Source of the DNA: Opitutus sp.
Lineage (GTDB): Bacteria; Verrucomicrobiota; Verrucomicrobiae; Opitutales; Opitutaceae
Assembly: GCA_009695065.1 (NCBI GenBank)
Contig: SIBR01000035.1
Coordinates: 1 to 40,212, forward strand
Direction of reading: 5' to 3'
Length of the DNA stretch: 40,212 nucleotides
Of this stretch, positions 1-40,212 are shown in pieces. The position numbers and the translations under genes are program-made. The notes under the pieces are model-generated. The model saw only the letters and a program-made list of their open reading frames with translations, had not been told where the DNA came from and made no database searches. Every line of letters starts with the position of its first letter. Position 1 is the first letter of the stretch.

Positions 1-2
1 CC

Positions 3-830
3 GCCCGGCAGCCCGCCACGCTGGCGATCGGCCGCGCCACCATCGGCGAATGGATGTTCAACCGCCGCCCGATCAAGCCCGACAGCACGGTGCTCAGCAT
101 GCTGAACCCGGCCGATCCGTACGTGCTCGGCCAGGGCCTGCGCTTCGGCACGGTTGACCCGACAATGACGGTCCTGAGCCTGCGCGCGGCCGATGGCAAA
201 GGCATCGCGACGCTCTTCCACGCGCCGATCCATGCGGTCGCGATCTACGGCAAATTCCCCGGGATTTCGGCCGACTGGCCGGGCGCGGTCGTGCAGCGTC
301 TGCGCGCCGCCGCGGTCGGCGAACCCGTTTTCCTGCAGGGCTGCGCCGGCGACATCGTGCCGGCCCGGCGCGGGTTCGAGGCTGTCAAAGTCATGGCCGA
401 TGGAATCGCGGAGCGCATTCTCGCCGCACAGAAGGTCGCGGTGCGTCTGGAACCCGGCCCGCTGCGCACTTCCCGTGCGATCGTCGGCGCGCCGGCCACC
501 GCGGCCGCCGGCCGCGATCTGAGCCGCAGCAACCTCGACTGCGAGGTGCAAGTGGTGACGATGGGGACGCTGGCCATCGTCACGCTCCCCGGCGAACCGC
601 TGTCGGGCCTCAGCACGACAATCCAGGAACGGTCGCCGTTCCCCCACACGATCGTGCTGGGCTATTCGAATGGACGCGGCATCGGCTACGTCGGGCTGCC
701 CGGCACCAAGATCAAGGGCGGCTACGAGATGAGCGACGTCGGTCACGGCGCCGATGAGGCGGGCGGATTTCTCGTGGATTCGGCCGTGCGACTCCTGAAG
801 GAACACGCGGGTGCGCCGAAACCCCGATAA
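3..830 (+). CDS. Neutral/alkaline ceramidase-like protein, C-terminal part (5' end outside window)
   Basis: The reading frame is open from the first bases of the window, so the gene starts upstream and only its 3' part (about 275 codons) is visible. The ATG at 54 is internal to the frame and is not taken as the start. The sequence has the look of the neutral/alkaline non-lysosomal ceramidase N-terminal domain family: a segment reading FHAPIHAV, then QGCAGDIVP (the conserved G-C-A-G-D stretch), and a later region with LPGEPLSG and LGYSNGRGIGYVG. Family members hydrolyse the N-acyl bond of ceramides, but many bacterial relatives are annotated only as ceramidase-like and may act on other substrates. 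The protein is usually exported; the signal peptide would lie outside the window. The hydrolase gene at 843 follows after 12 bases on the same strand and may be co-transcribed. Confidence 0.72.
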   Translation, partial: ARQPATLAIGRATIGEWMFNRRPIKPDSTVLSMLNPADPYVLGQGLRFGTVDPTMTVLSLRAADGKGIATLFHAPIHAVAIYGKFPGISADWPGAVVQRLRAAAVGEPVFLQGCAGDIVPARRGFEAVKVMADGIAERILAAQKVAVRLEPGPLRTSRAIVGAPATAAAGRDLSRSNLDCEVQVVTMGTLAIVTLPGEPLSGLSTTIQERSPFPHTIVLGYSNGRGIGYVGLPGTKIKGGYEMSDVGHGADEAGGFLVDSAVRLLKEHAGAPKPR

Positions 831-842
831 CGGCCGGCCGTC

Positions 843-1655
843 ATGTTCCGCCGCCCGCCGAAAGCGCTCCCAGCACTCGGAAAATTTCTGTCGCGAATCC
901 TGCTCGCCGGCGTCGCGACCGCCGCGGCGCAGGTGGAGAAGAAACTCCCGCTGCCGGGCGAGGTATTTCAAATCGAAGGGCACACCGCGTTCGTCATCGC
1001 CCCGGATCGCAGGACGGCCGGTGAGCCGACACCGTGGGTTTGGTATGCGCCCACGCTGCCAAATCTTCCCGCGCAGCCGGAGAAGTGGATGTTCGAACGT
1101 TTTCTCAAGGCGGGCATCGCCATCGCTGGAATCGACGCCGGCGAATCCTACGGCAGCCCGGACGGATGCGCGCTGTATTGCGCGCTCTACCGGGAGCTGA
1201 CGCTACGGCGGGGCTTTTCGGGAAAACCCGTGCTGCTCGGCCGGAGCCGGGGCGGGCTCATGACGTTGAACTGGGCCGTGGAGAATCCGACCAAGGTCGC
1301 CGGTTTCGCGGGCATCTACCCAGTGTGCAACCTCGCGAGCTATCCCGGCCTGCCGAAAGCGGCCGGAGCGTTTCATCTTACGGCGGCACAACTCGAGACG
1401 CAGCTGACGCAGCACAACCCGATCGACCGCCTCGCCCCGCTGGCCCGCGCCCGCGTGCCGCTGTTCGCGATCCACGGCGACGTGGACAAACTCGTTCCCC
1501 TCGAGGCGAATTCCGGTGAAATGGAGAAACGCTATCGCGCGCTGGGCGGGACGATGACGCTCATCGTGCCCCGCAACCAGGGCCACAACATGTGGCCCGG
1601 CTTTTTCGAGAGCGAGGAACTGGTGCAGTTCGTCGTGCGCCACGCGCGACCGTAA
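843..1655 (+). CDS. Alpha/beta hydrolase (prolyl-oligopeptidase/dienelactone-hydrolase type), probably exported
   Basis: A 270-residue protein with a hydrophobic N-terminal segment (about residues 12-30, ending in TAAAQ) that could be a signal peptide. The nucleophile elbow reads GRSRGG (G-x-S-x-G), the acid loop is HGDVDKLVP and the catalytic histidine lies in QGHNMWPG, in the order expected of the alpha/beta-hydrolase fold. Substrate cannot be read from sequence; neighbouring families include S9 peptidases, xylan or carbohydrate esterases and dienelactone hydrolases. It starts 12 bases after the ceramidase-like gene, which suggests one transcript and perhaps a shared role in degrading extracellular esters or amides. 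It converges with the xerD-like gene, with only 13 bases between the two stops. No Shine-Dalgarno sequence precedes the ATG. Confidence 0.75.
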   Translation: MFRRPPKALPALGKFLSRILLAGVATAAAQVEKKLPLPGEVFQIEGHTAFVIAPDRRTAGEPTPWVWYAPTLPNLPAQPEKWMFERFLKAGIAIAGIDAGESYGSPDGCALYCALYRELTLRRGFSGKPVLLGRSRGGLMTLNWAVENPTKVAGFAGIYPVCNLASYPGLPKAAGAFHLTAAQLETQLTQHNPIDRLAPLARARVPLFAIHGDVDKLVPLEANSGEMEKRYRALGGTMTLIVPRNQGHNMWPGFFESEELVQFVVRHARP

Positions 1656-1668
1656 AGGCCCCCGCCCG

Positions 1669-2625
1669 TCATTTCGCCGTCGGGGTCTGTTTCTCCCGGT
1701 TGCGCGGGTGAAATTTCGCGTGGTGGCTGAGGAGCCGCTGGGGTTCCACGGCGGTGTAGATTTGCGTGGTGGAGATGCTCGCGTGCCCGAGCATTTCCTG
1801 AATCGCCCGGAGATCGGCGCCGCCGGTGAGCAGGTGCGTCGCAAAGGAATGCCGCAGCCCGTGGGGCTTGACGTTCTTCGTGATGCCGGCGCGCTTCGCC
1901 TGCTGCTTCACGATCATCCAGAGCGCCACGCGGGAGAGGGCGCCGCCACGGTTGTTGAGGAAAAATTCGCTCCCGGTCTTGGCCTTCACGAGATGTGGCC
2001 GGCCGGAGAGGAGATAAGTCTTGAGGGCGTCGCAGGCCCGGCCGCCGACGGGCACGACCCGCTCCTTCGAACCCTTGCCGAAGACGCGGATAAAGCCGTG
2101 ATCGAGATCGATCTGTTGCAAGCGCAGTGCCGCGAGCTCCGAAACGCGGAGGCCGCTGGAGTAAAACAATTCGAGCAGCGCACGATCCCGCAACGCCCGC
2201 GGGCCACCGTCCCCCGGGGCATCGAGCAGGCGCGTGACCTCCTCCTCGGAAAGGACGGCCGGCATCTTGCGCGCCAGCTTCGGCCCGGTGAGCAGCGCGG
2301 TGAAATCGTCCTCGCGGAATTTTTCGCGCACAAGGAAGCGCGCGAGCATCCGCAGCGCGGTCAGTTTGCGGGCCAGACTCGCCACGGTGTAGCGGGCGCT
2401 GCTCAGCGCACGGATCCAGGCGGCCGCGTTTTCCCCGGTCACACTCCGCCAGTTTTTCGCGCCATGCCGCGCGAGAAACCTACCCGCTTGGTCGAGATCG
2501 AGCCGGTAGCCCGCGATGGTGTTTTTGGCCAGGCCGCGCTCGAGGCTGATGAACCCCAGAAACGCCTCGATGTCCTCGGCGAAAGCCTCCGGCGCCTGGC
2601 TGTGATCGACGCGCGCGGCAGTCAT
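1669..2625 (-). CDS. xerD: Site-specific tyrosine recombinase XerC/XerD family, probably XerD
   Basis: This 318-residue protein matches the usual length of chromosome-dimer resolvases, which act at dif near the replication terminus. An N-terminal SAM-like core-binding domain (about residues 15-105) is followed by the catalytic domain with all six active-site residues in place: R160 in SSGLRVSEL, K184 in GKGSKER, H255 and R258 in HGLRHSFATH, H281 in LGHAS and the nucleophile Y290 in STTQIY. The spacing matches E. coli XerD. The C-terminal tail after the nucleophile is longer than usual and ends NREKQTPTAK. XerC versus XerD cannot be settled from one copy. The gene lies downstream of infA on the same strand after about 145 bases. 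It is chromosomal in composition, unlike the phage-type integrase at 38472. Confidence 0.88.
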   Translation of the reverse strand: MTAARVDHSQAPEAFAEDIEAFLGFISLERGLAKNTIAGYRLDLDQAGRFLARHGAKNWRSVTGENAAAWIRALSSARYTVASLARKLTALRMLARFLVREKFREDDFTALLTGPKLARKMPAVLSEEEVTRLLDAPGDGGPRALRDRALLELFYSSGLRVSELAALRLQQIDLDHGFIRVFGKGSKERVVPVGGRACDALKTYLLSGRPHLVKAKTGSEFFLNNRGGALSRVALWMIVKQQAKRAGITKNVKPHGLRHSFATHLLTGGADLRAIQEMLGHASISTTQIYTAVEPQRLLSHHAKFHPRNREKQTPTAK

Positions 2626-2769
2626 CGTGGTTCGGTCGGTCCAAACGGAGCGGAAATCCCAACGCGTTCAAAAGCAGCCCGTCTCCGAGAACTCACCGGA
2701 TCCGCGCGATTGGCCAGCCCGTTTCACGAAACGTTCGACCACCGGACCGGCCGGAATGCAGCCCGTCGC

Positions 2770-3036
2770 TTAATACGAACGGCGCCGCGGCGGCGGCACG
2801 TAGTTCGAATTGGTTTCCTTCATCCGGAAGGTGATGCGCGCCTTCTCCAGATCGTAGGGACTCATCTCCATTTTCACCATGTCGCCCGCGGCGATCTTGA
2901 TGAAATTCTTGCGCAGCTTGCCCGAAATATGGGCCAACACCACGTGGCCGTTGGAGAGTTGCACCTTGAACATCGTGCCGGGCAAAACCGACACGACCCG
3001 GCCCTCGACTTCGATCGCGTTGTTATCAGCGGACAT
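2770..3036 (-). CDS. infA: Translation initiation factor IF-1 with C-terminal extension
   Basis: The product is an 88-residue S1/OB-fold protein. The N-terminal part is diagnostic for IF-1: [19 protein letters not shown], then [32 protein letters not shown] and [10 protein letters not shown]-1 binds the 30S A-site region and helps IF-2 and IF-3 select the initiator tRNA. The usual length is about 72 residues; here a tail of roughly a dozen residues rich in proline and arginine ([10 protein letters not shown]) follows the standard end. Upstream bases before the ATG show no purine-rich ribosome-binding site. The xerD-like gene lies downstream on the same strand. Confidence 0.95.
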
Positions 3037-3145
3037 GGTTAACGCGGGTTAGGCAGAGGCAGCGGAGCATCATAGGTTCGTTCGTCAAAAGCCCTTGTTA
3101 GGCAGAAACGAGCCCGCCGAGTCAAGGTTTCCCGTCGTGAGTGCC

Positions 3146-3162
3146 GGCCGGATCACCGGCCG
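3146..3162. repeat. Short GC-rich hairpin between infA and tadA
   Basis: A palindrome with a perfect arm of about six to seven base pairs (GGCCGG, loop ATCA, CCGGCC) lies in the divergent region between infA and tadA. It has no T-run on either side, so it is not a standard intrinsic terminator. It could be an operator or a chance GC palindrome. The rest of this roughly 190-base gap shows no clear motif. Confidence 0.25.
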
Positions 3163-3225
3163 CGATGCCGCAGGATTGCCATGTCACGACGCTCCTCGCA
3201 ATCAGACAGGGGCAAACGCCCTGCC

Positions 3226-3750
3226 ATGGCCAATCTTTCGCCACCTCCCTGTCCGTTCGAAAAGCAATTTCCGTCGCAACTGGTGCGCGACGACGTGTTC
3301 TTCATGAGCCTCGCCTACAACCAGGCGATCGACGCGTGGCGGCAGGACGAAGTGCCCATCGGCGCGGTGATCGAGGTCGGCGGAGAAGTGATCGCCGCCG
3401 CCCACAACACCGTGGAAGGTGCGGGCGACCCGACCGCCCACGCCGAGATCCTCGCGATCACGCAGGCCGCCGCGAAACTCGGCAACTGGCGACTGGAGGG
3501 TGCGACGGTCTATGTCACCAAGGAGCCTTGCCCGATGTGTTCGGGGGCGATGCTGATGTCGCGCGTGCGCCGGGTCTGCTACGCGGTGCCCGACCCCAAG
3601 ATGGGCTGCCTCGGCGGCGCGACGAACCTCAACGATCTGCCGCGCGTGAACCACCACGTCGAACTCACCGCGGGTGGCGTGCTGGAGACTGAGTGTCGCG
3701 ATTTGCTGCAGGCGTTTTTCAAAATGAAGCGCCTCGCGCCGGAGGAGTAA
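3226..3750 (+). CDS. tadA: tRNA-specific adenosine deaminase TadA
   Basis: TadA converts the wobble adenosine A34 of tRNA-Arg(ACG) to inosine. The cytidine/deoxycytidylate deaminase zinc motifs are complete: TAHAE with the zinc histidine and catalytic glutamate, and PCPMCSGAM with the two zinc cysteines. The substrate-side region VRRVCYAVPDPKMGCLGG is typical of TadA. The start is uncertain: an in-frame ATG at 3181 would add 15 residues (MSRRSSQSDRGKRPA), while the ATG at 3226 gives 174 residues. The core deaminase fold begins at RDDVFFMSLAYNQAI, so both versions carry an N-terminal addition relative to the approximately 150-residue family norm. The neighbours are unrelated housekeeping genes. 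Confidence 0.9.
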   Translation: MANLSPPPCPFEKQFPSQLVRDDVFFMSLAYNQAIDAWRQDEVPIGAVIEVGGEVIAAAHNTVEGAGDPTAHAEILAITQAAAKLGNWRLEGATVYVTKEPCPMCSGAMLMSRVRRVCYAVPDPKMGCLGGATNLNDLPRVNHHVELTAGGVLETECRDLLQAFFKMKRLAPEE

Positions 3751-3915
3751 TCGGCTCGGGCCACCGCAGCGCGGCCCGAATTCCGGGCGCACGAGTAGCC
3801 GTTGCCGGAACGGAAACGTGGCGACAAAGACACAGGGGAAAGTTGACGCATGCCGCTGCCGGTGCATTGGTTGCCCCTGTCGTTTAGAACCGTCCCAACT
3901 CAAACCCACATTCCC

Positions 3916-4548
3916 ATGGCCTTCGAACTTCCGAAACTACCCTATGCCTTGAACGCGCTCGAGCCGCACATCGACGCCCGGACGATGGAGATCCACCACG
4001 GCAAGCACCACAATGCCTACGTGACGAACGCAAACAACGCGCTGAAGGACCATCCAGCGCTGGCGAATCTCGACGTCAACGCGCTCATCGCCGATCTTAG
4101 CAAGGTTCCGGATGCGATCCGCGGCGCCCTCCGCAACAATGCCGGCGGGCACAGCAACCATTCGTTTTTCTGGACCATCATGGGCCCGGGCAAGGGTGGC
4201 GCCCCCAAGGGCAAGCTCGCCGATGCGATCAACGCCACGTGGCAGTCCTTCGACAACTTCAAGGCCGAGTTCGCCAAAGCCGGCGCGGGCCGTTTCGGCT
4301 CCGGCTGGGCGTGGCTCGTGGTCGGCGCGGACAAGAAGCTCGCGATCGTTTCCACCGCCAACCAGGACAGCCCGCTGATGGGCAAGGCGGTCGCCGGCGC
4401 GGAAGGCAAACCGGTCATCGGCCTCGATGTGTGGGAACACGCCTACTATCTCAACTACCAGAACCGCCGCCCCGACTACATCACGGCGTGGTGGAACGTG
4501 GTGGACTGGGACGCGGCGGAAGCAAACTATCAGGCCGCCGTCGCCTGA
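3916..4548 (+). CDS. sodA: Superoxide dismutase, manganese type
   Basis: A 210-residue Fe/Mn superoxide dismutase that dismutates superoxide to oxygen and hydrogen peroxide in the cytoplasm. Metal ligands are visible: the first histidine in [12 protein letters not shown], the second in [13 protein letters not shown], and Asp and His in LDVWEHAYY. Two second-shell features favour manganese: glycine in NNAGGHSNH and glutamine in [10 protein letters not shown], both as in E. coli SodA; iron enzymes normally carry that glutamine earlier in the chain. The start at ATG 3916 ([17 protein letters not shown]) matches the family; an upstream in-frame ATG at 3850 would add 22 unrelated residues. No signal peptide is present. 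A clear intrinsic terminator follows at 4580-4611. Confidence 0.95.
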
Positions 4549-4579
4549 TTCCCGCCGGGAGCGTGCACCGCGCCTCCGC

Positions 4580-4611
4580 AAAAAAACCGCACCGCTGAGG
4601 TGCGGTTTTTT
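4580..4611 (+). terminator. Intrinsic terminator after sodA, symmetric enough to act in both directions
   Basis: A perfect stem of AAAAAACCGCACC with its complement GGTGCGGTTTTTT surrounds the five-base loop GCTGA. The A-run on the left and the T-run on the right make it a good terminator for sodA on the plus strand and for the converging tolB-like gene on the minus strand. Confidence 0.9.
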
Positions 4612-4634
4612 ATGGCGCGCGTGCGCCACCGGGT

Positions 4635-5819
4635 TCACGGCGTCCAGACGTTCGCCTGCATCGCGCCGGTGAAATTCCGGCTGATCGGCGTGCTCTTGCC
4701 GGTCTGGGTGTCGAGGATGCACAGCACGCTCGTGCTGCGATCGCGGGCGGTATAAACGACGTGCCGGCCATCCCCCAGCCAGCAGGGCTCGATACCATCG
4801 AAGCCCGCCTTCGAAACGACCTCCGCTTTGCGCGCCGAAAAATCGTAAACCGCGATCTGGTACTTGCCGCCCGGCACCCGCACCGTGCAGGCGATCTTGT
4901 TCGGATCCCTCCGGCTCCAATCCGGCTCCGCCGAGTACGTGAAGCCCGTCGGCAGCCGTTGCGGTGTTCCTCCGCTGGCGGGTATCGCGTAAAGTTGGGG
5001 GCCCGGCTCCATCGCAAAAACGATCTGGGCGCCATCGGGCCGCCATACCGGAGAAGCCTTGGCCTGCTCGGAGCGCGTCCGCCGCGCGACCTGGCGGCCC
5101 TGCGCGTTGCTCACATAGATCTCCGGCGTGCCCTCGCCGCTCAGGATCATCGCCACCTGCTGCCCGTTGGGGCTGTAGCGCCCCCCGCTGTTGGTGCCGC
5201 GGAAACTCACAAAGGTCGTGCGCTCGTAGGTCCGGAGGTCGTACTGAAAAATATCCGGAAACCCCGACTTGAAGTAGCTCGTGAACAGCAGGCGGTTGCC
5301 GTCCGGCGACCACCGCGGCATCATCACCAGCGAGCGGTCGCTGGTCACGCGCTTGAGTTCGCCCAGAAACAGGTCCGCAACGTAAACTTCCTTCTTGCCC
5401 GTGTTCTCGCCGACGAACGCCAGCCGCGCGGCGAAGAATCCGCGCAGGCCGAGCCCGTTGGTCTGGGCCACCGCCACATCCGCCGCGTGGAGCAAGGCGA
5501 CGCGCGGCGTGGTGCCGGTGACGGTTTGGGAAACCACGGGCGTGCCGCCGGCACCCTTGGTGACATCCACCCGCACCTGCGTGCCCGTGACGGCCGAGAA
5601 GCGGATGTCGTAGACGAACCCGCTCGCGACGAGCTTGTAGCGGCCGTGTGTGTTGAAGGCCTGCAACGCCAGGCTGTTAAACTCGGGGGTGTTGGCGGAC
5701 ACGCGCACGGGAATCGTGTTCTTATCGACATCGACCCGGACCTCGCCAATGCGAACCTGGCCGGAGATGGAAGCGGTACCGATTCCAATCAGCAGGAGGA
5801 GGCGCAGAATTTTTTGCAT
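4635..5819 (-). CDS. tolB: TolB-like periplasmic beta-propeller protein
   Basis: The predicted precursor is 394 residues from the ATG at 5819, which begins MQKILRLLLLIGIGTASISG, a convincing signal peptide. Longer in-frame versions would place 23 residues in front of this peptide and are rejected. An N-terminal TolB_N-like domain is followed by WD40-like PD40 repeats: RWSPDGNRLLFTS, RYSPNGQQVAMIL, VWRPDGAQIVFAM and a later DWSRRDPNKIACT unit. TolB belongs to the Tol-Pal envelope system, where it binds Pal and helps outer-membrane constriction at division. No tolQ, tolR, tolA or pal gene is nearby, so assignment rests on the architecture alone; other exported PD40 propellers are possible. It is divergent from mrp, with about 100 bases between the two starts. 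Confidence 0.8.
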   Translation of the reverse strand: MQKILRLLLLIGIGTASISGQVRIGEVRVDVDKNTIPVRVSANTPEFNSLALQAFNTHGRYKLVASGFVYDIRFSAVTGTQVRVDVTKGAGGTPVVSQTVTGTTPRVALLHAADVAVAQTNGLGLRGFFAARLAFVGENTGKKEVYVADLFLGELKRVTSDRSLVMMPRWSPDGNRLLFTSYFKSGFPDIFQYDLRTYERTTFVSFRGTNSGGRYSPNGQQVAMILSGEGTPEIYVSNAQGRQVARRTRSEQAKASPVWRPDGAQIVFAMEPGPQLYAIPASGGTPQRLPTGFTYSAEPDWSRRDPNKIACTVRVPGGKYQIAVYDFSARKAEVVSKAGFDGIEPCWLGDGRHVVYTARDRSTSVLCILDTQTGKSTPISRNFTGAMQANVWTP

Positions 5820-5921
5820 GAGAAAAAGACGAGCTGAAGAATTACCGGGAAGATGCCTTTCTATTTGCAGGCTATCGCGGCATAACAACTCTTATTTGCT
5901 CACAATCGCACACCTCGCACC

Positions 5922-7034
5922 GTGACTTCCGACGAAATCAAAGAGCAGCTTAAACAGGTAAAATATCCCGGCTTCAGCCGGGATATCGTGTCTTTTGGAC
6001 TCGTGCGTTCGGCGGGCTTCGTCGACGGCACGGCCAAAGTGGCGGTCGCCCTCACGACGAACGATCCGAAGGTGCCGCTCCAGCTAAAGAAGGAAATCGA
6101 GGCCTGTCTGCGAGTGTTGCCCGGCGTCCGGGACATCATCGTCGAGATCTCGGTCGCCGCCGTGAAAGCGCCGGCCGCCGCCGGCCGCCCCACCGGGGGG
6201 GCGACGGCCAACCTCGCGGGCAACAGTTCCGCCGCGAAATCGATCCGCCGCGCCGTTGCTATCGCTTCCGGCAAAGGCGGCGTGGGGAAAAGCACGTTTT
6301 CCGTGAACCTCGCCTGCGCGCTCGCGCAGGTGCTCACGCTGCAGGGCCGGCCGGGACGCGTGGGCTTGATGGATTGCGACATTTACGGCCCCAGCGTACC
6401 GCTGATGATGGGCCTCAAGGGCCGGCCCGAGGTCGAAGGCGACGGCCCGGATGCGGTGCTCGTGCCGATGGAGCGCCACGGTGTGAAGGTCATGAGCATG
6501 GGTTTCCTCGTCGACGACAACACGCCGGTGGTGTGGCGCGGGCCGATGATCATGAAGACGGTGCAGCAGTTCGTCCAAAATGTACGCTGGGGCGAACTCG
6601 ACATCCTGCTCGTCGACCTGCCCCCGGGCACGGGCGACGCTCAACTCTCACTCGTGCAGACCCTGCCGCTCGACGGCGCAGTGATCGTGACAACGCCCCA
6701 GCCGGCGGCCACCAACGTCGCGCGCAAAGGCGGCCTGATGTTTCAAAAGGTCAATGTACCCCTGCTGGGCGTGGCCGAAAACATGAGTTACTTCACCGAT
6801 CCCGCCGGCAACAAACACACCCTGTTTGGCTCGGGTGGCGGCATTCTAACCGCCGAAAAGCTTGGCACCACCCTGCTCGGTCAGGTGCCGCTAATCGCCG
6901 CCATCCGCGAGGGCGGCGACAGCGGCGAACCCATCGTGGTCAGCGCACCGCAAAGCGAAGCCGCGAACGTGTTTCGCACCATCGCCGAAACGTTGCTCAA
7001 CCGCCTGGCGCAGCCGAGCACATTAGGAATGTGA
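5922..7034 (+). CDS. mrp: Mrp/ApbC-family P-loop ATPase with N-terminal MIP18 (DUF59) domain, lacking CxxC
   Basis: The 370-residue product starts at a GTG. Residues 1-85 form an iron-sulfur-assembly MIP18-like domain, a linker rich in Ala, Gly and Pro follows, and the rest is a ParA/MinD-type ATPase. The deviant Walker A reads GKGGVGKST, the switch region holds DCDIYGPSVP, and Walker B is ILLVDLPPGTGD. Mrp/ApbC/NBP35 proteins carry or transfer Fe-S clusters. In most of them a CxxC pair after ENMS binds a bridging cluster; here that site reads ENMSYFTDPAGNKHT with no cysteine, as in some other lineages, so cluster binding by that site is not expected. It begins about 100 bases from the divergent tolB-like gene. 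Confidence 0.88.
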   Translation: MTSDEIKEQLKQVKYPGFSRDIVSFGLVRSAGFVDGTAKVAVALTTNDPKVPLQLKKEIEACLRVLPGVRDIIVEISVAAVKAPAAAGRPTGGATANLAGNSSAAKSIRRAVAIASGKGGVGKSTFSVNLACALAQVLTLQGRPGRVGLMDCDIYGPSVPLMMGLKGRPEVEGDGPDAVLVPMERHGVKVMSMGFLVDDNTPVVWRGPMIMKTVQQFVQNVRWGELDILLVDLPPGTGDAQLSLVQTLPLDGAVIVTTPQPAATNVARKGGLMFQKVNVPLLGVAENMSYFTDPAGNKHTLFGSGGGILTAEKLGTTLLGQVPLIAAIREGGDSGEPIVVSAPQSEAANVFRTIAETLLNRLAQPSTLGM

Positions 7035-7056
7035 CATTTAGGAAACATTGCAGGCA

Positions 7057-7086
7057 TTGACAGTCCCCGGCCCGTCGCTCTCATCT
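7057..7086 (+). promoter_or_regulatory. Candidate sigma-70 promoter upstream of the 95-residue protein gene
   Basis: A perfect -35 hexamer TTGACA (7057-7062) is followed after 18 bases by TCATCT, a weak match to TATAAT. The start codon at 7100 would give a very short leader. Supported by the -35 only. Confidence 0.35.
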
Positions 7087-7099
7087 TAACTCGCGCTGC

Positions 7100-7387
7100 A
7101 TGACTTCTCCCGCTCAAGAGCCTTCGACGTCCCGAGAGTTCGTGAAACAGTCCAGCCTCTACCAAGAGTTTCTGGCGGAACGTGAGGAAATCCTGAAGCA
7201 CAAGTGGTTGGAGTCGGAGCGACTTGGATACGATATCGGTTTCGAATGGGCTCTGCTGGACTGGATCCGCAAACACCGGGAAAGCTGGCGCGCCGCCCGC
7301 CGGCAACATCATCAGCATCTCCAGCCGCAATCGATCGAATCCACGAACCCCTTCACGGTGTCCGCCAGCGACAAGAAGGCGATGTGA
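7100..7387 (+). CDS. Small charged protein of unknown function
   Basis: A 95-residue protein without signal peptide or membrane segment. The middle reads as a compact conserved-looking block: SSLYQEFLAEREEIL, then KHKWLESERLGYDIGFE and WALLDWIRKHRESWR, rich in Trp and in alternating acidic and basic residues, so probably helical. The C-terminal third is rich in Gln, His and Ser and may be disordered. I do not recognise a named family with certainty. It lies downstream of mrp by 65 bases on the same strand but has its own possible promoter. It ends before a terminator-like hairpin shared with the converging rpmG. Confidence 0.7.
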   Translation: MTSPAQEPSTSREFVKQSSLYQEFLAEREEILKHKWLESERLGYDIGFEWALLDWIRKHRESWRAARRQHHQHLQPQSIESTNPFTVSASDKKAM

Positions 7388-7415
7388 GCGTTCCGCGGGA
7401 CGGTTGCCCGGGCGG

Positions 7416-7449
7416 ATAAAAAGAAAAAGCCGGGCGCGAGGCCCGGCTT
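7416..7449 (-). terminator. Intrinsic terminator of rpmG
   Basis: A nine-base-pair stem AAGCCGGGC / GCCCGGCTT with loop GCGAG is followed on the minus strand by a long T-rich stretch (TTTTTCTTTTT). It is placed just after the rpmG stop. On the plus strand the same stem is followed by AAATTT, so it may also stop reading from the 95-residue gene, less efficiently. Confidence 0.85.
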
Positions 7450-7482
7450 AAATTTCCGACCGCGAAACGCGGTGACCACGGA

Positions 7483-7647
7483 TTACTTGATCTCCTTGTG
7501 GAGCGTGTGGCGCTTGAGGAAGGGGTTGTATTTCTTCTTCTCGATGCGCTCGGTCACGGTCTTCTTGTTGCGCTTGGTGAGGTAGCGAGAGACCGGCTTG
7601 CCCTCTTTCTTGGCTTCGGTGCACTCCAGGATGACTTGTTCTTGCAT
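7483..7647 (-). CDS. rpmG: 50S ribosomal protein L33
   Basis: This 54-residue basic protein reads [13 protein letters not shown], then [17 protein letters not shown] and [17 protein letters not shown], which is the full L33 pattern (x-x-YxTxKNK, lE-KKYnP-lrkH). L33 sits near the E site of the large subunit. Only one cysteine is present, so this is the zinc-independent C-minus type. The ATG at 7647 has no Shine-Dalgarno sequence. A terminator lies immediately downstream. The diadenylate cyclase fusion gene lies 99 bases upstream on the same strand and may share a transcript. Confidence 0.95.
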
Positions 7648-7746
7648 GGTTTAAATGGGTTGAAGGGTCAGAGAAAAGGGCGCTACCCGGCCGGTGCAAC
7701 CCCAAAGTAGCAGCCGGGTCCGCCTTACGGCGCCGGCCATCCGGCC

Positions 7747-9090
7747 TCAGCGCCGTTTTTCCGTCAGCGGCAGCATCACGCCGCGGCGGAACAGCGTCAC
7801 TTGGCCCGTGCTCGATGAAACGACGATCGAGATGCAATTGGCCGCGACACTGATCGCACCGGCCGCCGCATGCCGGCTGCCCAGCCCGCTGGGCAGCTCA
7901 TGGGTGCTGTCGGTGGCCTGGATCAGGCTGCCGGCCGATTCCACCACCCCGTCGCCGCGGATGATGAACGCCCCGTCGATCGAGGAAAACTCCTTCACGG
8001 TTTCATCCATGAACGGGTTCAGGATGTTCCGGTCCTCCTCCTTGTAGCCGAAAAAGGGATTGAGCACGAGGGGCTTGGAAAGCGACTTCACCTTCTCGAC
8101 GTCGCCCACCACGAACAGGGAACCCACCGGACGGCCTTCGCGACCCTCCACGGCGAGTTCCGTCGCGACCGCGATCACCCGTTCCAGCACCTCGGGCTTC
8201 ACATCCTCCGGCAGTAAATCGGCCGTGGAACCCGTCAGCAGGGTCTGAAACTCGCGCTCGATATCCACCACCACCAGGGTGTCGAACTGGTTGCTGCCCG
8301 TGATGCCGCCCACGCAGCAAATGCGATCGGTGAATGTCACGATGCCGCGGGTGAGCGCGACGAGCATCGCGCTGCGCAATTGCGCCAGCCGCTGGTTCGA
8401 AAAGGAACGCACCTGGATCGTCTCGCTGAATTGCTGCGCGTCGTCGCGGGTTTCGAGCGCCGTCCGGGTAACCAGGATGGACTTCAACCGGGAACGCAAA
8501 ACGCCGGGCTGGATGCCGCCGACGAAGGTGTCGCCGAACACCACGATGGCGCTGCAATCCGCCCCTTTCGCGATCCGTTCCGCTTCGCGAAACATCAGGC
8601 GGTTGACGCGATTCTGCTGCGCATCGACGCCCCGAATGCCGCTGAACCCGCCGATCAAGCGTTCATACAGCGCGTCGAGGTCGGGCGCGTTGACGAGATT
8701 CTGGACGAGTTCCCGATCCTTGACCTGGCGGGCGATCGACGCGAGCACCTGCAGGTAGTCGCGGGCGTTCTCGCCGGCGATGAGCATCACGATGAGATGC
8801 ACCCGCTCGTCGGCCAGCGCCCCATCGTGCCGGATCCCAACCCGGCTGCGCCCGATGGCGAGGACGTAGCGCCGGCTCATTTTCACCCGCACGTGGGGCA
8901 GCGCGACGCCGAAACCCAGATAGGTCGTCATCGTGCTTTCGCGGGCGAGCAGGCCCTTCAGCAGCGACTCCGGCTTGAGATTGGGGAATTTCCCGACGCA
9001 GACGTCCAGCAGTTCCTGCAAGGCCGTCTCAAGGTCGAGACTGACCAAGTCCACGATCCGGCCCCGGGCGATGATCCGATCGAGCCGCAT
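7747..9090 (-). CDS. Three-domain protein: PTS EIIA-like, pyruvate-kinase-C-like, diadenylate cyclase (DAC)
   Basis: A 447-residue cytoplasmic protein with three parts. Residues 1 to about 150 resemble PTS EIIA of the fructose/nitrogen type, with the phosphorylatable histidine H66 in GFGVALPHVRV. Residues about 160-280 resemble the pyruvate kinase C-terminal fold: REAERIAKGADCSAIVVF near the start and GIVTFTDRICCVGGITGS near the end. Residues about 290-447 form a DAC (DisA_N) domain: EGREGRPVGSLFVVGD, the catalytic DGA at 372-374 and RHAAA at 406-410. DAC enzymes condense two ATP to c-di-AMP. The PK_C-DAC pairing is known from CdaZ/DacZ enzymes; the additional EIIA domain suggests control by phosphoryl transfer, which is inference. 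No membrane segment is present, unlike CdaA, and no DisA DNA-binding part. nuoA lies 38 bases upstream on the same strand. Confidence 0.88.
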   Translation of the reverse strand: MRLDRIIARGRIVDLVSLDLETALQELLDVCVGKFPNLKPESLLKGLLARESTMTTYLGFGVALPHVRVKMSRRYVLAIGRSRVGIRHDGALADERVHLIVMLIAGENARDYLQVLASIARQVKDRELVQNLVNAPDLDALYERLIGGFSGIRGVDAQQNRVNRLMFREAERIAKGADCSAIVVFGDTFVGGIQPGVLRSRLKSILVTRTALETRDDAQQFSETIQVRSFSNQRLAQLRSAMLVALTRGIVTFTDRICCVGGITGSNQFDTLVVVDIEREFQTLLTGSTADLLPEDVKPEVLERVIAVATELAVEGREGRPVGSLFVVGDVEKVKSLSKPLVLNPFFGYKEEDRNILNPFMDETVKEFSSIDGAFIIRGDGVVESAGSLIQATDSTHELPSGLGSRHAAAGAISVAANCISIVVSSSTGQVTLFRRGVMLPLTEKRR

Positions 9091-9128
9091 GAAAGGTTAG
9101 GACTGGAAAACGACTGCCGACCCGGTCG

Positions 9129-9503
9129 TCACTTCTCCCACTGCAAGGCGCCCTTCTTGATTTCGTAGATCAAGCCCAGCACGAGCACGCCGATAAAAAA
9201 CAGGATCGGACCGAGGATCGTAATGCCGTTGGCGAGAAACTCGCGGTAAATAAAGGTCCACGGCACGAGGATCACGATTTCCAGATCGAAGAGCATAAAC
9301 AACAGCGCGGTGAGATAGAATTTCACCGAAAAGCGCGTGTGGATGATGCCCTCGCCCGCGACCCCGCACTCGTAGGCCGAATCCTTGATCTTCGTGTGCC
9401 GGGCGCGCTGGCCGAAGAAATGGCTCGCGCCAATAATGACGGCCGTGATCGCCGCGGCGAGCAGGGCCTGGATGAGAAAAGGCAGATAGGCGGCAGCGGT
9501 CAT
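9129..9503 (-). CDS. nuoA: NADH-quinone oxidoreductase subunit A (complex I), isolated gene
   Basis: A 124-residue membrane protein with three predicted helices: residues about 8-28, 62-82 and 92-114. Family marks are YECGVAGEG (with the conserved loop cysteine), RFSVKFYLTALLFMLFDLE and a C-terminal IYEIKKGALQWEK. NuoA sits in the proton-pumping membrane arm of complex I beside NuoH, NuoJ and NuoK; the loop cysteine is part of the quinone-site region. No other nuo gene is next to it: upstream is a DUF362-like gene and downstream the DAC fusion, so the remaining subunits must be encoded elsewhere. The start has no Shine-Dalgarno motif. Confidence 0.93.
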   Translation of the reverse strand: MTAAAYLPFLIQALLAAAITAVIIGASHFFGQRARHTKIKDSAYECGVAGEGIIHTRFSVKFYLTALLFMLFDLEIVILVPWTFIYREFLANGITILGPILFFIGVLVLGLIYEIKKGALQWEK

Positions 9504-9599
9504 GTCAGCGTGTAACGAACAATTGGGTGGAGCGCGTTGCGGCCCGCAAGCGGGAATTTAACTCCACCCGGGGAAAGGCCCCCGGAGCGGTGAGACGGC

Positions 9600-10652
9600 T
9601 CAATCCACCCGCAGAATTTTCACGTTCTTCGTACGGGTCGATCCGACCCCAAGCGCCTCAGCGAATTCGAGCGTACGGATCTCCTCGTCGACCGGGTTGA
9701 AGCCCGACTGCTTGCGGTGCGCATTGATCCGGTCACGCACCAGGGCGTCGAGCATCACCGGATCGGTGCTGAGCCAGATCAGGGGCTCGGAAACCGTGTA
9801 CAGGGAGTTGAAAAACGGGCCGCCGATGAACTGGTAATGCTGGAGGCTGGTCATGCTGAACGCCCAGGTTTCCCGCAGTTCGGGAATGGCGCTCATCTCG
9901 GCGACGGCGGCAGGGGCATTGGCCGGCGAGCGAAAGAACCGGGCGGTGTTCGACGCGTTCCACAGCGTCGCGTTGACTAGGGCCCCGTTGATGCCGAGTG
10001 TCGGGTGATCGCTGTAAACCGGCAGGTTGATCCAAAAATCGGCGTCGAGAAAAAGCGGGGTGGCGAGGAAGCTCTTGCGATCCTCATCCTTCGTCGAAGT
10101 GTTGGGCACCCCCTTAGTCTGCTGCTCGGCGAAGATCGGATCGAAGCGCTGCGGAAGCGGCGAGTCGTAAAACCAGACCGAATCGTAGTAACGACCCGAC
10201 TCGAGCACGTACACGGGATTGCCGTTGAACGGAGTCAGGCCCGATACGAGCGACGGCAGATATCCGGTCATCCGCAGCCGGAGCGCGTTCAGCCCGACGA
10301 GAAAGATATTTTGATGTTCGAAGCCCCGCCGCTCCAGCGCCGCGATCACCGCCTTGACCATGGGAACCGGCGTGGCGAGGCCCGGACCGGAGTCGGTGTA
10401 AATCTTGAGCCCGACCCTTTTCTTCTTCCCGGGCACGAGCTTGCGCTCGGCGGCCGCCTCAAATTTTTCGATCAGCATCTCCACCTGCCGGGCATAGGTC
10501 GCCTCGCTGAAATTGACCAGCGGAGCCTCCCACACCGGATCCGCGGGGCCGGTCTTGGCGGCACCGGTCGCGTGACCGATCGCCGGGGCAGCGGCGCGAC
10601 CGGAGACGGAAGCGAACGCCAGGCAAAGAAGCAGGGGGGGAAACAAGCGCAT
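9600..10652 (-). CDS. Exported DUF362-like protein
   Basis: A 350-residue protein with a signal peptide (MRLFPPLLLCLAFASVSG, cleavage near GRAAA). The body has the DUF362 style: RVGLKIYTDSGPGLATP, VKAVIAALERRGF with IFLVG, then DADFWINLPVYSDHPTLGI and GALVNATLWNASNTARFF, equivalent to the family's 'plan-K-H-x-x-t-g-v-t-g-a-l-K-N' stretch. No ferredoxin-type cysteine clusters, which some DUF362 proteins carry, are present. Function is unknown for the family. The gene is divergent from dnaG, with about 170 bases between the starts. nuoA lies about 97 bases downstream on the same strand. Confidence 0.68.
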   Translation of the reverse strand: MRLFPPLLLCLAFASVSGRAAAPAIGHATGAAKTGPADPVWEAPLVNFSEATYARQVEMLIEKFEAAAERKLVPGKKKRVGLKIYTDSGPGLATPVPMVKAVIAALERRGFEHQNIFLVGLNALRLRMTGYLPSLVSGLTPFNGNPVYVLESGRYYDSVWFYDSPLPQRFDPIFAEQQTKGVPNTSTKDEDRKSFLATPLFLDADFWINLPVYSDHPTLGINGALVNATLWNASNTARFFRSPANAPAAVAEMSAIPELRETWAFSMTSLQHYQFIGGPFFNSLYTVSEPLIWLSTDPVMLDALVRDRINAHRKQSGFNPVDEEIRTLEFAEALGVGSTRTKNVKILRVD

Positions 10653-10824
10653 GAGTGGAGAGGTTTGTCGCTTGGCGCCGCACGAAGTTTCCCGAGAAGC
10701 ACCGAAACTTCAGCCGCCTGAACCGCGACAGGCGGGCGAACTTGACAGCCTGATCTGCCGGTTGAAAGTGCATTCTTTCACCGGCCGACCGCCACCGACC
10801 CGCGGCCGGCCGTTTCGTTCCTCC

Positions 10825-12687
10825 ATGCCCGTCATCAAGCCCACCTGCATTCGCGACCTGAAGCTGCGCGTGAACCTCGCGGAAGTTGTCTCGAGAATGG
10901 TGACGCTGCGCAAAGCCGGCGGCACGCGGCTCAAAGGCCTGTGTCCGTTTCACAACGAAAAGACCCCGTCCTTCCACGTCGATACCGACAAGGGCTTCTA
11001 CAAGTGCTTTGGCTGCGGCAAAGCGGGCGACGCCATCACTTTTGTCCGCGAAACGGAGCAGCTCAACTTCTCGGAGGCGGTCGAGGCGTTGGGCAGGCGC
11101 TTTGGCATCGTCATCGAATACGAGGACGGGTCCGGCGGCCCCAGCACGGCGGAGCGTTCCCTGCGGCAGGAAATTTTCGACCTGCACGACGCCGCCGCCG
11201 AACACTACCACCAGGCCTTCAAGGCGCGGGATGCGACCGGGGAGTTCATGCGCGCCCTCTGGACGGAAAAGCGGCGTTTTTCGCTCGAGCTCGCGGACGA
11301 ATTCAAAATCGGGGCGGCCGACGAACACGGCAGCGGACTGGGCGGGGTCTTGCTACGGCGGAAATTTTCCGAGGAAGCGCTGCGCCGGTGCGGATTATTT
11401 TTCATCTACGACGATGCGCAGATCACCCTCGGGGCGCTCCGGCCGCGGTTTCGGGGCCGCCTGATGATTCCGATTCGCGATCATCAGGGCCGCGTCGTCG
11501 CGTTCACCGCCCGCCAGACCGACCGGACTCCGGCGGACGATCCGGCGCGCGAGGCAAAATACGTCAACTCGCCGGAGACGCCGATTTTCACGAAGGGCAA
11601 CCTCCTGTTCAACCTAGACCGTGCGCGCACCGCCGTCGGCGAGGGCAAGCCCTTCGTGCTGGTCGAGGGGCAGCTCGACGCCCTGCGCTGCTGGAGCGTC
11701 GGCCTGAAGACGGCCATCGCCCCCCAGGGCACGTCGATCACCGAGGGCCAGCTCGTGCTGCTGCGGCGCTACCACGCCCAGGTCGAATGCTTCTTCGACA
11801 GCGACACTGCGGGGCAGAAAGCCGCGTTGCGCTTTCTGCCAATGGCGGTGAAAGCGGGCCTCGAGGTGCGCTTCCTCACGCTGGCCGGCGCCGAAAAACT
11901 CGATCCCGACCTGCTTTTTCTTGAGCGCGGACTGGCCGCCTACGAAGAAGTCCGCCGCCAGGCGCAAAGCGCCATGGCGTTCGGCTGCCAGGCCGCCCTG
12001 CCCGAGCCCGGCACAGCGTCGCCCGAACTCAAATCCCGGGCGGCCCAGATTCTTTACGAGATCATCGCCGCGGCCGAGAGCGAAGTTGCCCGCGCGGAGT
12101 TCTTGAACGAGGCGGCCGGTCATCTTCGGTTGCCGCAATCGGCCGCTCAAAAGGATTTTCAGACCTTTCTCCAGCGGCAGAACCGGCCGGCTGCCGCCCG
12201 GCCGGTCGCGGAAACACCGCCCGCCCCCGCTCCGACCGCCAACGCCCAAACCCCGGAGCGCCACCTCCTCATGCTCTGCCTCCATTTCGAGGCGCTCGGC
12301 CGGCCGCTCAGTTCGGTGCTCCCGCACGACTGGATCGACGTCGGCCACACCGCCGGAGTCCTGCTGAACCGGTTCCTGGGGGAATTCGAGCAGGACGCCT
12401 GGCCGGGCCGTGACCACCTCGAAGAGCTGCTGGAAACGGAGGACGAGCGCGCCCTGGTGGCCAATCTGTTGTTCGAGAACCCCGCCATCGACGACCCGGT
12501 CAAGGTCGTGCAGGAGGGTCTCCGCCAGCTCCGCACCCGCTCCCTCGAGCCCCGCCTCCGGCAAATAGAACTTGCATTGGCCAACCCCCGTGCGGACAGT
12601 GAGTGTGACCCAATTTCACTCTTGAAAGAACGTTCTGAATTGCAACGCCAGCTCCGCTCGCCGCTCGTTTTCAGCGCGGCGGTTTGA
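10825..12687 (+). CDS. dnaG: DNA primase
   Basis: Synthesises RNA primers for replication. The 620-residue protein has the CHC2 zinc finger at the N-terminus (C40, H43, C61, C64), the catalytic core with RGRLMIPIRDHQGRVVAF, and a TOPRIM fold with EGxxD at 281-285 and DSD at 325-327, followed by a C-terminal helical region that in the family binds the DnaB helicase. The ATG at 10825 (MPVIKPTCIRDLKL) is chosen because the in-frame extension to 10651 encodes unrelated low-complexity residues and overlaps the divergent gene. rpoD follows after 45 bases on the same strand, reproducing the classical macromolecular-synthesis order dnaG-rpoD. Confidence 0.96.
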   Translation: MPVIKPTCIRDLKLRVNLAEVVSRMVTLRKAGGTRLKGLCPFHNEKTPSFHVDTDKGFYKCFGCGKAGDAITFVRETEQLNFSEAVEALGRRFGIVIEYEDGSGGPSTAERSLRQEIFDLHDAAAEHYHQAFKARDATGEFMRALWTEKRRFSLELADEFKIGAADEHGSGLGGVLLRRKFSEEALRRCGLFFIYDDAQITLGALRPRFRGRLMIPIRDHQGRVVAFTARQTDRTPADDPAREAKYVNSPETPIFTKGNLLFNLDRARTAVGEGKPFVLVEGQLDALRCWSVGLKTAIAPQGTSITEGQLVLLRRYHAQVECFFDSDTAGQKAALRFLPMAVKAGLEVRFLTLAGAEKLDPDLLFLERGLAAYEEVRRQAQSAMAFGCQAALPEPGTASPELKSRAAQILYEIIAAAESEVARAEFLNEAAGHLRLPQSAAQKDFQTFLQRQNRPAAARPVAETPPAPAPTANAQTPERHLLMLCLHFEALGRPLSSVLPHDWIDVGHTAGVLLNRFLGEFEQDAWPGRDHLEELLETEDERALVANLLFENPAIDDPVKVVQEGLRQLRTRSLEPRLRQIELALANPRADSECDPISLLKERSELQRQLRSPLVFSAAV

Positions 12688-12732
12688 CGCGTTCTTGAGT
12701 CGTTATTCGCCCGGTCGTTTCTCTTCTTTTCC

Positions 12733-14592
<1,860 letters not shown>

Positions 14593-14622
14593 GCGGGCGG
14601 CGAGGCCCCGCCGCCCGCCTTT
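14593..14622 (+). terminator. Terminator-like hairpin immediately after rpoD
   Basis: A ten-base-pair GC stem (GCGGGCGGCG with CGCCGCCCGC, loop AGGCCC) begins one base after the rpoD stop and is followed by only CTTTG. The short T-run suggests weak or partial termination before the lipoprotein gene. Confidence 0.6.
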
Positions 14623-14683
14623 GAATTCAACCGCGGATCCGAACCGGTCAGATCCGGCGCGTAAGGACCCCGCCCCGTCGAAC

Positions 14684-15070
14684 GTGAACCTCGCCGTCAG
14701 TCTGCCAACGCTGCTGGCGGCGGTTTTGCTTTGGGGTGGCTGCACGGCAATCCGCCGGGACGATTCCGCCATCTCCACCCCCGCCTCGTCTCAGGCGGTA
14801 CCGGTCGAACCGCTGACCCCCAGCCCGCGGCTCATCGTTGGGCGAGTCCTCGCCACCAACCCGGCGGAGGCCTTCGCCTGGGTGGATCTCGCCTTCGACG
14901 CGCCGGCCGGAGCGATCCGCGAAGGCACTGAACTGGTCACGCGCACCCTCGACCTTCAGCCCACCGGCACATTGCACGCCTCCCGCTACGTGCGCGGCCG
15001 CACCCTCGGAACTCAAATCGTTAGCGGTCAACCGGCGCCGGGCGACGAGGTTGTGTGGCTCGCGCCCTGA
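14684..15070 (+). CDS. Small probable lipoprotein of unknown function
   Basis: A 128-residue protein from the GTG at 14684. A longer frame reaches back to 14567 inside rpoD but would bury the signal peptide. The N-terminus is a type II-like signal (LAVSLPTLLAAVLLWGGC) with the candidate lipid-anchored cysteine; the -3 position is Trp, so the lipobox is imperfect. The mature part has a compact beta-looking domain with IVGRVLATNPAEAFAWVDL and ends PAPGDEVVWLAP. I do not recognise a named family. It lies between rpoD and tatA on the same strand, about 50 bases before tatA. Confidence 0.6.
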   Translation: MNLAVSLPTLLAAVLLWGGCTAIRRDDSAISTPASSQAVPVEPLTPSPRLIVGRVLATNPAEAFAWVDLAFDAPAGAIREGTELVTRTLDLQPTGTLHASRYVRGRTLGTQIVSGQPAPGDEVVWLAP

Positions 15071-15123
15071 CGCGACCGCTTTCCCTCTTTACAGGACTGG
15101 CAGCCGGCCTACGTTAACCGACC

Positions 15124-15378
15124 ATGAGCCTTTCTTTAGCTGTCCTCGCCGCGCTGGGCCTCGGGATGCCCGAGTTGCTGATGATCCTCGCGATCCTGCT
15201 GCTGCTTTTCGGCGGCTCCAAGCTTCCCTCGCTCGCCAAAGGCCTCGGTCAATCCGTGAAGGAATTCAAGAAGGCGACCAAGGACGACGACGAGCAGCCC
15301 GCCAAGCCCGCCGCGGTCGAGGAAGCCAAGAAGCCGGAAGCGGCGAAGACGACCGTTACGACGCCCGGCGCGAACTGA
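15124..15378 (+). CDS. tatA: Twin-arginine translocase component TatA/TatE
   Basis: An 84-residue protein with one N-terminal membrane helix (about residues 8-28), the diagnostic [17 protein letters not shown] hinge, an amphipathic helix [11 protein letters not shown] and a charged C-terminal tail rich in Ala, Lys and Glu. TatA oligomerises to form the pore for folded proteins. No tatB or tatC is in the window. A strong terminator follows at 15405. Confidence 0.93.
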
Positions 15379-15404
15379 GTTCGCCCGGCAATTCCCCGCC
15401 ATCG

Positions 15405-15438
15405 AGCGCGCCCGCTGCGGCGCGCTTTTTATTTTTTT
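15405..15438 (+). terminator. Intrinsic terminator after tatA
   Basis: An eight-base-pair stem AGCGCGCC / GGCGCGCT with loop CGCTGC is followed by TTTTATTTTTTT. It is a textbook rho-independent terminator closing the dnaG-rpoD-tatA strand run. Confidence 0.92.
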
Positions 15439-15487
15439 CCGCGGCGGATCGCCGTCACCGGAGGACGTTTATTCGCAGCATGCGCCT

Positions 15488-17806
15488 TCAGTCCGCCGGT
15501 GGATCCAAGTCCACTTCTTCCGGCTTTTCCCGCAGCCATTCCTTAAATTTTTCGATGTGGACCGGCGCGCCAAGGACCAGGATCTCGTCGCCCGTCCGCA
15601 GCAGCTCATGCGCGCTGGGGTTGAGCACCCTTATCCCGCCCCGATGCACCCCGGCGATCTGGACATTATGATGCCGGGCCGGCGACAGCTCGCCCAAGGT
15701 TTTTCCGGCCGCCCGGCTCCAGCCCGGCACGAACACGGCCTCCATCCGCACCTCTTCGAAAACGGACTCGGCCACCGGCCCGCCGGACACTCCGCTAAGA
15801 ATCTTCTTTCCGGCGCGAACCTGCTCGGTCGTGCCCATCAACAAGACCTTGTCCCGCGGGAAGAGCACAGCGTCGGGCGGCGGCAGCGGGATCATGAAAC
15901 CCTGTCGCTCGATCCCGACGACCGAACAGCCGACGCGCGCCCGCAGGTCGAGCTCCGCGATCTGTTTACCTTGGCAATCCGCCAGGTCGGGCAGTGTGCA
16001 ATCGATCATGTGCAGGTTCCATTCGCCGTGCTGCTGCAACCAGGGGGCGGTCGTCGCGGTCATCCGGTTGTCCGCCGTCTCCATCACGCTCAACAACTCG
16101 ACCTCCATCTCGCTGTGCCAGTAGATCAACTTGCGTCGCAGCACGAGCAGTGCGGCCACCGCGCCCACCCCCGTGAAAATCAGCAGCCACCGCGCTGTGC
16201 CTTCCGCGGGCAGGATCGACGCCAGCCAGACAAACAACGCCCCGCCGAAGCCGATCTTCAGTCCCGCTTCGATCAACGGCCGCAGCCGCTTCGCATGCAC
16301 GTGGCCCCGGGTTGAAATTTCCGCGTAGAGCATGGCCATGGCGGAGAGGTTGCGCCAGATCGCGACCAGCGGCGCGAGCGTCGCCAGCACGAGCGCCGTC
16401 CAGAAAACCAGTTCCAGCCCGTGGGGAAAAATCCAGTCGCGCCCGAGCCACGCCTCCGTCAGCGCAAAAAGCTGCCCGGAAAACACCACGAGGCCGGTCA
16501 CGAACAGCATGCCGACACTCACCTGGGCCACGCGCCGGCGGCTCAACTGCCAGAGCAAATTGCGCCGACCGCGCTGGGCCAGCCGTTCCTGCCAGCCATG
16601 ATAGGCCTGCAGCCAGTCGTTCAACCAGCGCGGTTGCCGGGCGAGGATCGCGTCGGCGATTTTCTCCGAGCGGCGGGTCAGCACCGGCGCCACGAGCGTA
16701 GTCGCGAGCGAAACCCCGACGGCCAGAGGATAAAATCTCGGCGGCACCACCGCCGCCCCCACGCCGAGCTGCGCGATGATGAACGAAAATTCCCCGATCG
16801 GCGTCGCCGTCAGGCCCGTCCGCAGGGCGTCCTTGAGCGGCGTGCCGATGATCATCAGTCCCGTGCCCACCGCCAGCGGCCGTGCCAGCAGGGTGAAAGC
16901 CGCGACTCCCAGGATCAGGCCGATCTCCCGCCCGAGGTCGCGCGCATCGATCTGCATTCCGATCGCGACGAAAAAAACCGCGCTGAATACGTCCCGCATC
17001 CCCGCGAAGGTCCGTTCGACCTGATGGCGGTGCGGAGTTTCCGCCACGATCGTGCCGAGGAGAAACGCGCCGAGCGCGAGCGAATAGCCGGCGCTTTGGG
17101 CCACGACGGCCAGGCCGAATAGCAGGCCGGCGATCCCCAGCGTCTGCAATTCCTCGTCCGCCGAAATGCTCATGCGTTTCAGCAGCCATGGCACGAGCAG
17201 GAGCCCGGCGATCCCGGCCAGCACGACGAAGGCCCCGAGCAGAAGCAGGGTCTCGCCGACCCGCGTTCCCCCGCCCTTGCCGAACTGTACCATCGAATTC
17301 AAAATGGTCAGCATCACGACCGCGACCACGTCCTCGAGCACCGCCACCCCCATCGCCAGCTGGCCGGCGCGTTCGTGATTCGAACCGGTCTCTTGCAGGA
17401 TCTTGCTGATGATCGCCGACGAAGAAACCATGAGCATGCCCGCGAGAAAAAGCCCCTCGGAGCTGGACCAGCCGAGCGTCACGGCCAGCAACCGCGACAG
17501 ATAATACATGACGATGGCCCCGCAGAACGTCGCCAGCATGAGCGACAAGCCCAGCCGGCGCATCTTGCGTAAGCTCAGTCCGAGCCCGATGGAGAACATG
17601 AGGAACACCAGCCCGACTTGGGACAGCGTTTCGATCCGCTCGGCCTCCGTCACGAGTGCGAACGGCGGGGTGAACGGCCCGACCACCATGCCAGCCACGA
17701 GAAAGCCCACCACCACCGACAGGCCGATGCGCTGACAGCACCAGCCCACGATCCCCGCCACCGCCAGCACCACCGCCAGATCCTGGATGAAATTTATTCC
17801 GTGCAT
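15488..17806 (-). CDS. Kef-type (CPA2) monovalent cation/proton antiporter with two RCK_C-like domains
   Basis: The 772-residue product from the ATG at 17806 begins MHGINFIQDLAVVLAVAGIV, a typical CPA2 first helix; in-frame codons further upstream are Arg-rich and rejected. About the first 380 residues form the Na/H exchanger domain with many helices, including VVGFLVAGMVVGPF and LSQVGLVFLMFSIGLGLSL. A linker and further hydrophobic helices follow up to about residue 560. The C-terminus holds two RCK_C/TrkA_C-like units, about residues 598-698 (QIAELDLRARVGCSVVGIERQG) and 699-772 (GKTLGELSPARHHNVQIAG). No Rossmann RCK_N domain with GxGxxG is visible. RCK_C domains bind c-di-AMP in several known transporters; binding here is a hypothesis. 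Confidence 0.88.
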   Translation of the reverse strand: MHGINFIQDLAVVLAVAGIVGWCCQRIGLSVVVGFLVAGMVVGPFTPPFALVTEAERIETLSQVGLVFLMFSIGLGLSLRKMRRLGLSLMLATFCGAIVMYYLSRLLAVTLGWSSSEGLFLAGMLMVSSSAIISKILQETGSNHERAGQLAMGVAVLEDVVAVVMLTILNSMVQFGKGGGTRVGETLLLLGAFVVLAGIAGLLLVPWLLKRMSISADEELQTLGIAGLLFGLAVVAQSAGYSLALGAFLLGTIVAETPHRHQVERTFAGMRDVFSAVFFVAIGMQIDARDLGREIGLILGVAAFTLLARPLAVGTGLMIIGTPLKDALRTGLTATPIGEFSFIIAQLGVGAAVVPPRFYPLAVGVSLATTLVAPVLTRRSEKIADAILARQPRWLNDWLQAYHGWQERLAQRGRRNLLWQLSRRRVAQVSVGMLFVTGLVVFSGQLFALTEAWLGRDWIFPHGLELVFWTALVLATLAPLVAIWRNLSAMAMLYAEISTRGHVHAKRLRPLIEAGLKIGFGGALFVWLASILPAEGTARWLLIFTGVGAVAALLVLRRKLIYWHSEMEVELLSVMETADNRMTATTAPWLQQHGEWNLHMIDCTLPDLADCQGKQIAELDLRARVGCSVVGIERQGFMIPLPPPDAVLFPRDKVLLMGTTEQVRAGKKILSGVSGGPVAESVFEEVRMEAVFVPGWSRAAGKTLGELSPARHHNVQIAGVHRGGIRVLNPSAHELLRTGDEILVLGAPVHIEKFKEWLREKPEEVDLDPPAD

Positions 17807-17921
17807 GGGCAAGCCGCGCCCACGAAAACGCGGTGAACCGCGCGGCGCGTCAAGCGCGCATCCCGCCGCGGCCCGGCGCGTGCGCATCGAACCCGCCCTC
17901 TTCCGCCGGTTCCGCGGCGGG

Positions 17922-18359
17922 CTACACCAGACCCAGCGGCAGCGACCGCACCCGCTTGCCGGTCGCCGCGAGCACCGCATTCGACAACGCCGGCGCCGCG
18001 ATGCCCCATTTTTCTACCGCCGCCTGCACCAACGAAGCCCGCGCGGTCGCGCCGGCCTGCCGCATCTGTTCGCAGGACTCCCAGGTGCTCGTGCTGCCGC
18101 CGGTCATCTGGATGCCGAAAGCCGTATGCGCAAACCGCTGCGCGGCGGGGGCCGCCTCGACCGTGATCTTCGTCCAGTCCGCATCGAGTTCCTCCGCCAC
18201 ACACATCGCGATGGAGGTGCAAATTCCCTGCCCCATCTCCGAATGCTTCGCCAGGATCGTGATCGCCCCATCCGGGGCGATCCGCAAAAACGCGTTGAGG
18301 GCCAAGGCCGCCCCGCCGGATTCGGCCGCCGCCAGTCTCGGAGCCAGGCGAAATCCCAT
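17922..18359 (-). pseudogene. Truncated IorB-like molybdopterin-binding subunit (isoquinoline 1-oxidoreductase beta/aldehyde dehydrogenase type)
   Basis: The frame gives only about 145 residues, while intact members are about 700-750. The visible part matches the family's early region: LNAFLRIAPDGAITILAKHSEMGQGICTS, AEELDADW, HTAFGIQMTGGSTSTWESCEQMRQAGA. After VEKWGIAAPALSNAV the frame degenerates and stops, and only about 115 bases remain before the antiporter start, so the cofactor-binding body is missing. The usual Tat signal peptide at the N-terminus is also not visible. The ATG at 18359 lies three bases after the iorA stop; an alternative TTG at 18365 overlaps it. This is a remnant that cannot be a working oxidoreductase unless the 145-residue fragment has a new role. 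Confidence 0.72.
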
Positions 18360-18361
18360 GA

Positions 18362-18853
18362 TCAAACCGCCGCCGGCCCCGCGCCCAATTTCACCCCACG
18401 GGCCGCAATTTCCGCCGCGCGATGCAGGCCGGACCGAATCCGTTCATAGGTTCCGCAACGGCAGATGTTGCCCGCCATCGCCGCGTCGATCTGGGCATCG
18501 CTGGGCCGTGGCGTCGTTTTCAACAAGGCCGCCGCCGCCATCACCTGGCCCGACTGGCAGTAGCCGCATTGCACGACATCCTGCTCGATCCAGGCCTGTT
18601 GCACCGCGTGCAATTGTCCCGCCGGAGCAAGGCCCTCGATCGTTGTGATTGCATGATCCGCGGCGGCACCAACCCGAGTCTGGCACGAACGGATCGCGTT
18701 GCCATCGAGATGGACGGTGCAGGCGCCGCAAAGCCCGAGCCCGCAGCCGTACTTCGTTCCCATCATTCCAAGCTCGTCGCGCAACACCCACAGCAGGGGC
18801 GCGTCAGCCGCGGCGCGCACGTCGACGGATTTACCGTTGAGGGTGAGCTCCAT
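18362..18853 (-). CDS. (2Fe-2S)-binding subunit, IorA-like (xanthine/isoquinoline oxidoreductase family small subunit)
   Basis: A 163-residue protein with two 2Fe-2S modules. The plant-ferredoxin-type motif reads GTKYGCGLGLCGACTVHLDG with a fourth cysteine in IRSCQTRV; the second, four-helix module has QCGYCQSGQVM and GNICRCGTYERI. Such subunits pass electrons from a molybdopterin partner. The ATG at 18853 (MELTLNGKSVDV) is chosen; the in-frame extension upstream is unrelated. The partner gene downstream is reduced to a stub, so this electron-transfer subunit has no visible intact catalytic partner in the window. It is divergent from mreB. Confidence 0.9.
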   Translation of the reverse strand: MELTLNGKSVDVRAAADAPLLWVLRDELGMMGTKYGCGLGLCGACTVHLDGNAIRSCQTRVGAAADHAITTIEGLAPAGQLHAVQQAWIEQDVVQCGYCQSGQVMAAAALLKTTPRPSDAQIDAAMAGNICRCGTYERIRSGLHRAAEIAARGVKLGAGPAAV

Positions 18854-18960
18854 AAAGTGGGGAGAACCCCTGCGAGACCGCGTGCGGCCGCCGCGTTTGC
18901 AAATCCCGGACGAATTTTTCGCTCCGCCGCGCCCCCGGGGCCCGAGGCGTATTTCCCTCG

Positions 18961-18989
18961 TTGACACTCCGGGGGGCCGCCGATTCGTT
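18961..18989 (+). promoter_or_regulatory. Candidate promoter for mreB
   Basis: TTGACA at 18961-18966 and TTCGTT at 18984-18989 are 17 bases apart, with the mreB ATG 40 bases downstream. The -35 is perfect, the -10 poor. Placement in the divergent gap between iorA and mreB is right. Confidence 0.35.
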
Positions 18990-19029
18990 TCCGTCGGCGG
19001 CAACGCCGCTCCCCTTTCGCACACGCATC

Positions 19030-20043
19030 ATGGCCAATATTCTCGGCTACTTCTCGAACGACATCGGCATCGACCTTGGCACGGCCAATACGCTCGTCTA
19101 CGTGAAGGACAAAGGCATCGTGTTGCGCGAGCCTTCGGTCGTCGCCCTCGATACCACGACGCGCAAGGTCCGCGCGGTCGGCGACGAAGCCAAGCGCATG
19201 CTGGGGCGCACGCCGGGCAATATCACGGCGATCCGGCCGATGAAGGACGGCGTGATCGCGGATTTCGACGTCACCGAGGCGATGTTGCGCTACTTCATCC
19301 GCAAGGTCTCGGCCAGTTCCTTCCGGGCCCCGCCCCGCGTGGTCATCGCCATCCCGTCCGGCATCACCGAGGTGGAGAAACGCGCCGTCAAGGAGTCCGC
19401 CATGCACGCCGGGGCGCGTGATGTGATCACGATTCCCGAGCCGATGGCGGCGGCCATCGGCGTCGGTCTGCCCATCGACGAACCCACCGCCAACATGATC
19501 GTGGACATCGGCGGCGGCACGACCGAGATCGCGATCATTTCACTCAACGGCATCGTCTTTTCCAAGTCCATCCGGGTCGCCGGCGACGAACTGGACAGCG
19601 CCATCATCAACTACATGAAGCGCGCCTACAACCTCCTCATCGGTGAGCGCACCGCGGAGGAGATCAAGATGCGTGTCGGTTCCGCCTATCCGCTCGACGA
19701 AGAACTGACCATGGAGGTCAAGGGTCGCGACTCGGTGGCCGGTCTGCCCAAGACGATTCACATCACCTCCCAGGAAATCCGCGAGGCGCTGGCGGACACC
19801 ATCGCCTCGATCGTGGATGCCGTGCGCGTGACCCTCGAGCGCTGCCCGCCCGAACTTTCGGCCGACCTCGTCGACCGCGGTTTCATCATGGCCGGTGGCG
19901 GAGCTTTGATCCGCGGTATCGACAAGTTGCTCAGCGAAAAGACCGGGCTGCCTGTTATCGTCAGCGACGATCCGCTTTCCGCCGTGGCCAATGGCACCGG
20001 GGCGGTGCTGAACGACCTCTCGTGGTTGATGCAGAACGTGTGA
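19030..20043 (+). CDS. mreB: Rod shape-determining actin-like protein MreB
   Basis: A 337-residue actin-fold ATPase that organises the elongasome under the inner membrane. Phosphate-1 loop [15 protein letters not shown], phosphate-2 loop [14 protein letters not shown] and the adenosine motif [14 protein letters not shown] are all present. The short N-terminal [10 protein letters not shown] segment fits the membrane-contacting N-terminus. The in-frame extension to 18961 is rejected because the ATG at 19030 gives the family start. mreC, mreD and mrdA follow on the same strand, with an unusual inverted-repeat spacer before mreC. Confidence 0.97.
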
Positions 20044-20066
20044 GGAATTTACGATCGACGATTTAC

Positions 20067-20129
20067 GATTTACGAATTCGACGGCGCCAGCCGCAGCAAT
20101 CGTAATTTGTAAATCAGAATTCGTAAATC
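20067..20129. repeat. AT-rich inverted repeat between mreB and mreC
   Basis: A perfect 13-base inverted repeat, GATTTACGAATTC at 20067-20079 and GAATTCGTAAATC at 20117-20129, is separated by 37 bases. The left arm is preceded by partial direct copies of ACGATTTACG, and a variant half-copy (TGATTTAC on the opposite strand) lies inside the right arm. The composition is AT-rich compared with the neighbouring genes. It is not a terminator in form. It may be a dispersed intergenic repeat or a processing site that uncouples mreB from mreC. Confidence 0.7.
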
Positions 20130-20133
20130 AGCC

Positions 20134-20964
20134 GTGCCCTTCAAGCGCTTCGATCAGAGCAGACCTTTTCTCACGCTCGGCCTTGTCGTCGCCGCCTGGC
20201 TGGTGCTGCCCGTCGCCGTCAAGACCTTCACCCGGGCGACGTTTTTCGAGCTTACGGCGCCGATGGCCGTCGCGGCTTCTTACGCGCGCGATCTGCAGGA
20301 ATATTGGAGCCTCCGGCTCCATTCCAACCACGAACTGATCGAGGCCGGCCGCGATCTCGCCCGGCTCAATTCCTCCTACGAATTTGCCGTGCAGCAAAAC
20401 GCGGAACTCCAGGCGGAGATCTCCCGCCTGGAAAGCGTTCTCCGGCTGCCCTCGTTCACCGAATACCGCTACGAACACGCGCGGGTCGTGCGACGCGATT
20501 TCAACGGCTGGTGGCAGCGCATCGTCATCCGCAAGGGCCGGAATTTCGGCATCGCCGTCGGCGCCCCCGTCGTGTTCACTGGCGGCGTCGTGGGCCGCGT
20601 CACCGAGACGAGATTGACCACCGCCGTCGTCGAATTGATCAGCAGCCCCAACGTCCGGCTGGCCGGCGTCGTCGAAGGAGACTCCCGCCCCATCGCCTTC
20701 CAGGGCGGCATCAATTCCACCTTCGGCCCGCCCATGGGTATCGTTGAAAACGTACCGCTCGACATTCTGCTGCGCTCGGAATCGCCGAAACGGTTGGTTA
20801 CCTCCGGCCTGGGCGGCGTTTTCCCCCCGGGACTCACCCTCGGCGTCGTCACCCGCCTCGAACTCGGTTCCGACGGTCTTTTCCAATCCGGCCAGGTGAA
20901 GCTCGACGAGCGCCTCGGCTCGCTCACCGAGGTCACCGTCCTCGTGCCGCTGAACCCGGAATAA
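20134..20964 (+). CDS. mreC: Rod shape-determining protein MreC
   Basis: A 276-residue bitopic protein starting at a GTG. One membrane helix (about residues 12-32) is followed by a coiled coil (LNSSYEFAVQQNAELQAEISRLESVL) and two beta barrels, with the family signatures RKGRNFGIAVGAPVV and VSSGLGG-like VTSGLGGVFPPGLTLGVV. MreC is a periplasmic scaffold that activates the PBP2-RodA pair. It starts about 90 bases after mreB and ends 10 bases before mreD. Confidence 0.93.
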   Translation: MPFKRFDQSRPFLTLGLVVAAWLVLPVAVKTFTRATFFELTAPMAVAASYARDLQEYWSLRLHSNHELIEAGRDLARLNSSYEFAVQQNAELQAEISRLESVLRLPSFTEYRYEHARVVRRDFNGWWQRIVIRKGRNFGIAVGAPVVFTGGVVGRVTETRLTTAVVELISSPNVRLAGVVEGDSRPIAFQGGINSTFGPPMGIVENVPLDILLRSESPKRLVTSGLGGVFPPGLTLGVVTRLELGSDGLFQSGQVKLDERLGSLTEVTVLVPLNPE

Positions 20965-20974
20965 GTCGTAAGAA

Positions 20975-21487
20975 ATGCGCCGCACGCTCATTTTATTTCT
21001 GGCGCTCCTCGTGCTCTGGGGCGTGGTCACGCAGGTGAACCATGCGGTGACCGGCTGGCGCGTGTACGTTTTCGTCGGGGGACTCTTCGTCGCCTATGCC
21101 GCCCTCACGCAACCGCTGCGGCCGGGCCTGGCGACATCGCTCCTCGCCGGGCTCGTCTTCGATGCGAACGCCCCGGCTGAAATCGCCGGCACGCACACGC
21201 TGCTTTTCGCCGCGACGCATCTCGCCGTGTTCAAGCTCCGCGATCGGATGCCGCGCGACGATACGATCGGCCGCGTGGTCATCGCCCTGCTAACCAACCT
21301 CGCATTGTTTCTCGCCTTTTCGTTCACGCAAATCGGTCGCGCCCCGGTCCCCGCCGCCGCGTGGCCCCGCCTGCTGGCCGATCTCGTCGTCTCGCAGGTG
21401 TTTCTCGCCCTGGTCGCTCCGTGGTACTTTGCGCTGCAAACCCGCGCCCTCGTGCTTGCCCGCGTGGAACGCGACAATTCCGCCTGA
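20975..21487 (+). CDS. mreD: Rod shape-determining membrane protein MreD
   Basis: A 170-residue hydrophobic protein with about five membrane helices. Sequence conservation in MreD is low; the identity rests on position between mreC and mrdA, length, helix pattern and segments such as TSLLAGLVFDANAP (the family's GLlxD motif). The gene is followed by mrdA after about 35 bases. Confidence 0.85.
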   Translation: MRRTLILFLALLVLWGVVTQVNHAVTGWRVYVFVGGLFVAYAALTQPLRPGLATSLLAGLVFDANAPAEIAGTHTLLFAATHLAVFKLRDRMPRDDTIGRVVIALLTNLALFLAFSFTQIGRAPVPAAAWPRLLADLVVSQVFLALVAPWYFALQTRALVLARVERDNSA

Positions 21488-21522
21488 CCGCCACCCGCTT
21501 TCCGTCCGACTCCCGCACCAGC

Positions 21523-23511
21523 ATGGCCACGTCCGACCGCAATCTCGCCGATCGCTCCGGCGGCATGGTCGTATCGCACAAGGGCTACGATCCGCGCCTG
21601 ATTTCGTTTTACTTCATCGTGTTTACCCTGCTCGCCACGCTGGTGGGCGGCCTGGCCTACCAGCAGCTCTCCCTCGTGGGCCACTACCACGAGCGCGAAC
21701 GCATGCAGAACCAGCGCCGGATTCTCGTGCCCGGCCCGCGCGGTAATATCTACGACCGGAACGGCACGGCCCTGGTGACCAACAAATCCCGCTGGGTGGT
21801 CGTCCTCCATCTCGACGAACTGCAAAGCGAGTTTATCCGCGAGGCCCGCATTATCCGCAAAAACTACAATGACGCCGGCGACAAGGATCTGCCGACGCGC
21901 GATCAGTTCAACCAGCTCGCCCGCGTCACCGTCGCCCAGCGTTATCTCGATCAAGTCAACGCCATCCTTGGCCGCGACTACAAGGTCGACCGCGCCGGCC
22001 TCCAGCATCATTTCCGGCGCAAACTGCTGCTGCCCTTCACCCTCGTCGACCGGCTGGAGGACGCCGACTACGCCCGGCTCATCGAACGCCTGCCGGTCAA
22101 GTCGCCCCTCGATGTCTACGCCATCGCCGTGCGGCACTACCCTTACGGCTCGGCCGCCGCCCACACCCTCGGCTACGTCCGGGCCAACGACGAAGTCGAG
22201 GCCGAGGATTTCCCCGGCGACGATCTCACGACCTTCAAAATCAAGAGCACCATCGGACGCGACGGGTTGGAGAAACAGTTCGACGCCCAGCTCCAGGGCG
22301 AGGCCGGCGGCAGCATCTATCGCGTCGACCCCGCGGGCTATAAAATCAACCCGCCTCTCCAGCAGAAAAAACCGAAGCAGGGAAAAAACATTGTCACCTC
22401 ACTCGACATCGACCTGCAGATCGAGGCCGAGACGGCGCTGGGCGACCAAACAGGCGCCGCGGTCGCACTCGACGTCGCCACCGGCGAGGTGCTCGTGCTC
22501 GCCAGCAAACCGGATTTCGATCTCAACAAGTTCTCGCCGCGCGCCAGCGCCGAGATCGTGGCCGAGATGAATGAAAAGGGATCGTGGACGAATCTGGCCC
22601 TGAATGGATTTTACCCCCCGGGTTCGACCTTCAAGATCCTGACGACGATCGCGGGCCTCCGCCACGGCACCCTCAGGCCCAACCAACCCATCGTTTTTTG
22701 CGACGGCCACTACATGGTCGGCAACCGCTCCTACCCCTGCGATGTCGGCCATGGTCACCATGGCGACGTCCTGCTGCGTGATGCGATCGCGATGAGCTGC
22801 GACATCTACTACTATAAAGCCGGAGAACTCATGACCCCCAGCGTGCTGGCCGCCGAGGGCCGGCGCTTCCGGCTCGACCGGCCGACCGGGATCGAGCTGC
22901 CCAATGAACAGCGCCGTATGATCATTCCCGACCCGGCGTGGAAACAACGAGAGCGGGATGGCAAATGGGTGCCCGGCGATACGGCCAACACCGCGATCGG
23001 GCAGGGCTACGTCCTGGTCACCCCACTGCAAATGGCATGCTTCGCCGCCGCCGTGGCCCGCGGCGAAGTATTCACCCAACCCACACTGATTCACGATCCG
23101 CAGGCGAAACCCCAGCACACGGAACCGATCGGCCTGACGCCGGAACAGCGCGCTGCACTGGTCCAAGGCATGGTCGGAACCGTGACCTTTCCGAAAGGCA
23201 GCGGACGCACGCTGAATCTGGCCGCCTACAAAGTTCCCGGCGTTTCCGTCGCAGGGAAAACGGGCACTGCGCAATTGCGGATCACCAAGGATGGCAAGAC
23301 CGGCAATATCAACCTTGCGTGGTTCATCTGCTTCGCCCCCGCGGAAAAGCCGGAAATTGCGATGGCGGTAGTCGTCGTCGGCGACACGATCGGCGAAGAT
23401 TTCTACGGCGGCACCAATGCCGGCCCGATCGCCAGCGCCATCTTGAAAAAATATTTCGAGAAAAAGAACGCGCCGACGCGTCCGCTGCTCCTGCCCCGCA
23501 AGGCACTGTAG
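21523..23511 (+). CDS. mrdA: Penicillin-binding protein 2 (elongation transpeptidase)
   Basis: A 662-residue class B PBP that crosslinks lateral-wall peptidoglycan. A membrane anchor (about residues 26-48) is followed by the PBP dimer domain with GPRGNIYDRNGTALV and a transpeptidase domain. Active-site motifs: SxxK as GSTFK, the second motif as SCD in AMSCDIYYY (SxD, common in PBP2), and KTGT in AGKTGTAQ. The ATG at 21523 is chosen because an in-frame frame back to 21361 runs through mreD. rodA, which often follows, is not present; the next gene is the converging ald. Confidence 0.95.
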   Translation: MATSDRNLADRSGGMVVSHKGYDPRLISFYFIVFTLLATLVGGLAYQQLSLVGHYHERERMQNQRRILVPGPRGNIYDRNGTALVTNKSRWVVVLHLDELQSEFIREARIIRKNYNDAGDKDLPTRDQFNQLARVTVAQRYLDQVNAILGRDYKVDRAGLQHHFRRKLLLPFTLVDRLEDADYARLIERLPVKSPLDVYAIAVRHYPYGSAAAHTLGYVRANDEVEAEDFPGDDLTTFKIKSTIGRDGLEKQFDAQLQGEAGGSIYRVDPAGYKINPPLQQKKPKQGKNIVTSLDIDLQIEAETALGDQTGAAVALDVATGEVLVLASKPDFDLNKFSPRASAEIVAEMNEKGSWTNLALNGFYPPGSTFKILTTIAGLRHGTLRPNQPIVFCDGHYMVGNRSYPCDVGHGHHGDVLLRDAIAMSCDIYYYKAGELMTPSVLAAEGRRFRLDRPTGIELPNEQRRMIIPDPAWKQRERDGKWVPGDTANTAIGQGYVLVTPLQMACFAAAVARGEVFTQPTLIHDPQAKPQHTEPIGLTPEQRAALVQGMVGTVTFPKGSGRTLNLAAYKVPGVSVAGKTGTAQLRITKDGKTGNINLAWFICFAPAEKPEIAMAVVVVGDTIGEDFYGGTNAGPIASAILKKYFEKKNAPTRPLLLPRKAL

Positions 23512-23543
23512 CCGCCAGCGCGAAGTTTCCCGCCCGGCGGTGG

Positions 23544-24632
23544 CTACTGGTAACCGAGCGCCTTCGCGACCGCTTCGTTCGTGATCCGGCCGCCGGCCGT
23601 GTTCACGCCGCGCGCCAGCCCTTCGTGCTCCAGCAGGGCCCGCTTCACGCCGTTGCGCACCAGCAGCGCCACATAAGGCTCCGTCGCCTGCGTGAGCCCC
23701 AACGTCGAAGTCCGCCCCACCAGCGCCGGCATGTTCGGCACCGCGTAGTGAATCACCCCGTGCTCGGTATAGACCGGGCGTTCGTGCGACGTCGGCCGGA
23801 TGCTCTCGATACAGCCGCCCTGGTCGATCGCGATGTCCACGATCACGCTGCCGGGCCGCATCCGTGCGACCATCTTCCTCGTCACCACCGTCGGCGCCTT
23901 CGCCGCCGGGATCAGCACCGCCCCGATCAGCAAATCCGCGTCGGCGACCTCCGCTTCAACATTGGCCGGATTCGACATCAACGTCACCACGCGCCCCCGA
24001 TACTCCCCATCGAGCGCCTCGAGTTTGCGCGTATCGAGGTCGAGCACCGTCACCCGGGCGCCCATGCCGGCCGCCATCTGCACTGCATGCGCCCCGGAAT
24101 TGCCCGCGCCCACCACCACGACATGGCCCGGCATCGTCCCGGGAATCCCGCCGAGCAGCACGCCTGATCCGCCGTGTTGCGACTGCAGGAAATAGGCGCC
24201 GATCTGGATCGAGAGCCGGCCGGCGATCTGCGACATGGGTTTCAACAACGGGAAACTGCGGTCCGCGCCCTCGACGGTTTCATAGGCGATGCCGAGAATG
24301 CGCTTTTTCATCAGCACCTTCGTCAGCTCCGGGCCAGCCGCCAAGTGCAGGTAGGTAAAGAGGGTTTGCCCTTCCTGCAGCAGACCGTACTCCGCCGGGA
24401 GCGGCTCCTTGACCTTGAGGACCAGATCCGCCGCACGCCACACCCGCCCCGCCTCCGTCACAAGGGTCGCCCCGGCCGCGCGATACTCCGCATCCGTGAA
24501 GCCCGCAGTGTGCCCCGCCGATTTCTGCACCAGCACCTTCGCGCCCATCGACACGCAGCGCCGGCAAAGGCTGGGCGTCATCGAAACTCTCGTTTCACCG
24601 ATTTTGATTTCGCGGGGCACGCCGATGATCAT
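23544..24632 (-). CDS. ald: Alanine dehydrogenase
   Basis: Reversible NAD-dependent conversion of L-alanine to pyruvate and ammonia. The 362-residue protein starts at MIIGVPREIKIGETRVSMTP, the family N-terminus. Substrate-site residues lie in VLKVKEP and LFTYLHLAA (the conserved Lys and His), and the Rossmann motif reads VVVGAGNSGAHAVQMAAGMGA. The C-terminal TNEAVAKALGY is typical. The loop has NS where most family members have VV. It faces the mrdA end with 32 bases between and is divergent from folA. It could link nitrogen metabolism to the supply of alanine for peptidoglycan. Confidence 0.94.
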   Translation of the reverse strand: MIIGVPREIKIGETRVSMTPSLCRRCVSMGAKVLVQKSAGHTAGFTDAEYRAAGATLVTEAGRVWRAADLVLKVKEPLPAEYGLLQEGQTLFTYLHLAAGPELTKVLMKKRILGIAYETVEGADRSFPLLKPMSQIAGRLSIQIGAYFLQSQHGGSGVLLGGIPGTMPGHVVVVGAGNSGAHAVQMAAGMGARVTVLDLDTRKLEALDGEYRGRVVTLMSNPANVEAEVADADLLIGAVLIPAAKAPTVVTRKMVARMRPGSVIVDIAIDQGGCIESIRPTSHERPVYTEHGVIHYAVPNMPALVGRTSTLGLTQATEPYVALLVRNGVKRALLEHEGLARGVNTAGGRITNEAVAKALGYQ

Positions 24633-24745
24633 GACCCCGAGCACAAGACGCCGCCGCCGCGTTGGCAACGCCACACGCGGTGGACCGCGCCGTTGCCGGC
24701 GCTTTCGCTCGCTTCCGTCCATCGCGCCGCCCACAACCGCGCGTG

Positions 24746-25237
24746 ATGGGCAAGACGCTCAACCTCATCGCCGCCTGTTCCGAAAACCGTGTGATCGGCC
24801 GGAACGGCCGGCTGCCTTGGCGGATTCCGGAAGACATGGCGTTTTTCCACCGGGCAACCGCCGGCCAGATCTGCGTGCTCGGCCGGATTTGCTATGAGAC
24901 CTGGCCGGAGGCCCGGGCCGCGGGCCGCCGCCCAGTCGTCGTCACCCGCCGGCGGGAGCTCGAACAGCCGGGCGTGCAGGTGGCTGCGACGTTGCCGGAT
25001 GCGCTCGCCCGCGCCGAGGCGCTGCCAGGCGAAATCTACCTCTGCGGCGGCCAGCGCATTTTCGAGGAAACGTTCGCGTTAACCCGCCCGCTGCGGCTTC
25101 ACCTCACGCTCATTCACGCCGAGATCGCCGGCGACCGGTTTTTCCTGGAGTGGCGGCAACCCGCCTGGCGCGAGACTGCCCGCCGCGAAAGTGCGGACGC
25201 CAATTTTCGCTATACTTTCCTGACCCTGGAACGCTAG
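24746..25237 (+). CDS. folA: Dihydrofolate reductase
   Basis: A 163-residue NADPH-dependent reductase of dihydrofolate. The N-terminus LNLIAACSENRVIGRNGRLPW, the acidic substrate residue in RIPEDMAFFHRAT, the cofactor loop VLGRICYETW, the second cofactor loop EIYLCGGQRIFEE and the closing YTFLTLER fit the family. The Thr usually found in the motif GRxT is replaced by Cys (GRICYETW). The ATG at 24746 gives the expected length; the frame reaching to 24662 adds Arg-rich residues over the divergent ald start. No thyA is adjacent. Confidence 0.9.
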   Translation: MGKTLNLIAACSENRVIGRNGRLPWRIPEDMAFFHRATAGQICVLGRICYETWPEARAAGRRPVVVTRRRELEQPGVQVAATLPDALARAEALPGEIYLCGGQRIFEETFALTRPLRLHLTLIHAEIAGDRFFLEWRQPAWRETARRESADANFRYTFLTLER

Positions 25238-25272
25238 GCGGATTCAGCAGCGAGGCGCACCCCGGCCGGGTC

Positions 25273-25797
25273 TCACTTCCGCGCCGCGTGAGCCCGTCCC
25301 GTTTCGATATACTTCTCCGCCCAAGGCCGCAGGCTCGCGAGCTCCGCTGCCGTCAGCGGCCGCACCACTTTACCCGGCGACCCGAGAATCATCGATCCGG
25401 GCGGCGCGATGAAACGCTGCGTCACCAGCGTGTTCGCGCCGACGATGCAGTGGTCGCCGATCTGGGCCCCGTCGAGCACCGTCGCGCCCATGCCGATCAG
25501 GCACTCGTTGCCCACGTCACAGGCGTGGATGATCGCGGCGTGGCCGATGGTGGTGTAGTTGCCCACGCGCACGCCCAAGTTGTCGGCCAGGTGCACGATG
25601 GCCCCATCCTGCACGTTGGTGCCCTCGCCGATGACGATCGAATTGATGTCGCCGCGCAGCACCGCACCATACCACACGCTGCTCAGGGCCCCGAGCGTCA
25701 CATCGCCGATGACCGTCGCGTTCCGCGCGACGAAAACCGCGCGGGCCGTGTCGGGGGTTTTTCCAAGGTATTTCGCCAGGCGGTCTTGCAAGGTCAT
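25273..25797 (-). CDS. Gamma-class carbonic anhydrase-like hexapeptide-repeat protein
   Basis: A 174-residue left-handed beta-helix protein with hexapeptide repeats from about residue 22 to 135 (ATVIGDVTLGALSSV, IVIGEGTNVQDGAIVH, CIVGANTLV). Three candidate zinc histidines are in place: AIVHLAD, TTIGHAAIIHACDVG. This is the YrdA/PaaY/CamH-like group, some of which are active carbonic anhydrases and some not. It converges with folA. No partner gene suggests a specific role. Confidence 0.88.
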   Translation of the reverse strand: MTLQDRLAKYLGKTPDTARAVFVARNATVIGDVTLGALSSVWYGAVLRGDINSIVIGEGTNVQDGAIVHLADNLGVRVGNYTTIGHAAIIHACDVGNECLIGMGATVLDGAQIGDHCIVGANTLVTQRFIAPPGSMILGSPGKVVRPLTAAELASLRPWAEKYIETGRAHAARK

Positions 25798-25980
25798 CGC
25801 GGACCACCCAGCGCAAATCCCCGGCCCGGTTCAAGCCAATCCCACCCGCATCGCGCTCCCCAACCCTCCTGCCCGACTCCTCTCCATTCCGCTTTGTCAT
25901 CTCTTCGTTTACATTTTTAGCTTCCGGATGAACTGCCCCTCCACCCCTGTGAACCAGCCCGCCGCTGGGGAGAAAGCCCG

Positions 25981-26955
25981 CTACTTCTCCTTTTCGTAGG
26001 GCACGCCGATCGCGCACGGCGCGACGGCCTTGCCGACGAAGCCCGCGAGCAGCAGCACGGTCAGCGCGTAGGGCAGCGCGAGGATGAATTGCACCGGAAT
26101 CACTCCGACCAGCGGCAACGCCACGCCCTGCAGACGCACGGCCAGCGCATCAGTGAACGCAAACAGCAGACAGGCGCCCAGCGTCGGATAGGGTTTCCAT
26201 TTTCCGAAAATCAACGCCGCCAGCGCCAGGTAGCCCTTGCCGGCCGTCATGTCGCGCGTGAATCCGGCGCTCGCTGCCGTCGAGAGATACGCGCCCGCGA
26301 CGCCGCACAGCACCCCAGAGAGGATGACCGCCTGGTAGCGGAGCCCGTTGACGGAAATGCCGGCGGTTTCAACCGCGTGCGGGTTCTCTCCCACCGCGCG
26401 CAGCCGCAGACCAAATCGCGTCCGGTAAAGCACCCAGGCGCTGAATGGCACCAGGGCCGCCGCCGAATAGACGATGAGATTGTGCCCGCTCAGCAGCTCC
26501 GCGTAGAGCAAACCGGGCAACGGGTGCTCGCGCGCGGTTTGGGCCCACGGCCACACCAGGCCGGTGAAGCGCTGCGCCGGCCCGTCGAGCTGCGGGGTCT
26601 GCCCGCCGAGGTTAAACCAGGCCAGCGCCAGCGTCGGCCCGAGGCCCGCCACCATGATCGTGATGGCCATGCCGGCCACGACCTGGTTGCCGCGATGGGT
26701 GATGCAGGCGAAGCCGATCAGAAGGGCGAGCAACACCGCCGTCGCGATGCCCGCACCCAAGCCGAGCCACGCCGAGCCGGAGACGGCCGAAACCGCGGCC
26801 GAGGCAAATGCCGCACCGAGCATTTTTCCCTCAAGCCCGAGATCGATGACGCCCGCCCGCTCCGAAAACATGCCGGCCAGCGCGGCGAGGAGCAGCGGCG
26901 TTGCCACCCGGACCGTCGCGGCGACCAACAGGACGAGGAGCGTGTAGGTCTCCAC
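25981..26955 (-). CDS. ABC transporter permease, nucleoside/BMP type (second permease)
   Basis: A 324-residue membrane protein with about nine helices. The conserved segment AGMFSERAGVIDLGLEGKMLGAAF and the loop TRFGLRLRAVGENPHAVETAGI identify the branched-chain/sugar-type permease family, subgroup NupQ/YufQ. It starts at a GTG one base after the stop of the first permease, so translation is coupled. Together with the genes to the right it forms a complete importer. Confidence 0.9.
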   Translation of the reverse strand: METYTLLVLLVAATVRVATPLLLAALAGMFSERAGVIDLGLEGKMLGAAFASAAVSAVSGSAWLGLGAGIATAVLLALLIGFACITHRGNQVVAGMAITIMVAGLGPTLALAWFNLGGQTPQLDGPAQRFTGLVWPWAQTAREHPLPGLLYAELLSGHNLIVYSAAALVPFSAWVLYRTRFGLRLRAVGENPHAVETAGISVNGLRYQAVILSGVLCGVAGAYLSTAASAGFTRDMTAGKGYLALAALIFGKWKPYPTLGACLLFAFTDALAVRLQGVALPLVGVIPVQFILALPYALTVLLLAGFVGKAVAPCAIGVPYEKEK

Positions 26956-26956
26956 G

Positions 26957-28066
26957 TTAGTTCGCCTCTCCTTTCCGGCTGAAACGCGCCCATGCCGCCG
27001 TCAGCGGGGCGCGGAAAACATTTCCCATCGCCCCGCACAGGAGAATCACGAGCCCCTGAATCACAACGACCATGTCGCGGTTGATCCGCGGCATGTCGAA
27101 GGAGAGCTGGGAGCCGCCCTGATAGAGCGCACCGAACAACCCCGCCGCAAGCAGGATGCCCGCCGGATGGTTGCGGCCCATCAACGCGACCGCGATGCCG
27201 ACGAACCCCGCCCCGCCGGGGAAATCGATCAGGATCCGGTGCTGCGAACCCAGCAGTTCGTTGAGCCCGAGACAACCGGCGAGCGCGCCGGAAAGCAGCA
27301 TTGCACCGAGAATGACGCGCGGCGGCGCGATACCGGCGTAGACCGCGGCCGCGGCGTTCCCGCCCGCCACGCGCAGGGCGTAGCCCCACCGCGTGCGCCA
27401 GATGAAAACCCACACCCAAACCAACGCCACGAGCGCCAGCCCGAAGGCAGCATTGAACGGGGTCGCCGCGAAATTGATCCCAACCTTCGCCAGCAACTCG
27501 TGGATCGGGGGCATGAAGGCGTTGGCGCCGAACTCACGCGTCTCCGGCGATTGCTGGCCGGGTTTGATCAGCACGTTGACGAGCAGGTAGGTCATCAACG
27601 CCGACGCGATGAAGTTGGCCATGATCGTCGTGATGACGATGTGACTGCCACGCCTCGCCTGCAACCAGGCCGGCAACAAGGCCCAGCCCGCGCCGAAAAC
27701 CGCCCCCGCCAGCACGGCCACCGGCAGCACGACCCACGCCGGCGCGTTACCGAGCCAAAGCGCGACCAGCCCCACCCCGAGTCCGCCGATGTAGGCCTGG
27801 CCTTCGGCCCCGATGTTGAAAAGCCCCGCATGATACGCGACCGCCACCGCCAGACCCGTGAAAATGAAGTTTGTCGCGTAGTAGAGCGTGTAGCCGATGC
27901 CGTCCTGCGAACCGAGCGAACCGGCGACCATGAGTTTGAGCGCCGTCCAGGGACTCTCGCCCAGCAGCCGCACGAGCGCGCCGGACAGCACGAGCGCAAC
28001 GATGAGGTTGAGCACCGGTAGCAGCCCGACCTCCGCCCAACGCGGGAGCTTCGCCGGCGCGCTCAC
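26957..28066 (-). CDS. ABC transporter permease, nucleoside/BMP type (first permease)
   Basis: A 369-residue permease of the NupP/YufP subgroup with about ten helices. Typical stretches are LAVAVAYHAGLFNIGAEGQ, TTIMANFIASALMTYLL and TRWGYALRVAGGNAAAAVYAGI. The start is the GTG at 28066, which overlaps the TGA of the ATPase gene by four bases (GTGA). In-frame codons continue far upstream inside the ATPase gene but encode Arg- and Gly-rich shadow sequence. It forms the transmembrane channel with the second permease. Confidence 0.9.
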   Translation of the reverse strand: MSAPAKLPRWAEVGLLPVLNLIVALVLSGALVRLLGESPWTALKLMVAGSLGSQDGIGYTLYYATNFIFTGLAVAVAYHAGLFNIGAEGQAYIGGLGVGLVALWLGNAPAWVVLPVAVLAGAVFGAGWALLPAWLQARRGSHIVITTIMANFIASALMTYLLVNVLIKPGQQSPETREFGANAFMPPIHELLAKVGINFAATPFNAAFGLALVALVWVWVFIWRTRWGYALRVAGGNAAAAVYAGIAPPRVILGAMLLSGALAGCLGLNELLGSQHRILIDFPGGAGFVGIAVALMGRNHPAGILLAAGLFGALYQGGSQLSFDMPRINRDMVVVIQGLVILLCGAMGNVFRAPLTAAWARFSRKGEAN

Positions 28067-29613
28067 GCGGGTCCCTCCCCTTTCACACCCGCCATCATCA
28101 GCCCGATCTTTGCATCGGTCGCCTCGGCGCGGGCCAGCTCGCCGACCATCTCTCCGCCGGCCATCACCAGGATACGGTCGGCGAGCGCGAGGATTTCCTC
28201 GAGGTCGACCGACACCAGGAGCAACGCCTTCCCCGCGTCGCGCAGTGCCACGAGGCGCTGGTGAATGAACTCGATCGCGCCGATATCCACGCCGCGCGTC
28301 GGTTGGCCGATCAGCAACACGCGCGGGTCGCAGTCGATTTCGCGCGCAAGCACGAGCTTTTGCTGGTTGCCGCCCGAGAACGCCGTGATGCGCAACCCGG
28401 GCAAGGCCGGGCGCACATCGTACGCCGCCATCTTCTTCTCGCACTCGGCCCGGATCGCCGCCGCACGCAGCCATCCGCCGCGACTGCTGTAGGCCGGGCG
28501 ATCATGATAGCCGAGGATCGCGTTGGCCTCCGCCGAAAAATCCGCCACCACGCCCATCCGCAGCCGGTCTTCGGGCACATGGGCGAGCCCGAGCCGGCGG
28601 CGCGCCCGCGGATCGAGTTGTTCCGCCACGAGGTCGTGGCCCGCCAGCAAAATGGAGCCGCGCGACGGCGCGCGAATGCCGGCCAGCGCCTCAAGCAACT
28701 CGGACTGGCCGTTGCCGGATACCCCGGCGATGCCCACGATCTCACCCGCGCGCAGGTCGAAGCTGGCCTGCTTCACCCGCGCGACGCCGAGCCGGTCCCG
28801 CACCTCGAGATCGCGCACCGCCAACAGGGTTTCACCCGGCCGCGCCGGCGCCTTGTCGACCCGTAACAGCACCGCCCGGCCGACCATCTTTTCCGCCAGC
28901 TCGCGGGGCGAGGTCGCGGCCGTCGCGACTTCGCCGACCACGGCGCCCTGCCGCATCACGGTGACACGGTCGGTGATGGCCATGATCTCGCGGAGCTTGT
29001 GCGTGACGAGCACGACCGATTTTCCTTCGTCGCGCAGCCGGCGGAGCATTTGGAAAAGCGCATCCGCCTCCTGCGGCGTGAGCACGGCGGTCGGTTCGTC
29101 GAGGATGAGCACCGCCGCGCGGCGGTACAAAGCCTTCAGAATTTCAACCCGTTGTTGCAATCCGACGGACAGTTCACCGACCACGGCATCGAGCGGCACC
29201 TCCAGCCCGTAGTCGCGCGCCAGCTTTTCCAACTCGCCGCGCGCCCGGGCCAGTCCGCCGGCCAGCCGGGCGCCGCCCTCCACGCCGAGGATCACGTTCT
29301 CCAGCACGGTGAAATTCTCCACCAGCATGAAGTGCTGGTGCACCATCCCGATCCCGGCGGCGATCGCGTCCTGCGGCGAATGCACCTCGATCCGCCGGCC
29401 GCCCACGAAAATCTCCCCCGCATCCGCGCGGTAGAACCCGTAGACGATGCTCATCAGCGTGGACTTGCCCGCGCCATTTTCTCCGACGAGCCCGTGGACG
29501 CTGCCCCGCCCGACAACGAGCGAGATCGCCCGGTTCGCGTGCACCGCACCGAAGCGCTTGTCGATGCCGCGCAACTCGAGTGCGGGCGGAGGGACTTTGG
29601 GTGGTTCAGCCAC
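28063..29613 (-). CDS. ABC transporter ATP-binding protein, two nucleotide-binding domains (nucleoside/BMP type)
   Basis: About 516 residues from the GTG at 29613; a TTG at 29700 would add 29 residues but gives an unusual N-terminus. The first nucleotide-binding domain has Walker A GENGAGKST, Q-loop in GMVHQHFMLVENFTVLENV, signature LSVGLQQRVEIL and Walker B VLILDEPTAVL. The second has the degenerate Walker A GVSGNGQSELLEAL typical for these tandem ATPases, signature FSGGNQQKLVLARE and Walker B LLIGQPTRGVDIG. The combination HQHFMLV and GNGQSE is characteristic of the NupO/YufO group importing nucleosides with BMP-family binding proteins. Its stop overlaps the first permease start. Confidence 0.9.
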   Translation of the reverse strand: MAEPPKVPPPALELRGIDKRFGAVHANRAISLVVGRGSVHGLVGENGAGKSTLMSIVYGFYRADAGEIFVGGRRIEVHSPQDAIAAGIGMVHQHFMLVENFTVLENVILGVEGGARLAGGLARARGELEKLARDYGLEVPLDAVVGELSVGLQQRVEILKALYRRAAVLILDEPTAVLTPQEADALFQMLRRLRDEGKSVVLVTHKLREIMAITDRVTVMRQGAVVGEVATAATSPRELAEKMVGRAVLLRVDKAPARPGETLLAVRDLEVRDRLGVARVKQASFDLRAGEIVGIAGVSGNGQSELLEALAGIRAPSRGSILLAGHDLVAEQLDPRARRRLGLAHVPEDRLRMGVVADFSAEANAILGYHDRPAYSSRGGWLRAAAIRAECEKKMAAYDVRPALPGLRITAFSGGNQQKLVLAREIDCDPRVLLIGQPTRGVDIGAIEFIHQRLVALRDAGKALLLVSVDLEEILALADRILVMAGGEMVGELARAEATDAKIGLMMAGVKGEGPA

Positions 29614-29719
29614 GAACGAGTGCGACTCGACTCGATCGCCGCACGCTCTGCAATCCGTCTCCACACCCGCCGCAGAGATCCGCGGCGCGTTGTCCGTCAA
29701 GCCGCCACGACCCGCCGGG

Positions 29720-30712
29720 TCACGGCGACTTGTATTCCGAAACCTTCAGCTTGCCGCTGATGATGTCCGCCTTCGCCGCGTTGAGCTTCGCCTCCATCTC
29801 CGGCGTGATCAGCCCGCGGTTGTGTGCGTCGAGCGAGTAATCGACGCCCTCCTCCTTGAGCCCGAGCATTAGCTGGCCGGCCCGCCAGTTGCGTTCCTTA
29901 GCCGCCATGAAGGCGTTGTAGACGGCCACGTCCACGCGTTTCACCGCCGAGGTGAGCACGCTGCCCGGATGGAGGTAGTTCTGGTTGCTGTCGCAACCGA
30001 TGCTGAGTTTACCCCCGTCCTTCGCCGCTTGCATCACGCCGATGCCCGTCGCACCGGCGGCGTGGAAAATCACATCGGCGCCGCGGCCAAACTGGCTCTT
30101 GGCCAGTTCCGCGCCCTTGGTCGGATCGCCCCACGCGGCGGGTGTCGTGCCCGTCATGTTTTGAAACACCTCGGCCGCCGGGTTCACGAAATGCACGCCC
30201 TCGATATACCCCAGGGCGAACTTGCGGATCAGTGGAATGTCCATGCCGCCAACGAAACCGACCTTGCCGGCCTTCGAAGCCATGGCCGCCGCCATGCCGC
30301 ACAAAAACGAAGATTCCTGTTCCCGAAAAATCACCGATTGCACGTTCGGCAGATCGACCACCGCATCGACGAGGGTGAATTTCACGTTGGGAAACTGCTT
30401 CGCCGCCTTCTCCACCGCGGAGGCCTGCGTAAAGCCGATCGCGACGATGATGCTCGCGCCGCGCCGGGCGAACTGGGCCATCGCCTGGTCGCGCTGGGCG
30501 GCATTCGTGATCTCGAACTCCCGGTAGGCGATGCCCGTGTCTTTTTTGAATTTTTCCGCTCCCTCGCTGGCCGACTGGTTGAACGACCGGTCAAACTTCC
30601 CGCCGAAATCGAAAACGATGGCCGGCGAAAAATTGATGGCGGCGGCCGCCCGGCCAGCCGCCGCGGCGAGCAAACCGGCGGCGAGCGCGAGAAGGAGTCG
30701 GGGAAGATTCAT
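29720..30712 (-). CDS. BMP-family ABC substrate-binding protein (nucleoside type)
   Basis: A 330-residue exported protein with signal peptide MNLPRLLLALAAGLLAAAAG. The mature part reads AIVFDFGGKFDRSFNQSASEGAEKF, IGFTQASAVEKAAKQFPNVKFTLVD, QESSFLCGMAAAMAS and KVGFVGGMDIPLI, all family signatures of PnrA/BmpA/Med-like proteins that bind purine nucleosides. No lipobox cysteine is present, so it should be soluble in the periplasm, unlike the lipid-anchored versions of Gram-positives and spirochaetes. It is first in a four-gene cluster: binding protein, ATPase, permease, permease. Confidence 0.92.
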   Translation of the reverse strand: MNLPRLLLALAAGLLAAAAGRAAAAINFSPAIVFDFGGKFDRSFNQSASEGAEKFKKDTGIAYREFEITNAAQRDQAMAQFARRGASIIVAIGFTQASAVEKAAKQFPNVKFTLVDAVVDLPNVQSVIFREQESSFLCGMAAAMASKAGKVGFVGGMDIPLIRKFALGYIEGVHFVNPAAEVFQNMTGTTPAAWGDPTKGAELAKSQFGRGADVIFHAAGATGIGVMQAAKDGGKLSIGCDSNQNYLHPGSVLTSAVKRVDVAVYNAFMAAKERNWRAGQLMLGLKEEGVDYSLDAHNRGLITPEMEAKLNAAKADIISGKLKVSEYKSP

Positions 30713-30755
30713 TTCAGTGCACGAAGTTCAGGGCAAAACGCGGCCGACGCTGCGA

Positions 30756-30788
30756 AAAAGCCGGCGCTTAATCAATGTCCTAACCGGC
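30756..30788 (-). terminator. Weak terminator-like hairpin downstream of glgP
   Basis: On the minus strand, GCCGG and CCGGC are separated by a 19-base loop and followed by TTTTT. The stem is short and the loop large, so this is a tentative terminator for glgP. The rest of the roughly 220-base gap between glgP and the binding-protein gene holds GC palindromes but no convincing promoter or riboswitch. Confidence 0.3.
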
Positions 30789-30934
30789 GCCGTGCCGCCC
30801 TCGCCGCCGAGCGGCGGCAGCGGCCACTCCGCGGCGGAGAGCGCGCACGTTTGCAGCGCCACCCCCCAGCACAGCCGGCCAAAGCAGCTTCCGTGTCACG
30901 GCCGGTTTGAGTCGCGCCCCTTGCTCCGGCCGCT

Positions 30935-33502
30935 TCAAGCCACGGACACGGGAGTAAGATTCCAAATGTCGCGGGCGTATTCCCGAATCGTCCGGTCGCT
31001 GGAAAACTTGCCCATGCGCGCCGCGTTGAGAATCGCCATTTCCGCCCATCTGGCGGGATCGCGATAAGCGGCGTCGATCCGCGCCTGGCAGTCGCTGTAG
31101 GCGCGGAAGTCCGCGAGGACCATGTAGGGATCGCCGCCATGCAGCAGGCTGTCGTGCACGGCGCCAAAGGAACCGTGCTCGCCGGGCGTGAAGTAGTCGC
31201 TGCCCAGCCAGTCGATGACCGCCCGGAGTTCCTCGTCGCGCTGATAATAGTCCCGTGGATAGTAACCCCGGGACCGCAGGGCATCGACTTCGTCGACCGT
31301 CATGCCGAAGATGAAAATATTCTCCGGTCCGACCTCCTCCTGAATCTCGACATTGGCGCCGTCGAGCGTGCCGATGGTCAGCGCACCATTGAGCGCCAGC
31401 TTCATGTTGCCGGTGCCGGAAGCCTCCTTGCCCGCGGTCGAGATCTGTTCGGAAAGGTCCGCGGCGGGAATGATCTTCTCCGCCAGCGACACCCGGTAGT
31501 TGGGCAGGAATGCGACCTTGAGTTTGCCGTTGATGCGCGTGTCCGCATTGATCCGGGCGCCGATGACATTGATCGCGCGGATGATGTTTTTTGCGAGATC
31601 GTAACCGGGCGCGGCTTTCGCCGCGAAAATGAAAACGCGCGGCACCATGTCGAGTTCCGGATGCTGCAGCAGCCGCCGGTAGAGCGCGATGATGTGCAGC
31701 AGGTTCAGGTGCTGCCGCTTGTATTCGTGAAGCCGCTTCACCTGCACGTCGAACAGGGCGTCAGGCGAAACCTCGAAGCCGCATTCCGTCCGGATGGTCG
31801 CGGCGAGGTCGACCTTGTTGGCGCGCTTGATGGCCATGAATTCGCGCTGGAAAGCGGCGTTGCCGGCGAACTTCTCGAGCCCGCGCAACAGGTCCAGATC
31901 CCGGGCCCAGGCGGCGGAGCCGAGCTTCTGGATGATGAGCGCCGACAATCGCGGGTTGCTCTTGAGCAGCCAGCGCCGGGGGGTGATGCCGTTCGTCTTG
32001 TTCTGGAATTTTCCCGGATAGAGGGCGTCGAACTCGGGAAAGAGTTGTTTCTTCAGCAGGGCCGTGTGCAGCGCGGCGACCCCGTTCACCGCATGGGAGC
32101 CGACGACCGCAAGGTTGGCCATGCGCACCATCTTGTGCCCGTTCTCCTCAATGAGGGAACAGACGCGCTTTTTGGCATCGTCGCCCGGCCACTTCGCCTC
32201 GACGGTCTGTATGAGCCGCGAGTTCATGTCGTAGATGATCTGGAGATGGCGCGGCAGCACGCGTTCGAACAGCGGCACGCCCCACTTCTCCAAGGCCTCG
32301 GGCATGAGCGTGTGATTCGTGTAGCCGAAGGTCCGGGTGACGATGGCCCACGCCGCATCCCAGGTGAGATCGTGCTCGTCGAGCAGGATGCGCATAAGTT
32401 CCACGATCGCAATCGCCGGATGCGTGTCGTTGAGCTGCACCACCACCTTGTCCGCGAAGTTCTCCCACGTGTTGCCCGGGGTACGCACATGGCGGCGGAT
32501 GATGTCCCGCAGCGAGCAGGACACGAAAAAGTACTGCTGCACGAGGCGCAGTTCCTTGCCGTTCTCGGTCTTGTCGTTCGGATACAGGACCTTTGACACG
32601 GTCTCGCCCACGGCCTTTTCCCGCACCGCGTCGACGTAGCCCCCGCTGTTGAACGCCGCGAGGTCGAAGTCTTCGTTGGCCTTCGAGGCCCAGAGACGGA
32701 GCAGGTTGACGGTCGTCGTGCCAAATCCGGCCACCGGGATGTCGTGCGGCACGCCGAGCAGCGTCTTCGTCTCCACCCAGCACGGCCGGTAGTTGCCCCG
32801 GTCGTCGAAGACGTTTTCCACCCGTCCGTAGAGTTGCACCGGCTGGGTGTATTCGGGCCGCACCACCTCCCAGGGATCGCCGAACACGTTCCAGTTGTCC
32901 GGATGCTCGACCTGGTTGCCGTTGACGAACGCCTGCTTGAAGAGACCGAACTCGTAATAGATCCCGTAGCCCAGCGCCGGGTAGTCGAGCGTCGCGAGCG
33001 AATCGAGGAAGCAGGCCGCCAGCCGGCCCAGGCCGCCATTCCCGAGGCCCATGTCGACCTCGGCGTCCCGGATCGTTTCGAAGTCCTGCCCAAGCGACTC
33101 GAGTGCACTCTTGGCCGGGGCGAACAGATCGGTCGCGAGCAGGTTGTTCCCAAACAGCCCGCCCATCAGATATTCCAGCGAGAAATAGTAGAGCCGCCGG
33201 ACGTTCTCGCGGTTGTGCACAACCTGCGTCGCGATCATCCGCTCGTGAATCGTATCGCGCACCGCGAGCGCCGTCGCCACCCACCAGTCGTGGGGCGTGG
33301 CCGATCCCATGTGGCGGGCCAGCGTCGAGACGAGGTGCCGCAGGATGAGCGAACGCAGCACGTCGCCCGGCAGATCCTTCGACGGGTTGGTATGGTGGAT
33401 CGCAAACGGTTGAAACGGGGCCGTACTCCCGCCCGAAGCCGGACTGTCTGCCACGGCGGGAATCGAAGGTGAGGAGAGACGGGATGGGCGCGCGCTCGGC
33501 AT
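30935..33502 (-). CDS. glgP: Glycogen/starch/alpha-glucan phosphorylase
   Basis: An 855-residue GT35 enzyme that releases glucose 1-phosphate from alpha-1,4-glucans. The N-terminal region has [11 protein letters not shown] and [15 protein letters not shown]; the C-terminal active-site region has [28 protein letters not shown], where the lysine of GNMK carries pyridoxal phosphate. About 40 extra residues rich in Ser, Pro and Ala precede the family start near the [10 protein letters not shown] segment, so a shorter start is possible. No other glycogen gene is adjacent. mutL lies upstream on the same strand, about 110 bases away. Confidence 0.95.
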
Positions 33503-33615
33503 TTGAATAGGTGGATGGATTAAAGCCCGCCGCCCTCGCCAGAGCGAGCGCAGGATATGCCAATCTTATCGGCACATTCGACCGGCGGAACAGCCCGGAC
33601 CAGAGGGTCTGGCCG

Positions 33616-35421
33616 CTATTTCTGAAACCGTCGCGCCAACTCGCCGTGGTTCAACTCGATGTAGGTCGGGCGGCCCGCCGGACTGGTCAGCGGCGTCCGC
33701 GTCGCAAAAAGTTGTCCCACCAGCGTCCGCAACTCGCCCTCGGTGGCCGTCGCGGGCAACCGCACCGCCTTCGCCGCCGCGAGCCGGGCCAGTTCCTCGC
33801 GCGCAAGTTCGACGTCGCCGTCCGGCATCCGTCCGTCGCGAAAGGCGCCGAGCAGGTCCCGCAGAAACGGCTCGGCATCGGCGGGCTCCATCCAAGCCGG
33901 CACCGCCTCGATCCGAAAAAAATTCCGGCCGAATTCCGCCACTTCGAAACCGTGGGCGTGGAGAAATTTCCGCCGGTCGAGCAACAGCGCCGTCGCGATC
34001 GCATCCAGTTCCAGGGGCAGCGGCAACAAGAGGCGCTGGCTCGGCACCGCGCCGGCGGCAAACTGCTCGCGCAATCGCTCGAACCAGATGCGCTCGTGCG
34101 CCGCCCGGCGGTCGAGCAGGACCAGCCCGGCGGCGGTTTCGAAAAGCACATAGTTCCCGTGGGCGAGCCCCACATAACGCCACGACGGCGCCAGCGGCAC
34201 GACGCCCGCCGGCGGCGGGCGGCCGGAAGCGGAGGGGATCGGCGCCGGCGCGGACAGCGGCACCGATGCCGGGGACGGCCGTTCCGGCCCCCTCGGCGTG
34301 GCGGGCGTCGCAGACAGCGTGCCAAGGTCGGCGCGCGAAAGTGCGGGGAGGGCCGCCCATCCGGCTGCGGCGGCCGGCGCCCGAAAATCGACCGGCGGTG
34401 GGCGGGTTTCCGTCAGCCCCGCCGCGGGACCACTCAGCTCCCGCAACCGCTGCAACACTGCGCGAATCACAAAGCCTCTCACCTGCGGCTCACTGCGGAA
34501 GCGCACTTCGCGCTTGGCGGGATGCACGTTGACGTCGACCGCCGCCGGATCGCACTCGAAGAAAACGAACGCCAGCGGGTAACGCCCCTTCGGCAGCGAT
34601 TCGTGGTAACTCTCGATCAGCGCATAGTTGAGCGTGCGGCTGTCGACCGGCCGCGCATTGACGAAGACGATCATCTCGTGCCGCGTCGCCCGCCCCACCC
34701 CCGGCCGGCCAATCAGCCCGCTGAGCCGCAGCCCGGGCTCCACCGCTTCCAGCGGCACCAGAGCCTCGGCGATCTGCCGGCCAAAAATTTCCCCGATGCG
34801 GTCCGCGAGTGTCGAGCACTCCGGCGAGCGGAAAATGACCCGCCCGTCCTCGACCAGGGTGAAGGCCGTGTGCGGACACGCCAGCGCGTAAAGCCGCACG
34901 CACTGCACGATGTGCGCCGCCTCCGTCTGGTCCGTCTTGAGGAACTTGCGCCGCGCCGGCACCGAATTGAACAGGTGCGTGACCTCGATCCGCGTGCCGA
35001 CCGGCCGGCCGCATTCGCGCACGTGCACGAACTTTCCACCATTCACGAGGATCTCCGTTCCCGTGTCGCTGCCCGCCTCCCGCGTCTGCAGCAGGAAGCG
35101 CGACACGCTGGCAATCGACGGCATCGCCTCGCCGCGGAAGCCGTAACTCGCGAGCCGGTCGAGATCGTCCGCCTCCCGGATCTTGCTCGTGGCGTGGCGC
35201 TCGAGCGCAAGCAGCGCATCGTCGCGCGCCATGCCGTGGCCGTTGTCCTCCACGCTCATCAACGAGCGCCCGCCATGACGAAACTCGACCTCGATGCGCG
35301 TCGCCCCGGCATCGAGCGCGTTCTCGACCAGTTCCTTCACGACCGCCGCCGGCCGCTCGATCACCTCGCCCGCGGCGATCTGATTGGCAACGCGGTCGGA
35401 GAGGATGCGGACCTTGGGCAT
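33616..35421 (-). CDS. mutL: DNA mismatch repair protein MutL, without the endonuclease motif
   Basis: A 601-residue protein. The GHKL ATPase domain is intact: RVANQIAAGEVIERPAAVVKE, DNGHGM (59-64), HATSK (76-80) and GFRGEA (94-99), followed by the transducer domain with VDVNVHPAKREVRFR. After a Pro/Ala-rich linker comes a MutL_C dimerisation domain. Most non-gammaproteobacterial MutL proteins nick DNA with a DQHAxxExxxxE metal site; here it reads DRRAAHERIWFE (from residue 437), and the C-terminal CPHGRP motif is SPAGRP (580-585). The loss of Gln, His and Cys ligands argues against endonuclease activity. argH lies upstream on the same strand. Confidence 0.95.
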   Translation of the reverse strand: MPKVRILSDRVANQIAAGEVIERPAAVVKELVENALDAGATRIEVEFRHGGRSLMSVEDNGHGMARDDALLALERHATSKIREADDLDRLASYGFRGEAMPSIASVSRFLLQTREAGSDTGTEILVNGGKFVHVRECGRPVGTRIEVTHLFNSVPARRKFLKTDQTEAAHIVQCVRLYALACPHTAFTLVEDGRVIFRSPECSTLADRIGEIFGRQIAEALVPLEAVEPGLRLSGLIGRPGVGRATRHEMIVFVNARPVDSRTLNYALIESYHESLPKGRYPLAFVFFECDPAAVDVNVHPAKREVRFRSEPQVRGFVIRAVLQRLRELSGPAAGLTETRPPPVDFRAPAAAAGWAALPALSRADLGTLSATPATPRGPERPSPASVPLSAPAPIPSASGRPPPAGVVPLAPSWRYVGLAHGNYVLFETAAGLVLLDRRAAHERIWFERLREQFAAGAVPSQRLLLPLPLELDAIATALLLDRRKFLHAHGFEVAEFGRNFFRIEAVPAWMEPADAEPFLRDLLGAFRDGRMPDGDVELAREELARLAAAKAVRLPATATEGELRTLVGQLFATRTPLTSPAGRPTYIELNHGELARRFQK

Positions 35422-35534
35422 GGGTGGATGGCGAAGGGCGGAATTACCGGGAACGCGTCCGCTGCAGTACTAGCCGTCGAACCGCAGTCACGTTCGTTTC
35501 CACTATCCGCCTCGTTTCGCGTGTCCGCGACCGC

Positions 35535-36935
35535 TCACTTGAGCGCTTTCTGCCACCGCGCGAACTGCTTCGCGACCTGCTTCGGACCGGGCATACCGGT
35601 GCCGGTGCGGTTCGCCAAGGCCCGCTTGAGATCGAAGACGTCCGCCCAGTCCGCCCCAAAGGCGGCGTGCACGCCGCACACGTCGTCGGTCGAGAGCCGG
35701 TTGAGCGGCACCTGCTTTTTCTCCGCCAGCCGCACCACCGCGCCCACGGCGTGATGCGCGTCGCGAAACGCGACGCCCTGCAGGACGAGATAGTCGGCCA
35801 GATCCGTCGCCAGCAGCGCGGGATCGGCCACGGCCGCCGCACACCGGTCGCGATGCACACTCAGGCCGCCGAGGGTGCCGGCCAGCACGTCGGCGCACAA
35901 CGCCGCCTGGTCGAAGCTGTCGAACACCGGCGGCTTGTCCTCCTGCAGGTCGCGATTGTAGGTCAGCGGCAACCCCTTCGTCAGCGTCAGCAGCGTGTGC
36001 AGGTTGCCCTGCAGCCGCGCCGCTTTGCCGCGCAGCAGTTCGCACGAGTCGGGGTTCTTCTTCTGCGGCATCAGCGACGAGCCGGTGCAGAACGCATCGG
36101 GCAGCTCCACGAATTTGAACTCGGCGCTGCTCCAGAGAATCAGGTCCTCCGCGATGCGCGAGAGGTGGACGCCGAACAGCGCGCACGCCCCGGCGAATTC
36201 GATGAACACGTCGCGGTCCGCCACGGTATCCATCGAGTTTTGCGTGACCTGCGGCCGGCCCTTCGCGTCGACAAACCCGAGCGCCCGCGCCGTGAACTCG
36301 CGGTCGATGGGCAGCGTCGTCCCCGCGATCGCGCCCGCGCCAAGCGGACACCAGTTGGCGTGCGCCGCGACGTCCGCAAACCGCGCCCGGTCGCGCTCCA
36401 GCATTTCCAGCCACGCGAATAAATGATGGGCGAAATACACCGGCTGCGCCCGCTGCAGGTGTGTGTAGCCCGGGATCAGCACGTCGCGATTCGCCGCGGC
36501 CACCGCCAGCAGCGCACGCTCCGCCCCGAGCATCTTTTCCTGCAGCACGCCGCAGGCGCGTTTGAAGAACAGCCGCATGTCGGTCGCGATCTGGTCGTTG
36601 CGGCTCCGTGCCGTGTGCAGCTTCGCGGCCGCCGGCACCCGCTTGGTCAGCGCCTGCTCGATGTTCATGTGCACATCCTCGAGCTTGGTGTCCCACGTGA
36701 ACTTCCCCGCCTCGATCTCGGCCAGGATCGCATCGAGCCCCGCGTGAATCGCGCCGCGCTCCTTCGCGGTGATGAGCCCGACATGGGCCAGCATCGCCGA
36801 GTGGGCCTTGCTTCCCGCCACGTCAAAGGGCGCGAGGCGGCGGTCGAACGAGACGGACTCGCTGAACTGCAGCATTAACTCCGCGGGGCCGGTGGTGAAC
36901 CGTCCGCCCCAGGTCGCATGGGAAGGCTTGGCCAT
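35535..36935 (-). CDS. argH: Argininosuccinate lyase
   Basis: Last step of arginine synthesis, splitting argininosuccinate to arginine and fumarate. The 466-residue protein starts at [17 protein letters not shown]; the in-frame extension to 37178 is Arg/Ala-rich and is rejected. Signatures: [31 protein letters not shown] (catalytic His) and the fumarase/aspartase superfamily loop [12 protein letters not shown] with the catalytic serine. argG and other arginine genes are not adjacent. The short exported protein at 37054 is divergent. Confidence 0.96.
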
Positions 36936-37053
36936 AGCGGCAAGAGATGACGGCCCGGTCCCGCGGCGCGCAATGGGAAAAACGGCGGGGGGTGAGGCTG
37001 CGGCGGGCGGGCTCCGTTCTTGCGGCGTCGCGGCGGGGTCGCACAGTCGCGCC

Positions 37054-37512
37054 ATGTTGCGCCCCTGGCTCGCCGTCCTGCTCTCCGTTGTCGCCCCGGC
37101 CGCCGGCCGGGCCGCCGCGGAGAACCCGCCGCTCGCGGCCTTCGCCCGGGTGGAGGTGGCGCCCTCGAAAACCTCCATCTACGTTGGCCGCGTCTCACTG
37201 ACGATGCCCGCGTTTGCCCGCCACGGCGGCACCTACGAGTCGAGCTACGCCGCGAACGTCTTCCCCTACTTTTTTTTCAACGAGGCCGGCCGCCTGCACA
37301 TCGAGGTTTCCGACGACCAACTCCGCGCGCTCGCCCGCGGCGAGGCGATCGACTTCAAGGGCCGCGGCGTGCGCAGCGACGGCACCGAGCGCCCGATCGA
37401 GGGCAAGGCCACCCCGACCGATGCGCAGGGCGGCCGCCTGAAGGTGCGCGTCTTCGTCTCCACGCGCACCCAGCTGATCTTCAACACGACCTACCGCTGG
37501 GCCGGAAAGTAG
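37054..37512 (+). CDS. Small exported protein of unknown function
   Basis: A 152-residue protein from the ATG at 37054 with a signal peptide ([17 protein letters not shown], cleavage near GRAAA). The mature domain is beta-rich: [38 protein letters not shown] and [21 protein letters not shown] do not recognise a named family. Frames that extend it upstream into argH on the opposite strand are rejected. It ends 15 bases from the converging OsmC-like gene. Confidence 0.65.
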
Positions 37513-37527
37513 CGCCCCGCGCGCCGG

Positions 37528-37941
37528 TCATTTTTCCGCCCAGTGGAAGACGACCGGTTTGTCGACCGAGGGATGCAGGCTGTGGTGGACCGGACAGTTT
37601 TGCGCGATGTCGGCGAGCAGGCGGGCCTGCGGGTGGGACTCCGGAATCGGCATCCAGAGTTGCGTAGCGAGGCGCACGATCCGGCGCGGCGCGTCGGTGG
37701 ACATTTCCTTGGTCACCTCGAAGCGCAGCCCGCGGAGTTCGACGCCGTGCTTCCGCGCGACAATGGCCATCGTGGTGGCGATGCAGGAGCCGAACGACGT
37801 GGCGACGAGGTCCGTGGGCGAAAACGCCTCGCCGCGGCCCTGATTGTCCTTGGGGGCATCGGTGGCAAGCGTGGTGCCCGAGGGTTCGTGGCGCGCGCTG
37901 CAATGCAGGTCGCCCTGGTATTCGCCGGTGATTTTAACCAT
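37528..37941 (-). CDS. OsmC-family protein (peroxide-reducing type)
   Basis: A 137-residue OsmC/Ohr-fold protein. The two redox cysteines are seen in TSFGSCIATTMAI and AQNCPVHHSL, and the first domain reads SPTDLVATSFGSC. OsmC and Ohr reduce organic hydroperoxides; the subgroup here (YhfA-like versus OsmC-like) cannot be fixed. The GIY-YIG gene lies 15 bases upstream on the same strand. Confidence 0.88.
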   Translation of the reverse strand: MVKITGEYQGDLHCSARHEPSGTTLATDAPKDNQGRGEAFSPTDLVATSFGSCIATTMAIVARKHGVELRGLRFEVTKEMSTDAPRRIVRLATQLWMPIPESHPQARLLADIAQNCPVHHSLHPSVDKPVVFHWAEK

Positions 37942-37956
37942 GAAAGTAGTTCAACC

Positions 37957-38196
37957 TCAGAAATGACGCCGCGCAAAGGCATGGCCGGAACCGACCTTCA
38001 AGCAACGCTCAAACGACAGCGCCTTTTCGCGCTCACGAAGGGCGAGATAGGGCACGAGGCGCCAGGGTCTGCCGGCAGCCGTGTGCTTTGATTTACCGGC
38101 GTTGTGGTCGGATAACCGTTTCTTCAAGTCATCCGAAACCCCGACGTAGTGCCTGGACGGATCATCTTCGCTCTCGAGCAGGTAAACGGTGTGCAT
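37957..38196 (-). CDS. GIY-YIG nuclease-superfamily protein (UPF0213/YhbQ-like)
   Basis: A 79-residue single-domain protein. The two GIY-YIG signature strands are VYLLES and HYVGVSDDLKKRLSDHNAG, with the conserved Arg of the helix and a late glutamate in ALSFERCLK. Stand-alone members of this size are often called endonucleases but most lack a known function. The protein lies between an OsmC-like gene and the tRNA gene and has host-like composition. Confidence 0.85.
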   Translation of the reverse strand: MHTVYLLESEDDPSRHYVGVSDDLKKRLSDHNAGKSKHTAAGRPWRLVPYLALREREKALSFERCLKVGSGHAFARRHF

Positions 38197-38265
38197 CGCG
38201 GTCGGCGATTCCGCCCTCCTTCGCGAAAATAATTAACCGGCCCGAAAATTCCAGCAGTTTGGCGT

Positions 38266-38310
38266 GCCATACTTCGCTCGACCGGCAACGCCGGTCGAGC
38301 GTAGTATGGC
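38266..38310. repeat. Long near-perfect palindrome abutting the 3' end of tRNA-Arg
   Basis: The 21-base arms at 38266-38286 and 38290-38310 are complementary except for one mismatch, with a loop of AAC. The right arm ends exactly at the tRNA discriminator base and contains the encoded CCA. There is no T-run, so it is not a standard terminator of the minus-strand tRNA. Its form (long stem, tiny loop, one mismatch) resembles a dispersed palindromic (REP-like) repeat unit. Confidence 0.85.
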
Positions 38311-38383
38311 GCGGTGGAGGTGACTCGAACACCCGACCGGCGGTTTAGAAAACCGCTGCTCTATCCAGCTGAGCTACCACCGC
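38307..38383 (-). tRNA. tRNA-Arg (anticodon UCU), CCA encoded
   Basis: On the minus strand a full cloverleaf is seen: acceptor GCGGTGG paired with CCACCGC, D-arm GCTCAGCTGGATAGAGC, anticodon arm GCGGT-TTTCTAA-ACCGC with anticodon TCT, a five-base variable loop, T-arm GGGTG-TTCGAGT-CACCT, discriminator G and encoded CCA. It reads AGA codons, and AGG by wobble. The host composition ends at its 5' end, where the AT-richer segment begins. Confidence 0.97.
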
Positions 38384-38422
38384 AATAAAGACTTACGGAA
38401 GCAAGTCACTCATCTAAACCGA

Positions 38423-38443
38423 TTCATTGACATTTCATTGACA
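38423..38443 (+). repeat. Tandem direct repeat upstream of the integrase
   Basis: Two copies of TTCATTGACA occur at 38423-38432 and 38434-38443, an 11-base period, just 29 bases before the integrase ATG. Each contains TTGACA. The pair could be a regulatory operator, overlapping -35 elements or arm-type binding sites of the recombinase. No good -10 element at standard spacing is seen. Confidence 0.6.
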
Positions 38444-38471
38444 CTATACGAACAAAACTCAGCATTTAAGC

Positions 38472-39611
38472 ATGAGAACTCCAACGCTTCGGGTTGTTCG
38501 CTACGGGTCTTCTGGAACATCTAAGTTTGTTGTGGAAGGATTACGCGTGGCTGGCAAGCGCACCCGAAAGTTTTTTCGCACACAACGCACCGCCGCTGCT
38601 TGGCTTAGAAAGACCCAAGCGCGCATGAAGAACGAGGGAGAGGTGGCTATTCATATGCCCGAGAGGCTGCGCATTGATGCGTTAGCATGTGCGGCGAAGC
38701 TTAAGCCTTACGATAAGACCATAACGGACGCTACAGACCACTATCTAGCCCATTTGGCTATGGTATCACGCAGCTGCACGGTGCAGGCGCTAATTGTTGA
38801 GTTTATGGCCGCAAAAACGCAGGATGGGGCATCGGAGCGATACCTGAAAGACCTGCGTAATCGTCTAGCTATTTTTGAGGTGGATTTTGGGGCGGCAAAT
38901 GCAGGCGAGGCATTGCCTAACCAGATTGATGATTGGCTCCGGAGCTTGAAGGGTGCTGCCCAAACACGAAATAACTACCGCACTATTTTGCGTACGCTCT
39001 TTGAATACGCTGTCTCACGAGGCTATGCGAAGGAGAACGTCGTAGCCAAGTTGGCTAAGGCTAAAGTAGTCCGTGGCGCGCCTGAGATATTCACTCCAGC
39101 GCAAATGCAGTCCGTCTTAGAAAAAGCTCCCAGGGACTTTATTCCCTATCTCGCGATTGGTGCATTTGCTGGTTTGCGGTCGGCTGAGATTGAGCGACTT
39201 GACTGGTCAGAAATCGACCTCACTGGAAAGCTGATTCATATTAAGGCGGAGAAATCAAAGAGCGCGCAACGCAGACTAGTTGTAATAAGTAAAAATCTGC
39301 TCGCCTGGCTTGCCCCATATTCTCGCAAGGAGGGACTAGTGGCAGATCCAGAGCGTGTGCGGGTTGCACGGGCTAAAATCTGCGAAGCGGCTAAGATTGT
39401 CTGGCCCGCTAATGTGCTCCGTCACTCCTTTGCATCCTATCATTTAGCATATCATCAAAATGCTGCGGCAACGGCCGCTGAATTGGGCCATGCTTCACCT
39501 GCGATGCTCTACAAGCACTACAGGGAATTAGTGAAGCCCGATGCGGCTGCTCAATGGTGGAGCATATCGCCGCCTGCTGATTACGGCAACGTGGTAGTTT
39601 TTAGTGCGTAA
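38472..39611 (+). CDS. Phage/island-type tyrosine recombinase (integrase)
   Basis: A 379-residue integrase of an integrated element. An N-terminal arm-binding region (RKFFRTQRTAAAWLRK) is followed by a SAM-like core-binding domain (about residues 105-190) and the catalytic domain. Catalytic residues: R236 in AGLRSAEI, a lysine in AEKSKSAQRR (K261 or K263), N314-R317 in NVLRHSF where the first box position is Asn rather than His, H340 in ELGHAS and the nucleophile Y350 in YKHYREL. Codon use is far more AT-rich than in the genes to the left, consistent with horizontal transfer. It lies 88 bases from the 5' end of tRNA-Arg and points away from it. It differs from the chromosomal XerD-like protein at 1669. 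Confidence 0.92.
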   Translation: MRTPTLRVVRYGSSGTSKFVVEGLRVAGKRTRKFFRTQRTAAAWLRKTQARMKNEGEVAIHMPERLRIDALACAAKLKPYDKTITDATDHYLAHLAMVSRSCTVQALIVEFMAAKTQDGASERYLKDLRNRLAIFEVDFGAANAGEALPNQIDDWLRSLKGAAQTRNNYRTILRTLFEYAVSRGYAKENVVAKLAKAKVVRGAPEIFTPAQMQSVLEKAPRDFIPYLAIGAFAGLRSAEIERLDWSEIDLTGKLIHIKAEKSKSAQRRLVVISKNLLAWLAPYSRKEGLVADPERVRVARAKICEAAKIVWPANVLRHSFASYHLAYHQNAAATAAELGHASPAMLYKHYRELVKPDAAAQWWSISPPADYGNVVVFSA

Positions 39612-39614
39612 ATT

Positions 39615-40061
39615 TTATGCTAAAGTTGCATTTTCTGGCTGAACAGATGGCATAGGGAGCAGCCATTTCCAGTAAGCTGCTTTGCTCCTCACTCCGCTTT
39701 CTCGTCGTTGTCCAGCAGCGATTAATTGAATAATGTGATACTTAGCCAGTTTAGCGCGAAGTCTATGGCCATTGCAACTGCGACCAATTCGATATTGGAG
39801 TTGGTCACAGGACATAAAAAATTGCTTTTCCTTATGAAATTTAGCGAAATCGCGCATTATTCGAAATGCAGTTTGCTCATGAGGGTTTAGGAGTTCGTAG
39901 AAGCGTAACTCTACTTCCGATAGCTCGGAGGGGTATTTTTTCTCGCAACCGTCCCAAAGTCCTTGGAGTGACTTTAGGTGCTCATCGATCGTTCCATCGT
40001 AAATCCCCCGATTAATCTCAAGGTCGATAGTGGCTAATTTTTCAGCTACCTCGCCAGACAC
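39615..40061 (-). CDS. Hypothetical element-borne protein, probably 5'-truncated
   Basis: A 148-residue frame with a GTG as the only candidate start near the right end. The protein is charged and helical, with FYELLNPHEQTAFRIMRDFAKF and a second half FMSCDQLQYRIGRSCNGHRLRAKLAKYHIIQLI that looks like a winged-helix DNA-binding domain, as in replication or plasmid-primase-associated proteins; this is only an impression. Composition is AT-rich like the integrase. The frame stays open upstream of the GTG to 40097, but sequence from about 40062 on is GC-rich and looks like an insertion-sequence end, so the original N-terminus was probably removed. The stop lies three bases from the stop of the converging integrase. 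Confidence 0.6.
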   Translation of the reverse strand: MSGEVAEKLATIDLEINRGIYDGTIDEHLKSLQGLWDGCEKKYPSELSEVELRFYELLNPHEQTAFRIMRDFAKFHKEKQFFMSCDQLQYRIGRSCNGHRLRAKLAKYHIIQLIAAGQRRESGVRSKAAYWKWLLPMPSVQPENATLA

Positions 40062-40062
40062 T

Positions 40063-40212
40063 GTGAGCGGGTCCCGAAAACTGGGCCAGGTGGAGTGTTA
40101 GTCTTTGGCTCGGGTTGAGGTGATGACTGCGGTGGTGGTTGGCAATCCCAAGCGGAGGGACGGACCGGCTTGGCGGTCCGGCCCGGAGCTTGGGATTGGT
40201 AAAGATTTTTCC
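40063..40212. mobile_element. Probable left end of an insertion sequence (IS3-like), continuing past the window
   Basis: Composition switches abruptly to GC-rich at about 40062. The first bases read TGAGCGGGTCCCGAAAACTG and go on GGCCA, which resembles the ends of IS3-family elements (TG at the tip, then a CCC-x-AAAA-x-TGG-x-CCA pattern). No transposase frame is visible in the 150 bases present and the other end and target duplication are outside, so family is tentative. Confidence 0.5.
40143..40198. repeat. Two-level hairpin in the probable insertion-sequence end
   Basis: The outer arms CAATCCCAAGC (40143-40153) and GCTTGGGATTG (40188-40198) are perfect 11-base complements. Inside them CGGACCG and CGGTCCG pair around GCTTGG. 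The structure lies between the putative terminal repeat and the expected transposase start. It could reduce read-through transcription into the transposase or be a structural end signal. Confidence 0.75.

Follow-up and report, generated by a model that had tools for sequence, protein, structure and literature searches.

The signals that control diadenylate cyclases are largely an open question, and a PTS domain tied covalently to what is usually the sole c-di-AMP synthase would be an input open to testing. Among the described enzymes, CdaA has a transmembrane N-terminal part, and the other part of DisA is DNA-binding. Both share the DAC fold and the DGA motif with the protein reported here, but they carry RHR where it has RHA, and their N-terminal architectures differ from its EIIA domain and PK_C fold. 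Regulators of the EIIA-Ntr type act by protein contact. A DacD class of cyclases was reportedly drawn with a PTS EIIA domain by Corrigan and Grundling in 2013, and Galperin is said to have catalogued DAC architectures in 2023; the Pfam name DacZ_P may, we assume, stem from that catalogue. The DacD representatives named in a 2019 paper (PMC6741144) are from Lacunisphaera limnophila, a Puniceicoccaceae bacterium, Coraliomargarita, a Verrucomicrobia bacterium and an Opitutae bacterium, all five of them verrucomicrobial. Section 3.1 of the same paper places a PK_C-type fold before the DAC domain of archaeal DacZ. For the enzyme of Haloferax volcanii, it reports c-di-AMP synthesis in vitro with manganese and an essential dacZ gene, and it describes E. 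coli as lacking a DAC (PMC6741144).

Domain architecture and classification

The gene described here lies in a 40,212-nucleotide stretch of Opitutus sp. DNA, referred to as the window. It occupies positions 7747..9090 on the reverse strand and encodes, from an ATG start to a TGA stop, a protein of 447 amino acids in which an EIIA domain, a DacZ_P domain of PK_C fold and a DAC domain follow one another. A sequence-only reading had claimed a fusion of EIIA, PK_C-like and DAC parts and had suggested a domain search and structure prediction. Both were run, and both recovered the three parts: all three domains scored above their Pfam cut-offs and the predicted folds agreed. Chance motif matches were ruled out as an explanation: the curated cut-offs were passed, and the three domains had matches in 67, 67 and 68 of the 68 relatives.

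The PTS_EIIA_2 domain (PF00359; residues 19-145, positions 8656..9036, reverse strand) exceeded the Pfam cut-off, was predicted to adopt an EIIA fold and contains a phosphorylatable histidine, the putative phosphorylated His66 encoded at 8893-8895. Arg50 is conserved, and Tyr112 stands where EIIA-Ntr has a histidine. The middle domain, DacZ_P (residues 160-283, positions 8242..8613, reverse strand), is a probable sensor domain. It matched its Pfam model at 105.9 bits against a cut-off of 27.4, and its predicted fold, directly before the DAC domain, is that of the pyruvate kinase C-terminal domain. The DAC catalytic domain (residues 313-438, positions 7777..8154, reverse strand) contains DGA at 372-374 and RHA at 406-408. 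These motifs and H66 had been read correctly from the single sequence.

A PK_C-fold domain directly before DAC and the catalytic DG and RH residues, the two marks of the DacZ superfamily, were both found in the window protein. Against the archaeal DacZ equivalog model NF041371 (NCBIfam) it scored 121.2 bits, below the cut-off of 430; by this measure it is a relative of archaeal DacZ and not the same equivalog. Like DacZ (DacY/CdaZ) of H. volcanii and Methanocaldococcus jannaschii, it has a PK_C-type fold followed by DAC, and like the H. volcanii enzyme it has RHX instead of RHR. The H. volcanii protein differs in having no EIIA match and in beginning with another Pfam family, DACZ_N. Compared with EIIA-Ntr (PtsN) and the mannitol-fructose EIIA proteins, the window EIIA is distinguished by its fusion to a second-messenger synthase, and by Tyr112 in place of a histidine of EIIA-Ntr.

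The window protein is best explained as a diadenylate cyclase, probably soluble, that belongs to the DacZ superfamily and probably to the verrucomicrobial 'DacD' type. The identity with DacD is probable on the ground of taxon. The likeness lies in the shared phylum, whose fusion-bearing genomes mostly yielded no second DAC. The first definition of DacD may have passed over the middle PK_C-fold domain, and no other difference is known. The architecture is thus probably not new and has probably been catalogued before in Verrucomicrobiota. The earlier statement that no characterized enzyme with these three parts was known holds as far as the literature was searched, since the searches found no EIIA-DAC or DacD enzyme studied in the laboratory; as a statement about architecture it is weaker, the arrangement probably having been named DacD already.

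Occurrence of the fusion

Residue counts were based on 148 tblastn loci. Six that were not full length (L097, L158, L162, L164, L165 and L166) were dropped, and the remaining 142 together with the window protein gave 136 distinct sequences. For one of them, L080, the readable part ends after 69 residues; it was counted for H66 and R50 but is a gap at later positions, where 135 sequences are readable. This locus has one in-frame stop in a draft genome (at about 8208), after residue 69, and its match continues to residue 447; the stop may be a sequencing error or mark a broken gene.

The 120 best-listed homologues were 88-100% identical to the window protein, and all had the same three Pfam families. 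In a scan of named genomes, the titles of the best 80 of 326 relatives belonged to Verrucomicrobiota (Opitutae, Opitutaceae, Opitutus and others). Among 387 genomes from the phylum of a close relative, 65 encoded the fusion over its length. A single DAC was found in 57 of these 65 and a second in the other 8 (genome completeness not given), so that in the 57 the fusion must be the source of c-di-AMP if those cells make it. Matches were also seen in 45 plasmid records and 12 phage records, none of which covered 80% of the fusion protein.

The phylum that holds the fusion also has DacZ-like cyclases whose loci gave no EIIA match (L162, L164 and L166). Genomes G129 and G360 encode such a protein, and G186 has the fusion together with a second DacZ-like protein that lacks EIIA (L166). 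A further locus, L165 in G259, is cut by the start of its contig, and any EIIA part would fall beyond it. The DAC searches covered the 65 fusion genomes together with G129, G360 and G259, 68 in all.

The EIIA domain and the PTS relay

H66 was kept in 132 of the 136 distinct sequences and R50 in 135. The loop that holds both (residues 46-70) had a mean conservation of 0.80, against 0.65 for the whole EIIA domain (68 rows). In the four exceptions H66 is replaced by Tyr (L152), Ser (L154 and L155) or Cys (L156), with D372, G373, R406 and H407 intact. At least two changes on the tree are needed to account for these losses; the tree was built quickly and its branches are long, and only this minimum was used. 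Since at least two lineages lost H66 and kept the DAC motifs, phosphorylation is not indispensable everywhere, and the enzyme can be retained in its absence. As judged from these substitutions, the EIIA part is a pseudo-receiver in some lineages, those without H66. A pairing of H66 loss with loss of the relay was considered and was not supported: EI and HPr persist in all four of these genomes.

The histidine of EIIA-Ntr that aligns with Tyr112 is, we presume, its second active-site histidine. At this position the 136 distinct sequences have Y (125), T (5), F (2), H (2), L (1) and a gap (1). The same tyrosine was found in all eight free-standing EIIA genes inspected, from eight related genomes, so Tyr112 may mark the EIIA proteins of this group rather than the fusion.

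The components that could phosphorylate H66 were common in relatives. The EI N-domain and HPr were each found in 68 of 68 genomes, and HPr kinase in 67. Sugar permease components were rarer, with EIIC (PF02378) in 8 of the 68 and EIIB (PF02302) in 6, all within those 8, leaving 60 with neither; mannose, galactitol and glucitol types lie outside this count. The relay is therefore probably regulatory in most of these genomes. As a control, HPr was found in 386 of the 387 genomes of the phylum, and its co-occurrence with the fusion consequently neither discriminates nor proves a link. All 15 genomes searched for EIIA had two or more matches, and the true target of the relay could accordingly be a different EIIA.

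An EI with a GAF domain is PtsP, of the PTS-Ntr branch. The one EI scanned, that of G001, a close relative that was the nearest whole genome used and the centre of the comparison, contains all three EI domains and gave no match to GAF, and the HPr of G001 has the HARP His and the NGKS Ser. G001 is one of the eight genomes with EIIC. In the sequence-only reading the input had been given as carbon or nitrogen status. For G001, an EI of the PtsI type, together with HPr and HPr kinase, is a better fit than PTS-Ntr.

The mechanism that we infer begins with transfer of phosphate from EI~P and HPr~P to H66. The phosphorylation state of EIIA, transmitted through the PK_C-fold domain, would then change the assembly or activity of the DAC domain, which would make c-di-AMP from ATP under the regulation of the two N-terminal modules. 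The PK_C-fold domain may also bind a small metabolite. By this route PEP and carbon status would set the c-di-AMP level, up or down, most likely for potassium or osmotic homeostasis. Control of c-di-AMP synthesis through H66 had been proposed before this analysis, and from the sequence data it appears plausible, at roughly an even chance. It fits the retention of H66 and R50 and the presence of EI and HPr in every relative examined; it is weakened by the near-universality of HPr in the phylum and by the 4 of 136 sequences that lack H66 and keep their catalytic residues. Since the residue (H66) and the donors (EI and HPr) are defined and natural variants without H66 exist (L152, L154, L155 and L156), such an input would be directly testable.

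The best-surviving alternative, possible though clearly less probable, is an active synthase governed mainly by a small molecule at the PK_C-fold domain, with EIIA serving as a docking or scaffold part and phosphorylation of H66 absent or minor. The loss of H66 in at least two lineages that retained the DAC motifs suggests as much, as do the DacZ-like proteins of the same phylum whose loci gave no EIIA match, and the arrangement of a PK_C-type fold before DAC is common to the window protein and to archaeal DacZ as described in PMC6741144. Such a purely structural role for EIIA sits poorly with the near-complete retention of H66 and R50 and with the conservation of their loop above the rest of the domain.

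Gene neighbourhood

The gene nuoA (complex I chain 3; positions 9129..9503, reverse strand) lies 38 bp upstream of the fusion gene on the same strand. Where the upstream sequence exceeded 1.5 kb (109 loci), a nuoA match was found directly upstream in 98, with a gap between matches of at most 178 bp; counted by distinct DAC sequences, the figure was 97 of 108. The 109 loci, like the 111 used for the downstream side, include some repeat copies of one genome. The pairing holds even beside proteins only 38-41% identical to that of the window (L154-L156); the 11 loci without nuoA are L142, L152, L169 and the most divergent, L157-L164. A Pfam scan of 16 further ORFs in the window found no other nuo gene. 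On the downstream side the fusion gene is followed, on its own strand, by rpmG for ribosomal protein L33 (positions 7483..7647, reverse strand), which was found in 68 of the 111 loci whose downstream sequence exceeded 1.5 kb.

RCK_C domains are c-di-AMP receptors in other bacteria. A cation/proton antiporter of the CPA2 family, containing two TrkA_C (RCK_C) stretches, is encoded 6.4 kb from the fusion gene (positions 15488-17980, reverse strand) and is a candidate c-di-AMP receptor. Of the 49 loci flanked by 7.5 kb or more, 31 had such an antiporter gene upstream, relative to the direction of the DAC gene. The 7TMR-HDED domain, typical of PgpH c-di-AMP hydrolases, was found in 55 of 68 genomes. 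These surroundings, together with 7TMR-HDED, appear compatible with a working c-di-AMP circuit.

Phosphoryl control through H66 can be extended, as a tentative and rather doubtful proposal, to the wider role of the relay. The Opitutae-type PTS may have mostly lost its sugar permeases and survive as a relay of EI, HPr, HPr kinase and EIIA, whose hard-wired output would be the only c-di-AMP synthase of the cell. With this synthase made together with nuoA, PEP status and respiration would jointly set potassium and osmotic control.

Elsewhere in the window, an Mrp/NUBPL-like iron-sulphur P-loop NTPase is encoded at positions 5922-7034 on the forward strand, near the nuoA-dac pair in many of the listed loci. 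An Rfam search of the window at gathering score matched tRNA as the sole family. A tRNA-Arg gene (positions 38307-38383, reverse strand) adjoins a phage-type integrase gene (positions 38472-39611, forward strand) whose third-position GC is lower (0.50); the pair may mark one end of an integrated element.

Active site of the DAC domain

D372, G373, R406, H407, A409, S425 and S427 were invariant in all 135 readable distinct sequences. The third residue of the RHR motif, A408 in the window protein, was A in 130 of these, T in 3, S in 1 and R in 1.

The invariance of the catalytic residues bears on an unlikely reading in which the flow of information is reversed: c-di-AMP or ATP on the DAC domain would control EIIA, which would act on partners such as kinases or potassium transport, as EIIA-Ntr does elsewhere. 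The protein-contact precedent of EIIA-Ntr and the nearby TrkA_C antiporter, with its recurrence upstream in many loci, speak for it. Against it stand the fully conserved catalytic residues and the finding that 57 of 65 genomes with the fusion gave no other DAC match. Synthesis of c-di-AMP under phosphoryl control is preferred.

Among the 120 best-listed relatives of a Haladaptatus DacZ, none has Arg at the third position of the motif (M in 108, N in 7, H in 3, W in 1 and L in 1); the entry bearing the name Haloferax volcanii diadenylate cyclase has RHM. That enzyme being active, RHA is no argument against activity, though no proof of it. A catalytically dead relic, for which the RHA of nearly all sequences and the single RHR might be taken to speak, is very improbable given the working RHM enzyme of H. 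volcanii (PMC6741144), the invariant D372, G373, R406 and H407 and the usual position of the fusion as sole DAC found; inactivity on account of RHA was accordingly rejected. Judged by the relatives of the Haladaptatus DacZ and by the H. volcanii enzyme, the third Arg of RHR is dispensable in the DacZ superfamily.
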